Position numbers and translations under genes: made by a program. This document shows positions 1-64,000 of a DNA stretch of 64,000 nucleotides, piece after piece. Where the stretch lies: the NCBI GenBank assembly GCA_016201105.1, contig JACQDN010000040.1, forward strand, positions 1 to 64,000, written 5' to 3'. Position 1 is the first letter of the stretch, and each line of letters starts with the position of its first letter. Origin of the DNA: Pseudomonadota bacterium (GTDB lineage: Bacteria > Pseudomonadota > Alphaproteobacteria > Micropepsales > Micropepsaceae). The notes under the pieces were generated by a model. The model was given only the letters and a program-made list of their open reading frames with translations. It had not been told where the DNA came from and searched no databases.

Positions 1-38
1 CAATGTTTTTTGGCCCAATGTCTTTGGGCCCCGTTTTG

Positions 39-725
39 ATGAATATAGCACGGATGGACGACCCCACCTGTTTCATTCGTGACAACACCGCGCTCATTTC
101 GCCGCCGCTTGTGCCGGAAGTGCGGCTGCATCTGGCGACGGAAGTGGTCCCTTTGTGGCGAAAAACGGAAGAGGAGCTGGAGGCAGAGGGCGTTCCGCCG
201 CCCTACTGGGCCTTTGCCTGGGCGGGCGGACAGGCACTCGCGCGCTATGTGCTCGATCATCCTGAATGCGTAGGCGAAAAATCCGTGATGGATTTGGGAT
301 CGGGATCTGGTCTGGTGGCGATCGCGGCTGCGAAAGCAGGCGCCCGTGAAATCGTCGCCGCCGACATTGACGCGTTCGCCGGCGCGGCCATCGCCATGAA
401 TGCCCGCGCCAATGGCGCGAAAGTTATGATCGAAACCAGCGACGTGATCGGCAGCGATGGCGGGTTCGACACCATCCTTGTCGGCGACATGTGTTACGAG
501 CGTCCCCTTGCAGAACGCTTGCTTGTCTGGCTGCAGGATTGCGTGCGCCGCGGCGCACTCGTGCTGCTCGGCGATCCCGGCCGCAGCTACTTTCCCAAAT
601 CCGGAATCGAAAAACTCGGGACCTATCGCGTGCAGACAACGCGCGAACTCGAAGACCGCGAAATTCGCGAAACCAGCGTCTACCGGTTGCTCGCCGACGC
701 GCGTCCGGGCGGCGGGCCGACATAA
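39..725 (+). CDS. class I SAM-dependent methyltransferase (ETFB-lysine/nicotinamide N-methyltransferase-like)
   Basis: Single-domain class I methyltransferase of about 230 residues. The SAM-binding glycine motif DLGSGSGLVAIAAAKAGA follows a PPYWAFAWAGGQALARY stretch, and an acidic end of beta-2 (AADID) is visible. The PPYWAF stretch is typical of the protein methyltransferase group that includes electron-transfer flavoprotein beta-subunit lysine methyltransferases and PrmA relatives, so a protein lysine is the likeliest substrate; this is inference. The start is uncertain: ATG at 39 or 54 fits the family N-terminus, no clear ribosome site is visible, and the frame is open to position 3. The 3' end overlaps the convergent citrate-synthase-like gene by 46 bases. 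Confidence 0.8.
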   Translation: MNIARMDDPTCFIRDNTALISPPLVPEVRLHLATEVVPLWRKTEEELEAEGVPPPYWAFAWAGGQALARYVLDHPECVGEKSVMDLGSGSGLVAIAAAKAGAREIVAADIDAFAGAAIAMNARANGAKVMIETSDVIGSDGGFDTILVGDMCYERPLAERLLVWLQDCVRRGALVLLGDPGRSYFPKSGIEKLGTYRVQTTRELEDREIRETSVYRLLADARPGGGPT

Positions 726-1900
726 CGAGCCCGAGGCCGGATCAATCCGCGCGTTTTGAGCTGCTCGATGCCGTGTGCGATCCATCCCGCGGTCCGGGCG
801 ACTGCGAACAGCGACATCTCATGACCGATGGAAAGCCCAAGCATCCGCATCAGAAGCGCGAGCGTGAAATCGATATTGGGAAAAAGTCCGGTGGCTTCGG
901 TGATGAGCAGCGGCGCTTCGATGGTCAAGCGCTTGTCCGCACCGGCCCGGTGCAGCGCGCCCAGCAATTCCTGCGCGCGGGGATCGCCGCTTTTATAGAC
1001 TGTGTGGCCAAACCCCGGGATGAGTTCGCCTTGCGAAACGCGCTCGCGCACCAAGGCGGCGATGTCGCCTTCAGCCAATCGTTCCAGCATCTGCGCCGCC
1101 ATCGGCCCTGCTCCACCATGCTTGGGGCCCTTGAGCGCAACGAGGCCCGCGATGACGGCATCGTAGAGATTGAGGCCGGTGGAGGCTGCGCAACGCAGCG
1201 TGAAGGTCGAGGCATTCAACTCGTGATCGGCGAGCAGCACCAGCGCACGGCGAAAAAGATCCTCCGCATGTTTGTGACCAGGCGCCCAGGCACGCGCCAT
1301 CTGGCGATGAATGGGATCGGCGGACGGCGCCGTGTTGAGAATGCATGCTGTGATGAGGCGCATGATGCGCGCGCCGATCTGCGTGCGCCCGTCCTGCGAA
1401 AGATTGTAGGCGCGCGGATCGGCATCGCTCGCCAGTGCCAATACCGCCACCGTGCGTGCCATCGGCGTTTCATTGCGCGTGGCCGACATCACCGCGCGCA
1501 TCGCCTCGGAGAGCACCGGCATGTTGGTCGGTGAAAACGGATCGCTGCCCGAGACGTCCCACAGCAGCGTCGCGGCTTGTTCCAGAGTCGCGCTCTGGGA
1601 AAGCGATACGGCATTCACGCCGCGATAGAGCGGGCCTTCGTCCGTGATCGTCGCTACCGCCGAATCCATCACCGGCATGTCGGCATCGAACGGCTTGTGG
1701 CCGCGCGCATCACCGGGGGGAGCCCTGCGATTTTTCAACGCCCGCACATCGTCGGCGCGATAGCGCCTGGCGCGGGTGTCGCCCACCGGCTCGGAGCGCA
1801 CCAAACCGCGGCTGACATAGGCGTAGAGAGTGGCCGGCGAGATCGCGAGTTCGGCGGCGGCCTCGTTGGCCGAGAGATAGAGCGGCTCAGAATTTTTCAT
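680..1900 (-). CDS. citrate synthase-family protein with N-terminal helix-turn-helix
   Basis: About 406 residues from ATG 1900 (a TTG 18 bases upstream is possible). Residues 1-60 form an excisionase/MerR-like HTH (SANEAAAELAISPATLYAYV, then RARRYRADDVRAL). The remainder is a citrate synthase fold with active-site regions GPKHGGAGPMA, PGFGHTVYKSGDPRA and NIDF, so both catalytic histidines and the aspartate appear present. It diverges from a second citrate synthase paralogue across a gap holding ATTGATCAA-type palindromes that it may bind itself. No Shine-Dalgarno is visible and the operator abuts the ATG, so the message may be nearly leaderless. Known of the family: HTH-fused citrate synthases occur beside a plain paralogue in alphaproteobacteria. 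Whether it makes citrate, 2-methylcitrate or another product cannot be read from sequence. Confidence 0.88.
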   Translation of the reverse strand: MKNSEPLYLSANEAAAELAISPATLYAYVSRGLVRSEPVGDTRARRYRADDVRALKNRRAPPGDARGHKPFDADMPVMDSAVATITDEGPLYRGVNAVSLSQSATLEQAATLLWDVSGSDPFSPTNMPVLSEAMRAVMSATRNETPMARTVAVLALASDADPRAYNLSQDGRTQIGARIMRLITACILNTAPSADPIHRQMARAWAPGHKHAEDLFRRALVLLADHELNASTFTLRCAASTGLNLYDAVIAGLVALKGPKHGGAGPMAAQMLERLAEGDIAALVRERVSQGELIPGFGHTVYKSGDPRAQELLGALHRAGADKRLTIEAPLLITEATGLFPNIDFTLALLMRMLGLSIGHEMSLFAVARTAGWIAHGIEQLKTRGLIRPRARYVGPPPGRASASNR

Positions 1901-1929
1901 ATTGATCAAGCTAATCAAGATTGATCAAT
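1901..1929. promoter_or_regulatory. palindromic operator between divergent citrate-synthase paralogues
   Basis: ATTGATCAA at 1901-1909 and the perfect 10-bp palindrome ATTGATCAAT at 1920-1929 are spaced 19 bp apart, about two helical turns, with a degenerate CTAATCAAG between them. The array touches the start codon of the HTH-citrate synthase and lies 62 bases upstream of the other gene. The HTH domain of the minus-strand product is the obvious candidate ligand; this is inference. Confidence 0.55.
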
Positions 1930-1990
1930 ACGTCGAGAGTGCCACCTTTTGTGCGTTGCAACAAGAAATGCATCGAAGGAGCTGAGTTCC

Positions 1991-3079
1991 ATGAATTTAC
2001 CCGCAAAAGGCCAGATCGGCCTCGACGGCATTCCGGCCGCCGAAACCGCCTTGAGCCATGTCGATGGCGAGAAGGGCGAATTGATCATCGCCGGCGAGCG
2101 CGTCGCCGATCTCGTCGCCAAAACGAGTTTCGAGGGCTTGACCGCCCAGCTTTGGTCCAAGGGGTCCGCCAAGCCGATCGGCGAAGCCGAAGTGCGCGCG
2201 TCTTTGGGCGAAGCCCGCCGCCATGCTTTCGCGCGCCTGCCCCGCCTGCTTCCGGCCACAGAAGGTCTTTCCGTTGTCGACGGCTTTCGCGCGGCGGTTG
2301 CGGGCCTGCACGCCGAGCCGGGTCTTTCGCATGACACGACCATTGTCGGTGCGATGCCTGTCATCGTGGGCGCGCTCGTGCGCTGCGCGAAAGACCAGGC
2401 GCCCATCGCGCCCGACCCCACGCTCAGCCATGCGGCCGATACGTTGCGCATGCTGCGCGGATCCGATCCAAGCGCCGAAGAAGCGCGTGCGCTCGATGCC
2501 TACTTCGTCACGGTCAGCGATCACGGCATGAATGCCTCGACGTTCACAAGCCGTGTTGTTGCGTCCACGCAAGCCGATCTCTTCTGCGCCGTCACCGCCG
2601 CATACTGCGCCTTGACCGGTCCGCTCCATGGCGGCGCCCCCGAGCCGGTGCTGGAAATGCTCGATGCCATCGGCACGCGCGAACGCATACACCCCTGGAT
2701 CGATTCCGCTTTGGCGCGCGGCGAGCGACTCATGGGATTTGGTCATCGCGTCTATCGCGTGCGCGATCCGCGCGCCGACGTGCTGAAGGCGGCGATCGAA
2801 CGTCTCGGTTCGAACATCACCGATCTTGGGTTCGCCGCCGAAGTGGAAGCCTATGCGCGCGAGGCGTTGCGCAAGAAGAATCCGGAGCGCGCGCTCGATA
2901 CCAATGTCGAGTTCTTCACCGCGATCCTGCTCGATGCGCTCAAGATTCCACGCCAGGCCTTCACGCCGATCTTTGCGACGGCGCGTTCGGCGGGTTGGAC
3001 CGCCCATGCGCGGGAACAGCAAAGACTCGGTCGCCTACTGCGCCCCAGCTCGCTCTACGTCGGGGCCTTGCCGGCCTGA
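1991..3079 (+). CDS. citrate synthase/methylcitrate synthase family protein
   Basis: 362 residues starting at ATG 1991, chosen because GAAGGAGCTGAG lies just upstream and residues before it in the open frame do not resemble the family. Active-site regions are LTGPLHGGAPEPV and MGFGHRVYRVRDPRA (two histidines). The third catalytic position reads NVEFFTA, with glutamate where classical citrate synthases have aspartate in NVDF. It forms a divergent pair with the HTH-fused paralogue. The two proteins may form a hetero-oligomer, or this one may be the enzyme and the HTH protein its regulator; neither can be decided here. A hairpin follows the stop codon. Confidence 0.87.
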   Translation: MNLPAKGQIGLDGIPAAETALSHVDGEKGELIIAGERVADLVAKTSFEGLTAQLWSKGSAKPIGEAEVRASLGEARRHAFARLPRLLPATEGLSVVDGFRAAVAGLHAEPGLSHDTTIVGAMPVIVGALVRCAKDQAPIAPDPTLSHAADTLRMLRGSDPSAEEARALDAYFVTVSDHGMNASTFTSRVVASTQADLFCAVTAAYCALTGPLHGGAPEPVLEMLDAIGTRERIHPWIDSALARGERLMGFGHRVYRVRDPRADVLKAAIERLGSNITDLGFAAEVEAYAREALRKKNPERALDTNVEFFTAILLDALKIPRQAFTPIFATARSAGWTAHAREQQRLGRLLRPSSLYVGALPA

Positions 3080-3095
3080 CATTCCAACCGAAACC

Positions 3096-3119
3096 ACCGG
3101 CTTGACCGTTCAAGCCGGT
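3096..3119 (+). terminator. perfect 10-bp stem hairpin after the citrate-synthase gene
   Basis: ACCGGCTTGA and TCAAGCCGGT flank a CCGT loop. There is no U-run after it, so it may be a weak or Rho-assisted terminator, or an mRNA 3'-end stabiliser. It separates the citrate-synthase gene from the downstream VOC gene. Confidence 0.45.
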
Positions 3120-3153
3120 GACGGCTAAAATAGAACAAATAGGGAACGATACA

Positions 3154-3498
3154 ATGCCTGCTGACGGTTATCTCGACTATGTCGAATTGCCTGGATCCGA
3201 CATTCCTGCGACCAAGCGCTTCTACGGCTCGGTCTTCGGTTGGACCTTTACCGACTATGGACCGGACTATGTTGCGTTCGACAGCGCGGGACGCACCGGC
3301 GGCTTCAATGCAGAGCGCAAAGTGGTTTCCGGGGGCGGCCCGCTTGTCGTCTTGTTCGCGACCGATCTCGACGGCATGGAAGCCAAGGTTCGCGCGGCCG
3401 GCGCGGAAATCACCGATCGCCAAACTTTCAGCGGCGGACGGCGATTTCATTTTCTCGATCCCAACGGCAATGAGATTGCCGTGTGGTCGGATAAGTAG
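3154..3498 (+). CDS. VOC (glyoxalase/bleomycin-resistance fold) family protein
   Basis: 114 residues, one vicinal-oxygen-chelate module: YVELPGSDIPATKRFYGSVFGWTF at the N-terminus and FHFLDPNGNEIAVWS at the C-terminus, the usual pattern of small stand-alone VOC proteins. The start at ATG 3154 is supported by AGGGAA nine bases upstream; the frame extends to a GTG at 3118 inside the preceding hairpin. Substrate unknown. These proteins are often lactoylglutathione-lyase-like or simply metal-binding domains, and nothing nearby narrows the role. Confidence 0.8.
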   Translation: MPADGYLDYVELPGSDIPATKRFYGSVFGWTFTDYGPDYVAFDSAGRTGGFNAERKVVSGGGPLVVLFATDLDGMEAKVRAAGAEITDRQTFSGGRRFHFLDPNGNEIAVWSDK

Positions 3499-3617
3499 CG
3501 CCGGCCAGGGTTCCGTTCATCTCCCCGCTGTTGGCGGCTACATGGGAGCCATGCAAAGGTGACCCTAAGCGAATCCGTGGACGAGACCGCCGCGCGATCC
3601 ATTGGGGGGCACATTTC

Positions 3618-5111
3618 ATGGCCAGCATTACGGAAGATCCAGTCGCTGAGGAACACGAACTCACACGGGCGCTCGGCCCCTGGCAGCTAACGGCGCTTGG
3701 CATCGGTGCAATTATTGGCACCGGTATTTTCGTCATTACCGGTCATGCTGCCGCAAGTTACGCGGGCCCAGGTGTTGTCATCTCGTTTGTCATTGCGGGC
3801 TTCGGCTGCCTCTTCGCGGGTCTTTGCTATGCCGAGTACGCCTCAATGATTCCGGTGGCGGGAAGCGCGTATACCTACACCTATTCCACATTGGGAAAAT
3901 TTCTTGCCTGGATCATCGGTTGGAATCTTGTGCTGGAATATCTGGCAGCTTCCTCAGTCGTCGCCGTGGGTTGGTCCGGCTACTTCACAAAACTAATGGG
4001 GCAGATGGGCATCCACTTGTCGGATGCTCTCGTCAATGCACCAATCGCTATGCAAAAAGCCATGACTACCGCAGGAGGATGCGCTCCGTCCGATTCCGGC
4101 AGTCTCGCGATGAATTTCGTGCCGACGGGAAACGTCGCAAACTTCGTGGCCATGGCCGCTATTCTTGTCATCACGGCGATATTGGTTGTTGGCATACGAG
4201 CATCGGCCCGCTTCAACACCACGATGGTCATCGTCAAGCTTTCCGTTGTCGTACTCGTCATTGCGTTCGGCTTACCCCTCATTCACATGTCGAATCTGAC
4301 TCCACTTATTCCACCGAACACGTGTGCATGGGGGCACTTCGGTTGGAGTGGTGTCCTACGCGCAACAGGCGTGATCTTCTTCGCCTATATCGGCTTTGAC
4401 GCGGTGAGTGTCGCCGCCCAGGAAGCGCGCAATCCTCAGCGTGACATGCCGATCGGCATTCTCGGATCTCTGGCAATTTGCACAGTGCTCTACATCTTGA
4501 TGTCGATCACCATGACCGGTCTCGCGCCATATACAAAATTGAATGTGGCGTTTCCGGTGTTCGTCGCGATCGACAGCGCGGGGCCGCAGCTGGCTTGGCT
4601 GGGCGTGGCGGTGAACGTTGCGGTCGTTGCCGGTCTAGCCGCTGTAATGCTCGTGCTGTTACTCGGCCAATCGCGAATTTTCTATGCGATGGCGAAGGAT
4701 GGTCTGGTCCCGCCGTTATTCAGTCGCATACATCCGCGCTTCCACACACCTTACGTCGGCACCATCATTACGGGCATTTTTGCCGCGGTACTGGCGGCCG
4801 TCGTTCCGCTCGACATTTTGGGTGAACTTGTCTCCATCGGCACGCTGGCGGCCTTCGTCATCGTTTGCTTCGGCATCATGGTTCTGCGTGTGAGAATGCC
4901 GAGAGCAAAGAGGCCGTTTCGTACTCCGTTTGTTTGGATCGTGGCGCCGCTCGGCATCATTATGTGCGGGGCAATGATGTATTGGCTGCCTGTGGACACT
5001 TGGATTCGGTTGGCCGTCTGGACCTTGATCGGACTGGTCATCTACTTCGGGTACAGCATCAGGCATGCAAAGCCGCCGCGCTGGCACATCGTCCAGGAGC
5101 CGGCGGAATAG
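3618..5111 (+). CDS. APC-family amino acid permease (cationic amino acid transporter-like)
   Basis: 497 residues with about 12 predicted membrane helices. The N-terminal GIGAIIGTGIFVITGHAA is the consensus substrate-binding break of TM1 in the APC superfamily, and FAYIGFDAVSVAAQEARNPQ is the TM6 to loop signature of the CAT/YfnA-like subgroup. Start ATG 3618 follows a GGGGGG tract; the frame is open 87 bases further upstream. Expected role is proton-coupled uptake or exchange of an amino acid across the inner membrane; substrate not determinable. A second, broken paralogue follows immediately, so the pair arose by tandem duplication. Confidence 0.88.
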   Translation: MASITEDPVAEEHELTRALGPWQLTALGIGAIIGTGIFVITGHAAASYAGPGVVISFVIAGFGCLFAGLCYAEYASMIPVAGSAYTYTYSTLGKFLAWIIGWNLVLEYLAASSVVAVGWSGYFTKLMGQMGIHLSDALVNAPIAMQKAMTTAGGCAPSDSGSLAMNFVPTGNVANFVAMAAILVITAILVVGIRASARFNTTMVIVKLSVVVLVIAFGLPLIHMSNLTPLIPPNTCAWGHFGWSGVLRATGVIFFAYIGFDAVSVAAQEARNPQRDMPIGILGSLAICTVLYILMSITMTGLAPYTKLNVAFPVFVAIDSAGPQLAWLGVAVNVAVVAGLAAVMLVLLLGQSRIFYAMAKDGLVPPLFSRIHPRFHTPYVGTIITGIFAAVLAAVVPLDILGELVSIGTLAAFVIVCFGIMVLRVRMPRAKRPFRTPFVWIVAPLGIIMCGAMMYWLPVDTWIRLAVWTLIGLVIYFGYSIRHAKPPRWHIVQEPAE

Positions 5112-5156
5112 CCAAACGTCAGAAGTCCGATTGATCCAAGACGGAGGAACGCGCCG

Positions 5157-6406
5157 ATGACGACCGTGAGCGATCTGGCACAACCCGATCCGGTTGTCGC
5201 AAGCGAGCATCAGCTTCAACGCGCGCTAGGGCCGGTCAGCCTGATCATGATCGGCATCGGTTCGATCATCGGTGCCGGTATTTTCGTCATCGCGGGAACG
5301 GCGGCGGCCGAACATGCCGGCCCCGCCGTTTTAATTTCTTTCGTGATTGCGGGACTGGGCTGTCTCTTCGCCGGCCTTTGCTACGCCGAATTCGCGTCCA
5401 TGATTCCGGAGTCCGGCAGCGCCTACACCTATGCCTACGCCACCATGGGCCGTTTCATGGCGTGGTTCATCGGCTGGAACATGGTGCTGGAATATCTGGT
5501 GTCGGCATCCACTGTGTCGGTGGGCTGGTCGGGATATCTGGTAAGCTTTCTGCAAAATCTCGGCTATCAGTTTCCGGCAGCCCTGGCGAACGCACCGATC
5601 GCCGGCACGGGCTTTCACGAGCTTCATCTCACGGGTGCCATCATCAATCTGCCCGCCGTGCTGCTCATCGTATTCCTAACTGTGTTCCTCGTCGTCGGTT
5701 CGAAGCGGTGTCGGTTGCCGCGCAGGAAGCGAAGAACCCAAGACGCGACCTGCCGATCGGAATTTTGGGCTCCCTTGCAATCTGCACCATCCTCTACATC
5801 GGCATGGCCGTGGTGCTGACCGGCGTCACCGACTGGCGCACGCTGGACGTTCCAAACCCGGTCTCCTTTGCGCTCGGCAAGATCGCTCAGCTTCAATGGA
5901 TCGTGATGCCGATCAATATCGGTGCGCTGGTTGGCCTCTCTTCCGTCGTGTTCGTTTCGCTCTATGGCCAAAGCCGCGTGTTCTATTCGATGGCGCGCGA
6001 CGGCTTCCTGCCGCCCGCCTTCTCCGCTGTGCACAAGCGTTACCGCACGCCGCATCGCGGTACGATCATCACCGGCTTCTTCGCAGCCCTGCTCGCCGCC
6101 GCGTTCCCACTCGATATTCTCGCCGACCTCGTTTCCATCGGCACGCTTTTGGCCTTCGTCGCGGTCTGCGGCGGAATTCTCATCTTGCGCCGCACGGCAC
6201 CCAAGGCGCGCCGGCCGTTTAAAACACCGTTCGCCTGGTTTGTAGCGCCTGCCGGCATCGCGACCTGCGGATTGATGATGTTCAGCCTTTCGGACGGGAC
6301 CTGGGTACGGCTGGTGGTTTGGACCGCGATCGGCATTCTGATCTTCTTCGTCTATGGCATCTGGCATGCGGCGCCGTCGAAGTGGAAAGTCGCGAACGAA
6401 GCCTGA
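5157..6406 (+). pseudogene. APC-family amino acid permease broken by internal deletion and frame change
   Basis: Tandem paralogue of the preceding permease. The first frame (5157 to about 5700) matches through VFLVVGS in TM5. Homology resumes in a different frame at FEAVSVAAQEAKNP and runs to 6406. Compared with the intact neighbour, about 66-68 codons (TM6 region, the following loop and next helix) are missing, and the reading frame shifts at the junction near 5698-5709. The junction sequence GGTTCGAAGCGG could encode either flank (GSK or GFEA), suggesting deletion between short repeats. ATG 5157 has a good GGAGG site. An assembly error is the alternative. As it stands it cannot make a full transporter. 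Confidence 0.8.
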
Positions 6407-6418
6407 TACCTTCGGCCT

Positions 6419-7945
6419 ATGGTCTACCGCTCGCTGAGGGACTTCATCGCCAAGCTCGAGAGCATGGGCGAACTCGTGCGCGTGCGCGAACCGGTCTCGA
6501 CCGCGCTCGAGATGACGGAGATCCAGACGCGGCTGCTTGCCGAAAACGGTCCTGCCGTCATTTTCGAAAAACCGCTCAGAGCGAATGGAATGCCGGGCGA
6601 CATGCCGGTGCTGGTCAATCTCTTCGGTACGGTCAAACGCGTCGCGCTGGGCGTCACCATGGGCGGTGTCGAACGCACCGATGCCGCAAGCTTGCGCGAA
6701 GTGGGCGAGATGTTGGCGATCCTGCGCCAGCCCGAACCGCCGCGCAGCTTCGGCGAAGCGATGGAGCTGCTGCCGCTCGCGCGTACGGCGATGAGCATGC
6801 GGCCCAAAACAATATCCTCGCCAGCCTGCCAACAAGTCGTTTTGAAAGGCAGCGATATCGATCTGCATCGCTTGCCGGTTCAGACCTGCTGGCCCGGCGA
6901 ACCCGCGCCGCTGATCACCTGGCCCCTCATCGTGACCAAAGGTCCGGGCGAGGCACGTGAAGACAATTACAATCTCGGCATTTATCGCCTGCAGGTGATC
7001 GCCAAAAACCAGACCTTGATGCGTTGGCTCAAACATCGCGGCGGGGCGCAGCATCACGCGCGCTGGGCGAAGGAGAAATCCGCGCCATTGCCGGCGGCGG
7101 CCGTTATCGGCGCCGATCCCGGCACGATCCTGGCGGCGGTGACGCCCGTTCCCGACACGCTGTCGGAATATCAATTCGCGGGATTGCTGCGCGGTCAGCG
7201 CGTGGAACTCGCCGATTGCGTGACCCAGCCCCTCAAAGTGCCGGCGGAAGCGGAGATCGTCATCGAAGGCGAAGTCTCGCTGTCCGATTATCGCGACGAG
7301 GGTCCGTATGGCGATCACACGGGCTACTACAATTCCGTCGAGCAGTTTCCCGTGTTCACAGTAACCGCGATCACCATGCGACGCGATCCGATTTACCTCT
7401 CCACGTTCACCGGGAGGCCGCCGGATGAACCCAGCGTGCTCGGCGAAGCCCTGAACGAAATTTTCATTCCGCTCTTCAAGCAACAGTTTCCCGAGATCGT
7501 CGATTTCTGGCTGCCGCCGGAAGGCTGCTCCTACCGCATCGCCGTGGTGAGCATGAAGAAAGCCTATCCCGGCCATGCCAAACGCGTGATGATGGCGGTG
7601 TGGTCGTATCTACGTCAGTTCATGTACACCAAATGGGTGATCGTGGTGGACGACGATATCGATGCGCGCAATTGGAAAGATGTAATGTGGGCGGTCTCCA
7701 CGCGCATGGACCCGGCACGCGACATCACCATCGTGGAGGGAACGCCGATCGACTACCTCGACTTTGCGTCGCCCGAAAGCGGCCTGGGTTCGAAAATCGG
7801 CCTGGATGCCACCAACAAGCTTTCGCCTGAAACCCACCGCGAATGGGGCCGCCTCATCCGCATGGACGAAGAAACAATTCGCACCGTCACCGAAAAATGG
7901 CGGCGTTTGGGCCTACCCGGGAGCGGAAAGCCGGTCTGGAAGTAG
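6419..7945 (+). CDS. ubiD: UbiD-family prenyl-FMN-dependent (de)carboxylase
   Basis: 508 residues, full length for UbiD. Visible family signatures: [18 protein letters not shown] at the N-terminus, the [13 protein letters not shown] metal/prFMN-binding region, and [12 protein letters not shown] with the catalytic glutamate. UbiD enzymes decarboxylate 3-polyprenyl-4-hydroxybenzoate in ubiquinone synthesis or related aromatic/unsaturated acids, using prenylated FMN made by UbiX. No ubiX or other ubi gene is adjacent, so the substrate could differ from ubiquinone precursors. The ATG lies 13 bases after the permease remnant's stop with no strong Shine-Dalgarno. Confidence 0.9.
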
Positions 7946-8012
7946 TCGGCTTTTCTTGCCTGCGCGGTCCCCACTATGACTTAATCGTCATCAAAAGGGG
8001 TGGGGGCATCTC

Positions 8013-8984
8013 ATGAAACATCTGTCGCAACGAGTCCTTGTGGGACTTCTTGGCATGGCGGCTTTCGTCCTGCCGACTACTTCCTTGCGCGCGGCAGACT
8101 GCACGCTCAAGCGCATGGCCGATTTGGACATGATGGCAGTGGACGACGCAGTCATCGTGCCGGTCGGTGTAAACGGCACCCAACATAATTTTCTCGTCGA
8201 TACGGGCGGGGTCTACAGCCAACTCTATGAGGACGTGGCCAAACAGCTTGGGCTGAAACCGCAATCGCTCGCACAATATCTCGAAATCTATCAAGGCGGC
8301 TACCAATTCAAGAATGGTGTTACGATTCAATCTTTCACAATCGGAAACAATGAAGCAAAATATTTTCGTGTCCTTATAGGTCCAGCTGACCAGCCGGCTG
8401 GGCCTAACAGGCCGGACGGGGTCCTATCGCCCGATATGCTTTCGCTGTTCGATCTCGATTTCGATTTCGCGAACAGGAAGCTGAACCTGTTTTCGCCTGA
8501 TCACTGCGACGGCAAAGTCGTCTACTGGGCTCCAAATTATGACGAAGTACCCTTCCAGTATTCGAGCAACGACAACCACATCAGGTTCGCTTTGGAGCTG
8601 GACGGCCAGACTATGACCGCAATGCTGGACACCGGCTCAACGTTCAGCTGGCTCACACCGGTCGGGCAGCGCGTGCTCGGTATCCATTCGGATACGCCTG
8701 GGACCGAAACCGTGCCCGGTCAGGTGAAAGGATATCGTCATCAGTTCAAGACAATTTCATTGAAAGGCATCGCCGTCAGCAATCCGATGCTCTATCTGGA
8801 ATCCAATGCCGCTGAAGAAGCGTTTCGCAGAGCGCACCCCGAAAAGCAAACCAACGATCCCATTTACGGCTATAGTCTAAAGCAACCGCAGGTCATTCTT
8901 GGGCTGAACGTGCTTAGGGCGCTTCATATCTACATCGATTTCAAGGAGAAGAAACTGTACGTAACGGCGGCTAACGCACATTGA
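8013..8984 (+). CDS. secreted two-lobed retropepsin-like aspartyl protease
   Basis: 323 residues with a cleavable signal peptide (about residues 1-28, ending SLRAAD). Two aspartic protease motifs lie in one chain: FLVDTGG with Asp63 and AMLDTGSTFSW with Asp206, each followed by hydrophobic segments and a late HxYIDFKEKKLYV strand pair. This is the layout of an internally duplicated retropepsin or a bacterial pepsin-like protein, with one catalytic Asp per lobe. Periplasmic or outer-membrane location is likely. It is a paralogue of the next gene; they share a DHC(D/E)GKV(V/I)YW segment. Protease activity is inferred; substrate unknown. Confidence 0.75.
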   Translation: MKHLSQRVLVGLLGMAAFVLPTTSLRAADCTLKRMADLDMMAVDDAVIVPVGVNGTQHNFLVDTGGVYSQLYEDVAKQLGLKPQSLAQYLEIYQGGYQFKNGVTIQSFTIGNNEAKYFRVLIGPADQPAGPNRPDGVLSPDMLSLFDLDFDFANRKLNLFSPDHCDGKVVYWAPNYDEVPFQYSSNDNHIRFALELDGQTMTAMLDTGSTFSWLTPVGQRVLGIHSDTPGTETVPGQVKGYRHQFKTISLKGIAVSNPMLYLESNAAEEAFRRAHPEKQTNDPIYGYSLKQPQVILGLNVLRALHIYIDFKEKKLYVTAANAH

Positions 8985-9061
8985 GTATTCTGCGCTTGAC
9001 CGAGCTTGGAAAATAATTCTCCTATTGCCGGATCAGAGGGAATGTTCGGGGCGGGGGCTGT

Positions 9062-10063
9062 ATGAACAATCACGTGAAAATCTTGTTCTGTGCGTTGGTT
9101 GGCGCGATAGCCATCCGCGGACCGGCGGTTGCGGACTGTAAACCGCAAACTCTCCTTTCAAGCGTCGATATGGCCTCGACCGAAAATCGCGACGCCTTCT
9201 TTGTACCGGTATCGATCAACGGGACGTCGAAATTCATGCTCTTGGACACAGCCGGCGGCATCAGCTCTTTGACGTCACACACCGCCGAGAAAATGCAGCT
9301 GCCTACCCGGCATGTAAGGATTGAGCAGATCAACGTATCGGGGCAGCAATCGGATTTGGCGGCGAAAACTCAGACGTTCGATATTGGGTCGCTTCGTGCG
9401 AACTCCATGGAATTCATGATAGCTCCGGGCAACATGCTGGGAGACGATGACCAAGTTGCCGGGCTGCTGGGACCGAGCATCTTGAGGAACTACGACGTCT
9501 CCGCGGATTTCGGCAGCAACAAGCTCGATCTCATCTCGCCCGACCACTGCGAGGGCAAAGTCATCTATTGGCCAGCCGATGTCGTGGCCGTCGTGCCTAT
9601 TCATATTTCCAAAGATGGAGGTATCCACTTCAACGTCACGCTCGATGGCGTGACGGTACACGCCCAGTTGGACACAGGCGCCGGCAATTCCACGCTGACG
9701 GCACGCACCGCCGAAAGCGATTTCAAACTGACGTCCAAGTCGCCGGATATGGTTGTGCTGGATCATCTTGAAGGCCACGCTAATGCGATCATTTACCAGC
9801 ATAAGTTCGCTACACTGGACTTTGAAGGTTTGGCTGTTTCAAACATCGCAGTCGATATAATGCCTGACTTGATTCGCAATTGGTTGGACGACTCCGCGGA
9901 TCTGGGCACTCACGTCAAAGACACAAGCATCGAAAATCAGCAGCCCGACATGCTGTTGGGGATGAACGTCTTGAAGCATCTGCACATCTACATCGCCTAT
10001 AAGGAGGAAAAACTCTACATCACGCCGGCCAACCCACCGCTTGGCACGGCGAAATCGAACTAG
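9062..10063 (+). CDS. secreted two-lobed retropepsin-like protein, paralogue
   Basis: 333 residues with a signal peptide (about residues 1-24, ending AVADC). The first lobe reads MLLDTAGG with Asp62 and the second QLDTGAGNS with Asp204, so one lobe has DTA in place of DTG. DTA can still support catalysis in some retropepsins, so activity is open. The middle segment DHCEGKVIYW and the C-terminal HIYIAYKEEKLYI match the preceding gene. It is separated from it by 77 bases and probably co-transcribed after duplication. GGGGCGGGGGCTGT precedes the ATG. Confidence 0.72.
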   Translation: MNNHVKILFCALVGAIAIRGPAVADCKPQTLLSSVDMASTENRDAFFVPVSINGTSKFMLLDTAGGISSLTSHTAEKMQLPTRHVRIEQINVSGQQSDLAAKTQTFDIGSLRANSMEFMIAPGNMLGDDDQVAGLLGPSILRNYDVSADFGSNKLDLISPDHCEGKVIYWPADVVAVVPIHISKDGGIHFNVTLDGVTVHAQLDTGAGNSTLTARTAESDFKLTSKSPDMVVLDHLEGHANAIIYQHKFATLDFEGLAVSNIAVDIMPDLIRNWLDDSADLGTHVKDTSIENQQPDMLLGMNVLKHLHIYIAYKEEKLYITPANPPLGTAKSN

Positions 10064-10188
10064 GCCTTGGTGCCTTCGGCTCTTGGTGCGGAGCCGACCT
10101 TACCGCTGCGCAATCCTGGGCGGATGCCGCTTGACCCGGTCCCCAATTGCCCTACACATGGCGGCGGCCAAGGCTAAGGGGACCGGCG

Positions 10189-10629
10189 ATGTCGCTGATT
10201 TTTGAATCTTCCTATTACGCGTTCGGGTTCTATGTCGCGCTGAATGCGTTGATCATGCTCGTCCTGAGCGTTCTGGTCGTGCGCGCCCGCGTGGTGACGC
10301 AGACCAATATCGGCGACGGCGGCAAGCCCGAAATGGCTGCTCCACTTCGTGCGCACGGCAACAACACCGAATACGTCCCCATGGGACTGCTGCTCATGCT
10401 GGCGCTCATCAGCCCCATCGGCGACGGCGGAGCTCCGATCTTGCTGGTACACAGTGTGGGCGCGACCTTGACCATCGGCCGCATCGTTCACGCGCTCGGC
10501 CTTTCGCGTTCGACGGGAACCAGCCTTTTCCGCCTTATAGGAATGATGCTCACCTGGATCTCCTTCCTCATCGGCATCGCAGGCCTCATCTGGTTGATCT
10601 TCTTTTCCGAACCGGCTCCACTTACATAA
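10189..10629 (+). CDS. MAPEG-family membrane protein
   Basis: 146 residues from ATG 10189 with TAAGGGG upstream; the longer frame from 10147 adds an arginine-rich non-membrane stretch unlike the family. Four hydrophobic segments are visible. The EMAAPLRAHGNNTEYVPMG region with conserved Arg, Asn and Glu is the MAPEG hallmark (glutathione-dependent eicosanoid/xenobiotic enzymes; bacterial members are often YecN-like). It ends three bases before the PmbA start, so the two are co-transcribed. Substrate unknown. Confidence 0.85.
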   Translation: MSLIFESSYYAFGFYVALNALIMLVLSVLVVRARVVTQTNIGDGGKPEMAAPLRAHGNNTEYVPMGLLLMLALISPIGDGGAPILLVHSVGATLTIGRIVHALGLSRSTGTSLFRLIGMMLTWISFLIGIAGLIWLIFFSEPAPLT

Positions 10630-10632
10630 GCC

Positions 10633-11976
10633 GTGGTGAAAAGACAGAATCGCAGAGAAACTCTCGAACGCCTCATCAAGGCCGCGCGCGCTGCGGGCGC
10701 AAGTGCGGCGGACGCCCTTATTGTCGAGAGCGTCTCGTCCGGCGTGTCCTACCGGCTGGGAAACCTTGAAGACCTGGAGCGATCGGAGTCCGCCGATCTG
10801 GGTCTGCGTGTTTTCGTCGGCGAACGCATCGCGTTCGTGTCCTCGACCGACCTTTCCGAACGCGCGCTGGCCGATTTGCCGGCACGAGCCGTCGCCATGG
10901 CAAGGCTTGCGCCGGAAGATAAGTACGCCTGCCTTGCTCCGGCGGAAGATCTTGCGACCTCGTTTCCGGCGCTCGATACGGAGGATCCCGTCGAGCCTGT
11001 CGCCGAGAAACTGATCGAACAAGCGCGCACCGTCGAGGGCGCGGCGATGGCGGTCAAGGGCGTCACCAATTCCGAAGGCGGCGGCGCGAGCTACAGCCGC
11101 AGCGCCATTGCACTAGCCACCAGCGAAGGCTTCTTCGGCAGCTACGCCGCGACCAGCCACAGCATCGGTGTCGCCGTGCTGGCCGGCGAAGGCACCGCCA
11201 TGGAACGCGACTACGAAAGCGCCAGCGCCCGGCATGCGGGCGATCTGGAGAGCGCGGAAAGCGTGGGCCGGCATGCCGGAGAATTGACCGTCGCCCGCCT
11301 CAATCCGCGCAAGGTGAAATCGCAAGCCGTGCCCGTCGTCTACGATCCCCGCGTCGCAGCGGGAATCGTGGGGCATTTCGTGGGCGCGATTTCGGGAGCG
11401 TCGATCGCGCGCGGCGTAAGCTTTCTGAAAGACCGCATGGGGGAAATCGTTTTCGCGCCCGCCATCAACATCATCGACGACCCGCATCGCCTTCGGGGAC
11501 TGCGCTCCAAGCCTTTCGACGGCGAAGGCGTGCGCAACCGGCGCACCGCGCTGATCGAAAACGGCGTTCTGAAAACCTGGCTGCTCGACTGCTCGAGCGC
11601 AAAGCAGCTCGGCCTCAAGACGACGGGGCATGCGGCGCGCGGCACTGGCGGGCCGCCCATGCCCTCACCCACCAATCTCTACATGGAACCTGGAACGCAT
11701 ACGCGCGATGCCTTGATGGCGGACATCAGGCAAGGGTTCTACGTGACCGAATTGATGGGCATGGGCGTGAACGGGGTGACCGGCGATTACAGCCGCGGCG
11801 CGTCCGGTTTCTGGATCGAGAACGGCAAGATCTCCTATCCCGTCTCCGGCGTCACCATCGCCGGCAATCTGAAGGATATGTTCCGCAACCTGACGCCGGC
11901 AAACGACCTCGTCTTCAAGTACGGCACCAATGCGCCCACTTTGAGAATAGATGGAATGACGGTCGCCGGCGCATAG
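10633..11976 (+). CDS. pmbA: PmbA/TldE-type metalloprotease-family subunit
   Basis: 447 residues, normal for PmbA (TldE). The N-terminal domain begins RETLERLIKAARAAGASAADA and carries the LGLRVFVGERIAFVSS strand. The C-terminal beta-rich domain contains the VVYDPRVAAGIVGH segment and ends GNLKDMFRNLTPANDL, both typical. TldE pairs with TldD to form a heterodimeric protease that matures microcin/PQQ-like peptides and degrades unfolded small proteins; TldE itself lacks the HExxxH metal site. Start is GTG 10633 (or 10636). No tldD is in the window. In alphaproteobacteria pmbA commonly sits next to an inositol-monophosphatase-like gene, as here. Confidence 0.9.
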   Translation: MVKRQNRRETLERLIKAARAAGASAADALIVESVSSGVSYRLGNLEDLERSESADLGLRVFVGERIAFVSSTDLSERALADLPARAVAMARLAPEDKYACLAPAEDLATSFPALDTEDPVEPVAEKLIEQARTVEGAAMAVKGVTNSEGGGASYSRSAIALATSEGFFGSYAATSHSIGVAVLAGEGTAMERDYESASARHAGDLESAESVGRHAGELTVARLNPRKVKSQAVPVVYDPRVAAGIVGHFVGAISGASIARGVSFLKDRMGEIVFAPAINIIDDPHRLRGLRSKPFDGEGVRNRRTALIENGVLKTWLLDCSSAKQLGLKTTGHAARGTGGPPMPSPTNLYMEPGTHTRDALMADIRQGFYVTELMGMGVNGVTGDYSRGASGFWIENGKISYPVSGVTIAGNLKDMFRNLTPANDLVFKYGTNAPTLRIDGMTVAGA

Positions 11977-12015
11977 ACCTTTCTGTTTAAAACGGATTCC
12001 ATTTCCGGAGACGCA

Positions 12016-12645
12016 ATGGAAGCTCGCAGGGAAGAGACATCACTCCTGGCAGGCTATGTGAGCGCTTTTTCTTATCTCGCTGGGGTTTTGTCTGGGATTG
12101 CCGTTGTCGCCGCGATGTTGGCGCCCAGGGGAATACCGGAGTCCCACGATATCGCTCGCTGGCTCACAATGATGTTCGTGGCAGCCATGATACTCTTGCT
12201 CTATGGCGGCCTTCGCTTGTTGCTCGCCGCTTTCGTTCCCTTGCGTGTTTCTTGGTCGCGCCTTCGCGCACCACTGACTACTCTGCTGTTCGTTATTGCC
12301 TTCGTTGGAGAGTGGCTATTGCTGTATCCGTCTAACGACGACAAGAGCCTGCAATACACGTATTGGAAAGTCGGGTTGTATCCATTCAATTTGGATTTGG
12401 ATGACGTCACAGGCGTGTTCTGGTCGGACCCAGGACGCCGGGAATTCGTGATCGGCAAGACTGAACAACAGTTGCGAGAAAAATTTGGCTATTTGAAACC
12501 CATTTCAAAAATGACGCCAAACTTTCAGGAGTGCTACAGAGAGGTCGCCAACGGAAAGAAGGCTTTTTTTATCAGGGAGAGTTGGTTGATGATCGTGTTC
12601 GACGGCGATAATGCAATTGATCTCGTCTTGATGAAACCCTGCTAA
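12016..12645 (+). CDS. hypothetical membrane protein
   Basis: 209 residues, no family recognised. Three hydrophobic segments lie at about residues 13-33, 50-75 and 85-105. They are followed by a soluble C-terminal half with two cysteines (FQECYREV near residue 174 and the last residue). Start ATG 12016 follows CCGGAGAC. Its stop overlaps the next start in TAATG, suggesting translational coupling with the CysQ-like gene. Codon use is slightly more AT-rich than its neighbours, so it may be a later insertion between pmbA and cysQ. Confidence 0.6.
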   Translation: MEARREETSLLAGYVSAFSYLAGVLSGIAVVAAMLAPRGIPESHDIARWLTMMFVAAMILLLYGGLRLLLAAFVPLRVSWSRLRAPLTTLLFVIAFVGEWLLLYPSNDDKSLQYTYWKVGLYPFNLDLDDVTGVFWSDPGRREFVIGKTEQQLREKFGYLKPISKMTPNFQECYREVANGKKAFFIRESWLMIVFDGDNAIDLVLMKPC

Positions 12646-13445
12646 TGCCGACCGACCTGCATCTACTCGAGACAACCGTCCGCGAAGCGGGCGCTATCGC
12701 CCGAAAGTATTTCGGCGGTTCCTACAAGACTTGGAATAAAGCCGGCCAGCCGGTGACGGATGCCGATATCGAGGTCAATGCGTTCTTGCACACGCATTTG
12801 AGATCGGCGCGGCCGAATTTTGGCTGGCTCTCCGAAGAGACCGAAGACGTTCCCGCTCAGCGGGCATCGGAATGCACATTCATCGTGGATCCGATCGACG
12901 GAACGACCGCTTTCGTGAAAGGGCGGCCTCACTTTTCGATCTCGGTCGCGGTCGTGCGCGACGGTCAGCCGACGTCCGGCATCGTATTCAATCCCATCAC
13001 CGAGGAGTGCTTCACCGCGGCCCGGGGAGAAGGCGCCACGCTGAACGGAACACCAATTCATGCGAGCGATCGGGTGCAAGTCGAAGGCTGCAGGATGCTT
13101 GGCGCCAAAGATGTCTTCGCGCACCCCGCATGGAACGCTCCACCCAACCGGCCTTGGCCGCCGATGCACATCGAGACGCGCAGCTCCATCGCCTATCGCA
13201 TGGCGCTGGTTGCGTCGGGCGCGTTCGATGCCGCGCTGTTTCTTTCAGCCAAGCACGACTGGGACGTGGCAGCGGGCGATCTCATCGTGCGCGAGGCGGG
13301 CGGAGTGGTGACCCATCACGACGGCACGCCGCCGCGTTACAATGGCAAAGAAACTTTGCAGCCCTCCATGGTGTGTGCCGGACCGAACCTTCACCCACTG
13401 CTCCTGGAACGCCTGCAGCATCTGAAACTGCCACGACGGGGATGA
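12645..13445 (+). CDS. cysQ: CysQ-like 3'(2'),5'-bisphosphate nucleotidase / inositol monophosphatase family
   Basis: 266 residues with both metal-binding signatures of the Li-sensitive phosphatase superfamily: VDPIDGTTAFVKG (WxDPIDGT type) and HDWDVAAGDLIVREAGG, plus the upstream SEET glutamates. CysQ removes the 3' phosphate of PAP/PAPS and so links to sulfate assimilation; inositol-1-phosphatase activity is the alternative. The start overlaps the upstream stop by one base and the stop overlaps the next gene (ATGA), so it is in an operon. Confidence 0.82.
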   Translation: MPTDLHLLETTVREAGAIARKYFGGSYKTWNKAGQPVTDADIEVNAFLHTHLRSARPNFGWLSEETEDVPAQRASECTFIVDPIDGTTAFVKGRPHFSISVAVVRDGQPTSGIVFNPITEECFTAARGEGATLNGTPIHASDRVQVEGCRMLGAKDVFAHPAWNAPPNRPWPPMHIETRSSIAYRMALVASGAFDAALFLSAKHDWDVAAGDLIVREAGGVVTHHDGTPPRYNGKETLQPSMVCAGPNLHPLLLERLQHLKLPRRG

Positions 13446-13684
13446 TCATGGCCCAACGCGAATCCCAGCTCCTTCATCTTGTCTTCGGCGGAGAACTGGT
13501 TTCCACCCACGGCCTTGAGTTCAAGGACCTTTCCAAGCTCGACATCGTCGGCATCTATCCCAATTACAAAGCCGCGTTGGAGGCCTGGCGCGGCAAGGCC
13601 CAGGCCACCGTCGACAACGCCCAGATGCGCTATTTTGTCGTGCATCTGCACAAGCTTATGGAGCCAGAGCTCGACAAGTCTTAA
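13442..13684 (+). CDS. DUF4170 family small protein
   Basis: 80 residues starting at ATG 13442, overlapping the cysQ-like stop codon (ATGA); a second in-frame ATG is two codons later. The sequence LLHLVFGGELVSTHGLEF and YFVVHLHKLMEP matches the small alphaproteobacterial DUF4170 family, which is regularly found between the inositol-monophosphatase gene and the lipid A transport/Kdo transferase genes. No enzymatic motif is visible; function unknown. Confidence 0.8.
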   Translation: MIMAQRESQLLHLVFGGELVSTHGLEFKDLSKLDIVGIYPNYKAALEAWRGKAQATVDNAQMRYFVVHLHKLMEPELDKS

Positions 13685-13734
13685 CCACTCCTTCCTCGCG
13701 CCCGCCAGCCGGGCCGTGCTAGACCGACGCCTCC

Positions 13735-15573
13735 ATGGATACGCGCACCAAACCTCGCCCCGCCGTCACCCAGACGCCTGCGCCGCATTCCGCGAGCGAC
13801 GGTTCGATAATCCGCCGCCTGGCGCGCGACTATCTCGTCGGACAGCGCGGTGTCCTGCTGCTCGCCTTCCTCTGCATGGGCGTCACAGCGGCTATGAACG
13901 GCGCCTTCGCCTGGGTGCTCGATCCCGTCATCAAGAAAGTGTTTCTCGACAAGAACACCACTGAATTGTTGCTGATCTGCGTCGGCATCGTCGGCATCGT
14001 CGCGGTGCGCGCGGTGGCCAGCTTCGGACAGGAAGCGCTGCTCAATTCCATCGCCGAACGCATCGTGGCGTTCACGCAGCGCGACATGTTCCGCAGCCAG
14101 ATCAAGCTCGATATCGGCGCGCTCAACGCCAGCCATTCCGGCGAGCTGATCTCGAAGTTTCTCTACGACACGACTCTGCTGCGCAATGCCATCACACGCG
14201 GCGTGGCCGGCATCGGCTTGCAGTTCCTCACGCTGATCGCGCTGCTGGCCGTGATGATCTATCAGGACTGGCAACTGACCCTCATCTCGCTCGTCCTCCT
14301 GCCGCCGGTTGCCTGGGTGACCGGTGGACTAAGCCGTTCGCTGCGCAAGGCCTCCACGCGCGGGATGGAGCAATCCGGCGTGCTGGCGCGGGTGCTGTCG
14401 GAGGCTCTCGGGGGGCGGCGAATCATCAAGGCGTACAATCTCGAAGATCACTCGGCCGAGCTCGCGGACCGGCGCATCGCTGATCGTCTCAAATACCTGC
14501 TGCGCGCCGTGCGTACGCGCGCAGCCGCTATTCCCTCGACCGATCTCATCGGGGGCATCGCCGCGGCTTTCACTATCGCTTTTGCCGGCTATCAGCACAG
14601 TCGCGGCCAGCTCGAGATCAATCAGTTCGTTTCCTTTGTCGGCGCGATGATCCTGGCGCAACAGCCGGTGCGTACGCTGAGCCAGCTTTGGACGATCTCG
14701 GCCGAAGGCCTGTCCGCCGCAAATCGCATCTTCGCCATCATCGACGCCCGCCCTGCCATCACGGACAAGCCCGACGCCAAGGCCCTGACCATTGCGCCGG
14801 CCCCGATCGGCGGCGCCGTGCGCTTCAAGGACGTGTCGTTTTCCTACGGCGCGGAATCGGGCACACCGACAGTCGATCGCGTTTCGCTCGAGATTCTACC
14901 CGGCAAGAAGGTGGCGCTCGTCGGTCCGTCAGGCGCTGGAAAATCCACGATCTTCAATCTTCTATTGCGTTTCTACGATTTCGATTCCGGCACAGTGACA
15001 ATCGACAATCAGGATATCCGCGACGTCACGCTGGCGTCCCTGCGCGACCACATCGCACTGGTGACACAGGATCCGATCCTGTTCGATGAATCGGTTGCCG
15101 AGAACATTTCCTTGGGCCGGCAGGGTGCCAAGCGAAGCGACATCGAAGCTGCGGCGCAAGCTGCCGCCGCGCACGGCTTCATCAGCGAACTGCCCGACGG
15201 TTACGATACCCAAGTCGGCGAAGGCGGCCTCAAGCTTTCCGGCGGACAGCGTCAACGCATCGCGATCGCGCGCGCCATGTTGCGCGACGCGCCGATTCTG
15301 CTGTTGGACGAAGCGACGTCGGCGCTCGACACCGAAAGCGAACGCCAAGTGCAGGACGCACTGGCGACACTCATGAAGGGCCGCACCACCATCGTGATCG
15401 CCCACCGACTTTCCACCGTGATGGACGCAGATCGTCTCTATGTTCTGGATCGCGGCCGCGTCGTGGAATCGGGGACCCATGGCGAATTGGTAGCGCGCAA
15501 CGGACTTTACGCGCGTCTCTATCAGCGCGATTTTGCCGAGGGCGAAACCGCGCCGCAAGCACAGCTCGGCTGA
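13735..15573 (+). CDS. msbA: MsbA-type lipid A flippase (ABC transporter, permease-ATPase fusion)
   Basis: 612 residues. Six-helix exporter domain (about residues 30-320), then an ABC ATPase with Walker A GPSGAGKST, signature LSGGQRQR, Walker B ILLLDEATSALD and the H-loop IAHRLST. As a half-transporter it would act as a homodimer in the inner membrane, flipping core-lipid A. The downstream genes waaA and lpxK make Kdo2-lipid A, which supports MsbA over a generic multidrug exporter. It ends five bases before waaA. Confidence 0.9.
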   Translation: MDTRTKPRPAVTQTPAPHSASDGSIIRRLARDYLVGQRGVLLLAFLCMGVTAAMNGAFAWVLDPVIKKVFLDKNTTELLLICVGIVGIVAVRAVASFGQEALLNSIAERIVAFTQRDMFRSQIKLDIGALNASHSGELISKFLYDTTLLRNAITRGVAGIGLQFLTLIALLAVMIYQDWQLTLISLVLLPPVAWVTGGLSRSLRKASTRGMEQSGVLARVLSEALGGRRIIKAYNLEDHSAELADRRIADRLKYLLRAVRTRAAAIPSTDLIGGIAAAFTIAFAGYQHSRGQLEINQFVSFVGAMILAQQPVRTLSQLWTISAEGLSAANRIFAIIDARPAITDKPDAKALTIAPAPIGGAVRFKDVSFSYGAESGTPTVDRVSLEILPGKKVALVGPSGAGKSTIFNLLLRFYDFDSGTVTIDNQDIRDVTLASLRDHIALVTQDPILFDESVAENISLGRQGAKRSDIEAAAQAAAAHGFISELPDGYDTQVGEGGLKLSGGQRQRIAIARAMLRDAPILLLDEATSALDTESERQVQDALATLMKGRTTIVIAHRLSTVMDADRLYVLDRGRVVESGTHGELVARNGLYARLYQRDFAEGETAPQAQLG

Positions 15574-15578
15574 AAAGA

Positions 15579-16859
15579 ATGTCGTCACCTCCGTTCGGTC
15601 TTCTCGCCTATCGCTATGCCACGATGGCGCTTTCGCCAGTGATCCCGCTTGCCCTTCGCCAGCGTGTCGAGCGGGGCAAAGAAGATAAAGATCGCCTTGG
15701 CGAACGACTGGGCCGCGCGGGCCGCGCGCGACCGCAAGGCACGCTGATCTGGGTCCATGGCGCAAGCGTCGGAGAGTGCATGGCAGCGCTTCCCCTCATC
15801 GAAAAGTTGTTGGAGAAATCTGACCGTACCGTGCTGCTCACAAGCGGAACGGTGACGTCTGCCAGACTCATGGCTGAACGGTTGCCGCCGCGCGCCATTC
15901 ATCAGTTCACACCGATCGATACGCCGGCATCGATCAAGAGATTTCTCGACCACTGGAAGCCCGATGCGGGCTTGTTCGTGGATTCGGAAATCTGGCCAAA
16001 CATGTTGAGCCTGGCCCACGAATGTGGAATCCCGCTGGCTCTCATCAACGGCCGTATGTCGGAACGCTCTTATATGGGATGGCGGCGGGCAAAAAGGACG
16101 GCAAAAGCCATTCTGTCTCTCTATGACGTCACCTTGGCGATAGACCGTGAGACGGCAGACCGGCTCGAAGCGCTCGGCGCGCGCCGCGTTGAAATTTCCG
16201 GCAGTCTGAAGGCGGATGCGCCGCCACTTCCCTTCGATCCCGCGAAATTGGAGAGTTTGCGCAAGGCAGCCTGCGATCGACCCATTCTGCTGGCGGCGCA
16301 AACCCATCCCGGCGAAGACGAAACCATCCTTCCCGCGTACGACCAGCTGCGCCAGAAATTTCCCAACCTCCTGAGCGTCATCGTTCCACGCCATCCCGAA
16401 CGCGGCGCAGAAATCGCCATGCTGTGCGGGACGCGCGCGATGCTGAGACGCTCGGAGGGACGAGAGCTCGAAGCTTCGACCGCGGTCTATATCGCCGACA
16501 CCATGGGCGAGCTTGGGCTCTTTTATCGCCTCGCTTCTTTCGCGTTCATCGGCGGAAGCCTCATTCCCCACGGCGGACAAAATCCGCTGGAGCCCGCGAG
16601 GCTGCATTGTGCGGTGCTCGCCGGTCCTCATACGCACAATTTCACGGGCGCCTATCAGGCGATTTTCGCCGAACAAGGCATGGGCCTCGTGCGCTCGTCG
16701 TCGGACATTGCGCAAATTGCCGAACAACTGCTCGCCAGTCCCACGGAGGCGTGCCGGCTTGGCAACGCGGCGGCCCGGGGCGCAGCGACACTCGGTGGCG
16801 CGGTCGAGAAGACCTATCTCGCCGTCGAAGCGATGCTGGCCGGCCATGCGCGCGCCTGA
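15579..16859 (+). CDS. waaA: 3-deoxy-D-manno-octulosonic acid (Kdo) transferase
   Basis: 426 residues, GT30 family. Recognisable blocks: LIWVHGASVGE near residue 58 (with the catalytic Glu), the DSEIWPN segment, PRHPERG, and the C-terminal donor-binding FIGGSLIPHGGQNPLEPA. It transfers Kdo from CMP-Kdo to lipid IVA at the cytoplasmic face of the inner membrane. The frame overlaps the lpxK start by 14 bases, and msbA lies just upstream, forming a lipid A operon. Confidence 0.93.
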   Translation: MSSPPFGLLAYRYATMALSPVIPLALRQRVERGKEDKDRLGERLGRAGRARPQGTLIWVHGASVGECMAALPLIEKLLEKSDRTVLLTSGTVTSARLMAERLPPRAIHQFTPIDTPASIKRFLDHWKPDAGLFVDSEIWPNMLSLAHECGIPLALINGRMSERSYMGWRRAKRTAKAILSLYDVTLAIDRETADRLEALGARRVEISGSLKADAPPLPFDPAKLESLRKAACDRPILLAAQTHPGEDETILPAYDQLRQKFPNLLSVIVPRHPERGAEIAMLCGTRAMLRRSEGRELEASTAVYIADTMGELGLFYRLASFAFIGGSLIPHGGQNPLEPARLHCAVLAGPHTHNFTGAYQAIFAEQGMGLVRSSSDIAQIAEQLLASPTEACRLGNAAARGAATLGGAVEKTYLAVEAMLAGHARA

Positions 16860-17820
16860 GTTCTGGCAACAGAAGGATTACACCGCAAAGTTAGCGGTGG
16901 CCGCCCTGTCGCCGGTCGGATGGATCTATGGTGCGACGGTGGCGTGGAAGCACGCCAACGCAAAGCCATACCGTCCGCGCGCCAAAGTCCTCTGCATCGG
17001 AAATCTGACGGCCGGCGGAAGCGGGAAGACGCCGATTGCGATCGCGGTTGCGCGGGCGCTGGTCGCGCGAGGATTGAAGCCCGCGATCCTGTCTCGCGGC
17101 TACGGCGGGCGGATGCACGGACCGGCCTATATCGATGTTGCGCGCGACAGCGCCGCCGAGACCGGCGACGAACCGTTGCTGCTCGCCGCGGCCGCCCCCG
17201 TGATCGTCGCGCGCGATCGCAAAGCGGGCGCGGAACTCGCCGACAAGAACGGCACCGACGTCATCGTGATGGACGATGGATATCAAAATTTCGCGCTACA
17301 GAAAGATCTGTCTCTTGTCGTCGTCGACGCCGCGGCCGGTTTCGGAAACCGCAGAATTCTTCCCGCCGGTCCGTTGCGCGAACCCGTGCCGCAGGGCCTG
17401 GCGCGGGCCGATGCCGTCGTTCTCTTAGGCAACGGTTCGCCCTCTCTCGCCGGTTTTTTCGGACCGGTGCTGAGAGCGCAGCTGACGCCCGTTGACGTGC
17501 TCAATCTGGCCGGCAAGCGCGTGCTGGCGTTCGCCGGCATTGGAAGACCGCAAAAGTTCTTCGAGACCTTGCGCGCCTTGGGCGCCGAGATCGTCGAAGC
17601 GCGTGCATATGCCGACCATCACGCTTACGCCGCCTCGGAGATCGCCAGGCTTAAAGCACGCGCTCGCGGCACGCATTCCATGCTGGTCACGACGGAAAAA
17701 GACTACGTGCGCCTCACCTCCCAGGACCGCGACGACATCCGCTTTCTGCCGGTGCGCGCGGCCTTCGAAAATCAAAGCGAGCTCGAACGCTTGCTTGACC
17801 GCGTGGCTGGCCCGCGATAG
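16846..17820 (+). CDS. lpxK: tetraacyldisaccharide 4'-kinase
   Basis: 324 residues from ATG 16846, inside the end of waaA. The family P-loop is NLTAGGSGKTPI (atypical Walker A of LpxK), preceded by RPRAKVLCIG. The RGYGG and VIVMDDGYQN motifs and the late HHAYAASEI (DHHxY type) are all present. LpxK phosphorylates the 4' position of lipid A disaccharide using ATP. The upstream open frame is only the waaA shadow. A palindromic repeat element lies between this gene and the next. Confidence 0.93.
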   Translation: MRAPEFWQQKDYTAKLAVAALSPVGWIYGATVAWKHANAKPYRPRAKVLCIGNLTAGGSGKTPIAIAVARALVARGLKPAILSRGYGGRMHGPAYIDVARDSAAETGDEPLLLAAAAPVIVARDRKAGAELADKNGTDVIVMDDGYQNFALQKDLSLVVVDAAAGFGNRRILPAGPLREPVPQGLARADAVVLLGNGSPSLAGFFGPVLRAQLTPVDVLNLAGKRVLAFAGIGRPQKFFETLRALGAEIVEARAYADHHAYAASEIARLKARARGTHSMLVTTEKDYVRLTSQDRDDIRFLPVRAAFENQSELERLLDRVAGPR

Positions 17821-17862
17821 CCAAACGCATGGTCGATCTGGTCCCTTTCGTTTGTGCGATCG

Positions 17863-18050
17863 ACCCTCCCCTTGAGGGAGGGTCGAAATCGATTTTGAGC
17901 GAATGCGAAAATACGATTTTGGGGAGGGATCATGCCGGGTCCGTGAAAACCAGCGTGCAAATTTCAAGGAGTGGCTTCGTTCAAGCAGCGCGGCATGACC
18001 CCTCCCCGAAATTTGCTTCGCAAATTTCGACCCTCCCTCAAGGGGAGGGT
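17863..18050. repeat. intergenic palindromic repeat element with perfect 27-bp terminal inverted repeats
   Basis: The left end 17863-17889 (ACCCTCCCCTTGAGGGAGGG, then TCGAAAT) is the exact reverse complement of 18024-18050. Each arm is itself nearly palindromic (CCCTCC..GGAGGG). Inside, GGGGAGGGATCATGCCG is mirrored imperfectly by CGGCATGACCCCTCCCC, so the complementarity extends well inward. No gene fits here. This is the form of a REP/BIME-like or small non-autonomous (MITE-like) element between lpxK and the acyltransferase. It would form a strong hairpin in RNA. Confidence 0.75.
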
Positions 18051-18069
18051 AGTTTGATCGGTAAATTTC

Positions 18070-19089
18070 ATGGCTGAACCGGTTCCTCCTCCTATCCCAA
18101 AATCATCGTTCGGCGCCAAATTCCGCTACGGCGCGGAAGCAGCGCTGTTCTTTTCGTTTATCGGACTCTTTCGCATTTTGGGGATCGACGGCGCCTCGGC
18201 CCTTGGCGGATTTATCGGCCGCGAAATCCTCTACCGCACCAGCGTGACCAAGCGGGCGCGCGACAATCTCAAGAAGGCTTACCCCGAAAAACCAGCCGAT
18301 GAAGTCGAAAGCATCTTGAAGGAGATGTGGGACAATCTCGGTCGCACCATCGCCGAGTACGGCCATCTCGATAAGCTCTCGATGCACGGAAAAGACCCGC
18401 GCATCCAGGTCGACAATCTCGATATGGCCGCAGACGTCATTGCCAAGCAAGGCGGTAAGGGTGTGCTCTTCGTTTCCGGCCACTTCGCCAATTGGGAAGT
18501 GATGCCGTTTGCGGCGACGCAGTTCGGTTTGCAGGGCGGTGAAGTTTACCGTCCGCTGAACAATCCCTACATCGACCGCTGGATGGTGCGGCAGCGGATC
18601 AAGAACGGCCCAGCCGACCAGATCGCCAAAGGCGCGTCCGGCACCAAGAAGATCTTCACGCTGCTGCGCGGCGGCAAATCGATCTTTCTCCTCGTCGATC
18701 AGAAAACCAATGAAGGCCTGCCGGCGCCGTTCTTCGGGCGCATCGCCATGACGACACCGGCGCCTGCGGCGCTGGCTCTCAAACTCGGCGCGGTTCTGCT
18801 GCCGGCGCGCAACGAGCGCATCGGCGGTGCGCGCTTCCGCATGACCGCCTACCCGCCGATCGAATTCGTGCCCAGCGGCAATCACGACGACGACGTGCTG
18901 GCGCTTACCATCAAGATCAACGAAGCGATCGAAAAATGCGTGCGCGAGCGGCCCTCGCAGTGGCTGTGGATTCACCGGCGCTGGCCGAAACCGGGCGACG
19001 TGCCGCGCTCGCGGCGCGGACGTGAGGCGGCTCAGGCTTTAGCTGGCGCTGGAGTCCGGGTAGAGCGCGAAGGATCCAGCCTGACCTGA
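18070..19089 (+). CDS. lpxL: LpxL/HtrB-type lipid A lauroyl acyltransferase
   Basis: 339 residues. The N-terminal membrane helix (about residues 23-45) is followed by a lysophospholipid-acyltransferase fold with the HFANWE catalytic block (HX4E type), the FRPLNN-like VYRPLNNPYID segment, and the C-terminal WLWIHRRWP signature of LpxL/LpxM. It adds a secondary acyl chain to Kdo2-lipid IVA at the inner membrane. The last 58 bases overlap the convergent peptidase reading frame. LpxL versus another late acyltransferase cannot be separated by eye. Confidence 0.85.
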   Translation: MAEPVPPPIPKSSFGAKFRYGAEAALFFSFIGLFRILGIDGASALGGFIGREILYRTSVTKRARDNLKKAYPEKPADEVESILKEMWDNLGRTIAEYGHLDKLSMHGKDPRIQVDNLDMAADVIAKQGGKGVLFVSGHFANWEVMPFAATQFGLQGGEVYRPLNNPYIDRWMVRQRIKNGPADQIAKGASGTKKIFTLLRGGKSIFLLVDQKTNEGLPAPFFGRIAMTTPAPAALALKLGAVLLPARNERIGGARFRMTAYPPIEFVPSGNHDDDVLALTIKINEAIEKCVRERPSQWLWIHRRWPKPGDVPRSRRGREAAQALAGAGVRVEREGSSLT

Positions 19090-19867
19090 AACCAGTTCAT
19101 GGCCCAATGCAGATGCGGACCGGTGGCGCGGCCTTGTGGCCAACGAGGCCGATCAACTGCCCGCGCACGACTTTCTCGCCCTCGGTCACCTTCAATTCGC
19201 TTTGGTGAATGTACGTCGTGGACACGCCGTGACCGTGGTCGAGCACGGTGGTGCCGCCGGTGAGATAAAAATCGGGATCGGCCAATGAGACGACACCATC
19301 GGCCGGGGCATGGATCGGTGCGCCCTCGCCGGCCGCGATATCGACTCCGAAATGCGGCGCCTTGGGTTCGCCGTTCAAAATCCGCTGGCTGCCGAACACA
19401 CCGCTGACGATGCCGACAGCCGGCCAATCGAAAGGCTCCGAGAACGCCGTGCCGCCGGTATCGCGCTTGCGCGCTTCGCCGACCAGCGCATTTTCGCGCT
19501 GGATGCGCGCTTCGACATCGGCGGGCGGCGAAACAAATTTCTCCGGCAAGCCGGTGATGCGCTGGATCTCGTACTGACGCTTGGTCGGCGTGACGTCGCG
19601 GGTCTCGATTTTGAGATCCTTGTAGCGGATCGCGAGCCGGCACGGCTTGGTCTGATCGTAGGCGAAGCCGAACGCGAACAATCCTTCCGGCGAAACGCTC
19701 ACGCTGTTGCCGTCGAGTTCAACTTTCGCTCCGGGTTCGGTGCGGCCGACAACGAGGCTTCCCTGCTCCATCGCGCCGGAGAGCATCGTGCGCGCGCTGT
19801 CGGCCCAGGCAATGCGCGGCAGCGCCGAAAACGCCGCCGCTCCCACAAGAAACAGACGGCGTTCCAT
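19032..19867 (-). pseudogene. M23 (LytM-type) peptidase interrupted by a one-base frameshift
   Basis: From ATG 19867 the protein has a signal peptide (RRLFLVGAAAFSALPRIAWAD) and an N-terminal beta domain, then the M23 zinc motif HFGVDIAAGEGAPIHAPADG (HxxxD). The frame then stops at 19097 after GLVGHKAAPP. In the next frame the expected continuation GRATGPHLHWAMNWFQVRLDP, with the HxH motif, is intact to 19032. Restoring one G near 19131-19133 gives VGHKGRATGPHLHW, so this is either a -1 sequencing/assembly error or a recent mutation. The intact enzyme would cleave peptidoglycan cross-links in the periplasm. A GTG overlapping the DUF2093 stop is an alternative start. Confidence 0.75.
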
Positions 19868-19890
19868 CGCTGCGGCGATCACTTTGGCAA

Positions 19891-20118
19891 TCACTTGGGC
19901 GTCAGTCCCGCTTCCTCGAAGCGCTTCAACGCGATCGCGGGCGAGGCATAGGCCTCCTGCAGATCCACGCTCCAGTAGCGCAGCGCATCCAGGGGAACGC
20001 GTGTGCCCGTCACGGCGCAAAGCACGAACGCGCCCGACTTGACGACCCGGTATTCGCCGTCGAGATATTCGACGTCGGCAAGCCCGTCGGGGCGAAAATC
20101 GCGTTCCATCTGGTTCAT
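19891..20118 (-). CDS. DUF2093 family small protein
   Basis: 75 residues (ATG 20118; ATG 20109 also possible). EYLDGEYRVVKSGAFVLCAV and IPLDxLRYWSV-type sequence match the small alphaproteobacterial DUF2093 family, which sits beside xseA in many genomes. No catalytic motif. It lies upstream of, and probably in an operon with, the M23 peptidase on the minus strand. Confidence 0.82.
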   Translation of the reverse strand: MNQMERDFRPDGLADVEYLDGEYRVVKSGAFVLCAVTGTRVPLDALRYWSVDLQEAYASPAIALKRFEEAGLTPK

Positions 20119-20148
20119 GGGCCTACTCTACGCATCAGGCGCTCAAGA

Positions 20149-21579
20149 TCAAAACAATTTGCCTTGACCACCACTCTTGCCGCCAGTTGAGGGCTTACGC
20201 GGCAAAGGTGGCGTTTTTTCGGCGCTACCCTCGGCGGTGGCCTTCGCGGTCCCATCGGCAAAAGCGAGCGCCAGGCTCTCGCCAGCTTTCACGGCCGCGG
20301 CGCGGCGGCGGATTTTTCCGTCCTCGCCGCGCACCAGCACAAAGCCCCGCTCCAGGACGGAGCGATAGCTGACGCTATCCAGCACGCGGGCGAGAGAGTC
20401 GATGTGTTTGCGCGACGCCGCGAGATTGGCTCGATGGGCGCGGGCCAATCGCGCCGCAAGCGCTTTGGCGGTCTCCCGATCCGACGCGATCCGGTTCTTC
20501 ATCGCGCGCGGGCGAAGCGCGGCGGATGCTTCCGCGAAAGCGCGGCGGTGCTCTTGAAGATTGCGGCGCAACGCATGGCCCAACCGCTCCGATGCCGTAT
20601 CGAAACGTTGCCGCGGTTGGGCAAACAATTGCTCGGCCCGCGGCAGAGCCCGCAAAAGGCCCTGCAATTGCGTGCGCCGTTGCGTCATGCCGCGCGTGAA
20701 ACAATTCAAAAGACGGCGCTGGAAATCGAGCGATTGCTGCAACAACTCCGCGCGCACCGGCACTGCCATTTCCGCCGCTGCCGTCGGCGTCGGCGCCCGG
20801 CGGTCGGAGGCGAAATCGATCAAGGTCGTATCGGTTTCGTGGCCGACGGCGGAGATCAACGGGATCCTGCTTTCCGCCGCCGCGCGCACGACGACCTCTT
20901 CGTTGAACGCCATCAAATCTTCGATGGAACCGCCGCCGCGCGCCACGATCAGAACATCGGGACGCGGAATGCGCCCGCTCGCAGAAAGTGCATTGAACCC
21001 GCGGATAGCGCCGGCGACTTCGCCGGCGGCGCGCTCGCCTTGCACCGCCACCGGCCACAGCAGCACGCGGCGGGGAAAGCGCTCATTGAGCCGGTGCATG
21101 ATGTCGCGAATGACGGCCCCGGTCGGCGATGTGATGACACCGATGACATCGGGCAGATAGGGCAGCGGTCTTTTGCGATCCGCCGCGAACAGGCCTTCGG
21201 CCGCGAGCTTTTTCTTGCGCTCTTCCAGCATGGCCATCAGCGCGCCGAGGCCGGCCAGTTCCAATTGCTCGACGATGAGCTGATAGCGCGAAGAGCCGGG
21301 ATAGGTGGTGACGCGCCCGGTGCAGACGACTTCCAGTCCCGCTTCGGGGCGCAGCTTGATGGCGCGGCTCGTCTGCTTCCAGATGATCGCGTTCAGAACC
21401 GCTTTGTCGTCCTTCAAGTCGAAATAGATGTGACCGGAGGTCGCGAATTTCAGTCCGCTGATTTCGCCGCGCACGCGCACGAAGGGGAACGAGTCTTCCA
21501 CCGTACGCTTCAGCGCGGCGGAAAGTTCGCTGACGCTGAACTCAGGCAGATTGGCGTTGGTGGCGGGGGCTTCAGACAT
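20149..21579 (-). CDS. xseA: exodeoxyribonuclease VII large subunit
   Basis: 476 residues. The N-terminal OB-fold begins EFSVSELSAALKRTVEDSFP and includes VRVRGEISG. The nuclease domain contains ITSPTGAVIRDI, RGGGSIEDLMAFN and SAVGHETDTTLIDF, all hallmark XseA motifs, followed by a long basic, coiled-coil-prone C-terminal region. XseA with XseB degrades single-stranded DNA to oligonucleotides during mismatch and repair processes. xseB is not in the window. It diverges from purD. Confidence 0.94.
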   Translation of the reverse strand: MSEAPATNANLPEFSVSELSAALKRTVEDSFPFVRVRGEISGLKFATSGHIYFDLKDDKAVLNAIIWKQTSRAIKLRPEAGLEVVCTGRVTTYPGSSRYQLIVEQLELAGLGALMAMLEERKKKLAAEGLFAADRKRPLPYLPDVIGVITSPTGAVIRDIMHRLNERFPRRVLLWPVAVQGERAAGEVAGAIRGFNALSASGRIPRPDVLIVARGGGSIEDLMAFNEEVVVRAAAESRIPLISAVGHETDTTLIDFASDRRAPTPTAAAEMAVPVRAELLQQSLDFQRRLLNCFTRGMTQRRTQLQGLLRALPRAEQLFAQPRQRFDTASERLGHALRRNLQEHRRAFAEASAALRPRAMKNRIASDRETAKALAARLARAHRANLAASRKHIDSLARVLDSVSYRSVLERGFVLVRGEDGKIRRRAAAVKAGESLALAFADGTAKATAEGSAEKTPPLPRKPSTGGKSGGQGKLF

Positions 21580-21706
21580 GACTCACAGATGATATAGCAA
21601 GGCGAACTCGTTTCCTTCTCTGCCAATTGATAGAGAGGGTTAGGAGCTATTCCCCCCGGTTTTCGGGGAGCCGGATTTAGTAGGTTTATTTTCCTAGGAG
21701 CGGCGA

Positions 21707-22975
21707 TTGAAGGTCCTTCTCATCGGTTCGGGTGGCAGAGAGCACGCGCTGGCCTGGGCGCTGGCGGCGAGCCCCCTGCTCGACAGGCTTTATTGCGCGC
21801 CGGGCAATGCCGGCATCGCGCAGCTGGCGCAGTGCGTGCCGATCGCGGTGATGGATTTCGACAAGCTCGTCGGCTTCGCACAGGAAAAGAAAATCGATTT
21901 CGTCGTCATCGCGCCCGATAACCCGCTCGTCGGCGGATTGTGGGACCGCTTCGAAGCGGCCGGCATTCGCGCCTCAGGGCCGAGCATGGCCGGCGCGATC
22001 CTCGAAGGCTCCAAGGGCTTTGTGAAAGACCTTTGCCGCGAGATCGGACTTCCGACAGCCGCCTATCAGCGCTTTCGCGACGCGGCGTCCGCGAAGGCAT
22101 TCGCCGACACGCTCGGCCTGCCCGTCGTCATCAAGGCCGACGGTCTTGCGCTCGGCAAGGGCGTCATCATCGCGGAAACCAAAGCCGACTCCAGCAAAGC
22201 CATCGACTTCATGTTCGAAGGCGGCTTCGGCGCAAGCGGCAACGAGGTCGTCGTCGAGGAATTCATGGAAGGCGAAGAGGCAAGCTTCTTCGCCCTCAGC
22301 GACGGCGAGACTGCGATCCCGCTCGCAGGCGCCCAGGATCACAAGCGCGCCTTCGACGGCGACAAGGGACCGAACACCGGCGGCATGGGAGCCTATTCGC
22401 CGGCGCCCGTTCTTCCGCCCGCGCTCGAACAGCTGGCGATGGAAACATTCATCAAGCCGACCGTCGCGGCGATGGCCGAACGCGGGCGGCGCTATGCCGG
22501 TGTGATGTATCTCGGGCTGATGATCACCAAGAGCGGCCCCAAACTCGTCGAATACAATTGCCGCTTCGGCGATCCGGAATGCCAGGTGCTGATGCCACGG
22601 CTGAAGTCCGATCTGCTGACGGCGCTCATCGCTACCCGCGATCGCCAACTGCACAACCTCGATTTGCGCTGGCGCAGCGAGGTGGCGCTGACGGTGGTCA
22701 TGGCGTCCAAGGGCTATCCCGGCGACTACGCCAAGGGCAGCGAAATCCGCAATCTCGAAGAGGCCGCCAAAGTGCCGGGGGTGGAGATCTTTCACGCCGG
22801 CACGGAGCGCCGCGACGGCAAGCTGCTGGCCGTGGGCGGGCGCGTGCTCAATGTCACGGCGCTCGGACGCAGCGTCCGCGAGGCGCAAGAGCGCGCTTAT
22901 CGCGCGGTGGATTTGATCGATTGGCCGGGCGGTTTCTGCCGCCGCGATATCGGCTGGCGTGCGCTTAGTCGATGA
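21707..22975 (+). CDS. purD: phosphoribosylamine-glycine ligase
   Basis: 422 residues with a TTG start at 21707, decided by TAGGAG seven bases upstream and by the canonical N-terminus MKVLLIGSGGREHALAW. ATP-grasp motifs are present: PVVIKADGLALGKGV, GPNTGGMGAYSPAP, and YNCRFGDPECQVL with metal ligands. It catalyses ATP-dependent ligation of glycine to phosphoribosylamine in purine synthesis, in the cytoplasm. The stop overlaps the downstream lipoprotein start (ATGA). Confidence 0.95.
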   Translation: MKVLLIGSGGREHALAWALAASPLLDRLYCAPGNAGIAQLAQCVPIAVMDFDKLVGFAQEKKIDFVVIAPDNPLVGGLWDRFEAAGIRASGPSMAGAILEGSKGFVKDLCREIGLPTAAYQRFRDAASAKAFADTLGLPVVIKADGLALGKGVIIAETKADSSKAIDFMFEGGFGASGNEVVVEEFMEGEEASFFALSDGETAIPLAGAQDHKRAFDGDKGPNTGGMGAYSPAPVLPPALEQLAMETFIKPTVAAMAERGRRYAGVMYLGLMITKSGPKLVEYNCRFGDPECQVLMPRLKSDLLTALIATRDRQLHNLDLRWRSEVALTVVMASKGYPGDYAKGSEIRNLEEAAKVPGVEIFHAGTERRDGKLLAVGGRVLNVTALGRSVREAQERAYRAVDLIDWPGGFCRRDIGWRALSR

Positions 22976-23601
22976 AACACCAGGCCATCCAATCCAGCCG
23001 CCCAGCCGGCCTAGCAATTGTGATACTGGCCGTTTCGCTTGTATCGGCAGCGTGCTCACCCAGCAAAGCCACGGATTCACCGCTTTTTGCTACGTTCAAA
23101 ACGCTTTGCATTGATACAAATGCAAGAACCGACAATGTCAGAAGCGCACTCGAATCCGTAGGCGCCCAAATTCGCGTTTCGAACAACTCGTCTGATCCGG
23201 CATATCCGGGATATACAACAGCGATCGAAATCTGGGACTACAAATTGCGGGGGCATCATTTCCAAATTGCATTTGGTCCGACTCACTGGCCGTCGATTCG
23301 AAAAATCCCCGCAATAGACGAACTTAATTGTAGCGTGAGGGATTTCGAAAAAGATGACAGTGCCGGTATCGCTGCGGCCCGCCGTTGGGTCGGCGTTCCG
23401 CCAGACCCTATGGGTTCAGATGAACTCACAAGGTATTCTTATAAGGAGCGCGACGGGGTGCGAACCGCACCGCCTAAGGGTAATGAAGCGCAATGGCAGG
23501 CAATGAGATCCGGTGGCATTTGGCTATTGACCGTGTCTCACTCAAGTACGGGTAGCGCGCTTGAGCTCATGTTGTCCATGTCACCACCTGCTCCAGGCTA
23601 A
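22972..23601 (+). CDS. hypothetical lipoprotein
   Basis: 209 residues with a lipoprotein signal: basic start, hydrophobic AGLAIVILAVSLVS and lipobox SAAC with Cys28 as the predicted acylated residue. The mature part has no family I recognise and two further cysteines (LCIDTN and LNCSVR). It is translationally coupled to purD by ATGA, but base composition is clearly less GC-rich than purD, suggesting later acquisition. Function unknown. Confidence 0.65.
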   Translation: MKHQAIQSSRPAGLAIVILAVSLVSAACSPSKATDSPLFATFKTLCIDTNARTDNVRSALESVGAQIRVSNNSSDPAYPGYTTAIEIWDYKLRGHHFQIAFGPTHWPSIRKIPAIDELNCSVRDFEKDDSAGIAAARRWVGVPPDPMGSDELTRYSYKERDGVRTAPPKGNEAQWQAMRSGGIWLLTVSHSSTGSALELMLSMSPPAPG

Positions 23602-23775
23602 CGCCATCTCCTGTGGCGAGCACCTCTTGCTCGCAACTGGCTCACCTCATTCACAGGCGAGGATCAAAAACGCCGCTGGCTGCCATGGAACGCCATGACC
23701 CTGCCTGGCGCTTGCCCCCGGGCCCGAGGCCGTCCAAGAATGCGGTTCGCTATTGGAATTTCAGGGAGCAGGCCC

Positions 23776-24864
23776 ATGGCAGAGGCGGCGTTACCAGATC
23801 GCCAGGAGATGTTTTCGGGCACCGGCGAGGTGCGCGAGGCTCATCGTTTCGATCCCAAGAAACTGGAAGCCTATCTCGCCGAACGCATCGAAGGTTTCCA
23901 GACGCCGCTGGAAGTGCGCCAGTTCAAGGGCGGGCAATCCTGCCCCACCTACATGCTGGTCACGCCCAATCGCAAATATGTGCTGCGCCGCAAGCCGCCG
24001 GGAAAGCTGCTGCCGTCGGCGCACGCCGTCGACCGCGAATACCGCATCATCTCGGCGCTGCATCCCACCGGCTTTCCCGTCGCCAAGCCTTATCTCCTCT
24101 GCGAAGACGAAAGCATCGTCGGCACGATGTTCTACGTCATGGGCTGCGTCGAGGGGCGCATCTATTGGGGGCCGCTGCTGCCCGATCAGACGCCCAAGCA
24201 GCGCGGCCAGATCTACGATACGATGAACGAGACCTTCGCGCGGTTGCACAACACCGATTGGGAAAAGCTCGGCCTGCAGGATTACGGCAAGCCCGGCAAC
24301 TATGTCGGCCGCCAGGTTTCGCGCTGGACCAAGCAATACAAAGCGTCCGAGACCGAGAACATCTGGGAGATGGAAAAGCTCATCGAATGGCTGCCGCAGC
24401 ATCTGCCGACCGACGCGCGCGATTCCATCGTTCACGGCGACTATCGGCTCGACAATATGATCCTGCATCCCACCGAACCCAAAGTGATCGCGGTGCTGGA
24501 CTGGGAACTCTGCACCATCGGCGATCCGATGGCGGACTTCACCTATCACCTGATGCAATGGCAGATGCCGGCGGGCGCCAGCAGCGGCGGCAGCCTGGTG
24601 GACGCGGATTTCGCCGCGCTGGGCATTCCCAAGATCGACGAATACACCGCGATGTACTTGAAGCGCACCAACCGCAGTTCCGTGCCCAACATGGACTATT
24701 ACGCGGCGTATAATTTCTTCCGGCTTGCCGGGATTCTGCAGGGCATCGTCGGGCGCGTGCGCGACGGCACGGCGTCCAACGCCAACGCCGCGCAGAACGC
24801 GGCGGGCGTGAAGCCGCTGGCGCAGCGGGCTTGGCACTACGCGCAAAGGGCGGGGGCGGTTTAG
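23776..24864 (+). CDS. phosphotransferase family protein (aminoglycoside-phosphotransferase/ACAD10-like fold)
   Basis: 362 residues from ATG 23776, with GGGAGCA upstream. Kinase-like fold: LEVRQFKGGQSCPTYMLV (nucleotide loop), YVLRRKPPGKLLPSAHAVDREYR (Lys and Glu), IVHGDYRLDNMILHP (catalytic Asp/Asn) and VLDWELCTIGDPMADF (metal Asp). This group resembles the kinase domain of ACAD10/ACAD11, which phosphorylates hydroxyacyl-CoA intermediates; here it stands alone. Its last 355 bases recur downstream at 26214-26568 and in part at 28042-28126, each time after a toxin-antitoxin cassette. Confidence 0.85.
   Translation: MAEAALPDRQEMFSGTGEVREAHRFDPKKLEAYLAERIEGFQTPLEVRQFKGGQSCPTYMLVTPNRKYVLRRKPPGKLLPSAHAVDREYRIISALHPTGFPVAKPYLLCEDESIVGTMFYVMGCVEGRIYWGPLLPDQTPKQRGQIYDTMNETFARLHNTDWEKLGLQDYGKPGNYVGRQVSRWTKQYKASETENIWEMEKLIEWLPQHLPTDARDSIVHGDYRLDNMILHPTEPKVIAVLDWELCTIGDPMADFTYHLMQWQMPAGASSGGSLVDADFAALGIPKIDEYTAMYLKRTNRSSVPNMDYYAAYNFFRLAGILQGIVGRVRDGTASNANAAQNAAGVKPLAQRAWHYAQRAGAV
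24510..24864 (+). repeat. 3'-tail repeat, copy 1 (in the intact phosphotransferase gene)
   Basis: This is the 355-bp 3' end of the phosphotransferase gene, including its stop codon. It is repeated with identical length at 26214-26568 (about 20 mismatches), and the last part is repeated at 28042-28126. Identity starts at CTGCACCATCGGCGATCCG and ends at the stop codon. Confidence 0.92.
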
Positions 24865-25021
24865 GGGCGTTCAGCGGAAATCATGCGGGACGGTCACCGC
24901 CTCCATGCCTCTACACTTTTTGTCAAAGGCCCAGCCCAGCAGGGTGTGAAACCCATATAGACCCCCGCGCGCTTTGGCGACTGGGACCTTTCGGAGCCTC
25001 CGATGTCTGTTCGCGGGACAT

Positions 25022-25453
25022 TCAGGTCTCAGGCTCCTTCGGCAGTGCGTAGCGCTGGGTCACGATCTCCTCGGAGTCGGCCGTCTCCAGCGTGACTTCG
25101 AGGACCTGGTTGACCAAATCGTCATCCTGCTCCAGGTCGTCGAGTGCCGCGGTGAACAAATCGCACTGCATCTCAAGGTCCATCCCGTCCGGCCCGTTCA
25201 AGCAGACAAGGCCGGCATGAAGCTCAGCACGCCGATACTGCCCCGCCGTGCCGGGCGCGTGCAGCGGTCCGCGAAAGTCGTAGGAGTTTCGCGTCACCAG
25301 CGTCCAATTGCCTTCAAGAACAACCGGCAGCAAATCCCAATCCTTGATGCCGCTGCGGCCGATCCAAACCACATGCGAGCTTTCGCCGTGGCCGCGCGCA
25401 TGGGCCATCTGCGCAAGCTCGGGACTGAGACACTCGTCGATCAGAAACTTCAC
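25022..25453 (-). CDS. DUF5615-family PIN-like toxin
   Basis: 143 residues. N-terminal MKFLIDECLSPELAQMA and central WTLVTRNSYDFRG match the DUF5615/Mut7-C PIN-like toxin group; acidic residues (Asp6, Glu7) would bind the metal. It overlaps the upstream DUF433 gene by four bases, the usual antitoxin-toxin order, and probably acts as an RNase. The C-terminal 40 residues are very acidic. The cassette lies between tail copy 1 and copy 2. The bases from 24865 to 25021 contain nothing I recognise. Confidence 0.78.
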   Translation of the reverse strand: MKFLIDECLSPELAQMAHARGHGESSHVVWIGRSGIKDWDLLPVVLEGNWTLVTRNSYDFRGPLHAPGTAGQYRRAELHAGLVCLNGPDGMDLEMQCDLFTAALDDLEQDDDLVNQVLEVTLETADSEEIVTQRYALPKEPET

Positions 25454-26100
25454 GGCCGCCGTCGCCGCGCGATCTTGCGCGACGATGAGGCGGGCATCAG
25501 CGTTCGCGTTTGGCGCGGACGGCCACGGGGTGGAGTCGCCTTGGCGTAGAGAAGCGCCAGTTCGATGAGTTCGTCCGTGAGACTTGGGTAGGCCGCCGCG
25601 ATCCGCTCACGCGAAATTCCGGCAGCGGCCGACGCGGCAATGTCATGCACGGGCACGCGCGTGCCTTTGATGACCGGCGTGCCACCGAGGATATCCGGGT
25701 CTTCGACGATGGCGGCGCGGGCGCGTGTCAGCTTGTCGTGTTCGGTGAGCGTATCGGCGATGAACCGGTCGAAATTGAGCATCAGGAAACTGTGTTCAAC
25801 GCGCCAGCTCGGACGCTTGCTGCGCCATGTCTTGATCAGGCGGACGGCGTCGCGCGTCTTGGCCTCGCGGCACACGACATCGATGGCGTATTTGCGTTCC
25901 GGCGCCGTGAGCGCTTCCGCCGCACCATAGTAAAAGCGAATGAAGGCGCAACTGCCCGCCCAGACCCGCCGGCTGTCCGCGTTGACATAGAGGTCTTCGG
26001 GCAGGATGTGTTCGTCGATCAGCCGATTGACGTCGCGCACCTCGACACCCGAGACGACGGCAGCTTCGGCGGTGGTCAGGAGTTCGGCTTCAAGCGCCAT
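25450..26100 (-). CDS. DUF433-domain antitoxin with extended N-terminus
   Basis: 216 residues from ATG 26100. The C-terminal DUF433 domain is clear: EDPDILGGTPVIKGTRVPVH and then the helical ISRERIAAAYPSLTDELIELALLYA. The N-terminal 90 residues begin AELLTTAEAAVVSGVEVRDVNRLIDEHIL, which looks like a DNA-binding HTH/MerR-like module. Longer DUF433 antitoxins of this layout autoregulate the operon. It partners the DUF5615 toxin that overlaps its stop. The tail after the DUF433 domain is Arg-rich. Confidence 0.8.
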   Translation of the reverse strand: MALEAELLTTAEAAVVSGVEVRDVNRLIDEHILPEDLYVNADSRRVWAGSCAFIRFYYGAAEALTAPERKYAIDVVCREAKTRDAVRLIKTWRSKRPSWRVEHSFLMLNFDRFIADTLTEHDKLTRARAAIVEDPDILGGTPVIKGTRVPVHDIAASAAAGISRERIAAAYPSLTDELIELALLYAKATPPRGRPRQTRTLMPASSSRKIARRRRP

Positions 26101-26213
26101 GGCATCACCAATAATTCTTCCGATACATCGGAAGATATATACCGAAGAGCCCAAAATGCAAGGTCTTCAACTGTCAAAAGCCTATAACACACTGGAAAAC
26201 ATCGATATTTTTA

Positions 26214-26568
26214 CTGCACCATCGGCGATCCGATGGCGGACTTCACCTATCACCTGATGCAATGGCAGATGCCGGCGGGCGCCAGCAGCGGCGGCAGCCT
26301 GGTGGATGCGGACTTCGCGGCCCTCGGCATTCCCAAGATCGACGAATACACCGCGATGTACTTGAAGCGCACCAACCGCAGTTCCGTGCCCAACATGGAC
26401 TATTACGCGGCGTATAATTTCTTCCGGCTCGCGGGAATCTTGCAGGGTATCGTCGGACGCGTGCGCGACGGCACGGCATCCAACGCCAACGCCGCACAAA
26501 ACGCGGCGGGCGTGAAGCCGCTGGCGCAGCGGGCGTGGCTTTACGCGCAGCGGGCGGGGGCGGTTTAG
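26214..26568 (+). pseudogene. orphan 3' tail of the phosphotransferase gene, copy 2
   Basis: 355 bp, the same length as the 3' end of the gene at 23776-24864 and about 94 percent identical by eye. There is no start region, nucleotide loop or catalytic core, only the segment from CTIGDPMADF to the stop. Of about 18 codons that differ, all but one (His to Leu near the C-terminus) are synonymous. It therefore diverged inside a functional gene and was not drifting as a fragment. It marks the right edge of the DUF433/DUF5615 cassette. Confidence 0.9.
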
Positions 26569-26570
26569 GC

Positions 26571-27128
26571 CTAGCGTCCACGTTCCATCAGCACGGCCGC
26601 GGCCGTTTCAATCGGAAGCAGCATGACGCGTTCGCCGAGCGGCGACGGAAGAAAGCCGTGATGCGCGTAAAAGCGCATTGCGTGGTCGTCAATAGCATGC
26701 GCAACGATGGCCCGCGCGCCCACAATCTCGGAGGCCGCGCAGCAGCGCCGGACGGCGTCGGCCAACAGATCGGCACCGAGGCCCCTGCCCTGCACGGAGC
26801 TGTCCAAAGCCAGCCGCCCGATCAACAACAGGGGAATCTGAGACGGCATGTTGCGGCGAAGTCTGGCGGTAGGCAGCGCGTGGGGCTCCTCCATCGCCGT
26901 GGAGATGGCGTAATAGCCGACGACCCGGGACGGGTTTGCCCCACTACAAACGACATATGTCCGGGCAGACAGACCTTCGCCGGCTGTCCGGGCGGACAGA
27001 CCTTCGCCGGCCAGCGCCCGCTTTTTCAGCCAGGCATCGAGCGAAGGATGCTTGCCGTTGGAAAATCCGGCGACAGCATGGTGTGCCGCCAGAGGTTCCG
27101 GCGGGAGAATGACAGTGGTGTTCGCCAC
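26571..27128 (-). CDS. tacT: GNAT acetyltransferase toxin of the TacT type
   Basis: 185 residues from a GTG start. The GNAT fold contains FSNGKHPSLDAWLKKRAL near the N-terminus, RVVGYYAIS, LLLIGRLALDSSVQGRGLGADLL (acetyl-CoA loop QGRGLG) and MRFYAHHGF, a layout typical of TacT toxins that acetylate aminoacyl-tRNA. A perfect nine-residue tandem duplication (AGEGLSART twice) is inserted before TYVVCSG. It lies directly downstream of the DUF1778 antitoxin gene, and its stop is two bases from tail copy 2. Confidence 0.85.
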   Translation of the reverse strand: MANTTVILPPEPLAAHHAVAGFSNGKHPSLDAWLKKRALAGEGLSARTAGEGLSARTYVVCSGANPSRVVGYYAISTAMEEPHALPTARLRRNMPSQIPLLLIGRLALDSSVQGRGLGADLLADAVRRCCAASEIVGARAIVAHAIDDHAMRFYAHHGFLPSPLGERVMLLPIETAAAVLMERGR

Positions 27129-27139
27129 GACCCGCTACG

Positions 27140-27418
27140 TCAGCGCTGCCACGCAGGCTTTCGTGCCAGCAGCGCACGCAGTGCCTTGCCGGGCTTCGGA
27201 GGCGCATCGAGCATTTTCAGAAATGCGGCATGCGCTTTGTCATCCAGGAAGAACACTCGCTGATCGAGAATGGCCTCTTCGGCCTGCCGCCGTGCGCTAT
27301 CGAGCATGAATTCGGAGAGCTTCTGGCCGCGCAAGGCCGCGGCGCGGTTCAGCACCGCCTTGGTTTCGGCGGGCGCGCGAATTTGAATGATGTCATCTTT
27401 GCGGACGCGTTGAACCAT
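27140..27418 (-). CDS. tacA: DUF1778 ribbon-helix-helix antitoxin (TacA type)
   Basis: 92 residues from ATG 27418, with GGAGACGG upstream; the frame is open nine codons further. N-terminal DIIQIRAPAETKAVLNRAAAL is the RHH DNA-binding part. The C-terminal VFFLDDKAHAAFLKMLDAPPKP is the toxin-neutralising tail typical of DUF1778. It lies upstream of the GNAT toxin gene, with a perfect inverted repeat just upstream that it probably binds. Confidence 0.87.
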   Translation of the reverse strand: MVQRVRKDDIIQIRAPAETKAVLNRAAALRGQKLSEFMLDSARRQAEEAILDQRVFFLDDKAHAAFLKMLDAPPKPGKALRALLARKPAWQR

Positions 27419-27453
27419 CTCCGTCTCCTTACGGAACCGGACCAATGTAAGAC

Positions 27454-27474
27454 TGTATTGACGTTGTCAATACA
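27454..27474 (-). promoter_or_regulatory. operator of the TacA/TacT pair
   Basis: TGTATTGAC-GTT-GTCAATACA is a perfect 9-bp inverted repeat located 36 bases upstream of the antitoxin start. Ribbon-helix-helix antitoxins of this family bind such palindromes to repress their operon. Confidence 0.65.
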
Positions 27475-27507
27475 TGCACTCTTGACGCGTCAGCCGCCTA
27501 CGGCCTG

Positions 27508-27864
27508 TCACCCGCCGTAGAAGAAGCGTTCCTCGGCGATCTTGCCGCCCCGGATGGTGTAGAGGCCCACTTCGTCCATGCTGCGGCGTTCGCCGCTGGC
27601 CTTGATCGTCATGTCCATCTTGAAGCGGACGGTGAATTGATCGCCGTTGACGTACGGACCCTCGACGATGACGTTGTGCACCTCGTGGGCATTTTCCCAC
27701 CACTCGCCCTTGCCGCGGACGGCCACTTTGCCGCGCAGCTCGGAATTATCGCCCATCGGCTCGATACTCAGAACGTTATCGGACCAATATTTTTCGCCGG
27801 CCTCGGCGAACTTGCCCTGCTTGCACAGCGCGACGAGATCGCGCGCGACTTCCTGCGTGTTCAT
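27508..27864 (-). CDS. SnoaL/NTF2-like fold protein
   Basis: 118 residues from ATG 27864 with GGAG upstream. The sequence ARDLVALCKQGKFAEAGEKYWSD followed by the long beta region (VHNVIVEGPYVNGDQFTVRFKMDM) and the terminal GGKIAEERFFYGG is the cone-shaped NTF2-like fold. No substrate or partner can be assigned; such proteins are isomerases, hydrolases or binding proteins. It belongs to the cassette between tail copies 2 and 3. Confidence 0.75.
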   Translation of the reverse strand: MNTQEVARDLVALCKQGKFAEAGEKYWSDNVLSIEPMGDNSELRGKVAVRGKGEWWENAHEVHNVIVEGPYVNGDQFTVRFKMDMTIKASGERRSMDEVGLYTIRGGKIAEERFFYGG

Positions 27865-28041
27865 AGGCTCTCCTGTTGTCGGCCGCCTTCGGTCACCACG
27901 CGCGAGCATAATGCCAGACTGTGACAGATCGTGTCAGCAGCGAAGTGTTGCTGGCGCTTGAGCAATGCGCGAAAGGCATGGAACAGATGAATGCAAGTTC
28001 CACAAGTTTCCCGCATTCCTCGCCAAAGGAGCGTTGCTCGT

Positions 28042-28126
28042 GTCCAATGCCGCGCAGAACGCGGCGGGCGTGAAACCGCTGGCGCAGCGCGCGTGGCACT
28101 ACGCGCAGAGAGCGGCGGCGGTTTAG
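28042..28126 (+). pseudogene. orphan 3' tail of the phosphotransferase gene, copy 3 (short)
   Basis: The final 27 codons of the phosphotransferase gene (SNAAQNAAGVKPLAQRAWHY, then AQRAAAV and stop) are repeated here, lacking one two-codon unit relative to copy 1. The bases after its stop (GGTCGGTTCAACTGGAAAT) loosely resemble those after copy 1. It marks the right edge of the TacAT/SnoaL cassette. Confidence 0.82.
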
Positions 28127-28178
28127 GGTCGGTTCAACTGGAAATTTTCTTTGCGCGATAAGGATCGACGCCAAACGC

Positions 28179-28409
28179 TTACGCCGCCAATGCTTTCTTG
28201 ACGGCTTCCGGGTTCTTCTGGATCACCAGCAAATAAGCCCGCACCACCGAATCCGGACGCGTTCGCTTCTGCTCCAGATCGCGCGGCCGGCCAAGATTAA
28301 AGCCGTAGCGCAGGGCTTCTTCATCCCACTCTCCGCACCGGATTTTGCCGTCCGCAGGTCTCAACGATTTCCCTGGTGACGTTTCGCAGCGCATTTCTCC
28401 GCTTGCCAT
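28179..28409 (-). CDS. short unassigned reading frame, possibly a gene remnant
   Basis: 76 codons. The C-terminal half (LRYGFNLGRPRDLEQKRTRP, then a helical VRAYLLVIQKNPEAVKKALAA) has protein-like composition, whereas the N-terminal part does not, and an overlapping frame at 28321-28569 is equally weak. It may be the 3' end of a decayed gene next to the repeat scar. I do not recognise a family. Otherwise the stretch 28127-28469 shows nothing. Confidence 0.25.
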   Translation of the reverse strand: MASGEMRCETSPGKSLRPADGKIRCGEWDEEALRYGFNLGRPRDLEQKRTRPDSVVRAYLLVIQKNPEAVKKALAA

Positions 28410-28469
28410 CCAGATCGTCCCCGGAGTTCTCGCAATTCGCCGCGTTTGAAATCGATTCCCGGAGAACGT

Positions 28470-28898
28470 TCATAACGCTAGTTGAAGCTCTTCGACTTTC
28501 CAGGTGCGACCGTAGTTGCTGATCCTGATCCAACGCGGCCGGATGCGAAGATACGTCAGATCGGGCCAATCGCGATGACCGAGGGCCTCGGGACGAGCCG
28601 CAAAATATACGTCCAATAGGGGCGGCAAGATGGACGCATCCGGTTCGTCAGCGACGCCCTGATATTGACAAGTCTCGCAGTCATTCTGCCAGCCCATGAC
28701 CAATGCTGCGCTCGGATTGCGGCGGAGGTTGATGTACTTGCGAGATGTCTGGAGTGTCTCAAAGACCAATTCCAGATCTTTGGTCACGCCATAGTTGATC
28801 AGGGCCGCCTCGGGCGTGCCGTTCTCGGCCACCGTGGAAATCACCGCCGAATTCTGGCGCCTGAGAAACCAGAGGGCACGTTTGGGATCGAGGACCAT
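28470..28898 (-). CDS. pyridoxamine 5'-phosphate oxidase-family (split-barrel flavin) protein
   Basis: 142 residues from ATG 28898, decided by a GGAGGT site on the minus strand. The split barrel fold is suggested by QNSAVISTVAENGTPEAALINYGV, the TSRKYINLRRNPSAALVMGW flavin/phosphate region, and a C-terminal YLRIRPRWIRISNYG strand pair. Such stand-alone proteins bind FMN, F420 or haem; substrate unknown. Confidence 0.75.
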   Translation of the reverse strand: MVLDPKRALWFLRRQNSAVISTVAENGTPEAALINYGVTKDLELVFETLQTSRKYINLRRNPSAALVMGWQNDCETCQYQGVADEPDASILPPLLDVYFAARPEALGHRDWPDLTYLRIRPRWIRISNYGRTWKVEELQLAL

Positions 28899-29081
28899 CG
28901 AAGACCTCCGCCCCGTCAGAAGGGAGCGCGTCAACGAAAAACATGTAGCGAAATCCACACCTCATATCATTGACCGAAAGCAACAAGTGCGGCGCGGCTC
29001 CGCTGCCGACAGCGGATGCCGCAACCGCACGATGAAGCCGTACTATTCATTCGAGCGCATGGGTACGCATTAACCTGAGCT

Positions 29082-29831
29082 CTAGCGCGACGGCGGCAGC
29101 GGCAGGATCATCGAGACGCGCTTGCGATAGGCGATGTACGTCTCGCCGAAATAGGCGACGAGATCGCGCTCCTCCAGGAAGATGCCGATGAAGATATAGC
29201 CGGTCGTCGCCACCGCGAAGAGGAGATGGCCGAGGCTCATCACCGGCGCCGCCCAGAACGCGACGATGAAGCCGAGATAGATCGGATGGCGCACAAATTT
29301 GTAGAACAGTGGCGTGCGGAATTGCGCGGCCGGAACGCTTTCGCCGCGCACCCTGGCCCAGACCTGGCGCAAACCGAAGAGCTCGAAATGGTTGAGCAGG
29401 AAGGTGCTCAGCAGCACGATGCCCCAGCCGGCCCAGAACAGAACGCCGAGCACGAGCACCGCCGCCGGGTTGGTCACGGTCCACACCGCATCGGGCAACG
29501 GCCGCCACTGCCAATAGATCAGCACCAACGCCAGACTCGCGAGCAGCACATAGGTGCTGCGCTCCACGCTTTGCGGCACGATGCGTGTCCAAACGCGCTT
29601 GAACGCCGGGCGCGCCATCAGCGAATGCTGCACCGCAAAGACCGAAAGCAGTGCCGCGTCGATGAGCGCACTCGCGAGCGGCGCTCCCGGCGTGCCGGAA
29701 TCGATTGTCTTGGGAATGGCGAACCCGCCGATGCCGGCGATATCGCCGACGAAAACGATCGCATAGAGAAATGACGCGAAGAACACGAAGTAGCTTGCGA
29801 CGCCATAAAGAAGTGCAACCAGACCGCCCAT
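29082..29831 (-). CDS. mddA: MddA-type methanethiol S-methyltransferase
   Basis: 249 residues with about five to six membrane helices. Conserved blocks: [14 protein letters not shown] near residue 68, [14 protein letters not shown], and the C-terminal SAM-binding [18 protein letters not shown] and [20 protein letters not shown] typical of the NnrU/isoprenylcysteine methyltransferase-like MddA group. MddA converts methanethiol to dimethyl sulfide, and also methylates H2S in some bacteria. Its place downstream of an ArsR-rhodanese sulfur regulator supports a sulfur-detoxification role. A GAGGGAGGAAG ribosome site precedes the ATG. Confidence 0.85.
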
Positions 29832-29856
29832 GATACTTCCTCCCTCTAGAGTTGTC

Positions 29857-30348
29857 TTAACGCGTGATGGCCTTGCCGCCTGATAGCCAGCGCATGAACT
29901 GGAACATCAGCGACGGTATGCAAATGTCGGTCGTGCTGACGAGAGCGGCGACCAGGACGAACAAAATGCCGAGTGCGTATCCGGCATTCGCCGCGCCGTT
30001 CTGGAAGAGGAGCGCCGTGGTCGTGAGCCAGACGGCGGCCATGCCGCAGGCAAACCGGCGCGGCACGCCATTGGGCGGCAGCGGGCGCTTGTGCACCGCG
30101 AACCTGATCCCATAGTTGTAAATCAAATCGAACGGATGAAACGGCAACACCGCGCCGAGCAAAGCGGTGCCCGCCAAGGCCAGCAGAATTCCCGGCGAGG
30201 CCGTGGCCGTTCCTATTGCGGCGAAACTTGCGCAAAGCGCGGGCGACCAGCGCAGCCACGGCGCGATCTCGGCAAGCCACGCGTCGTCGACGGAAGTGAA
30301 CCCTTGAACCTGCAAGCGCCGGGCAGTGATGGGAGAAAGTGTCATCAT
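29857..30348 (-). CDS. DUF4395 family membrane protein
   Basis: 163 residues. A conserved [20 protein letters not shown] loop and [14 protein letters not shown] lie between four hydrophobic helices, the pattern of DUF4395. The family is often linked to rhodanese, thioredoxin and other sulfur genes, consistent with the neighbouring ArsR-rhodanese and MddA genes. No function is established. Start ATG 30348 has AAGGAA upstream. Confidence 0.78.
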
Positions 30349-30363
30349 GCAGGGTTCCTTCGC

Positions 30364-31029
30364 CTAGGGTGAACGCTGGACCGGCAAACCATGGGCCTGC
30401 CATTCCGGAAAGCCGTCTTCCAGCCTTCGCGCCGCAAATCCGCGCTGGCGCAGAAGCGCAACCGCCTCAAACGCGAAGACGCAATAGGGACCGCGGCAAT
30501 AGGCAATGACGTCTGTGTCTTTTGGAATCTGCCGCAATCGCTTCGGCAGGTCTTTCAAAGGAATATTGATGGCGTCGGGCACATGACCGGCGGCGAACTC
30601 GTCCTCGGGGCGGACGTCCAGCACGACGACCTCCCCGCGCTTCAGGCGCTGCGCGAGATCCTTGCGGGACACCGGTTCGAACGCGTCGCGCTCGCGATAA
30701 TAGCCGCTCAAGACCTCACGCACTTGCGCAAGGTTGCGCTCGCCGACACGGCGCAGAGCGGTGAGAAGATCGACGACGGAAGAATCCGCAACGGAATAGA
30801 ACACACGCTTGCCGTCGCGGCGCGAAGCCAGCAGCCCCGCTTGGCGCATCACCCGCAAATGCTGCGAGACGTTGGCGATCGGCAAATGGAGGCACGCTGC
30901 CAACACGTCCACGCTGCGCTCACCCTGCGCGAGATGCTCGAGGATATCGAGCCGCTGCGGATGGCCAAGCGCCTTGGCGATCCCGGCGAAACATGCGGCC
31001 AGCGCGGATTTCGGATTCTTGCTTGACAT
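30364..31029 (-). CDS. ArsR-family repressor fused to a rhodanese domain
   Basis: 221 residues from ATG 31029. Residues 1-100 are an ArsR/SmtB winged helix (ALGHPQRLDILEHLAQGERS, SQHLRVMRQAGLL, RRDGKRVFYSV). Two cysteines (ACFAG and AACLH) occupy places where sulfide-sensing BigR/SqrR repressors carry theirs. Residues 120-221 are a rhodanese with VVLDVRPEDEFAAGHVPDA and active-site loop YCRGPYC. Inference: a persulfide-responsive repressor whose own rhodanese domain may carry the sulfane sulfur signal. It faces a divergent persulfide-dioxygenase-like operon across an 11-bp palindrome. Confidence 0.88.
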   Translation of the reverse strand: MSSKNPKSALAACFAGIAKALGHPQRLDILEHLAQGERSVDVLAACLHLPIANVSQHLRVMRQAGLLASRRDGKRVFYSVADSSVVDLLTALRRVGERNLAQVREVLSGYYRERDAFEPVSRKDLAQRLKRGEVVVLDVRPEDEFAAGHVPDAINIPLKDLPKRLRQIPKDTDVIAYCRGPYCVFAFEAVALLRQRGFAARRLEDGFPEWQAHGLPVQRSP

Positions 31030-31045
31030 GGCCCGTTCAAGAATC

Positions 31046-31073
31046 AATCATTCAATGTAATTATTGAATGATT
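31046..31073. promoter_or_regulatory. ArsR-type operator between divergent sulfur operons
   Basis: AATCATTCAAT and ATTGAATGATT form a perfect 11-bp inverted repeat around a 6-bp GTAATT spacer. It is 17 bases upstream of the repressor start and 65 bases upstream of the MBL gene, so one dimer could control both directions. AT-rich palindromes of this size are usual for BigR/SqrR-type ArsR repressors. Confidence 0.72.
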
Positions 31074-31138
31074 TGTGGGAGTCCGTCAAGAGGGCCGCCG
31101 TTGGCGCGTTCCGGCGGCCAGCAACAGGAAAGAGCCTC

Positions 31139-31873
31139 ATGATCCTGCGCCAGTTTCTCCATTTCGATCCGGTTGCGCTCTCTTATCTGTTCGGTTGCGG
31201 CGGCAAGGCCATTGGAGCCGTCGTCGACCCATTCGGCGATGTGGACATGTACTTAAGGGGCGCGGAAGAGGCCGGACTGCCCCTCCGCTACGTCATCGAC
31301 ACGCATATCCACGCGGATCACCTGTCTGCAGGGCGGGAATTGGCAAAAGCGGCGGGCGCCGAATACGTGCTCTTTGCCGGGGCTCCAGCAGCCCCTGCCT
31401 TCCACGCCGTCCGCGACCGCGATGTGCTCGAGCTTGGGAACGTGAGCGCCGAAGTTCTCCACACGCCCGGACATACGCCGGAGCACATCAGCCTGCTCGT
31501 CACCGACCGCACGCGCTCGCAAGAACCCTGGTTCGCCTTTACCGGCCATACGCTGATGGTGGGCGATGTCGGGCGGACCGAACTCGCCGCCACTGCCGAA
31601 GTGGGCGCGCACACCCTGTTCCAAAGCTTAAGGCGCTTGAAGGAGTTGCCCGATCATCTCGAGGTGCTTCCGGGTGCGTTCTCGGGATCCGTGTGCGGCC
31701 GCAAGTTGAGCGGAAAACCCTTCTCAACGATCGGCTTCGAACGCCGCAACAATACCGCGTTCCGCATCGAGGACGAAAACACATTCGTGCGGGCCATGCT
31801 CGAAGATATTCCCCCGCCGCCGCCGGAAGCAGCGAAGCTCCGTGCCGTCAATGCCGGACTGGCAACCGTCTAA
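31139..31873 (+). CDS. MBL-fold persulfide dioxygenase-like hydrolase (Blh/ETHE1 type)
   Basis: 244 residues from ATG 31139 with AGGAAAGAG upstream. The metallo-beta-lactamase metal motif THIHADHLSAG (His56, His58, Asp60, His61) and the downstream LHTPGHTPEH and GDVGRTEL motifs match the ETHE1/Blh persulfide dioxygenase group, which oxidises glutathione persulfide to sulfite. Together with the divergent ArsR-rhodanese repressor this resembles the bigR-blh arrangement. It is the first gene of a five-gene operon. Confidence 0.85.
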   Translation: MILRQFLHFDPVALSYLFGCGGKAIGAVVDPFGDVDMYLRGAEEAGLPLRYVIDTHIHADHLSAGRELAKAAGAEYVLFAGAPAAPAFHAVRDRDVLELGNVSAEVLHTPGHTPEHISLLVTDRTRSQEPWFAFTGHTLMVGDVGRTELAATAEVGAHTLFQSLRRLKELPDHLEVLPGAFSGSVCGRKLSGKPFSTIGFERRNNTAFRIEDENTFVRAMLEDIPPPPPEAAKLRAVNAGLATV

Positions 31874-31903
31874 TTGCTTGCGGGCTCTCACTGGAGGGTG
31901 AAC

Positions 31904-32257
31904 ATGAAAGTCCTCTTCGTCTTGAACGATCCGCCCTACGGCACCGAGCGCTGCTACAACGCGCTCCGGCTCGCCAATGCGCTAGTGAAAAAGGAGCCGG
32001 AAACCGAGGTGACACTGTTTCTCATGGCCGACGCAGTTGCCGGCGGCAAGAAAGGCCAGAAGACGCCGGACGGCTATTACAATCTCGAACGCATGCTCAA
32101 GCGCTTTGCGACAGGCTCCCATAGGCTTCTTTTGTGTGGAACCTGCATGGACGCACGCGGGCTGACCGACATCGAACTCCTAGAAGGCGCCCATCGCAGC
32201 TCCATGGATGAGCTTGCCGCCGCCACGCTGCAGGCTGACAAAGTGCTGGTGTTTTAA
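31904..32257 (+). CDS. DsrE/DsrF-like sulfur relay protein
   Basis: 117 residues from ATG 31904, with CTGGAGGGTG upstream. The sequence KVLFVLNDPPYGTERCYNALRLANAL and the conserved CGTCMDARGL near residue 85 are DsrE-type; the cysteines could carry persulfide sulfur between enzymes. It sits between the persulfide dioxygenase-like gene and a cysteine desulfurase, consistent with a cytoplasmic sulfur-trafficking role. Confidence 0.82.
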   Translation: MKVLFVLNDPPYGTERCYNALRLANALVKKEPETEVTLFLMADAVAGGKKGQKTPDGYYNLERMLKRFATGSHRLLLCGTCMDARGLTDIELLEGAHRSSMDELAAATLQADKVLVF

Positions 32258-32276
32258 TCCGGAAAGGACCGCAGCG

Positions 32277-32384
32277 ATGATGGACGGCATGGGTTGGGGG
32301 ATGGGGCTCGGCAGCTTACTTGTCGTGATCCTGCTCGTTCTCGCGATCGCAGCGCTCGTGAAATATCTGTCGGGACGCGACTGA
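32277..32384 (+). CDS. 35-residue single-helix membrane miniprotein
   Basis: Translates to MMDGMGWGMGLGSLLVVILL followed by VLAIAALVKYLSGRD: a glycine/methionine-rich N-terminus, a single predicted transmembrane helix and a basic end. GGAAAGGACC lies upstream of the paired ATGs. It fits exactly in the gap between the DsrE-like gene and the cysteine desulfurase (20 and 11 base gaps), so it is very probably translated as part of the operon. Function unknown; small membrane proteins of this kind can tune a transporter such as the MFS protein at the end of this operon. Confidence 0.65.
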   Translation: MMDGMGWGMGLGSLLVVILLVLAIAALVKYLSGRD

Positions 32385-32395
32385 GGCTACGCCGG

Positions 32396-33514
32396 ATGGC
32401 AAGAATCTACCTGGACTACAATGCAAGCACGCCCATCGATCCGGCGGTCGCCGCCGCCATGCGGCCATTCCTTGAGGACGATTACGGCAATCCTTCCAGC
32501 GGGCACTGGGCGAGCACGCGCGCGAAGGACGCTGTCGAGAATGCCCGGCACCAGGTCGCAGCGTTGCTGGGTTCGGCGGCGGACGAAATCATCTTCACGA
32601 GCGGCGGCAGCGAAGCCACCAATCTCGCCTTCAAAGGCCTGTTCTTTCCGCGCCGCGCACGCCCATCGCATATTGTCACGTCTGAGATCGAGCATCCGGC
32701 GACACTCGAACCATGCCGCTTTCTCGAACGCTTGGGCGTCCGGGTCACGCATGTTCCCGTCGATGCCGCAGGCTCCATCGATCCCGACGACGTCCGCAAA
32801 GCGATCACCAAGGACACCTTTCTGATCAGCATCATGCATGCCAACAACGAAGTCGGCACGATCCAGCCGATCGCCGAGATCGGGAAAATCGCCCGCGCGC
32901 ACGGCATTCACTTTCATACGGATGCGGCCCAATCGGCCGGCAAGATCGCGGCGAGGATCGACGAACTTGGCGCGGACCTTCTCTCCATCGCCGGTCACAA
33001 GATGTATGCGCCCAAAGGGGTCGGCGCCTTGTATGTCCGCCGCGGCATTGCGCTCGAGCCGCTCATTCACGGTGGGGGACATGAGAGCGGGCGGCGCGCC
33101 GGCACCGAGAGCGCCTTGCTGGCCACAGCGCTCGGCAAGGCGTGCGAAGTCGCGCAATCATGGATCGGCATGCCGGAGGTAAGGCACTTGCGCGATCTGT
33201 TTTGGCAACGCCTTCAAGACAGCTTCGGCCATCAAGTCGTTCTGAACGGCCATCCCACGCAGCGTCTGCCCAATACGCTGAATGTCTCCTTCGTCGGTCG
33301 CAATGGCGCCGACATTCTCGCGCGCATGCCACAGATCGCCGCGTCCACAGGCTCGGCTTGCCATTCCGGTCAGATCGAACTCTCTCCTGTCTTGAGAGCC
33401 ATGAAGATCTCTTCCGAAATCGGCATGGGAGCCATTCGCTTCAGCCTGGGCCGCGGCACGACGCAGGCTGAAATCGAAGAGGTTGTTCGTCAGTTGCGCA
33501 GAGTTCTCGCATGA
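32396..33514 (+). CDS. cysteine desulfurase family protein (NifS/IscS-like)
   Basis: 372 residues from ATG 32396. The N-terminal ARIYLDYNASTPIDPAV, DEIIFTSGGSEATNLA, MHANNEVGTIQPI, the PLP-lysine motif SIAGHKMYAPKG and the mobile catalytic cysteine loop STGSACHSG are all present. It releases sulfur from cysteine as protein persulfide. Its operon (persulfide dioxygenase, DsrE) suggests a role in sulfane-sulfur handling distinct from housekeeping Fe-S assembly; this is inference. Confidence 0.88.
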   Translation: MARIYLDYNASTPIDPAVAAAMRPFLEDDYGNPSSGHWASTRAKDAVENARHQVAALLGSAADEIIFTSGGSEATNLAFKGLFFPRRARPSHIVTSEIEHPATLEPCRFLERLGVRVTHVPVDAAGSIDPDDVRKAITKDTFLISIMHANNEVGTIQPIAEIGKIARAHGIHFHTDAAQSAGKIAARIDELGADLLSIAGHKMYAPKGVGALYVRRGIALEPLIHGGGHESGRRAGTESALLATALGKACEVAQSWIGMPEVRHLRDLFWQRLQDSFGHQVVLNGHPTQRLPNTLNVSFVGRNGADILARMPQIAASTGSACHSGQIELSPVLRAMKISSEIGMGAIRFSLGRGTTQAEIEEVVRQLRRVLA

Positions 33515-33530
33515 GCGGGACGGGTTGAGC

Positions 33531-34781
33531 GTGCCGGCGGAATCTTCTCCACCCCCGTCGCGCGGCGTACAACTCGGCTTGCGCGAGAACTGGCGGCAAT
33601 TCGCGCTGCTCGTCCTCATCAACGCCCTCGTCGGAGGAATGGTGGGGCTCGAACGCACCGTGGTGCCGCTGATCGGCGCCGAGGAATTCAAAATCACGTC
33701 GACCACGCTCGTGGTGTCTTTCATCGTGAGCTTCGGCGTGGTGAAGGCCTTCGCCAATCTGCTGTCCGGCCACTTTGCCGACATCTACGGACGCAAGCGC
33801 ATTCTTGTCCTGGGTTGGCTCATCGGACTTCCGGTGCCATTCATGATCGGCTGGGGGCCGAGCTGGGGCTGGATCGTCGCCGCCAACGCGCTGCTCGGGA
33901 TCAACCAAGGCCTCGCCTGGTCGATGACCGTCATCATGAAGATCGATCTCGCCGGTCCAAAATCGCGCGGGCTGGCGGTGGGCCTCAACGAATTTGCCGG
34001 ATATTTCTCCGTCGGTGTCACGGCGTTTCTCACCGGCTATATCGCGCAACGCACCGGACTGCGCCCCGAGCCGTTCTATCTGGGCATCGCCTATACCGCC
34101 GGCGGTCTGCTGCTCTCCGTATTGCTTGTTCGCGATACCAGCCATCATGTCGGACTGGAAATCGCCAAGCACGAGACGGCGGCAACCAGCATCGGCTTCT
34201 GGGACATATTCCGGCGCACGTCATACGGGGATCGCAACCTCTTCGCGGCCTCGCAGGCCGGCCTCGTCAACAATCTGAACGACGGCATGAGCTGGGGAAT
34301 TTTTCCGCTGTTCTTTTCTTCGTTCGGCCTCAGCATCGAACGCATCGGTATTCTCAAAGCGGTCTATCCCATGGCGTGGGGACTGCTGCAGACGATCAGC
34401 GGTCCGTTGAGCGACCGCTGGGGACGCAAAGGGCTGATCGTGGCCGGGATGTGGGTGCAGGCGGGTGGGCTTTTGCTGACGGCGTTCCTACGCGGATTCG
34501 AATGGTGGCTGATGGGAAGCCTCATTCTCGGGATCGGCACGGCGATGGTCTACCCGGCTTTGATCGCGGCGGTCTCGGATGCCTCGCATCCCTCCTGGCG
34601 GGCGCGTTCCCTCAGCGTCTATCGCTTCTGGCGCGACCTCGGTTACGCGATCGGCGCGCTGTCGGCGGGCCTCATCGCCGATCTGTTCGGGATCGCAGCG
34701 GCGATCGCCGCCATCGGTGTGCTGACGTTTCTTTCCGGTGCCGTCGTCGCAATCGTCATGCGCGAGCGCAGGCCGATTTAG
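33531..34781 (+). CDS. MFS transporter
   Basis: About 416 residues and 12 predicted helices. The loop 2-3 motif GHFADIYGRKRIL and the second-half SDRWGRKGLI are standard major facilitator signatures. GTG 33531 is the likelier start because GCGGGACGGG ends six bases upstream; TTG 33525 is the alternative. It directly follows the cysteine desulfurase, so the substrate may be a sulfur compound (export of sulfite or thiols is plausible), but nothing in the sequence identifies it. Confidence 0.82.
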   Translation: MPAESSPPPSRGVQLGLRENWRQFALLVLINALVGGMVGLERTVVPLIGAEEFKITSTTLVVSFIVSFGVVKAFANLLSGHFADIYGRKRILVLGWLIGLPVPFMIGWGPSWGWIVAANALLGINQGLAWSMTVIMKIDLAGPKSRGLAVGLNEFAGYFSVGVTAFLTGYIAQRTGLRPEPFYLGIAYTAGGLLLSVLLVRDTSHHVGLEIAKHETAATSIGFWDIFRRTSYGDRNLFAASQAGLVNNLNDGMSWGIFPLFFSSFGLSIERIGILKAVYPMAWGLLQTISGPLSDRWGRKGLIVAGMWVQAGGLLLTAFLRGFEWWLMGSLILGIGTAMVYPALIAAVSDASHPSWRARSLSVYRFWRDLGYAIGALSAGLIADLFGIAAAIAAIGVLTFLSGAVVAIVMRERRPI

Positions 34782-34782
34782 C

Positions 34783-34870
34783 GCAGGATCCGATCGAATC
34801 GGATCTTGCTCCAGATTCTTTGATTTTCGCGCAATCTGGCGGCGAACCGGTTCGCCGGATTGTGCTCTAA
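34783..34870. repeat. intergenic palindromic sequence after the MFS gene
   Basis: GATCCGAT-CGA-ATCGGATC (34787-34805) is a perfect 8-bp inverted repeat, followed by CCAGATT..AATCTGG and GAACCGGTTC palindromes within 60 bases. It is a compact array of stems of the kind scattered in alphaproteobacterial genomes. It could double as a transcription end for the sulfur operon. Confidence 0.45.
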
Positions 34871-34928
34871 GAAGTCTTGGGCGGCCTTTGAAGGGCTGCG
34901 CTTCCCAACCACGTGTTTCCGCCGGCGC

Positions 34929-35330
34929 TCAACTTCGCCAGTCCTCGACGGTCAGGGCGTCCACGCGCGCGAACTCGCGCACGTTGTGGGTCACGAGAAT
35001 GAGGCCCCGGCGCAGCGCGCATGCGGCAAGCAACAGATCGTACGCTCCAATCGGCGTGCCTCGCGCCGCGAGGTTCGCACGCAGACGCGCACCGGCGTGG
35101 GCGTCCTCGCGCTCGAATGGAAGCACGGCGATGGTGCCGAGCAACGCGCGCATCGCCGTGGCCACTTGTGGCGCTAGGTGCGGCGCCCGCATCAGTCCAT
35201 ATTCCACTTCGAGCTCGCTGATGACGCCGAGCGCGAGATTTCGCGGCAACTCGCGCTTGAGCCGCGCCATGACCGCAGATTCGCCGCGCACGAAGTCGCT
35301 CAGCACATTGGTATCGAGCAGATATTTCAC
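34929..35330 (-). CDS. vapC: VapC-type PIN-domain toxin
   Basis: 133 residues. The PIN-domain acidic residues are in place: LLDTNVLSDF (Asp), ISELEVEYG (Glu), GAYDLLLAACA (Asp) and THNVREFARV. It is a predicted ribonuclease cleaving tRNA or rRNA. The start overlaps the antitoxin stop by four bases. Confidence 0.9.
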   Translation of the reverse strand: MKYLLDTNVLSDFVRGESAVMARLKRELPRNLALGVISELEVEYGLMRAPHLAPQVATAMRALLGTIAVLPFEREDAHAGARLRANLAARGTPIGAYDLLLAACALRRGLILVTHNVREFARVDALTVEDWRS

Positions 35331-35569
35331 GCAAAGAGATTTTCGCGAGGGGCCAAAAGCTCGTCGCGATAGGATTCAAAAGCCGGGAAATCCGGCGCAC
35401 CCCGCCATTCCAGGACAGCCGGCGGCCATCCGGGGTTGCCGAGCGCCTTCTTGTCCAGCCATTCGCGCACGGCCTTGCGGATCAGGCCGCTGCGGGTTTC
35501 ACCGAGCTTCCTCGCAGTCTTGTCCAATTCCTTGGCGGTCTTGTCGTCGAGATAAAGGTTGAAGTTCAC
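35327..35569 (-). CDS. vapB: VapB-type ribbon-helix-helix antitoxin
   Basis: 80 residues. NFNLYLDDKTAKELDKTARKL and RSGLIRKAVREWL form a CopG/RHH DNA-binding fold. The C-terminal GWPPAVLEWRGAPDFPAFES is a toxin-binding tail. It is located upstream of and overlapping the PIN toxin gene, with an inverted repeat just upstream of the start that it likely binds. Confidence 0.85.
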   Translation of the reverse strand: MNFNLYLDDKTAKELDKTARKLGETRSGLIRKAVREWLDKKALGNPGWPPAVLEWRGAPDFPAFESYRDELLAPRENLFA

Positions 35570-35581
35570 AGTTCGGCACCT

Positions 35582-35605
35582 GATATAACTTCATACAGGT
35601 TATAC
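35582..35605 (-). promoter_or_regulatory. probable operator of the VapBC pair
   Basis: GATATAAC and GTTATACC form an 8-bp inverted repeat with one mismatch around an 8-bp spacer, 12 bases upstream of the antitoxin start codon. AT-rich sites of this shape are typical RHH-antitoxin autoregulatory operators. Confidence 0.45.
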
Positions 35606-35687
35606 CAGGTTGGCGCCCCGTGCAACACCGCGGCTCGCAGCGCAGCCAGTGTGCCGGGGTAGCTTGGAAAGCGACGACGACTTCCCC

Positions 35688-36584
35688 CTATCTTCGATAT
35701 CGCAACGCCTCGATCAGCAAGGCAAAGGCCGGCGCCGGTTGGCGGCGGCTCGGGTAATAGAGGTGATAGCCGGGAAACGGCGGGCACCAGTCGCCGAGAA
35801 CGCGCACCAGCTTCTTCTCGGCGATGTGCGCGCGCACCATGTCCTCCGGCAGATGGGCAATTCCCAGTCCGGACAATGCCGCTGTGAGGACGGGATCGGG
35901 CGTATTGAAGACAAGCTGCCCTTCGACCCGCACTCTCAACTCGCGTCCGTTCTTCTCGAATTCCCAGGCATAGAATCCCCCGTAGGTGGGCAAGCGCAGA
36001 TTGATGCAGGCGTGGTCCGTCAGATCCTGCGGCCGCTTCGGGCGGGTGCGTTTGGCGAAATAGGACGGCGCGGCAACGGCGGCCATGCGCAGCTCGGGGC
36101 CGATGCGCACCGCGACCATGTCTTTCGCCACTTGCTCGCCGAGGCGGATGCCGGCGTCGTAGCGCTCGGCGACGATATCGGTGAGGCCGAAATCGATGTC
36201 GGTCTCGACATGAATGTCGGGATATTGGGGCAGGAGCTTGGCCAGCGCCGGCAGCAGGATCGTCTGCACCGCATGTTCCGACGTCGTGATGCGGATCGTG
36301 CCGGCGGGTTTGTCGCGAAGCTCGCTCAGTGCCGCGAGTTCCGCGTCGATGTCGTCGAACCGAGGACCCAGCACGCGCAACAACCGTTCGCCGGCCTCGG
36401 TGGTCGCGACGCTGCGAGTCGTGCGGGTCAAAAGGCGAAGCCCCAGGCGTTCTTCGAGCCCGCGCATGGTGTGGCTGAGCGCCGATTGCGAAACGCCCAG
36501 ATGCGCCGCGGCACGGGTGAAGCTGCGTTCCCGCGCAACGGCAAGGAAGGCGATGAGGTCGTTGGCGCGGCGTGGTTTATTCAT
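35688..36584 (-). CDS. LysR-family transcriptional regulator
   Basis: 298 residues. The winged HTH (NDLIAFLAVARERSFTRAAA, LGVSQSALSHTMRGLEERLG, LLTRTTRSVATTEAG) is followed by a periplasmic-binding-protein-like effector domain with the PEDMVRAHI and VLGDWCPPFPGYHLYYPSRR end typical of the subgroup that regulates adjacent aldo/keto reductase or dehydrogenase genes. It is divergent from the aldo/keto reductase at 36757, its likely target. Confidence 0.9.
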   Translation of the reverse strand: MNKPRRANDLIAFLAVARERSFTRAAAHLGVSQSALSHTMRGLEERLGLRLLTRTTRSVATTEAGERLLRVLGPRFDDIDAELAALSELRDKPAGTIRITTSEHAVQTILLPALAKLLPQYPDIHVETDIDFGLTDIVAERYDAGIRLGEQVAKDMVAVRIGPELRMAAVAAPSYFAKRTRPKRPQDLTDHACINLRLPTYGGFYAWEFEKNGRELRVRVEGQLVFNTPDPVLTAALSGLGIAHLPEDMVRAHIAEKKLVRVLGDWCPPFPGYHLYYPSRRQPAPAFALLIEALRYRR

Positions 36585-36753
36585 GAAATTGTCTCATAAT
36601 AACATACAACTTTTTGCCACTAATAACAACAATGACATGCGCGTATATGTGGTGTCGTCCTTCATTTTTCCCTCCCCCTGCGGGGAGGTGAAAGTGGGAG
36701 AGCGATTTTATCTGAATGCGTATTGCCCTGGCTGATGCAAATCAAGGAGATGA

Positions 36754-37758
<1,005 letters not shown>

Positions 37759-37785
37759 CCCGCGATTGCTCGACGGAGGCACGGC

Positions 37786-38421
37786 ATGCGCATTGGCATT
37801 CTCGGTTCCGGCCTGATGGGCGGCAAACTCGGAACGATCTTCGCGCGCGCCGGGCACGAGGTTGTCTTCAGCTACGCGCGCGACAGCGAAAAGCTCGCAA
37901 AGCTGGCGCGGGAGGCGAATGCCCGCGCCGGCACGCCGCGCGAAGCGGCTGAAAGCGTCGACGCGCTTCTGCTGGCTGTGCACTGGTCTCGCGTAGACGA
38001 CGTATTGCGCCAGGCCGGAGATGTTTCGAACAAGACCATCGTGACCTGCTCGCTGCCCATGAATGCGGAGAATACCGCCCTCGTCGTCGCTCACACCTCC
38101 TCCGGGGCAGAAGAGCTGGCGAAGAAAGTTCCCAAGGCCCGTGTCGTTTCCGCATTCAGCACCGTGCCAAGTGAAGTCTTCTTCGGCGTGTTCGAGTCAG
38201 GTCGCCGATCGAACAGACCCAGCCTCGTCTATTGCGGCGATGATTCTCGGGCCAAAGAAGTAGCCGCAGAGCTGATCGGCGATGCGCGCTTCGATCCCGT
38301 GGACGCCGGGCCTTTGCGGATCGCCCGTTACACCGAACCCTTTGCGCTGCTGATGGCGCAACTCGCCTATGACGAAGGCCACGGTCCGGAGCTATCCTAC
38401 CGGTTCGAGCGCTTTTCCTAG
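37786..38421 (+). CDS. NADPH-dependent F420 reductase-like oxidoreductase
   Basis: 211 residues. The N-terminal Rossmann motif GILGSGLMGGKLGTIFARAGHE is followed by a strand and SYARDSEKLAKLA, the layout of F420-dependent NADP reductase (FNO) and related short 3-hydroxyacid dehydrogenase-like proteins. In proteobacteria these proteins usually lack F420 and their reaction is unknown. It lies 27 bases after the aldo/keto reductase, probably in the same LysR-controlled unit. Confidence 0.75.
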   Translation: MRIGILGSGLMGGKLGTIFARAGHEVVFSYARDSEKLAKLAREANARAGTPREAAESVDALLLAVHWSRVDDVLRQAGDVSNKTIVTCSLPMNAENTALVVAHTSSGAEELAKKVPKARVVSAFSTVPSEVFFGVFESGRRSNRPSLVYCGDDSRAKEVAAELIGDARFDPVDAGPLRIARYTEPFALLMAQLAYDEGHGPELSYRFERFS

Positions 38422-38452
38422 CATCGCGCGCAGCGGGCGGCCTTTAGCACTT

Positions 38453-41400
38453 TCAAATTCTCATTTCGCTGCCGGTCGCGAGCTGGCGCCCTTTCACCAG
38501 CGCATAGATCGCAGGAATGACCAGCAGCGTGAGCACTGTCGATGAAATCATCCCGCCGACCAGCGGCACGGCGATGCGCTGCATGACTTCCGAGCCCGTG
38601 CCGGTGCTGAACAGGATCGGCAGCAAGCCGGCCATGATGGCGGAGACGGTCATCATCTTGGGCCGCACACGCTCGACGGCGCCTTCGATGATCGCGTGAT
38701 AGAGATCGGAGGCACCCAGCTTCTCTCCGTCAAGCCGTCGCTGCTCGATCACCGCCCTCAGCGCGTTGTCCAGATAGATGAGCATCACGACACCGGTTTC
38801 CGCCGCAACACCCGCCAGCGCAATGAACCCTACCGCCACCGCCACACTCATATTGAATCCCATGAGATACATCAGCCAGAAGCCGCCGGTCAGGGCGAAG
38901 GGCACCGACAACATGACGATCAGAGTTTCGGTCAGGCGACGGAAGTTCAGATACAGCAAGAGAAAAATCAGGAACAGCGTCACCGGGATGACGGTCTGCA
39001 GGCGCGCCGCGGCGCGTTCCAGATGTTCGAACTGGCCGCTCCATTCGATGCGATAGCCGGGCGGCAGCTTCACCCGATCCTGCACGGCGTTTCGCGCGTC
39101 CTCGACATAGCCGCCGAGATCGCGCCCCTGCATGTCGACATAGATATAGTCCACCAGTTGCGCATTCTCGGTGCGGATGGAGGGTGGACCTTGCACGATT
39201 CTGACAGACGCGATTTGCCCCAACGGAATAGCCGCGCCATCCGGCGTATTGACGAGCACCTGATCGGCGATGGCTTGCGGGTCGTCGCGAAAGTCGCGCG
39301 GGTAGCGGACATTGACGCTGTAGCGTTCGCGCCCTTCGACGGTTTCGGTGACCATCTCGCCGCCCAAGGCGGTGCGGATCACGTTCTGAACGTCGTCGAT
39401 GGTCAACCCGTAGCGGGCCAGCGCGGCGCGGTCCGGCGCGATGTCGAGGTAATAGCCGCCCAGCACACGTTCGGCGAAGGCGCTGGTGGTGCCAGGTACG
39501 TTGCGCACGGCGGCTTCGATCTGCTTGGAAAGCCGGTCCAATTCGCCAAGATCGTTGCCATAGACCTTGACGCCGACGGGCGTGCGGATTCCGGTCGATA
39601 GCATGTCGATCCTGGCCTTGATCGGCATGGTCCACGCGTTGCTGACGCCGGGAAACTGCAGCGCGCGGTTCATGCCGGCGATCAGCTTGTCGACCGTCAT
39701 GCCCGCCGGCCAGGTTTCTTCCGGCTTGAGATTGATGACGGTCTCGAACATCTCGGTTGGCGCGGGATCGGTGGCGGTCTCGGCGCGGCCGGCCTTGCCG
39801 AATACCGATTCCACTTCCGGGAAGCTCTTGATGATCTTGTCCTGCACCTGGATCAGTTCGCCCGCCTTGGTGATGGACATGCTGGGCAGGCTCACCGGCA
39901 TATAGAGCAGCGTGCCTTCGTTCAGGGTCGGCATGAACTCGCTGCCGATACGCATGATCGGATAGACCGAGACAGCCAGAAGGACCAGCGCGATGGCGAC
40001 GGTCAGCTTGCGATGACGCAACACCGTATCGATGACGGGACGGTAGAGCCAGATCAAGGCGCGGTTCACCGGATTCTTCTGCTCGGGCATGATCCGGCCG
40101 CGCACGAAAATCGCCATCAAGACCGGCACAAGCGTGACGGAAAGCAGAGCCGCCGCGGCCAGCGAGAAGGTGTAGGTATAGACCAGCGGCTTGAACAATC
40201 GCCCTTCCTGCGCTTCCAGCGTGAACACCGGCATGAACGAGACGGTGATCACCAAAAGACTGAAGAACAGCGCCGGTCCCACCTCGATCGCCGCCTTGAT
40301 GAGCACGTCGAGACGGGACTCATCGGGCCCTGCCCGCTCCAGCCGCTTGTGCGCGTTCTCGATCATCACAATGGCCGCATCGACCATGGCCCCGATCGCA
40401 ATGGCGATGCCGCCGAGACTCATGATGTTCGAGCTGATGCCGATGGCATGCATGACGATGAAAGCAATCAAAACACCGATGGGAAGCATCAGGATCGCGA
40501 CCAGGGCGCTGCGGGCATGCAGCAGGAAGATCATGCAGACCAGCGCGATGATGAGGCTTTCCTCGATCAGCGTGCGCTTGAGTGTGCCGATGGCGCGAGC
40601 AATCAGGTTCGAGCGGTCATAGACCGCAAGAATGGACACCCCCTTGGGCCGGCCGCCCGCGATCTCGGCGATCTTCTCTTTGACGTTCTTGATCACCGAC
40701 AGCGCGTTCTCGCCGTCGCGTTGCAACACGATACCGCCGGCGACTTCGCCCTCGCCGTTAAGCTCGGTCAAGCCGCGCCGTTCGTCCGGCCCGATTTCCA
40801 CGCGCGCCACGTCGCGCAGCAACACCGGCGTGCCGTTCTCGCTGGCAAGGACGATCTGCTCGATATCCTTCGGCCCGCGCAGATAACCGCGACCGCGCAC
40901 CATGTATTCGCGCTCGGTCATTTCGATCGTGCTGCCGCCGACGTCCATGTTGCTGGCGCGGACGGCGTCGGTGATCTTGGTGAGCGCGATGCCGTAGGCG
41001 CGCAGCTTTTCGGGATCGACCACGATCTGATACTGCTTGACGAAGCCGCCGACGCTGGCGACCTCCGCGACCCCGCCCGCCTTGGTGAGCTGGTAGCGGA
41101 TGAACCAATCTTGGATCGAACGCAGTTCGGCGAGCGTGCGCTGTGCGCCGATCACTGCGTATTCGAACACCCAGCCGACACCGGTCGCGTCCGGCCCGAG
41201 CGACGGCGTGACGCCTGCGGGCAATCGCTTTTGCGCGAAGTTGAGATATTCCAGAACGCGGCTGCGCGCCCAATAGATGTCGGTGCCGTCCTCGAAGACG
41301 ACATAGACAAAGGAGACGCCGAAGAAGGAGAAGCCGCGCACCACTTTGGACTTCGGCACGGCGAGCAGCGCCGTTGTCAGCGGATAGGTCACTTGATCTT

Positions 41401-41584
41401 CGACCACCTGCGGGGCCTGGCCGGGATACTCGGTGTAGACGATGACCTGCGGATCGGAGAGATCGGGAATGGCGTCGAGCGGCGTGGCGAGCACGGCCCA
41501 GATGCCTGCTCCCACGATGAAGACTGTCGCCAGCAGGATGACCATCCGGTTGCGGGCCGACCATGCGATGAGGCGCCCGATCAT
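38453..41584 (-). CDS. cusA: CusA-type heavy-metal RND efflux pump
   Basis: 1043 residues from ATG 41584, which overlaps the adaptor stop (ATGA). The frame is open 173 codons further but that part is only the shadow of cusB. HME-RND features: IGRLIAWSARNRMVILLATV start, two periplasmic loops, GAMVDAAIVMIENAHKRLE in TM4 with the proton-relay acids, and NLKPEETWPAGMT. The SEFMPTLNEGTLLYMPVSLP segment is the CusA/SilA type rather than CzcA-type Asp-rich. It exports Cu(I)/Ag(I) from periplasm or cytosol with CusB. No outer-membrane partner lies in this operon. Confidence 0.92.
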   Translation of the reverse strand: MIGRLIAWSARNRMVILLATVFIVGAGIWAVLATPLDAIPDLSDPQVIVYTEYPGQAPQVVEDQVTYPLTTALLAVPKSKVVRGFSFFGVSFVYVVFEDGTDIYWARSRVLEYLNFAQKRLPAGVTPSLGPDATGVGWVFEYAVIGAQRTLAELRSIQDWFIRYQLTKAGGVAEVASVGGFVKQYQIVVDPEKLRAYGIALTKITDAVRASNMDVGGSTIEMTEREYMVRGRGYLRGPKDIEQIVLASENGTPVLLRDVARVEIGPDERRGLTELNGEGEVAGGIVLQRDGENALSVIKNVKEKIAEIAGGRPKGVSILAVYDRSNLIARAIGTLKRTLIEESLIIALVCMIFLLHARSALVAILMLPIGVLIAFIVMHAIGISSNIMSLGGIAIAIGAMVDAAIVMIENAHKRLERAGPDESRLDVLIKAAIEVGPALFFSLLVITVSFMPVFTLEAQEGRLFKPLVYTYTFSLAAAALLSVTLVPVLMAIFVRGRIMPEQKNPVNRALIWLYRPVIDTVLRHRKLTVAIALVLLAVSVYPIMRIGSEFMPTLNEGTLLYMPVSLPSMSITKAGELIQVQDKIIKSFPEVESVFGKAGRAETATDPAPTEMFETVINLKPEETWPAGMTVDKLIAGMNRALQFPGVSNAWTMPIKARIDMLSTGIRTPVGVKVYGNDLGELDRLSKQIEAAVRNVPGTTSAFAERVLGGYYLDIAPDRAALARYGLTIDDVQNVIRTALGGEMVTETVEGRERYSVNVRYPRDFRDDPQAIADQVLVNTPDGAAIPLGQIASVRIVQGPPSIRTENAQLVDYIYVDMQGRDLGGYVEDARNAVQDRVKLPPGYRIEWSGQFEHLERAAARLQTVIPVTLFLIFLLLYLNFRRLTETLIVMLSVPFALTGGFWLMYLMGFNMSVAVAVGFIALAGVAAETGVVMLIYLDNALRAVIEQRRLDGEKLGASDLYHAIIEGAVERVRPKMMTVSAIMAGLLPILFSTGTGSEVMQRIAVPLVGGMISSTVLTLLVIPAIYALVKGRQLATGSEMRI

Positions 41585-43053
41585 GGCGTGTTTCCGGCCG
41601 GTTGCGTGTTCGTTTTCTTCGCACCCAACGCGAAGGATTGCAGCGCCGCCCGCAGATTGCTTTCCGCGTCGATCAGAAAGTTGGCACTCACCACCACCTG
41701 CTCGCCGGGCTTCAGCCCGCCGAGCACCTGCGCGAAGCCGTCGCCGCGCGCACCGATGCGTATGGCGCGCGGCTCGTAGCGGCCTTCGCCCTTGACGACG
41801 AGCACGACCTGCTGCGCGCCGCTGTCGATCACGGCGGAGTCGGGAACGACGAGCACGGAACCGCCCGATGTCGCCGGCGCGTCGATGGCGACCGTCGCAT
41901 ACATGGACTCCCGCAACAGGCCGTCGGGATTGGAAAGAACGATGCGCACCCGGCCCGCGCGCGTGTTTGCCATCAAGCTTGGATAGATGAAATCGACGGT
42001 GCCGGCGAAGCTGCGTCCCGGAAACGCAACGAAGGCGACCTGCGCCGTTTCGCCGATCCTGATCTGGCCGAGATCCTGCTCCTGCACATCGGCCATCAGC
42101 CATACGGAGGAAACATCGGCGATCTTGAAAAGCGGATCTCCAGTATTGAAGCGCATGCCTTCGATCGCGGGCTTGTCGATGATCACGCCCGAGCGCGGGG
42201 CAGTGATGGTGACGGAGCGCGTGGCGCGGTGGGTGCGGTGAATTTCAGCGATGGCGGAGGCCGGGATGCCATACTGCCGCAAGACATTTTCGGTCTGCGC
42301 GATCGTTGCCGGATTCTTGTCCTGCAGCGCCACGATGTAATCGATCTGGCGCGTAATCACATCCGGGCCCATCTGGGTCACAATGTCGGGCGTTTGTATC
42401 CAGACGCGCGCCAGCGGCTGGCCGGCGCGGACCGGTGCGCCGGTGGTCGCGACGAGAAGTTTCTCCACGACCACGTCGAACTTCGTCGTGACGACCGCGA
42501 GCCGGCTTTCGTCGGGCTGGATCGCACCAGTCGCCCGGATCGAACGCGAAAGGGATGCGCGCAGTTCGACCGGCGCGGTCTTCACGCCCAGCATCTGCAC
42601 ACGCGCCGGGCTGACACTGACGACGCCGGATGCGTCGTCGCCTTCGTACACGGCGATGTAGTCCATCCCCATCGAATCTTTCTTGGGAACCGGCGACGTA
42701 TCGGCCAGACCCATCGGATGGCGGTAGTAGAGAATCTTGCTTTTGGCGGCCGGCTCGGGCGGGGCGCTGGCCGGCGCCGGCGCGGCGCTGTCGCCATAGA
42801 CCGGTTTGAAGTCGCGGCCATCCGCTGTCTTTTTCGGTGTCGGCGAGTAGTCCGGCTTCCCGTCCGGATCTTGATAGTAGAGCGGCTTGCGCGGCGCTGG
42901 CGGTTGTTGGGCCATCGCCGGCGCGGCAGCGGTCGGCGCACCCGGCGCACTTGGGGTATCGGCGTGGAGCCAATATCCGGCCGCGAGGCTGACCGCGGCC
43001 AGCGCGACTGCTGCGCCCGCCAGTGCCAATATCTGAATCCGAACTGTCTTCAC
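41581..43053 (-). CDS. cusB: CusB-type periplasmic adaptor (RND membrane fusion protein)
   Basis: 490 residues with an N-terminal signal/anchor helix. Two copies of a heavy-metal-binding YY-type module lie between residues 55 and 150 (LYYQDPDGKPDYSPTPKK and ILYYRHPMGLADTSPVPKK, then DSMGMDYIAVYEGD), which is typical of the CusB/SilB N-terminus. They are followed by the alpha-hairpin and barrel domains and a VVVSANFLIDAESNLRAAL end. It links the pump to an outer-membrane channel and hands over metal. It is translated first in the cusBA operon. Confidence 0.9.
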   Translation of the reverse strand: MKTVRIQILALAGAAVALAAVSLAAGYWLHADTPSAPGAPTAAAPAMAQQPPAPRKPLYYQDPDGKPDYSPTPKKTADGRDFKPVYGDSAAPAPASAPPEPAAKSKILYYRHPMGLADTSPVPKKDSMGMDYIAVYEGDDASGVVSVSPARVQMLGVKTAPVELRASLSRSIRATGAIQPDESRLAVVTTKFDVVVEKLLVATTGAPVRAGQPLARVWIQTPDIVTQMGPDVITRQIDYIVALQDKNPATIAQTENVLRQYGIPASAIAEIHRTHRATRSVTITAPRSGVIIDKPAIEGMRFNTGDPLFKIADVSSVWLMADVQEQDLGQIRIGETAQVAFVAFPGRSFAGTVDFIYPSLMANTRAGRVRIVLSNPDGLLRESMYATVAIDAPATSGGSVLVVPDSAVIDSGAQQVVLVVKGEGRYEPRAIRIGARGDGFAQVLGGLKPGEQVVVSANFLIDAESNLRAALQSFALGAKKTNTQPAGNTP

Positions 43054-43126
43054 GGCTGTCTCCAGTCACAAGAAATGAAGAAGCGCATATCGGCAGGCGC
43101 GGAAGCGCTGCCTTTCGGGAACGTCT

Positions 43127-43567
43127 TCACGGCACGAGCTTGACGATGACGCTGCCGGTCACGGTCTGTGCGACGCCTTGCACCTTCGCGCTGAAGCTGA
43201 GCGACCAATTGTCCGGCTTCTTCCAGACCGAGCCGTTGTCGACTTCAAAGCGATAGGTGCCGGGCGGCTGCTCGCCGAGCGTCTTGATGGGCGCGCTCAT
43301 GCTCGCCATGCCGATCGGGCTCATATCGGCGCGGCTCTGGATGACGATCGCACCAGTAACCGGCTTGCCGCCGCGATCCAGCTTGATGGATACGACACTC
43401 TTGCCGGGACTTGCAGATGTCGGCGCTCCGGCGAGCGAAAAGCGGAAGTCGGCATTCGTGGCCATCGCGGCAGGCTTCGTGCCCATCGGCATATCCATGC
43501 CTGCAGCAAGCGCCGGCATGGCTGAGGTAAGCAGCAACGCTGCCGCAGTTATGAAAGTTCGATACAC
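43127..43567 (-). CDS. FixH/YtkA-like secreted protein
   Basis: 146 residues with a signal peptide ending AMPALAAG and a short Met-rich stretch (GMDMPMG). The remaining single beta-sandwich, FRFSLAGAPTSASPGKSVVS, followed by PPGTYRFEVDNGSVWKKPDNW, matches the FixH/YtkA-like domain frequently encoded ahead of copper RND operons. The Met-rich segment could bind Cu(I) in the periplasm (inference). It lies 74 bases upstream of cusB on the same strand, so it is probably co-transcribed. Confidence 0.75.
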   Translation of the reverse strand: MYRTFITAAALLLTSAMPALAAGMDMPMGTKPAAMATNADFRFSLAGAPTSASPGKSVVSIKLDRGGKPVTGAIVIQSRADMSPIGMASMSAPIKTLGEQPPGTYRFEVDNGSVWKKPDNWSLSFSAKVQGVAQTVTGSVIVKLVP

Positions 43568-43723
43568 GTCACATTCTCCTTGGTTGTCGGCCGATCACCC
43601 GATCCGCCTCGTTGTGAAGCCGGTTGAGATCAGTCGCGCACGCAATGCGAAGCGATCCGCGGCATGGCGGATGCGTTCACTGTTCAGACGATCACGCTCG
43701 CGACCGGCGAGACGTGCGTCTAC

Positions 43724-44131
43724 TCAGACGCGGAGAATGGGAGGTGGAAGGGCGGGAAGAACGGCGACGCCGTTGCGGCTCACGTCTGGCGGGAGCGCGG
43801 TGCGATCGTTGCCGTCGAATAGCCGAAACGGCGCGGAGTTCTGGATCGCCGCAACGGGAAGTGCACAACAGACGGTGCAAACCGCACAACTGTTGTCCGA
43901 ACCTTTGCGAGGCATTCCCTTGTTGGGAGTGCCACGCTCCATGGACGCCATGCAGTCTTTTTGCATCGCCGTGCCGGACATCGTCATCGACATGCCGGCG
44001 GGCATGGTGCCTTTGCCGGGTGCGCCAGGCATGGCCCAGCTGGGCGCAGCTCCGCTCAGCGTCACCCCAAGCGCGAGGACAAACGCCACAATCTGCCGTG
44101 CGAACAGCGGACGAAACATAATGGGCAACAT
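43724..44131 (-). CDS. secreted Met/Cys-rich DUF2946-like protein
   Basis: 135 residues from ATG 44131 (ATG 44119 possible). A signal peptide (AFVLALGVTLSGAAPSWAM) is followed by a methionine-rich stretch (GKGTMPAGMSMTMSGTAMQK) and a cysteine cluster CAVCTVCCALPV, the layout of DUF2946-type periplasmic proteins linked to copper. Probably involved in copper binding in the periplasm. Located upstream of the FixH-like gene and probably part of the same copper cluster. Confidence 0.6.
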   Translation of the reverse strand: MLPIMFRPLFARQIVAFVLALGVTLSGAAPSWAMPGAPGKGTMPAGMSMTMSGTAMQKDCMASMERGTPNKGMPRKGSDNSCAVCTVCCALPVAAIQNSAPFRLFDGNDRTALPPDVSRNGVAVLPALPPPILRV

Positions 44132-44375
44132 ACGTCCCGGAACTTTGCCGTTCAAGGATCGGCCATCGAGATGAATAATTCGTGAGAAACGGCGGTTTGC
44201 GGCGGCCGCTGCGTCTGCCTATCGATGCGCGCGACTATCCCGCATCCCATCGAACCATTGGCGGACTGCGGTCCAGCCCTATTTTGCTGAGGTTTAGCGC
44301 CGAGGTTTCTCCCGAACGTGGCCATGATAGGCTGCGCGAATTGAAATATCGGCACGTTGCGAAGGCCATGCGACC

Positions 44376-44589
44376 GTGGAAATTCTAGCAACGATCACTT
44401 GCCCGGCTTGCGGCCATCGCGCGCGAAACGATGCCGACGGATGCCTGCCAATATTTCTACGACTGCAAGGGTTGTGGCGTCTTGCTCAAGCCCAAGACGG
44501 GCGATTGCTGCGCGTTCTGTTCCTATGCCGACATGCCGTGCCCGCCGATGCAGGCGGCGGGCGAAACCGGCGGGAGTTGCTGCCAATGA
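44376..44589 (+). pseudogene. GDCCVxC-domain protein with a two-base deletion frameshift
   Basis: From GTG 44376 the frame encodes TITCPACGHRAR; it then loses register. In the adjacent frame the rest of the family is intact: ETMPTDACQYFYDCKGCGVL, then LKPKTGDCCAFCSYAD and GGSCCQ to the stop at 44589. Comparison with the intact paralogue at 48484-48717 suggests loss of one CG unit from a CG run at about 44418-44426 (a CGC codon missing two bases). An ATG at 44431 could still give a 52-residue product without the CPxCG pair. Metal or sulfur binding is likely for the family; function not established. Confidence 0.7.
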
Positions 44590-44957
44590 CAAACCGGACC
44601 GCTCCGCAGAAAGATTGGACGCGTCAACCCCTGAGCTTCGGCCTATGGTGGGAGCTGCCAATCGCGCTTGGAGCCTTTGCCAGTCTGCTGCATCTTTCAT
44701 TTCGTATCGGCGCAGGCATCTGCGCGGTTCTGTTCGTTTGGATGGCGATCGGATGCCTGCTCAACGCCAGACGCTGTCATCGATTGCATTGCTATATCTC
44801 CGGCCCGGTTTTCCTTCTGGGCGCCCTTGTTGCCGGTTTGAACGGCGCGGGCGTGCTGGCGCTGGGCCCACACAGTCTCAACAACATCGCCGGGGTCACG
44901 CTGGGGCTCGCTTTGCTGTCCTTCATCCCCGAAATCGTCTGGAGGCGCTACGCTTGA
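44586..44957 (+). CDS. small four-helix membrane protein next to the GDCCVxC gene
   Basis: 123 residues; the ATG overlaps the GDCCVxC stop by four bases, so translation is coupled. Four hydrophobic helices are visible (from WELPIALGAFASLLHLSFRI to FIPEIVWRRY), with CRLH-type His/Cys residues (RRCHRLHCYIS) between helices 2 and 3. No family is recognised with confidence; size and context are reminiscent of MerC-like mercury/metal proteins, but the CxxC motif is not present. Confidence 0.55.
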   Translation: MTNRTAPQKDWTRQPLSFGLWWELPIALGAFASLLHLSFRIGAGICAVLFVWMAIGCLLNARRCHRLHCYISGPVFLLGALVAGLNGAGVLALGPHSLNNIAGVTLGLALLSFIPEIVWRRYA

Positions 44958-44985
44958 TTGGCGCCGCGCATCAGAGCGGGAGCAA

Positions 44986-45393
44986 CTATCTCAGGAACCA
45001 AATCGCCGCCAACAAGGCTGGCGAGAGCATGCTCGTGAGCACACAGTAGAAGCAGTAGCGCCCGAGCTTTGCCATGTCGCGTATCCCCTGAATGTTGGCC
45101 AGGAGGGCTGCAATCGCAAGGATCAGCAACAGCGACCAATCCCAGTTCGATCTAACCGGGCCAAGAAGAAGCAGCGCCACCGCGCTGTAGAGAACCGCGG
45201 CGATATAGCCATCGGGAACGCCGAAGGGTTTGGCAAAGGGTGCGTCTGCGACCACTTCGCAGCCGTCGCCAAACACCGGGCACCAGAGATGTTCGACGAC
45301 TCTGCTCTGGTAGAGCCCAACATAGACCATCGAGGCCGCACTCAGCACGGCCAGTCCGATTGCAACAAGATAAATAGCATTCGATGACAGCAT
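44986..45393 (-). CDS. vitamin K epoxide reductase (VKOR)-family membrane protein
   Basis: 135 residues with four predicted helices. It has the VKOR cysteine arrangement: a loop pair Cys38 and Cys45 (CPVFGDGC) and the membrane CxxC Cys114-Cys117 (CFYC). Bacterial VKOR reoxidises DsbA-type proteins with quinone and thus drives periplasmic disulfide formation. It is the last gene of the minus-strand redox set that contains thioredoxin and CcdA-type genes. Confidence 0.85.
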   Translation of the reverse strand: MLSSNAIYLVAIGLAVLSAASMVYVGLYQSRVVEHLWCPVFGDGCEVVADAPFAKPFGVPDGYIAAVLYSAVALLLLGPVRSNWDWSLLLILAIAALLANIQGIRDMAKLGRYCFYCVLTSMLSPALLAAIWFLR

Positions 45394-45429
45394 CTGCGCA
45401 ATTTCTCCGCTTTAGCTGCACCCTAGCGG

Positions 45430-46119
45430 TTATGCGGGCTTGAGTTGCTCATCGGCGGTCGATTCATCTTCGAGCCCCAGACGCCCTCGAATTTCCGCAA
45501 GTCGCCGATCGAGATCGATGTCCTTGCCGGACGTCACCTCCAGCCCGCGATCTTCGAAGACATCGCGGTCGGGATGTTTTTTCCGCCAGCGTGTGACTGC
45601 AACGTCGCGTTGTTTCACCAGCGCTTCGATATCGGATCGAAACAATACGAACATCGCCGACAACCAGCGGTTCAAAGGCCAGGACGGCCGGGCCAGATCG
45701 ACGACAAATCTATCCAGCATCGCGATGACCTCTTCGGCCGGATGCCAAGTTTCCGCCGTCACCCAGCGGTTGGTGGTGAACAACCGGATCGGCCGGCCTG
45801 CCTGGCTCATGGAGATCGCCACCAGATGGCACGGTGGATTGTCGTCGTCCGCATCCGGACGCAGAAACGTGTGGAAATGGCCATAGTCGTTCCACGCGCC
45901 GCGTGTCTGCGGGTGCGCGTGAAAATAGTACTGCGCGCGCGTCTCGCGATCGTAGACGTCGCTCGCAGGGTAGTGGTCGTATTCGATGAATTCGCAGCCG
46001 CTCAGCACTTCCGCGACCAGATTGGAGCCGTCTTTCTCCAGAACGCGAATACAGTTCACGATTTCCGCGCCGGCTTCCGCCATGCGTTCGAGCGCCGCCG
46101 TGTCGCCGGCGTCACTCAC
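45430..46119 (-). CDS. DUF6969 family protein
   Basis: 229 residues from GTG 46119, which overlaps the NrtS stop region by eight bases; ATG 46158 upstream in frame is the alternative. The central QYYFHAHPQTRGAWNDYGHFHTFLRP with clustered histidines, and the following PCHLVAISMSQAGRPIRLFTTNRWVTAE, fit a family I associate with DUF6969. Several conserved His residues suggest a metal site. Function unknown. Confidence 0.6.
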   Translation of the reverse strand: MSDAGDTAALERMAEAGAEIVNCIRVLEKDGSNLVAEVLSGCEFIEYDHYPASDVYDRETRAQYYFHAHPQTRGAWNDYGHFHTFLRPDADDDNPPCHLVAISMSQAGRPIRLFTTNRWVTAETWHPAEEVIAMLDRFVVDLARPSWPLNRWLSAMFVLFRSDIEALVKQRDVAVTRWRKKHPDRDVFEDRGLEVTSGKDIDLDRRLAEIRGRLGLEDESTADEQLKPA

Positions 46120-46384
46120 CGTGCGACCCCATCCGGCTGAAGGCGGAATACGCGCCATAGGACGCCACGAAGAACGGCACGGCATAGGTCAGAACAAGCC
46201 GCAGAAGGTTCACGGGCTTGCCGTCGACGATCTCCGCGCCCTGATTGATGGCGTTCAGGATCGTCCCGACGACAAACGCAATCGACAGCGAGCGCACGGC
46301 AATGGGCCATGACGCCGCTTTGCGCAGCGCATGCCAGTCGATTCTGCCCGTTCCGTGTCTCAATCGTATCGCGCCGGTTTCCAC
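46112..46384 (-). CDS. NrtS-like nitrate/nitrite transporter-type small membrane protein
   Basis: About 90 residues, two helices. The SLSIAFVVGTILNAINQGAE, and RLVLTYAVPFFVASYGAYSA pattern is that of the NrtS family. GTG 46384 follows TAGGG at a good distance; TTG 46393 is too close. Whether it moves nitrate here is unclear, since no nitrate assimilation gene is nearby. Confidence 0.7.
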   Translation of the reverse strand: METGAIRLRHGTGRIDWHALRKAASWPIAVRSLSIAFVVGTILNAINQGAEIVDGKPVNLLRLVLTYAVPFFVASYGAYSAFSRMGSHGE

Positions 46385-46396
46385 GTCGCACAAACC

Positions 46397-47122
46397 CTAA
46401 AACCGCGTGGTGAGGCGAAGCAACCAGTCGGGCATATGGGAGACGAGAAATCCCTCCACGGTCTGGTTCAGGCCGCTCAAAATCAAAACGCCGAAGAGGA
46501 TCACGCTCACGCCAAGAACCGCTTTCGCGCCCGTGGCAGAGCCGGCAATCTTGCCGCGCCAACGCATCAGAGTGGCGCGCGACACTGTTCCAAGCGCCAG
46601 AAGGGGAACGGCCGCTCCGCTGCCGAATGCCAGCATGATGAAACTCGCTTGCGCCAGATTGTGGCCGTTGGCGGCCATCAGCGCCGCGGCTCCCAAGGCC
46701 GGCCCCGAACACGGACTCCAAACCGCACCGAACAAGAGCCCAAGGCTAAACTGACCCGTCAATCCCGTCGGCGAGAATCGTCCGAAACGCTGCTCGACCC
46801 ATCCGCCCACAGGTCCGGCCGCCGTCGCGAAACGCGCCTGTAAAGACGGCAAGACCAAGACGATTCCGAACGCCATGAGCGCCACCGCGCCCACCGACTG
46901 GAATGCGCCGCTGCCGAGACCCACCGAGAATCCCAGCGCGGCAACAAACGTGCCGATGGTCGCAAACGACAAGGCCAAACCCGATGCCAGCGCGAGCGGA
47001 CCGAACCGGTGCGCGCCGAGGGCGCCCGACAGCGCAAGAGGCAGGATCGGCAATACGCACGGAGACAGGATCGACAAGATCCCCGCGACAAAGGAAAACA
47101 GCGCCGCACCGAATGGAAACAC
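46397..47122 (-). CDS. ccdA: CcdA/DsbD-type thiol-disulfide transmembrane protein
   Basis: 241 residues with six to seven helices. The paired intramembrane cysteines are in SPCVLPILPLA near residue 21 and in WSPCSGPALGAAALM near residue 137, the hallmark of the CcdA/DsbD membrane domain. It carries electrons from cytoplasmic thioredoxin to periplasmic substrates, such as apocytochrome c or metal-binding thiols. GTG start at 47122, ten bases after the thioredoxin gene. Confidence 0.88.
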   Translation of the reverse strand: MFPFGAALFSFVAGILSILSPCVLPILPLALSGALGAHRFGPLALASGLALSFATIGTFVAALGFSVGLGSGAFQSVGAVALMAFGIVLVLPSLQARFATAAGPVGGWVEQRFGRFSPTGLTGQFSLGLLFGAVWSPCSGPALGAAALMAANGHNLAQASFIMLAFGSGAAVPLLALGTVSRATLMRWRGKIAGSATGAKAVLGVSVILFGVLILSGLNQTVEGFLVSHMPDWLLRLTTRF

Positions 47123-47132
47123 GTTTATAGCC

Positions 47133-47525
47133 CTATTCGCCGCGCCGCATCATCGCTTCGACCACACCGGAATCGGTGCCGCCGATCAGCCGCGCCGTTT
47201 CTTTCTCGCCTTTAAATACGATCAACGTGCTTTGGGTTGAGGCGCCGAACCGGCGCACGATGTCCTTCCGGTCGTCGAAATCCACATCGAAAACCACGAA
47301 GCGCGCGAATTCCGGTTTGAGAAGCTCGCGTTCGATGATCGCGTTCTGGGCCTTGCAGGTCGGACACCAGGAAGCGGTGATGTCGACGAGGATCGGTTCG
47401 CCGTCGGATTGGGCTTTCGCAAAACGCGCGGCATCGTAGGCGTAGCGTTCCGCGGCAACCGCCGACCCCACCAATGTCATTCCACCGACAACAAGCGCCA
47501 GCATCGCTGCGATCCGTCGTATCAT
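47133..47525 (-). CDS. periplasmic thioredoxin-like protein
   Basis: 130 residues with a signal peptide (MLALVVGGMTLVGSAVAAER) and the redox motif ASWCPTCK, then FDVDFDDRKDIVRRFGAST and the TLIVFKG strand. The fold equals the soluble gamma domain of DsbD, here encoded separately next to CcdA; together they could form a split DsbD system reducing periplasmic cysteines. AGGGGCG precedes the ATG. Confidence 0.87.
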   Translation of the reverse strand: MIRRIAAMLALVVGGMTLVGSAVAAERYAYDAARFAKAQSDGEPILVDITASWCPTCKAQNAIIERELLKPEFARFVVFDVDFDDRKDIVRRFGASTQSTLIVFKGEKETARLIGGTDSGVVEAMMRRGE

Positions 47526-47559
47526 GTTCTATCGCCCCTTTCGTCCTCTATACCAGATC

Positions 47560-47994
47560 TCAAGCCGTCAGCGGCGCGGCGCGCCAGCCGTAAACGGCGC
47601 CCATCGTGGCGCCGAAAACAATATGAAGAAGCAGCGTCATCATTGGGGCGGCGAGACCGAAGTGAAGGCCGAAGAGCCCGGCACCCGCCATGGGCATGAC
47701 CATCACCATCATCACAAGCCATGCTCCGATTCCAAACACGACGCCGCGTGTCGTTGCATTGCCGCCGGGAATTCGCGCCTGCAGCAGGGCAAAGAGACCG
47801 CCCCACACGATGCTGCCGATCATGAAATGCATGAGCCATCCGGCGAGCAGACTGGGAACGCCCGACATCTGCGTCAGCATCTGGATGACATCGAGTTGCG
47901 GCATCATTCCCATCATCTGTTTCACAGCCATGAAGACAGACAGCACGACAGTGGCCGCGAAGCCTGCAAAAACACCATTTCCCAGTCGACCCAT
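47560..47994 (-). CDS. DUF6789-like four-helix membrane protein
   Basis: 144 residues from ATG 47994, with a CCGGAGGC site. Four helices, Met-rich (VKQMMGMMPQ and AWLVMMVMVMPMAGAGLF), with a conserved WLMHFMIGSIVWGGLF segment. I associate it with the DUF6789 family; no function is known. It sits directly downstream of the NPC-repeat gene and upstream of the thioredoxin-like gene, so it belongs to the same SigF-type transcription unit. Confidence 0.6.
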   Translation of the reverse strand: MGRLGNGVFAGFAATVVLSVFMAVKQMMGMMPQLDVIQMLTQMSGVPSLLAGWLMHFMIGSIVWGGLFALLQARIPGGNATTRGVVFGIGAWLVMMVMVMPMAGAGLFGLHFGLAAPMMTLLLHIVFGATMGAVYGWRAAPLTA

Positions 47995-48064
47995 GAATGC
48001 CTCCGGAATTGGAACCCAACGGCGGCGCGAACGCCGGTCGAGACGAAACGCGCCGCCCTCTTGC

Positions 48065-48358
48065 TTAATGCGGTGCGCAGGGATTCGATTTCGCCGCGCA
48101 GGGATTGGTCTTGGCGGCACACGGATTGGCTTTCGGCGCGCAGGGATTGACCTTCGCCGTGCGATTCTTCCTGGCGTGATGCTTCAGTTTCGCGGCCGCG
48201 CATGGCTTGCAGGGATTGACGGATTTCGCGCTGCACGGATTTGACGCCGGCGCGCAAGGGTTGGCGACAGCGACCGAAGCCGGCGCGTAGGCGGCCGTGA
48301 GGCCTCCGAACGCCATGGCGGTGCCCAGCGTCAACATGGATTTGCGAAAATGTTTCAT
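48065..48358 (-). CDS. secreted NPC-repeat cysteine-rich protein, paralogue 1
   Basis: 97 residues with a signal peptide (residues about 1-32, LTLGTAMAFGGLTAAYAPAS). The mature part consists of seven NPC units (NPCAPAS, NPCSAK, NPCKPCAAAK, NPCAPK, NPCAAK, NPCAAK, NPCAPH) separated by a basic stretch LKHHARKNRTAK; cysteine is almost the only reactive residue. The N-terminus FRKSMLTLGTA is homologous to FTKSALTLGAA of the 50952 gene. It is preceded by GTAACC-N16-CGAA at 48460-48435 on the minus strand. Inference: a periplasmic metal-binding or RiPP-type peptide of the SigF regulon. No catalytic domain. Confidence 0.75.
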   Translation of the reverse strand: MKHFRKSMLTLGTAMAFGGLTAAYAPASVAVANPCAPASNPCSAKSVNPCKPCAAAKLKHHARKNRTAKVNPCAPKANPCAAKTNPCAAKSNPCAPH

Positions 48359-48434
48359 ATCGGCTCCCTCATGAGTACAGGTTTTGACTACAGCGGATGC
48401 GCCACCGAAGGAGGAGCACCGCTATATTTCTGTT

Positions 48435-48460
48435 TTCGGAAGGACGCAGCGCAAGGTTAC
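48435..48460 (-). promoter_or_regulatory. ECF sigma (SigF-type) promoter of the NPC-repeat gene
   Basis: On the minus strand GTAACC (48460-48455) is followed after exactly 16 bases by CGAA (48438-48435). This matches the -35/-10 pair I recall for Caulobacter SigF, and the same pair occurs at 50894-50919 before the other NPC-repeat gene. It lies 77 bases upstream of the start codon, in the gap after the GDCCVxC gene. Confidence 0.72.
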
Positions 48461-48483
48461 GTCCCGCGCGATGGGAGCGGCTG

Positions 48484-48717
48484 TTATTGCGGTCGCCGGC
48501 CGCAGTTCCGGCCGCTATCCGGTTCCGACGTTTGCATCGACGGACAGCGCACTGAGCCGTAGGAACAGAAGACGCAGCAATCGCCCGCTTTAGGCCGCAG
48601 CAGGGAATGACAGCCTTCGCACTCGTAGAAGAACTGACAAGCGTCGCGCGGCATGGTTTCGGTTTTGGAAAACCCGCAAATCGGGCACGTGATGCTCGAT
48701 CGATCGATCACGGACAC
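48484..48717 (-). CDS. GDCCVxC-domain zinc-ribbon-like protein
   Basis: 77 residues from GTG 48717. CPICGFSKTETMPRDACQFF, then YECEGCHSLLRPKAGDCCVFCSYG is the family's characteristic string of Cys pairs (CPxCG, CxxC, GDCCVFC). Probably a small metal- or sulfur-binding protein. It is the intact homologue of the frameshifted copy at 44376-44589. It lies downstream of the peroxiredoxin-like gene on the same strand. Confidence 0.8.
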   Translation of the reverse strand: MSVIDRSSITCPICGFSKTETMPRDACQFFYECEGCHSLLRPKAGDCCVFCSYGSVRCPSMQTSEPDSGRNCGRRPQ

Positions 48718-48774
48718 GTCTCAGCCGTTGCGAACTCGAAAATTGCTTTGCGCCTGAAACCGCCGTGCGCCGTG

Positions 48775-49287
48775 TCACGCCTCCCCTCGAGCGGGATAGT
48801 CGTTCTTGGTCACAAACCGAACCGCGCCGAGAATCTCTGCGAAACTCGGCCGCGCGAACGGCATCGTCTGAATTGATGCGGCATAGAGCGTGCCGTCGGG
48901 ACGGACGAGAAACACGCCGGGCTCGAGAAACTCAGGCGGCTCTTTTTCGGAAATGCCGCGGGATACATAAAGACCCCATTTGCGACCCAGCGCGATGGGA
49001 AAGTCGTAGGCGACGCGCAGCCTATCGAGCTCCCAATCGGTCTTTGCCTTGCCCGCGCGCTCTGCCGCATCGGACGTTGCCGCGACCGCGGCGACTCCGG
49101 CGCTCTCGAACTCCGAAAGCTTGCCATTGAGATCGCGCAGATATGTCCTGCAGATGGGACAATGCAAACCGCGATAGACCGCAATCATCGTGAAATGACG
49201 CGGCTGCTCGGCATTGAGTGCGAATCGGCCGCCGCCCACAAGCGGAAGATCGAGCCCGGGAACGGGCAGACGCGGCTTGACCATCAC
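48775..49287 (-). CDS. peroxiredoxin-like (AhpC/TSA-fold) protein
   Basis: 170 residues (GTG 49287 or ATG 49284; GAGGAG upstream). Thioredoxin-fold features: FTMIAVYRGLHCPICRTYLR with a CPIC redox pair, then AVAATSDAAERAGKAKTDWEL and GVFLVRPDGTLYAASIQT. This is the PrxL2/redoxin subgroup that uses a CxxC rather than the PxxxT/SxxC peroxiredoxin motif. Reduction of peroxides or disulfides is likely. It follows nrsF by 33 bases, hence probably under the SigF operon. Confidence 0.78.
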   Translation of the reverse strand: MMVKPRLPVPGLDLPLVGGGRFALNAEQPRHFTMIAVYRGLHCPICRTYLRDLNGKLSEFESAGVAAVAATSDAAERAGKAKTDWELDRLRVAYDFPIALGRKWGLYVSRGISEKEPPEFLEPGVFLVRPDGTLYAASIQTMPFARPSFAEILGAVRFVTKNDYPARGEA

Positions 49288-49320
49288 AAACTCCTCGTCA
49301 TGCGTTTTGTTTCTGCTGCA

Positions 49321-49986
49321 TCAAGGCGCGGGTGCATAGCGCCACCGCAGAATTTGCCGCCCCAGCAATCCCGCGAGCAGGACAAGTCCAAATACGGTTC
49401 CGGTTTGCCAGACGAGAACCATCAAACTGGCGTCTACCGGATGAAACAGACGCAAGCCGACCTGCGCCAATCCGCCGGCGGCGAGCGCGCCGAGCGCTGT
49501 CGTCGTCATCGGTGCGATCGCCGATCCGCGCAGGATCATGACCGCCATCGCAACGGCGGGTCCAAAACCCACCATCGCAATGCCCGGCAGACACTGCCAA
49601 TCGGGACGCAGCACCAGGCCTGCGCTTCCCAATGAAAACCAGGTCTGCACGCAACCTTCGCCGAGAACGCCCAGCCACACGGCCAAAGGCAGCAACGGCA
49701 TGTAATGTTCCCAGCGCGGCCGGCCGGGCACTCCGGCGCAGAACGCGGCCATCGCCGCCATCATGGCCGTCGCCAGCGCTGCACCCTGCTCGATCAACCA
49801 GCGGCCGTCCATCAATCGTTCGCCGAGGTCCGGCCGCAATCCCATGATGAAGACGATCGCCGCAACCCACGGCCATGAAAGACCAAACCACACCGCGGTT
49901 CGCAAAAAAGGAGAACGCAAGCGCCGCACCGGCACCACGTCGGCCGCCAACCGTTTGACGAGTTCGTCCGTCGGGATCTTGATCAT
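49321..49986 (-). CDS. nrsF: NrsF-type anti-sigma factor
   Basis: 221 residues with six predicted helices and a short cytoplasmic N-terminus (IPTDELVKRLAADVVPVRRL), the layout of the DUF1109/NrsF family. Cysteines in helices (FCAGVP, EGCVQT, WQCLPG) may sense metal or thiol status as reported for Caulobacter NrsF. It overlaps sigF by four bases and holds the sigma factor at the membrane until heavy-metal stress releases it. Confidence 0.85.
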   Translation of the reverse strand: MIKIPTDELVKRLAADVVPVRRLRSPFLRTAVWFGLSWPWVAAIVFIMGLRPDLGERLMDGRWLIEQGAALATAMMAAMAAFCAGVPGRPRWEHYMPLLPLAVWLGVLGEGCVQTWFSLGSAGLVLRPDWQCLPGIAMVGFGPAVAMAVMILRGSAIAPMTTTALGALAAGGLAQVGLRLFHPVDASLMVLVWQTGTVFGLVLLAGLLGRQILRWRYAPAP

Positions 49987-50591
49987 TTGGGTTGCTTGGT
50001 CTCTTCGAGTTTGTCACCCACAAGGCGAAGGCGCAGCGCTTTGAGCCCACGATGAACGGCCACTTTCAGCGCTGCAACCGACATGCCGCTCTCCGCCGAT
50101 GCCTCCTTCAGAGACAATTCGCGCAGTTTCAGCAACTCGACCGCCTGGCGTTGGCCGGCGGGCAAATTCGCGATGGCTCGCCTTAGCAGCTCGGGATCTC
50201 CCTGACTTTCCACTCCTTTCTTCGAATCGTCCGAGGAAAAAGTTTCGGGCAGTTCGGGAACGGCCGACTCGTTTCTGGCGACGCGGGCGTGCCGCCTGTG
50301 TGCGTCGATCAGGCGATGCCGCGCAATCGAGGCCAGCCAAGGGACGAACGGGCGGTCGGGATCGTAGGTGTGGCGCACGGAATGCAGCGACAGCAAGACA
50401 TCCTGAACGACGTCGTTGATTTCCAGGCCATAGTGGCGCTGCGAACTTACAACACGCGCGATAATCGGGAGCGAACGACGCAACACCTCGGCATAAGCGG
50501 CCGCATCGCCCGCTTGCGCCAACTTCATAAGCCGGCCGAGAACAGCATCTCCTGTCTCATCAGCCACGAAAATCTCCCGCGCTGCCGCCAT
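49983..50591 (-). CDS. sigF: ECF RNA polymerase sigma factor, SigF type
   Basis: 202 residues: region 2 (DVVQDVLLSLHSVRHTYDPDRPFVPWLASIARHRLIDAHRR) and region 4 (LPAGQRQAVELLKLRELSLKEASAESGMSVAALKVAVHRGL) as in group ECF sigma factors. It is followed by nrsF with ATGA overlap. Likely targets are the two GTAACC-N16-CGAA promoters in this window. I do not see that motif upstream of sigF itself between 50591 and 50900, so autoregulation by this motif is not evident. Confidence 0.9.
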   Translation of the reverse strand: MAAAREIFVADETGDAVLGRLMKLAQAGDAAAYAEVLRRSLPIIARVVSSQRHYGLEINDVVQDVLLSLHSVRHTYDPDRPFVPWLASIARHRLIDAHRRHARVARNESAVPELPETFSSDDSKKGVESQGDPELLRRAIANLPAGQRQAVELLKLRELSLKEASAESGMSVAALKVAVHRGLKALRLRLVGDKLEETKQPK

Positions 50592-50951
50592 GGATTTCGA
50601 CGCTACTCGCAGCGATGCCCGATTTCTCAGGATCGTCCAAATCCGGCCACAGGACCTTGAGAAAAGTCAATTTGTATCGGCAACGCGTGCGTGGCGCAGT
50701 TGGCCATATGCAACGTGTGAATGAAAGCCCCTGCAGGTTGGTGAGGATGGACCGCAACGCTGCCGCCTGGAGGGGCTGGGGGGCGGAATAAGCACCGACG
50801 CGGCACCATCCTCGCCAATCATTGCGTGCGCGCGCCTGGAAAGGTTTCGCCTGCTTCGTCGCGCTCTTAAATCGGGCTCTGGGATCGCACACGGTAACCT
50901 TTCGCGGCGGCACTTCGAATTCATGGCTGTAACCGATCCTGGAGCTTCGCC
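50592..50951. other. intergenic region between sigF and the NPC/bufferin operon
   Basis: About 360 bases with no convincing gene. A minus-strand frame at 50560-50913 and short alternatives have no family features and are treated as shadows. The only clear signal is the SigF-type promoter at 50894-50919. A second GTAACC at 50929-50934 has no CGAA at the right distance. The gap also lacks a recognisable terminator. Confidence 0.7.
50894..50919 (+). promoter_or_regulatory. ECF sigma (SigF-type) promoter of the NPC/bufferin operon
   Basis: GTAACC (50894-50899), 16 bases, CGAA (50916-50919), with a predicted start about 7 bases on and a leader of some 25 bases to ATG 50952. The same arrangement occurs at 48460-48435 before the other NPC-repeat gene. 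Confidence 0.75.
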
Positions 50952-51137
50952 ATGAGGCCTTTCACGAAATCCGCTCTCACGCTTGGCGCCGCCGTGGTGC
51001 TGAGCGGTTCGCTGGCTTCATGCCAGTCGCTCAACAACATGATTCACGGGCGCAGCCCGTGCGCAGCCACGGCGAACCCGTGCGCCCCCAAGAATCCCTG
51101 CAAGCCCAAGAACCCCTGCGCAGCCAACCTTCGCTGA
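50952..51137 (+). CDS. NPC-repeat lipoprotein peptide, paralogue 2
   Basis: 61 residues. The N-terminus FTKSALTLGAAVVLSGSLAS ends in a lipobox (LASC, Cys24 predicted acylated), so the mature peptide is about 38 residues. The body holds NPC-type units (SPCAATANPCAPKNPCKPK, then NPCAANLR) with Lys after each Cys-Pro block. It is the first gene after the SigF-type promoter, 58 bases before the DUF2282 gene; a TGGAGC site precedes the ATG. Homologous N-terminus to the 48065 gene. Inference: periplasmic, metal-binding, possibly modified by the MNIO enzyme encoded two genes on. Confidence 0.75.
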   Translation: MRPFTKSALTLGAAVVLSGSLASCQSLNNMIHGRSPCAATANPCAPKNPCKPKNPCAANLR

Positions 51138-51148
51138 GCAGGCCAAGT

Positions 51149-51169
51149 CCGGCCTTCAAGGCCGGTTTT
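51149..51169 (+). terminator. intrinsic terminator/attenuator between the NPC gene and the DUF2282 gene
   Basis: CCGGCCT-TCA-AGGCCGG followed by TTTT. A 7-bp GC-rich stem with a short U-tract, placed 11 bases after the NPC-gene stop and 27 bases before the DUF2282 start. It should give partial termination, so the NPC peptide message would exceed that of the downstream genes. No second promoter is obvious for the DUF2282 gene. Confidence 0.6.
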
Positions 51170-51195
51170 CACGACAACGCGAAAGGAGTTGATCC

Positions 51196-51516
51196 ATGCA
51201 TCCTCGACTATCCCTCCGTTCTTCTCTCCTCGCCGCAGGAGCGATGGCCGCCACGATTGGCGTTGCGGCAACCGCATTTGCGGCACCGCTCCAGATTACG
51301 CCGGAACAGATGGCGACGATGGAGAAGTGCTATGGCGTGGCGCTTGCAGGAAAGAACGACTGCAAGGCAGGCCCCGGCACGACCTGCGCGGGAACATCCA
51401 AGATCGACTATCAGTCCAATTCCTGGAAGCTCGTCCCGAAGGGCACCTGTACCAACATCACCACGCCCGTCGGCCAAGGCTCGCTTTCAGAATCGAACGC
51501 TCACCTTCCGGCTTGA
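51196..51516 (+). CDS. bufA: DUF2282 family bufferin-type precursor peptide
   Basis: 106 residues with a signal peptide (about residues 1-30, ending AATAFAA) and a mature domain with four cysteines at 45, 56, 64 and 85 ([20 protein letters not shown] and KGTCTN). This is the DUF2282 (BufA1) precursor family whose cysteines are modified by the DUF692 enzyme BufB to give copper-binding bufferin. GAAAGGAGTTG is a strong ribosome site. Followed by the MNIO enzyme and partner genes. Confidence 0.9.
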
Positions 51517-51525
51517 GCGACCCCG

Positions 51526-52413
51526 ATGCGTACACAGACGCCCCTACGCTGTGACGCTCGTGCCCCGATTCCCGCCCGCGCGGGAATCGGGGTCAAGCCG
51601 ATTCACTATCGCGAACTGCTTTCTTCCAAGCCGGCTCTGGCGTTCATCGAGGTTCATCCCGAGAATTACATGGGCGCCGGCGGGCCGCCGCATGCCTATC
51701 TCGAAGAGATCGCAAAACACTATCCGCTTTCATTGCACGGTGTCGGGTTGTCGCTCGGCGGGGACGAGCCGCTTAACCGCGATCACCTCGCACGCTGGCG
51801 CGCTCTGGTCGATCGCTACCAACCCGCTCTTGTCTCGGAACATGTTGCGTGGTCGCGCTTCGGCGAGGTTGCATTGCACGATCTGCTGCCGATCCCCTAC
51901 ACGGCAGAATCCCTGCATATCGTGTGCGATCACATCGACCAGATGCAGAATGCGCTCGGCCGCACCATCCTGGTCGAAAATCCTTCCACATATGTGACGC
52001 TTTCTCAGTCGGATATTCCCGAACCGGATTTTCTCGTCGAAGCGGCCAACCGCACGGGATGCGGCCTTCTGCTCGACATCAACAATGTCTACGTCAGCGC
52101 CGGCAATCACGGCTTCGATGCCCGCAAATGGCTCTCGCGCGTTCCCGGCGGCCCTGTGGGGGAAATCCATCTGGCCGGCCATTCCCTCATTCGCGACGGC
52201 GCTTTTCAAATTCGCATCGACGATCACGGCAGCCGGGTCTGCGCCGAGGTGTGGGAACTCTATCGCGAAACCGTCGCGCGTATCGGCGCCCGGCCGACGC
52301 TCATCGAATGGGACAGCGATGTCCCCGAACTGGCGGTTCTTTGCGACGAGGCGAAGCGGGCGGATGATACGGCCGCCGCCGCCGTGGAATTGCGCGATGC
52401 TGCCGCTGCGTGA
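51526..52413 (+). CDS. bufB: MNIO-family multinuclear iron enzyme (DUF692, BufB)
   Basis: 295 residues, TIM-barrel DUF692 fold. Metal-ligand blocks IEVHPENYMG, LHGVGLSLGG, SEHVAWSRFGEVALHDLLPI, VENPSTYVTL, LLDINNVYVS, and EIHLAGHS are in order. MNIO enzymes use a mixed-valent multi-iron site to oxidise cysteines of the precursor into heterocycles (thiooxazole in bufferins). It sits between the precursor and the BufC-type partner, with the downstream start overlapping its end. Confidence 0.93.
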   Translation: MRTQTPLRCDARAPIPARAGIGVKPIHYRELLSSKPALAFIEVHPENYMGAGGPPHAYLEEIAKHYPLSLHGVGLSLGGDEPLNRDHLARWRALVDRYQPALVSEHVAWSRFGEVALHDLLPIPYTAESLHIVCDHIDQMQNALGRTILVENPSTYVTLSQSDIPEPDFLVEAANRTGCGLLLDINNVYVSAGNHGFDARKWLSRVPGGPVGEIHLAGHSLIRDGAFQIRIDDHGSRVCAEVWELYRETVARIGARPTLIEWDSDVPELAVLCDEAKRADDTAAAAVELRDAAAA

Positions 52414-53173
52414 CTTTCAAGCGGAGATGACCGCCTATCTGCTGTCGCCGCCCGGTCCGAGCGTGCCGGACTCCTTGCTGGCCCTGCTGCCGTCGGATGG
52501 CCCTCACAACCCCAAGCGCTTCGCCGTCTACAAGAACAATGTCTACGCCAGGCTTGTAGACGCTTTGCGCGATACGTTTCCGGCCGTTGAACGGCTGGTC
52601 GGCGAAGAGTTCTTCCGCTACGCAGCCGTCCAATACGTCGCTCAAACTCCGCCAAGGATAGGGACGCTTCTGGCCTACGGCGGATCGTTTCCGCAGTTCC
52701 TCAGCACCTTTCCGCCAGCCGGCACGGTTCCGTATCTCAGCGACGTCGCACGGCTGGAATATCTCTATCTTGAGTCCTATCACGCGCCCGACGCAGCGCC
52801 GATCGTCAGCCTGCCGAGCGATCGCGAGCAACTTCGGCCGATGCTGCATCCGTCGGCGCGGCTGATGACGTCGCCGTTTCAAGTGTCGCGGATCTGGGAG
52901 TTGAACAGGAGCGAGGCGACGTTCGACAACGTCACGCTGCCGCAGCAGCGCGAATACCTCCTCATTGTCCGACCGGAGCGTGAGGTCGAAGTACGCCGTC
53001 TATCGCTTGGCGCCTATGCCGCGGTTCTTGCGTTCGCAGACGGCGGTTCGCTGGCTGCGGCGTATGAAGAAGCCACCTGGGCGAATCCGAGTTTCGATTT
53101 CGCGGCGCACGTCGAAACGCTGGCGAAGGCTGGAACGTTTGTGGCCTTCACCGAACACGACGTCCAGCAATGA
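52397..53173 (+). CDS. bufC: DUF2063 family partner protein of the MNIO enzyme (BufC)
   Basis: 258 residues; ATG 52397 lies 17 bases before the bufB stop. The N-terminal LRDFQAEMTAYLL and NNVYARLVDALRDTFPAVERLVGEEFFRYAA are the DUF2063 signature. The partner binds the precursor leader and delivers it to the MNIO enzyme. Overlaps the next gene by ATGA. Confidence 0.9.
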   Translation: MLPLRDFQAEMTAYLLSPPGPSVPDSLLALLPSDGPHNPKRFAVYKNNVYARLVDALRDTFPAVERLVGEEFFRYAAVQYVAQTPPRIGTLLAYGGSFPQFLSTFPPAGTVPYLSDVARLEYLYLESYHAPDAAPIVSLPSDREQLRPMLHPSARLMTSPFQVSRIWELNRSEATFDNVTLPQQREYLLIVRPEREVEVRRLSLGAYAAVLAFADGGSLAAAYEEATWANPSFDFAAHVETLAKAGTFVAFTEHDVQQ

Positions 53174-53661
53174 GCAATCAGATGAGCATGAAAAGCAGGA
53201 GTTCTCTCAATCCTATCCAAGCCGGGCTGAGGCTCGTGCGATGGCTGGAAGGCGTGTCGTACGACACGCTGCTGGCGACGCCGGCGCGGATCTTCATCGC
53301 CGTCACGTTCTTTCTGTCCGGGCGCACGAAGGTCGACGGACTTCTGACTCTCAAGCCCAGCACCTATTATCTGTTTCAATACGAGTACAAGGTGCCGTTC
53401 ATTCCGCCGCAGATCGCCGCGCATATCGCGGCGTATTCCGAGCATCTGTTTCCAATGCTTCTCGTCATCGGATTCGCGTCGCGGCTAAGCGCTTTGGCGC
53501 TGTTGGGCATGACGACCGTGATCGAAGTGTTCGTCTATCCCGATGCCTGGGAAACCCATCTCGGCTGGGCCACGGCGCTTGCGTTCATCCTGTTTCGCGG
53601 TCCCGGGGCATTGTCGCTGGATTATCTCGTCCGAAGGCGATTCGATGGCCCGCGGGCCTAG
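53170..53661 (+). CDS. DoxX-family membrane protein of the bufferin operon
   Basis: 163 residues with four hydrophobic helices. The segment ARIFIAVTFFLSGRTKVDG near residue 42 and SEHLFPMLLVIGFASRLSALAL belong to DoxX. DoxX-type proteins are the regular fourth gene of DUF2282/DUF692/DUF2063 operons. Their role is unclear; electron transfer or membrane anchoring of the modifying complex has been suggested. Confidence 0.85.
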   Translation: MSNQMSMKSRSSLNPIQAGLRLVRWLEGVSYDTLLATPARIFIAVTFFLSGRTKVDGLLTLKPSTYYLFQYEYKVPFIPPQIAAHIAAYSEHLFPMLLVIGFASRLSALALLGMTTVIEVFVYPDAWETHLGWATALAFILFRGPGALSLDYLVRRRFDGPRA

Positions 53662-53680
53662 GCAAACTTCGGAGGCGCCC

Positions 53681-55051
53681 ATGAACATCACGCCGATCCG
53701 TGTCACACTAGCGGCGTTTCTCAGCGTTACGCTCACAACCTGTGCTCAGCGCTCGTGGAATGCACCGCTTGTCGAGAGCGATCCGGCGCCGCGGTATGAC
53801 TTCAGCAGCCGTCTTCCGCGCGGCAATGCGCAAAACGTTTTTGTTGTGCTCGCCTTTTCCGGAGGCGGGACGCGCGCCGCGGCGTTTTCCTACGGCGTTC
53901 TCAAGGCGCTGCGGAACACGCCCGTAACGATTGCCGGTCAAACCGGCTCTTTGTTGGACCAGGTCGACGTCGTCTCATCGGTGTCCGGAGGAAGTTACAC
54001 GGCGGCTTACTATGGCGTGTTTGGCGAACGCATCTTTGACGACTTCGAATTAAAATTTCTGAAGCGTGATGTCGAAGCCGGCATGTTAAGCGAGCTGCTC
54101 GATCCGCTCAACGACGGATCGCTTTTCAGATCCGATTACAATCGTACGGATTTGGCGGCCCATTGGCTGGACTCCAATGTTTTCGATCACAAGACATTTG
54201 CGGACACATCGCTCGGGTATTTGCCGTTCATCATCATCAACGCCAGCGATATCAATACCGGACTGACATTTTCGTTCATCCAGCAGCAGTTCGATTTCTT
54301 ATGTTCGAATCTAAGTTCCTATCCGATCGCCAACGCCGTGATGGCATCCTCTGCCGTGCCGGCTATCTTCGCGCCGATCGCAGTTCGAAACTTCGATGAG
54401 GACTGCGCGCAACGACGCGATTCCTGGGTGCCTTATGAGCTGGCGGTCGATGATCCCTACACCCGCGAGCATCAGGTCGCGCGGGCCCTGGACCGCTACT
54501 TCGACCCCGCCCGCATGCCGATCGTTCGACTCCTGGACGGCGGAATCACGGATAATCTTGGGGTGAGAGGTTCCATGATGAGTCCGGTGGCTCACTACGG
54601 AAATGTCGAGGACATGGCAGGAGCGTTCACGCCGGAAGCATTGGACCGCGTGACGGATGTGCTTGTGATTGTGGCCAACGCCCAAGTCTACAATGAATTC
54701 CAGTGGTCGCGTGACGGCACCGATCCGTCCATACCCAGCGCCTTGGTGGCATCCTTCGGCGCGGCGATTGATATTCTGAGCACGGAAACCGTTTCTTTGG
54801 CCAGAAGCGGCTTTCAGATGTGGGCTGACAATATAAACGCACGCCGCAAGCCGGGCGCTCCGCGCGTCAGAGTGCATTTTGCAACCTTGACGTTTGACGA
54901 CATCAAGGACCCGACGCAGAGAGCGCGGTTCAATGCCATCCCCACGGCCCTGTCGTTGCCTGCAAAGGATGTAGACGATCTGGAGTCGCTGGCCGGCACA
55001 CTTGTGGGCCAGTCGCCGGAGATTCAGGGTTTCGTAAAGTCATTGCACTGA
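53681..55051 (+). CDS. patatin-like phospholipase lipoprotein
   Basis: 456 residues from ATG 53681 (GGAGGCGCCC upstream; the open frame to 53543 only covers doxX). Lipobox LTTC with Cys21. The patatin catalytic site is complete: oxyanion loop FSGGGTRAAAFS (about residue 60), nucleophile in SSVSGGSY (Ser102), and catalytic Asp in RLLDGGITDNLG. It is predicted to be anchored in the outer or inner membrane and hydrolyse acyl esters. It lies 19 bases after the bufferin operon but with no functional link that I can see. Confidence 0.85.
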   Translation: MNITPIRVTLAAFLSVTLTTCAQRSWNAPLVESDPAPRYDFSSRLPRGNAQNVFVVLAFSGGGTRAAAFSYGVLKALRNTPVTIAGQTGSLLDQVDVVSSVSGGSYTAAYYGVFGERIFDDFELKFLKRDVEAGMLSELLDPLNDGSLFRSDYNRTDLAAHWLDSNVFDHKTFADTSLGYLPFIIINASDINTGLTFSFIQQQFDFLCSNLSSYPIANAVMASSAVPAIFAPIAVRNFDEDCAQRRDSWVPYELAVDDPYTREHQVARALDRYFDPARMPIVRLLDGGITDNLGVRGSMMSPVAHYGNVEDMAGAFTPEALDRVTDVLVIVANAQVYNEFQWSRDGTDPSIPSALVASFGAAIDILSTETVSLARSGFQMWADNINARRKPGAPRVRVHFATLTFDDIKDPTQRARFNAIPTALSLPAKDVDDLESLAGTLVGQSPEIQGFVKSLH

Positions 55052-55058
55052 ATTTCGC

Positions 55059-55604
55059 TTAGCGCTCCAAAAGCTGCAGGAGGCCGGCGTAACCTCCCTT
55101 GTGCAGGCGCTCTCCGGATACCCGGAAATATTCCGGTCCAGCGGCAATACCAACTCCCTCGACGAGCCGGTTCATAAAATTGAAAAGCGCGCAGACCGAT
55201 ATCGCATCGTAAAGCGCCTGGTCGTTCCACCCGGCCGCGTACACGGCATCGGCGTCGGCGCGGCCCAGGCGAGCGGGCAGGACGGTCAATTTGCGAACAT
55301 AGTGCAGGATCGGCTTGATCCTGGAATGTACGAGCGCCGAATCGACGTTGGCCAACAATGCCTGCAGAACGTCCGGTGCGATGCCGAACGCCTCGGCCGT
55401 CACGCTGTGCACGCCGTGGCAGTAGCTGCAGACATTCAGCCCCGAAACATACGCAGCGATGAGCTCGCGCTCGCCAATGCTCAGCGGCGATTGTCCGCGC
55501 ATGAGTTGCTCGTGATATTCGATCAAGGGCCGGGCTGTGGCGGGGTAGGCGCGAAAAACGTCCAGCAAAGTTGCACTCTCCTGAACATGTTTTAGGAACG
55601 GCAT
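55059..55604 (-). CDS. AhpD/carboxymuconolactone decarboxylase-like peroxidase
   Basis: 181 residues from ATG 55604 (ATG 55637 also possible). The alkylhydroperoxidase motif CSYCHGVHSVTAE with two redox cysteines and a proton-relay histidine is followed by two further helices. Such peroxidase-related proteins accompany radical SAM/ArsM arsenosugar clusters. It diverges from the radical SAM gene. Confidence 0.8.
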   Translation of the reverse strand: MPFLKHVQESATLLDVFRAYPATARPLIEYHEQLMRGQSPLSIGERELIAAYVSGLNVCSYCHGVHSVTAEAFGIAPDVLQALLANVDSALVHSRIKPILHYVRKLTVLPARLGRADADAVYAAGWNDQALYDAISVCALFNFMNRLVEGVGIAAGPEYFRVSGERLHKGGYAGLLQLLER

Positions 55605-55727
55605 TTCCCGGTTCTCCGCCAGATCACGACCGATCATAGCGGAAGCGCAGCGGCATTAGGAATGACGCACTTCGCCGTCACCCCCGCGAAACCTTTGCCC
55701 GCGCCGCTACGAATAACCAATAGGAGA

Positions 55728-55749
55728 CACGCCGGAACAATCCGGCGTG
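55728..55749 (+). promoter_or_regulatory. leader hairpin before the radical SAM gene
   Basis: CACGCCGGA-ACAA-TCCGGCGTG is a perfect 9-bp stem with a tetraloop, 20 bases upstream of ATG 55770 and directly after TAGGAGA. No U-run follows. It may occlude or expose a translation start, or stabilise the message; no regulator is obvious. Confidence 0.4.
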
Positions 55750-55769
55750 CAGGCGCTGAAGAACCCGGT

Positions 55770-56744
55770 ATGACCAATCTGAATTTGCCCGATCGATCGC
55801 GGTCCGTGGACGCGAACAAGTCCACCGCCGAAAGGAAATTCAGCGATCCCTACTGGACCGCCAAAGGGGAACGCAGGGCGGTGGTCGAGCCAATCGGCCT
55901 GAAGACCCTGTGGTTCAACACGGGCACGCTCTGCAACCTCACTTGCAAGGGCTGCTACATCGATTCGAGTCCCTACAACGACCGCCTTGTCTATCTGGCG
56001 CGCGACGAGGTCCGTCGCTTTCTCGCGGAAGCAAAAAAGAACCATGGCGGCATCGTCGAAATCGGATTCACCGGTGGCGAGCCCTTCATGAATCCAGACA
56101 TTGTCGCAATGCTCCATGACGCTCTTTCGTGCGGCTATCGTGTGCTTGTGCTGACCAACGCGATGACGCCCATGCGGCACCGACGCGAGGCCTTGCTCGA
56201 CCTCAACACACAGTATCGCGATCGTTTTTCGCTGCGAGTCTCGCTCGACCATTTTACGCAAGCAGGTCACGAGCGCGTACGCGGCCTCTACTCTTGGGCG
56301 CCAGCGATCGAAGGACTGAAATGGCTGTCCAATCGGGGCTTCGATATCGCAGTAGCGGCGCGACTTCTGCGCGACGACGAGCAGACGACGCGGTCCGGCT
56401 TCAACCGGCTGTTTGCGGATGAGGACGTCGCAATCGATGCCTACGAACCACACCGGCTGGTTCTATTTCCGGAAATGGATGCATCGGTTGAGGTCCCGGA
56501 AATCTCGGAGCACTGCTGGACGATTTTGGGCAAAAGACCATCCGATCTCATGTGTGCTTCATCCCGCATGGTGATCAAGCGCAAAGGAGACGATCGACCA
56601 GCGGTCGTCTCCTGCACACTCCTTCCATACGAGGAAGAATTCGGAATGGGCCGCACGTTGACTGAAGCGTGCAGGCCCGTGCGCCTCAACCATCCCCATT
56701 GCGCGAAATTTTGCGTTCTCGGCGGCGCTTCCTGCAGTGCTTGA
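55770..56744 (+). CDS. radical SAM protein of the arsenosugar-type cluster
   Basis: 324 residues from ATG 55770; an upstream ATG at 55662 would add an Arg-rich extension overlapping the hairpin. The FeS-binding motif CNLTCKGCYIDS (CxxxCxxC, near residue 55), FTGGEPF, and SLRVSLDH match radical SAM. A C-terminal cluster (EACRPVRLNHPHCAKFCVLG and SCSA) could bind a second cluster. ArsS-type arsenosugar enzymes are expected here, but the cluster reads CNLTCKGC and no ArsS/DUF3641 domain is evident. It could make an organoarsenical carbon-arsenic bond or another product. Co-transcribed with arsM. Confidence 0.75.
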   Translation: MTNLNLPDRSRSVDANKSTAERKFSDPYWTAKGERRAVVEPIGLKTLWFNTGTLCNLTCKGCYIDSSPYNDRLVYLARDEVRRFLAEAKKNHGGIVEIGFTGGEPFMNPDIVAMLHDALSCGYRVLVLTNAMTPMRHRREALLDLNTQYRDRFSLRVSLDHFTQAGHERVRGLYSWAPAIEGLKWLSNRGFDIAVAARLLRDDEQTTRSGFNRLFADEDVAIDAYEPHRLVLFPEMDASVEVPEISEHCWTILGKRPSDLMCASSRMVIKRKGDDRPAVVSCTLLPYEEEFGMGRTLTEACRPVRLNHPHCAKFCVLGGASCSA

Positions 56745-56769
56745 CCGAACGAGAGAAGGCACATCGGAC

Positions 56770-57816
56770 ATGACGGAGAAGCAACACTCACTGGAAGCTA
56801 TACGACGCTATTACGGCGAGGTCTTGAACTCGTCGGCGGACTTGCAAACGTCGGCCTGCTGCATCGCCGAGCCGCCGGAGCCCCATATCGCACTCGCACT
56901 GGCGAATGTTCACGAGGAAATCAAGACGCGCTTCTACGGATGCGGCTCTCCCATTCCGCTGGTGCTTGAGGGCGCGCGCGTGCTCGATCTCGGATGCGGC
57001 ACCGGCCGGGATTGCTACATCCTCTCCCAGTTGGTCGGACCCAGCGGAAGTGTGGTCGGCGTCGATATGACGGAGAGCCAACTCGCGGTGGCGCGCAAGC
57101 ACCGCGATCATCATGTAAAAAAGTTTGGCTACGCGAACGTTGAATTTCGAGAAGGTTACATCGAAGATTTGAACACGGCGCGTATTGCCGACGAGAGCGT
57201 CGATGTTGCGGTTTCGAACTGCGTTATCAACCTGTCGCCCGATAAGCCAAGCGTCCTGCGTGAAATTTTCCGCGTGTTGAAACCGGACGGCGAACTCTAC
57301 TTTTCGGATATCTTCGCCGATCGCCGCATCCCGCCCGAACTCGCCGCCGATCCCATTCTTCGTGGCGAGTGCCTTGGCGGGGCGCTCTACTGGGAAGATT
57401 TTCGCCGCTTGCTGGCGGACTCCGGCTGCCGCGATGCACGAACATCGACGCGCCGCCGCGTAGCCATCGCTAACCCAGGGATCGAGGCTCAGCTGGGCGG
57501 GGTTGCGTTTCACTCCGTTACCGTGCGCGCTTTCAAGCTGGACTTGGAAGACCGTTGCGAGGACTACGGCCAGGCTGTCGTCTACAATGGCACAGTGCGT
57601 GAAGCGCCCCGCGCATTTGTTCTCGACGATCATCATCGCTTCGATACCGGAAAAGTCGTAACGGTTTGCGGGAACACTGCCGACATGATCGCGCGCACCC
57701 GTTATGCGCCGCATTTTAGGCTGATCGGCGACAAGTCTACCCACTACGGCCTATTCGATTGTACTCCCTCCCGACAAGAGAGAGATGACACTGCTTCGAG
57801 CGCAAAGTGCTGTTGA
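56770..57816 (+). CDS. arsM: arsenite methyltransferase
   Basis: 348 residues from ATG 56770. ArsM signature: LDLGCGTGRDCY (SAM loop near residue 73), SNCVINLSPDKPSVLREIFR, and the four arsenic-binding cysteines Cys31, Cys58, Cys151 and Cys201, with C-terminal tail ending KCC. It methylates As(III) to mono- and dimethylarsenicals. It is downstream of the radical SAM gene and upstream of a phosphate transporter, consistent with an arsenosugar cluster. Confidence 0.92.
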   Translation: MTEKQHSLEAIRRYYGEVLNSSADLQTSACCIAEPPEPHIALALANVHEEIKTRFYGCGSPIPLVLEGARVLDLGCGTGRDCYILSQLVGPSGSVVGVDMTESQLAVARKHRDHHVKKFGYANVEFREGYIEDLNTARIADESVDVAVSNCVINLSPDKPSVLREIFRVLKPDGELYFSDIFADRRIPPELAADPILRGECLGGALYWEDFRRLLADSGCRDARTSTRRRVAIANPGIEAQLGGVAFHSVTVRAFKLDLEDRCEDYGQAVVYNGTVREAPRAFVLDDHHRFDTGKVVTVCGNTADMIARTRYAPHFRLIGDKSTHYGLFDCTPSRQERDDTASSAKCC

Positions 57817-57825
57817 GGTGGAGTG

Positions 57826-58893
57826 ATGCTTTCAGCGATCCTTTTTATCGCCGCCTTGGCGCTGGCATGGGCCAATGGCGCCAACGACGTGTCTAAAGGC
57901 ATCGCCGCGCTGGCCGGCAGCGGCGTCGCCAGTGCGCGCACAGCCTGGCTTCTCGGGACTGCGACGACTCTCGCCGGCGGTATTGTTGCGATCTTTTGGG
58001 GAAATGCACTCAGCACATTGTTCGGCGGCGGCTTTCTGCAAGGTGCATCGTCCCTCCCGATGGCAGCGGCACTTGCGGCGCTTCTTGGATCGGCCGGATT
58101 CGTCCTTCTTGCCACGTGGCGCCGGTGGCCTGTTTCCACAACGCATGCCCTGATTGGGGGCATTGTGGGTGCGGCAGCTATCCAGTTCGGCGTCCGGCAG
58201 ATTGCGTTTCAAGCTATGGCCAGCAAGTTCCTGGTGCCCCTGCTGCTCAGTCCGTTGTTGGCAATTGGTGTGTGCTGGGTATTGCTGCGCCTCAACCGGG
58301 TTCTTGAGGCACACATGCCACAGTGGACCCCAGGTTGCTGCGATTTTGCCGAGTACAAGCGCGATCCCTTCGCCTGTGCGCCGGGAGGCCAACACGTTTC
58401 ACCGCTCGTAAAACGCACGTGGCTGCTTCTGCATTGGCTAAGCGGCGGCGCGGTGAGTTTTGCGCGAGGCCTCAACGACGTGCCGAAAATGGCCGCTCTT
58501 ATGATCCCGGCCGTGCTGGCTTGGCCTGCGGTCGGGCCGGCTCACAGTGCGGCACTCGCCGTCGGGCTCACTGCTTTGTCCATGACCGGCGGAGCAATTC
58601 TCGGGGGGCGAAGACTGCTGCCGGTGTTGGCCGAACAAGTGTCGACGATGACGCCGGCCACCGGGCTGATGGCAAATTTGGGAACTGCCCTCTTGGTCTT
58701 GGGCGCGACACCGTTGGGACTGCCGGTCTCGACGACCCATGTTGCAACCGGATCTCTGATTGGTGTGCGCGTCGCCGACCGCGCTCCGCCCCATGTAGCC
58801 GATGCGCTTCGCACGATACTCATGGCGTGGCTTGTGACCCTGCCCGCTGCCGCAGTTGTGTCCGCAGCGATTGCATTGGTTCTAGTGCGATGA
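57826..58893 (+). CDS. PiT-family inorganic phosphate transporter
   Basis: 355 residues with two GANDV-type halves: LAWANGANDVSKGIAALAGS at the N-terminus and SFARGLNDVPKMAALMI in the second half, plus PVSTTHALIGG and PVSTTHVATGS repeats. This duplicated signature is unique to PiT carriers, which cotransport phosphate (and arsenate) with H+ or Na+. Placement in an arsenic cluster suggests arsenate/phosphate import, or avoidance of high-affinity Pst arsenate uptake. ATG 57826 follows GAGGTGGA. Confidence 0.93.
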   Translation: MLSAILFIAALALAWANGANDVSKGIAALAGSGVASARTAWLLGTATTLAGGIVAIFWGNALSTLFGGGFLQGASSLPMAAALAALLGSAGFVLLATWRRWPVSTTHALIGGIVGAAAIQFGVRQIAFQAMASKFLVPLLLSPLLAIGVCWVLLRLNRVLEAHMPQWTPGCCDFAEYKRDPFACAPGGQHVSPLVKRTWLLLHWLSGGAVSFARGLNDVPKMAALMIPAVLAWPAVGPAHSAALAVGLTALSMTGGAILGGRRLLPVLAEQVSTMTPATGLMANLGTALLVLGATPLGLPVSTTHVATGSLIGVRVADRAPPHVADALRTILMAWLVTLPAAAVVSAAIALVLVR

Positions 58894-59615
58894 GGACTCT
58901 TTCGCAGGATTCGTCCGATCGCGCGAAATGGTTTCGCCTTTCGCTCCTGCCGGCGGTATTCGCAATCGCGGTCGCTCTAATTTTTGTCCTTCACCTGGAC
59001 CGTTACCTTACACTTCACTCGCTGGCGAGCCATCGCGAATGGTTGATCGGGCAAGTCGCCCAACATCCTGCGCTCACGGCCATCGGCTTTGTCGCAATTT
59101 ACCTCCTGGCGACCGTTTTTTCTTTGCCCGGTTCGTCCATCCTTACTATGGCGGGTGGATTTCTCTTCGGACTTGTTTTCGGAGCAATGATATCCGTGGC
59201 TGCGGCGACGTTGGGTGCCATTGTACTTTTCGTCATAGCGAGGACGAGTTTTGCGGCCTATTTTCAAAATCGGGTGCAAGGCACAATCGGCAAGCTTCGG
59301 TCCGGCTTTGCGAAGAGTGCGCTGAGCTACCTCCTGTTCCTGCGCCTTGTTCCGATCTTCCCGTTCTGGCTCGTCAATCTTGCGGCGGCTTTGCTGGATG
59401 TGCGGTTGCGGACTTTCGTACTTGGCACGTTCTTCGGCATTATCCCGGGCGCTGCGGTTTACGCCAGCATCGGAAGCGGACTGGGCGAAATGCTGGATCG
59501 CGGTCAAACGCCGGACCTAGGCGCCGTTTTCCAGCCTTCCATTCTTATTCCCTTGCTTGCGCTGGCCGTCTTGTCGCTGGCACCCGTTGCATACCGTCGT
59601 TGGAAGCCCGCCTGA
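58890..59615 (+). CDS. TVP38/TMEM64 (SNARE-associated, DedA-like) membrane protein
   Basis: 241 residues. The core FSLPGSSILTMAGGFLFGLVF and LLFLRLVPIFPFWLVNLAAAL, ending in the G(IIPGAAVYASIGSGLG) segment, is the TVP38/VTT domain. It overlaps the PiT stop by four bases (ATGA). These proteins may be lipid scramblases or transporters; TVP38 genes are recurrent members of arsenosugar clusters. Confidence 0.85.
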   Translation: MRTLSQDSSDRAKWFRLSLLPAVFAIAVALIFVLHLDRYLTLHSLASHREWLIGQVAQHPALTAIGFVAIYLLATVFSLPGSSILTMAGGFLFGLVFGAMISVAAATLGAIVLFVIARTSFAAYFQNRVQGTIGKLRSGFAKSALSYLLFLRLVPIFPFWLVNLAAALLDVRLRTFVLGTFFGIIPGAAVYASIGSGLGEMLDRGQTPDLGAVFQPSILIPLLALAVLSLAPVAYRRWKPA

Positions 59616-59616
59616 G

Positions 59617-61047
59617 ATGGCCGCCCGTGCGAAAACCCTGAACTGCGATGTCTGTGTTATCGGCGCAGGTTCGGCCGGTCTTTCCGTTGCGGCAGGCGCC
59701 GCGCAATTGGGCGCACGCGTTGTCTTGTTCGAACGAGCCAAGATGGGCGGCGATTGTTTGAACTACGGGTGCGTACCGTCTAAGGCCCTGCTCGCCGCCG
59801 CACATGCCGCGCAGGCTGTAACCGAAGCAAGAGATTTCGGCATCACTGCGGGCCGACCGGAGGTCGATTTTCCCGCCGTCATGAGACACGTTCAAGACGC
59901 GATTTCGCAGATTGCACCGCACGATTCCGTCGAACGCTTCGAACGGCTCGGCGTGCGCGTGATCCAAGCAGAGGCGCGTTTCGTGGGCCCGCGCGAGATC
60001 GTCGGCGGCGATCTTCGTGTGCGCGCCAAGCGCATCGTCGTCGCCACGGGATCCACAGCCGTCATTCCAGCCATTCCGGGGATCGACCGGGTGCCGCTGC
60101 TGACGAACGAATCCATCTTCTCGCTCGAAACTCGGCCTGAGCATCTTCTGATCATCGGCGGCGGCCCCATCGGGGTGGAGATGGCGCAAGCGTTTCGCCG
60201 GCTGGGAAGCAAGGTAACGATCTTCGAATCAACTCGCCTGCTGCAGAAGGACGAGCCCGATCTAGTAGAGCGGCTGCGACGGCAGCTGACATCTGAAGGC
60301 ATCGAGGTCCGGGAAGGCGCGAAGATTGCCGAGATCGTTAAAGTTGACCACGGAACGGAGATACGACTTGAAACAAACAGCGAGCGCATCGGCGGATCGC
60401 ATGTTCTTGTGGCGGCTGGCCGGCAGCCAAGCCTGAACACACTCCAGCTTGAGCGGGCAGGAATTCGTTATTCCGCAAGAGGGATAGAGGTCGATGCCCG
60501 GCTGCGCACATCGAACAAATATATTTACGCCTTGGGCGACGCCATTGGCCCACCGCAATTTACTCACGCCGCCGCTTATCAGGCCGGAATCGTCATCCGT
60601 AACCTGCTATTTCGGCTTGGCGCTAAAGTGAACTACCGCGCACTGCCATGGGTCACCTACACCGATCCCGAGTTGGCTCATGTGGGCTTGACCGAAGCGG
60701 AAGCCCGGCAACAGTTCGGCCGCGACTTACAGGTGACAACGGTGGATTTTTCCCAGAACGACCGGGCGCAAACCGAGCTGCGCGCGGGCGGCGAGATCAA
60801 GGTTATCACCCGGACAAACGGCACAATTCTCGGCGCAAGCATCCTGGGCAATCACGCGGGAGAAATCATCCAGCTTTGGGTATTGGCGATCTCGCAAAAG
60901 CTCCGCCTGAGCGCCCTGACCGGACTCATTTTGCCCTATCCGACGCTCGGCGAAATATCGAAGGGCGCCGCGAGCGCGTTTTACGGTCCAAAGTTGTTCA
61001 GCGCCTGGCCGAAGCGGTTCGTTCGCCTTCTTCTGTGGTTTGCCTAG
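59617..61047 (+). CDS. FAD-dependent disulfide oxidoreductase (mercuric reductase/dihydrolipoamide dehydrogenase-like)
   Basis: 476 residues. FAD loop CVIGAGSAGLSVAAGAAQLG, redox-active pair MGGDCLNYGCVPSKALL, NAD(P) loop LIIGGGPIGVEMAQAFRRLG, and YALGDAIGPPQFTHAA are visible, a typical class I pyridine nucleotide-disulfide oxidoreductase. It lacks the N-terminal MerA metal domain and the C-terminal CysCys pair of true mercuric reductases. TGAGATGG places its ATG two bases after the TVP38 stop. In this context it may reduce an arsenical or dithiol carrier. Confidence 0.85.
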   Translation: MAARAKTLNCDVCVIGAGSAGLSVAAGAAQLGARVVLFERAKMGGDCLNYGCVPSKALLAAAHAAQAVTEARDFGITAGRPEVDFPAVMRHVQDAISQIAPHDSVERFERLGVRVIQAEARFVGPREIVGGDLRVRAKRIVVATGSTAVIPAIPGIDRVPLLTNESIFSLETRPEHLLIIGGGPIGVEMAQAFRRLGSKVTIFESTRLLQKDEPDLVERLRRQLTSEGIEVREGAKIAEIVKVDHGTEIRLETNSERIGGSHVLVAAGRQPSLNTLQLERAGIRYSARGIEVDARLRTSNKYIYALGDAIGPPQFTHAAAYQAGIVIRNLLFRLGAKVNYRALPWVTYTDPELAHVGLTEAEARQQFGRDLQVTTVDFSQNDRAQTELRAGGEIKVITRTNGTILGASILGNHAGEIIQLWVLAISQKLRLSALTGLILPYPTLGEISKGAASAFYGPKLFSAWPKRFVRLLLWFA

Positions 61048-61144
61048 CAATCACCCTTTGGCCGATGCAAAGGGCTGACGCAGCATGAGATCGGGGCAGA
61101 GTTCGTCGGGATTGCGAAACGCGTTCGCGGCCGGATCGCCCGGC

Positions 61145-61816
61145 TCAGAGCAAATTGGGCCATTGGGGATCGAATTGACATTGTTCGTGATGCAAAGCCC
61201 CGCAGCCAAGCGCACGGTGATAGTCTTCGGCACAATCGATATCCCAAAGAGGATCTAGTTTCGCGGTGCTGATGTCCTCGGATTCGGCTCGCCTTTCGGT
61301 TTCGGCCATGACGTTCCGAGTGCCCCAGGGAATTCCGGTGAAGATTGACGGCGTTGCGCGCCTCAGTCCAACCAAAATGTAACCACCGTCCTCGACCGGA
61401 ACGAACGCTGCGTCCACCGAACTGAGGAGGAACTCGGCGCAGCGAACGATTTGTCGAACTCCGAGCACCACGCAATCCGTTCCGATCAATACCGCCGGCC
61501 TGCACGCCGCGAGGACACGAAACGCGTTGCACATTCGTTCGCCAAGGTCGTTCCCGGTTTGCGCCCGAAGCGATACCCGATATCGCGCCGAAAACGTTTG
61601 GAAAGCTTCATGGTCCATATCCGGCGCGCACCATAGAGAAACGGGCCCAATGCCTGCGGACAGAGCCACCTGGATGGCACGCTCGATCAGCAATCTTTGG
61701 AGCTTCGCGGCGCCGTCCGCGCCAAGACGCGGTATCAATCGGGTCTTCGCATAACCCGGGATGGGCGCCTTTGCGAATATCGCGATCTCGATCCGGTTAG
61801 CGTGCGCGCGGGACAT
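61145..61816 (-). CDS. TIGR04282-type arsenosugar-cluster glycosyltransferase (DUF2064)
   Basis: 223 residues from ATG 61816 (ATG 61822 also possible), overlapping the upstream gene by 20 bases. The nucleotide-sugar-binding N-terminus IAIFAKAPIPGYAKTRLIPRLG and the IGTDCVVL (DxD-like) and DGGYILVGL motifs are those of the DUF2064/TIGR04282 family, named from arsenosugar clusters. Ends with HEQCQFDPQWPNLL. Confidence 0.85.
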   Translation of the reverse strand: MSRAHANRIEIAIFAKAPIPGYAKTRLIPRLGADGAAKLQRLLIERAIQVALSAGIGPVSLWCAPDMDHEAFQTFSARYRVSLRAQTGNDLGERMCNAFRVLAACRPAVLIGTDCVVLGVRQIVRCAEFLLSSVDAAFVPVEDGGYILVGLRRATPSIFTGIPWGTRNVMAETERRAESEDISTAKLDPLWDIDCAEDYHRALGCGALHHEQCQFDPQWPNLL

Positions 61817-62489
61817 AGCCATAGCGCCGCGCCAGCACACCCGGGTCGGTACCGAGAAAGTAGTTCAACCTCAGCCACCACATCAGCAGGATCGTGCGAA
61901 CGGCTCCTTTCTTCTGCCAGCGTCGTGCAGAGGTAAGAACGCGAGCATTCACGCGAACCGGCCGACCGAACCGTCGCAGCGCCTTGCAAATGGCGATGTC
62001 TTCCATCAACGGAATGTCGGGATACCCTCCGACGGCTTCGAATACAGCACGACGGACGAAGATTGCTTGATCTCCTGTTGCGATTCCCGACAGGTGCGAA
62101 CGCGCATTCATCGCAAAAGCTACCAGCGAGAGAAGGGGCGTGCGCGGTACGATGCCGACCTTGAAAAACCCCCAGGCGCGGCCTGAGTGAACCAGAGCGT
62201 TTGCAATCAATACGTCTGTGCGAGGTGGTGCGATCGTGTCGGCATGAAGGAAAAGCAATGTGTCACCGCGGGCTCCTCGGGCGCCGGCATTCATTTGCGA
62301 AGCCCGACCTCTCGGTGCCGCTAGCACCCGATCGGCCAAGGAGATGGCAAGCGCGACAGTGTTGTCGATGCTTCCTCCGTCTACAACGATAACCTCAGCA
62401 CTCGCCGCGCGAGCGTCTGTCAACCGATGCAGGCACGATGAGAGCGTCGCTTCTTCGTTGAGAACGGGTATAACGAGGGAGAGCGACAT
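61797..62489 (-). CDS. TIGR04283-type arsenosugar-cluster family 2 glycosyltransferase
   Basis: 230 residues. GT2 motifs: SLVIPVLNEEATLSSCL, VIVVDGGSIDNTVALA, DTLLFLHADTIAPP, and the acceptor region GIATGDQAIFVRRAVFEAVGGYPDIPLMEDIAICKALRRFGRP are the TIGR04283 pattern. Partner of the DUF2064 transferase downstream; the two are consistently paired in arsenosugar clusters. Confidence 0.87.
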   Translation of the reverse strand: MSLSLVIPVLNEEATLSSCLHRLTDARAASAEVIVVDGGSIDNTVALAISLADRVLAAPRGRASQMNAGARGARGDTLLFLHADTIAPPRTDVLIANALVHSGRAWGFFKVGIVPRTPLLSLVAFAMNARSHLSGIATGDQAIFVRRAVFEAVGGYPDIPLMEDIAICKALRRFGRPVRVNARVLTSARRWQKKGAVRTILLMWWLRLNYFLGTDPGVLARRYGYVPRAR

Positions 62490-62724
62490 TGGCAGTCAAA
62501 CGACAAAGCCTTCTCTGTCTACTTCGTTTAGCCGAAGCAAAAGGTAACGCGCGCTCCTGCGGGTCCCAGCCCTTCGATTGCTGCCGGAAGGGGCCGTTTA
62601 GGGTCCGTTCAGGCAAAAAGCACTACGGCCTTCACCATGAATGCCGTCTGGTATAGTTTCCTGAATCGACACAAGATCAGATGCTTGTCATGCCATATGT
62701 GATTCTTGGGGATCGTGCCTTGAT

Positions 62725-63177
62725 TTGTCTCTCCGCCGGCGCAGACTTGGTTTCGTGACCGGGTCGCGCGCTTTAACTCTCTCATTTCGGCAGCGCTGGC
62801 GGCGCTTGACGGCGTTCGCTGCCTGCGCGGCATGGTTGCTTGCCGCGCTCACCTGTCCGAGTTTTGGACTGACGATCGGCCCCGATGAACCCGTGGCCGC
62901 ACACGAGAAAATCACTCACGGCGCGGCGGGACAGGCCGACACGGATTTCTGCTGCGAGGCCCTGGGCGATTCAGCAGCGGTCTTTCAATCGCTGAGTTTT
63001 GTGCAGCCCGACCTCGCTGTGACGCCCGCGCCTGCGATCGCCGTCGCCGAAGTTCTTCCGACCGGGTTGTTCTTTGCGCGGGTTCTCGACCGTCCGCCCC
63101 TCTATGAGACCACGCGAAGTCGAGCCAAACGCTTCGTGACGTTCTCCTCGCACGCACCGCCGACCACCATCGTCTGA
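62725..63177 (+). CDS. hypothetical secreted protein preceding the efflux operon
   Basis: 150 residues or less; TTG 62725 is the annotated limit, GTG 62755 is an alternative. A basic N-terminus (RQRWRRLTAFAACAAWLLAA) and a signal-like helix are followed by a mature part with Cys pair FCCEA and proline-rich C-terminus. It resembles the short hypothetical proteins that often precede czcCBA operons, but no family is named. The 235-base gap before it has no gene that I can see. Confidence 0.5.
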   Translation: MSLRRRRLGFVTGSRALTLSFRQRWRRLTAFAACAAWLLAALTCPSFGLTIGPDEPVAAHEKITHGAAGQADTDFCCEALGDSAAVFQSLSFVQPDLAVTPAPAIAVAEVLPTGLFFARVLDRPPLYETTRSRAKRFVTFSSHAPPTTIV

Positions 63178-63267
63178 TAACGCCCGCGAGCATTCGTGCT
63201 CGCGCCCTCCCCGCGTGTTGGCGCTCTTTGCGCGGGGATCAATCAGCATGGTGGAAAGATCCTGACG

Positions 63268-64000
63268 ATGTCATCTCCCATTGGTCCGCGCGGCGCATGC
63301 CGCGGGACGCCGTTGCTTGCAGCAGTGGCAACTATCTGCATGCTCCTCCTGGCCGACACTGCTGCCGGGGCCGAATTGACGCTCGACCAGGCGCTGCGGA
63401 TCGCCATCGCGCAAAATCACGATCTCAAGGCGGCGCGCGCGCAGGTCGACGCTGCACTCGGCCGCCTCAAGCAATCGGGCCGCTGGCCGAACCCGCGCCT
63501 CGAACTCAGCAACGAAACCGATGCGCCGTTCGGCAACGAGGGTGAATATTCGCGCTCAGCGGGCTTCGCTCAGGAATTCCCCATCGGCGGACGGCTGGCG
63601 CGCGCCGGCGACGTGGCGCGCGTCGACGTGGCCCGTGCGCTCGCGGAGGTCAATGCCGCGGAGCTGGAGCTTACCGGCAATGTCGCAAACGATTTCGATG
63701 CCATTGTCGTGCTCGACCAGAAGATCGCGCTGCACGATCAGCTCGTCGCCATCGAGTCCACGCTCGTCTCCGCCTCGCGGGCTCGCTACAAGGCCGGCGA
63801 GGTATCCCAGCTCGACATCAACGCGGCGCAGCTAGAGCTTGAGCGCTTGCGCCAGGAGCGCACTGCTCTCGCCGGTGAGCGCGCCGCGGCGATCCGAACG
63901 CTCGCCGGACTCTTAAGCCTCGCGGCCGACGCGCCGCTTGCCATCGATACCGCGCTGCCGCCGGTTGGCGATCTGCCGCCTCTGGCGCAGCTGACGGACA
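63268..64000 (+). CDS. czcC: CzcC/TolC-like outer-membrane efflux protein, truncated at window end
   Basis: 244 codons are visible, without stop at position 64000. ATG 63268; the signal peptide ends LADTAAGAELTLD; then the outer membrane factor repeat begins with LDQALRIAIAQNHDLKAARAQVDAA, SGRWPNPRLELSNET, and QLDINAAQLELERLRQER. Full OMF proteins are about 410-430 residues, so about 60 percent is in view. It could serve the CusBA pump at 38-43 kb, which lacks an outer-membrane partner, or a czcBA set beyond the edge. Confidence 0.85.
   Translation, partial: MSSPIGPRGACRGTPLLAAVATICMLLLADTAAGAELTLDQALRIAIAQNHDLKAARAQVDAALGRLKQSGRWPNPRLELSNETDAPFGNEGEYSRSAGFAQEFPIGGRLARAGDVARVDVARALAEVNAAELELTGNVANDFDAIVVLDQKIALHDQLVAIESTLVSASRARYKAGEVSQLDINAAQLELERLRQERTALAGERAAAIRTLAGLLSLAADAPLAIDTALPPVGDLPPLAQLTD

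Follow-up and report, generated by a model that had tools for sequence, protein, structure and literature searches.

Relatives of the exported Asn-Pro-Cys repeat peptides of a sigma-F/bufferin locus adjoin DUF6969 genes in many bacteria, pointing to an undescribed cysteine-peptide system

The window, a 64-kb stretch of a Micropepsaceae genome, contains two genes, NPC7 and NPC4, for short peptides made of repeated Asn-Pro-Cys (NPC) units. In many bacteria, relatives of these peptides adjoin genes of the family DUF6969 and not a gene for the peptide-modifying enzyme that was expected; this suggests a cysteine-peptide system not yet described. We hold it slightly more probable than otherwise that NPC7 and NPC4 are members of a widespread family of NPC repeat peptides that are exported and have DUF6969, not MNIO, as their dedicated partner, and that this system is induced by stress, with DUF6969 acting in the cytoplasm and a Trx/CcdA pair as reductant.

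NPC7 (48065..48358, minus strand; orthologues L007, L008 and L009) encodes a putatively exported 97-aa peptide with seven NPC units, in which each of the eight Cys residues directly follows a Pro, 11 residues are Lys and none is Asp or Glu. NPC4 (50952..51137, plus strand; orthologues L013, L202 and L203) encodes a predicted 61-aa lipoprotein with a LASC lipobox, three NPC units and one SPC unit; it has five Cys, including that of the lipobox, and likewise no Asp or Glu. The lipobox is retained in three congener copies (LAGC, LASC and LAAC), and the N-terminus F-[RT]-K-S-[MA]-L-T-L-G is common to both peptides. Thus, the open reading frames, their strands, the homologous signal regions and the seven units of NPC7 are as originally predicted, while the "about four" NPC units ascribed to NPC4 are three, plus the SPC unit. 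The two genes are the sole matches to a triple-NPC DNA pattern in the 64 kb (0 matches in 100 shuffles). A search of the same genome with NPC7 returned six places at E<=1, namely itself (1e-58), NPC4 (0.0013) and four weak matches (0.1 to 0.7) that we take, by their E values, as chance. Judged by sequence, NPC7 and NPC4 are exported Cys-repeat paralogues. Sec or lipoprotein signals, called by inspection and hydrophobicity, occur together with the Cys residues in NPC peptides, and an N-terminal hydrophobic stretch is found in 93 of 99 NPC proteins versus none of 40 DUF6969 proteins. Neither NPC7 nor NPC4 has a metallothionein Pfam match at E<=0.1.

A perfect sigma-F promoter (GTAACC-N16-CGAA) lies 77 nt before the NPC7 ATG (48435..48460, minus strand) and another 33 nt before the NPC4 ATG (50894..50919, plus strand); they are the only two perfect matches in the window (mean in shuffles, 0.04). 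Perfect sites also precede NPC7 in genomes G021, G030 and G020, and NPC4 in G021 and in locus L013 of G044; there is no perfect match in front of L202, an NPC4 copy of G044. Because only 4 of 105 NPC genes in a wider set have a perfect site (0.17 expected), the predicted sigma-F control is clade-limited. Between NPC7 and NPC4, the minus strand encodes a GDCCVxC (seleno)protein domain (48484..48717; 104.5 bits), an AhpC/TSA redoxin (48775..49287; domain match), the anti-sigma-F factor NrsF (49321..49986; PF06532) and a SigF-like ECF sigma factor (49983..50591; domain match). NPC4 is the first gene before a plus-strand series for a DUF2282 bufferin precursor (51196..51516; 91 bits), the MNIO bufferin maturase BufB (51526..52413; NF050167, 377 bits), a DUF2063 partner protein (52394..53173, an approximate start, scanned as the longer frame 52085-53173) and a DoxX protein (53170..53661; domain match). 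The original picture of a SigF/bufferin locus, with a lipoprotein gene heading a DUF2282/DUF692/DUF2063 operon, therefore stands.

On the minus strand, NPC7, DUF6789, Trx, DsbD/CcdA, a 93-aa protein and DUF6969 form a single-strand run. It comprises a DUF6789 membrane protein (47560..47994, start inferred; the mechanical frame extends to 48120), a thioredoxin-fold protein with a CPTC motif and a hydrophobic N-terminus that is probably exported (47133..47525), a DsbD/CcdA-type membrane thiol-reductant carrier (46397..47122; DsbD_TM and DsbD_2 matches), the small unnamed 93-aa protein (46112..46393) and, fifth after NPC7, DUF6969 (45430..46185); a VKOR-family protein (44986..45393) is encoded last. 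The 93-aa protein has no Pfam match, and a similar gene lies beside DUF6969 in congeners G021, G030 and G044. The DUF6969 protein (PF22308, 252.6 bits) is predicted to be cytoplasmic and carries invariant HxH...HFH residues. Its predicted structure (pLDDT 88.7, pTM 0.85) has no Foldseek match in the PDB at E<=0.001 and a best VIA Z of 3.8, and its sequence has no PDB match at E<=1. The literature search returned no paper on DUF6969 by name and none with PF22308 among the matches listed.

DUF6969 is a recurrent genomic partner of NPC proteins: it occurs in 33 of 49 NPC genomes versus 12 of 299 background genomes (Fisher p about 3e-24), and in 31 of the 35 NPC genomes titled Pseudomonadota. It was found in 37 of 84 NPC tiles of up to 8 kb, on the same strand in 32, with a gap of at most 300 nt in 27 and with NPC upstream in 27. 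In a survey of 60 genomes of the genus, its own included, four of the five NPC genomes and none of the 55 others contain DUF6969. The link was also found in reverse. Eleven non-window DUF6969 genes were drawn from the 299 genomes regardless of NPC, one of them at a contig edge; eight of the ten testable genes have a Cys-repeat peptide nearby, which is an NPC-type protein within 2 kb in six (L158 with only two NPC and two SPC units) and another Cys-repeat peptide directly upstream in two. On plasmids, a Cys-repeat peptide adjoins DUF6969 in four of five genera examined (8 of 168 records). No Cys-repeat peptide was visible beside DUF6969 in L148, L153 and Azospirillum (three records; the last two by annotation only). 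Cys-repeat peptides with DUF6969 were encountered in Alpha-, Beta- and Gammaproteobacteria and, in part, outside these classes.

DUF6969 shares its gene run and strand with NPC7 in the window and in G030. Against the DUF6969 reading, it comes only fifth after NPC7 in the window, lies about 50 kb from NPC7, outside the run, in G021, and was not found in G020, whose contig ends inside CcdA. DUF6969 is not always needed, because 16 of the 49 NPC genomes lack it: all three Cyanobacteria, two of four Rokubacteria, both Tectomicrobia, SAR324, others and four of the 35 Pseudomonadota.

The order NPC7-DUF6789-Trx-CcdA is kept in G000, G021, G030 and G020. Cyanobacterial NPC-Trx fusions (L035 and L088) are immediately followed by CcdA, and on a Burkholderia glumae plasmid the vicinity of DUF6969 holds Trx, CcdA, an ECF sigma factor and a Cys-repeat peptide. 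However, CcdA or Trx was found in only 8 of 84 NPC tiles, which counts against the Trx/CcdA part of the favoured reading.

The original prediction regarded both peptides as candidate extra MNIO substrates or metal sponges and looked to co-occurrence with DUF692 genes in other genomes. MNIO was found in 10 of 49 NPC genomes (absent from 39) versus 123 of 299 background genomes and in none of the 84 NPC tiles, and no NPC peptide was found in 30 MNIO loci of about 3.8 kb. G020 has NPC7 behind its sigma-F site and no MNIO match anywhere in its genome. That the MNIO/DUF2063 pair modifies each NPC cysteine, with NPC4 and perhaps NPC7 as extra substrates, is thus unlikely, although several observations favour it. 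NPC4 lies directly before DUF2282-MNIO in all four genus copies (G000, G021 and twice in G044), and in the window the two share an operon behind the sigma-F site. Within the genus, MNIO is commoner in genomes with NPC genes than in the others (4 of 5 versus 9 of 55, p 0.006), a result that counts against the DUF6969 reading, and 2 of the 10 MNIO-positive NPC genomes have a bufferin operon no more than about 12 kb from the NPC locus. Antoine et al. describe precursor genes in tandem and, before MNIO genes, hundreds of small, uncharacterised frames for exported proteins with Cys (PMC12452194). On the other side, 9 of the 13 MNIO-positive genus genomes had no NPC gene found, and neither peptide matches the precursor models tried, DUF2282 and BufA2, above cut-off (NPC4 versus BufA2, 13.5 bits against 60); the EGKCG/oxazolin and Buf_6/12Cys precursors of Antoine et al. 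lie outside that set. Every NPC cysteine is preceded by Pro, whereas the Lys-Cys MNIO FonBC is reported to be intolerant to Pro at all tested repeat sites, a test that did not extend to other MNIO groups (PMC13097082). The exported family in a sigma-F/bufferin locus and the tie of NPC4 to the bufferin operon thus survive from the original proposal, while the family-wide rule does not: the consistent partner is DUF6969. NPC4 may still be an extra MNIO substrate, but this is improbable for the NPC family as a whole.

Composition makes a metal-sponge role plausible for the NPC peptides. They might then be unmodified, exported, metallothionein-like thiol sponges, with DUF6969 serving a role unrelated to them, for example as a metal-dependent enzyme in a shared stress response. 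The Cys/Lys-rich, acid-free peptides, the reported response of Caulobacter sigma-F genes to Cr and Cd (PMC3511200) and the 16 NPC genomes without DUF6969 are in keeping with this, but we think it improbable: NPC-DUF6969 adjacency is tight and oriented (27 of 37 within 300 nt), and DUF6969 neighbours differ in motif (PCAAKK, CCAAEG, APC, KCGAKC) yet are all exported and Cys-repeat. Therefore the peptide looks like the target of DUF6969. Larger NPC proteins carry SoxA/TsdA-type cytochrome c or P460 domains between or after NPC arms (matches in 28 and 14 of 84 NPC loci), and the sulfur transporter YeeE and DUF302 occur in 10 and 9 of the 84. The cysteines could accordingly be SoxY-like sulfur or electron carrier arms, accepting sulfane sulfur or working for heme domains. 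This is very unlikely: the window's two peptides have no heme domain, and the redox and metal neighbours suit a metal role equally well. Least probable is a structural role, in which disulfides would cross-link the peptides into an envelope layer or aggregate. The only NPC repeat that we found in print is the 6-NPC repeat of Clostridioides difficile CdeC, an exosporium protein that is rich in Cys and self-assembles (PMC7677010), and a VKOR protein, of a disulfide-forming family, closes the NPC7 run; however, the adjoining Trx/CcdA pair would reduce disulfides rather than form them, and the sigma-F site indicates stress.

For the favoured DUF6969 system, a mechanism can be inferred from the observed Cys repeats with export signals, the sigma-F promoter sequences, the DUF6969 linkage and the gene run. 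Metal or thiol stress would free sigma-F from NrsF. NPC peptides would be made in the cytoplasm, where DUF6969, with no export signal and an invariant His/Asp set, may act on the Cys repeats or escort them ahead of Sec export. Once in the periplasm, soluble NPC7 and membrane-anchored NPC4 would bind metal through thiols held reduced by the Trx/CcdA pair. NPC4 may have moved into the bufferin operon and be co-expressed with it, the operon serving the same stress. A bolder proposal, possible but in our view rather doubtful, is that DUF6969 founds a new class of enzyme for the modification or loading of peptides, cytoplasmic, metal-dependent and possibly of a new fold, that modifies each Cys of exported NPC-type precursors (and of those with the PCAAKK, APC, CCAAEG and KCGAKC motifs) and so yields metal or sulfur ligands as free peptides, lipid-anchored peptides or cytochrome c arms. 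It would be a second, MNIO-independent answer to the bufferin problem, under the same sigma-F switch in some Alphaproteobacteria.

In bacterial metal biology, MNIO-bufferin systems have been discovered only recently. Beside one of them, this stress locus contains an apparent parallel, exported Cys-repeat peptides with DUF6969, of which we found no description in the literature. It offers a handle on the function of an uncharacterised Pfam family, of which the window's protein is a clear member and whose association with Cys-repeat peptides we report here, and ties that family to sigma-F, Trx/CcdA and heme proteins. Like the bufferins (Buf1/DUF2282 and Buf2, with MNIO and DUF2063; PF05114, NF050167), the NPC system has a Sec-exported Cys peptide beside a gene for a predicted cytoplasmic enzyme, predicted sigma-F/NrsF control and a place in the same locus; it differs in its DUF6969 partner, its repeated Pro-Cys units, its lack of above-cut-off precursor matches and the absence of MNIO from most NPC genomes. 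The EGKCG-repeat captophorins oxazolin and fontiphorin are also exported peptides of a short repeated Cys motif, but of EGKCG rather than NPCxxK units, and FonBC is reported not to tolerate Pro in the repeat; Cu binding is reported for gonophorin (PMC13097082). SoxA/TsdA cytochrome c and cytochrome P460 resemble the larger NPC proteins through shared domains and differ from the window's two peptides, which lack a heme domain. CdeC is a Cys-rich protein that likewise contains consecutive Asn-Pro-Cys units, but it belongs to the exosporium of a spore-former (PMC7677010).

Two small exported proteins built from Asn-Pro-Cys (NPC) repeats are encoded in the sigma-F/bufferin locus, and the window sequence confirms both at the coordinates and strands of the original prediction. 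NPC7 (48065-48358, minus strand; 97 aa) has the predicted seven NPC units and eight cysteines, each preceded by proline. NPC4 (50952-51137, plus strand; 61 aa), credited with about four units, has three NPC and one SPC, and five cysteines, one of them the lipobox cysteine. Neither protein contains an acidic residue, and the proposed homology of their signal regions is borne out by a common N-terminal motif, F-[RT]-K-S-[MA]-LTLG. A triple-NPC DNA pattern matches only these two genes in the window and nothing in 100 shuffles, so that a chance repeat was dropped as the origin of the pattern. A search of the own genome with NPC7 recovers NPC7, NPC4 and four weak matches (E 0.1 to 0.7). Pfam matches of the repeats to sperm-protein, cornifin and amelogenin families were set aside as compositional.

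The minus strand reads, in order, sigma factor, NrsF, AhpC/TSA, GDCCVxC, NPC7, DUF6789, thioredoxin (Trx), a DsbD-type membrane protein, a 93-aa protein, DUF6969 (PF22308, an uncharacterised family; 45430-46185) and VKOR. On the plus strand NPC4 precedes the bufferin precursor DUF2282, the MNIO enzyme BufB (DUF692), its partner DUF2063 and DoxX, and is thus the first gene of that operon, as had been proposed. GDCCVxC-like genes lie on both flanks of the NPC7/DUF6969 run (44431-44589 and 48484-48717); the latter matches the NCBIfam model, and the former matches the same congener genes as the latter.

The sigma-F promoter of Caulobacter is GTAACC-N16-CGAA (PMC3511200). Exactly two perfect copies exist in the 64-kb window, one 77 nt upstream of NPC7 and the other 33 nt upstream of NPC4, against a mean of 0.04 in shuffled sequence (two sites in 0 of 100 shuffles); when up to two mismatches are allowed, it is not enriched (46 in the window vs 41 by chance). 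A perfect site also precedes NPC7 in three congeners (G021, G030 and G020) and NPC4 in G021 and in one of the two G044 copies (L013), and is absent before the other (L202). In a wider set of NPC loci it precedes 4 of 105 NPC genes (L047, L075, L097 and L102) vs 0.17 expected, all in alphaproteobacterial or unclassified proteobacterial records. The perfect sites before both window genes suggest that NPC7 and NPC4 each probably head a sigma-F unit. Upstream of the minus-strand NPC4 unit of L013, the plus strand carries five GTAACT-N16-CGAA elements spaced about 215-425 nt apart (1807-2906), which may be a repeat array.

Of 60 genomes from the genus, counting the window's own (G000), five carry NPC genes: G000, G021, G030, G044 and G020. 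Weaker matches in other genomes (L010, L011, L014-L016, L192 and L194) contain no more than one NPC in any reading frame. DUF6969 is found only in G000, G021, G030 and G044, that is, in 4/5 NPC-positive genomes vs 0/55 others (Fisher p about 1e-5). MNIO occurs in 13 of the 60, with 4/5 vs 9/55 (p 0.006). Thus both families track NPC in the genus, DUF6969 more closely. NPC4 stands immediately upstream of DUF2282-MNIO in all four genus copies; the bufferin operon of G030 has its own sigma-F site and no NPC4. G020 has NPC7 and SigF-NrsF on a contig that stops within CcdA, and a search of its genome for MNIO gave no match. The G044 stretch examined (C304) contains no NPC7, and its NPC4 (L202, 8728-9045) has eight to nine Pro-Cys units; it looks as though repeats were gathered into one gene.

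The wider set was collected over genome contigs with a DNA pattern of three NPC units, blind to neighbours, which yielded at least 118 stretches, a sample. Among the 118 matches listed, 84 loci were kept: 80 by rule, minus L042, plus L021, L032, L083, L125 and L128 by eye. Genome-level searches for MNIO and DUF6969 covered 50 and 49 of these loci, respectively, in 49 genomes (L078 not included); 34 loci, some on short contigs, lie outside them.

The original prediction put forward these NPC peptides as candidate extra MNIO substrates or metal sponges, and named a lack of co-occurrence with DUF692 in other genomes as a refuting condition; the wider set does not support the substrate reading as a general rule. 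MNIO is present in 10/49 NPC genomes vs 123/299 background Pseudomonadota, own included (Fisher OR 0.37, p 0.007), and in 8/35 Pseudomonadota-titled NPC genomes (p 0.04), an apparent depletion not to be pressed because every background genome is from Pseudomonadota and has a completeness of 90% or more, whereas some NPC genomes are incomplete MAGs or belong to other phyla. MNIO is encoded in none of the 84 tiles (stretches of up to 8 kb around NPC genes, among the matches listed), nor is an NPC peptide in any of 30 MNIO loci of about 3.8 kb, examined from a longer list. A general role of NPC peptides as MNIO substrates was rejected on these three counts. Where both systems occur they can be neighbours: in two of the ten NPC genomes with MNIO the distance between them is no more than about 12 kb, at about 4 kb in G110 (L209) and about 11 kb in G148 (L208), and in G148 each system has its own sigma-F site. 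The stretches around MNIO in G118, G105 and G109 contain no NPC gene, and in G101, G113, G128, G135 and G147 contig numbers or coordinates place MNIO elsewhere or do not fix its distance to NPC.

All-against-all clustering of neighbouring ORFs revealed one dominant non-NPC family, present in 37/84 tiles among the matches listed and identified as DUF6969 both by alignment to the window protein and, in the genomes searched, by the family model. Of these 37 tiles, 32 have the two genes on one strand, 27 have them no more than 300 nt apart and 27 have NPC upstream. DUF6969 occurs in 33/49 NPC genomes vs 12/299 background genomes, and in 31/35 Pseudomonadota-titled NPC genomes. A single-clade artefact was dismissed, as record titles place the adjacency in Alpha-, Beta- and Gammaproteobacteria.

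The reverse test used 11 non-window DUF6969 genes from the 299 genomes, picked by DUF6969. Ten lie off a contig edge, and six of these have an NPC-type protein within 2 kb (L149, L150, L151, L156, L157 and L158); that of L158 has two NPC and two SPC units, and L151 coincides with L043 of the pattern set. Two more have another Cys-repeat peptide (PCAAKK in L154; a CCAAEG lipoprotein in L155), and none was seen in L148 and L153. At L152, on a contig edge, the 11 kb on the far side hold no NPC protein.

Plasmids provided 168 DUF6969-matching records, of which 8 from five genera were examined. A Skermanella plasmid encodes an NPC peptide with seven NPC units, followed by DUF302, an ECF sigma factor and NrsF. 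Sinorhizobium plasmids have peptides with four Pro-Cys, mostly APC, overlapping the annotated DUF6969 start (L218), or three (L219), a Ciceribacter plasmid has a Cys-repeat peptide with 3 NPC and 11 Pro-Cys, and a Burkholderia glumae plasmid has KCGAKC repeats with Trx, CcdA and ECF sigma genes nearby. Three Azospirillum records (L215, L221 and L222; two by annotation only) show no Cys-repeat peptide near DUF6969, which is placed there after Mla lipid-transport genes. On the L220 plasmid, a phosphorylase gene and then genes with an arsenosugar glycosyltransferase annotation come after DUF6969, and some distance before it Trx, CcdA and an ECF sigma factor are encoded.

Twelve positions are invariant in 40 aligned DUF6969 sequences (P73, H89, H91, G102, H103, F104, H105, H120, F136, N139, R193 and D194) and three nearly so (H71, D76 and D79), a pattern that suggests a metal-binding enzyme. 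An N-terminal hydrophobic stretch is found in 0/40 DUF6969 vs 93/99 NPC proteins, indicating that DUF6969 is cytoplasmic and its neighbour exported. The AlphaFold2 model is confident (pLDDT 88.7), and searches gave no clear PDB relative and, among the families listed, no convincing structural one.

The NPC proteins of the 84 loci comprise, among the matches listed, short exported peptides and NPC arms on larger domains: SoxA/TsdA-type cytochrome c (domain hit in 28/84 loci), P460 (14/84), thioredoxin (2, in Cyanobacteria), and phosphatase-like, YceI and YHS domains. Arms flank the SoxA/TsdA-type c-heme domain on both sides in L023, L026, L030, L036, L051, L068 (52 NPC motifs), L107 and others; in Alphaproteobacteria they often precede a P460-like domain instead. 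Formylglycine-generating-enzyme-like genes, a family termed cuproenzymes (PMC12452194), lie near NPC or DUF6969 genes at L012/L159, L021, L033, L081, L090, L093, L098, L126 and L211 (7/84 tiles by tblastn, among the matches listed).

Cr and Cd induce the sigma-F-dependent genes of Caulobacter; chromium stress was shown to release sigma-F into the cytoplasm, and inactivation of NrsF has been proposed to explain this (PMC3511200). If the window's locus behaves alike, expression of NPC7 and NPC4 would accompany that of the Trx/CcdA genes, DUF6969 and the bufferin genes. DUF6969 would process or escort the Cys repeats prior to export, after which the exported thiols would capture metal and Trx/CcdA keep them reduced. 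Tandem cyanobacterial NPC-Trx fusions directly followed by CcdA (L035, 5396-6693; L088, 4735-6990) are evidence for the reductant link that does not depend on DUF6969. Among the matches listed, only 8/84 tiles contain CcdA or Trx, so this part of the mechanism is clade-specific. That the peptides act as an unmodified sponge is rather unlikely, and their cysteines serving as a sulfur arm is improbable. Slightly less probable still is a structural role in the manner of Clostridioides difficile CdeC, a Cys-rich protein of the exosporium that self-assembles and whose 6-NPC repeat favours that reading (PMC7677010).

CdeC is also the relevant NPC repeat in print, described in one of two C. difficile exosporium papers that alone bore on such repeats. 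Open-licence PubMed Central literature, supplements aside, yielded no published NPC repeats for the proteins treated here, no paper naming DUF6969 and, as the original prediction held, no function for NPC peptides. The main texts of Antoine et al. 2025 (PMC12452194) and of the FonBC paper (PMC13097082) contain no word starting with 'NPC', and NPC peptides may be among the unlisted small precursors of these studies. NPC peptides match none of the bufferin precursor models compared, and the family as a whole lacks the MNIO association that defines the bufferin system. The NPC/DUF6969 layout nevertheless resembles that system in combining an exported Cys peptide with a cytoplasmic partner, here under the same sigma factor.
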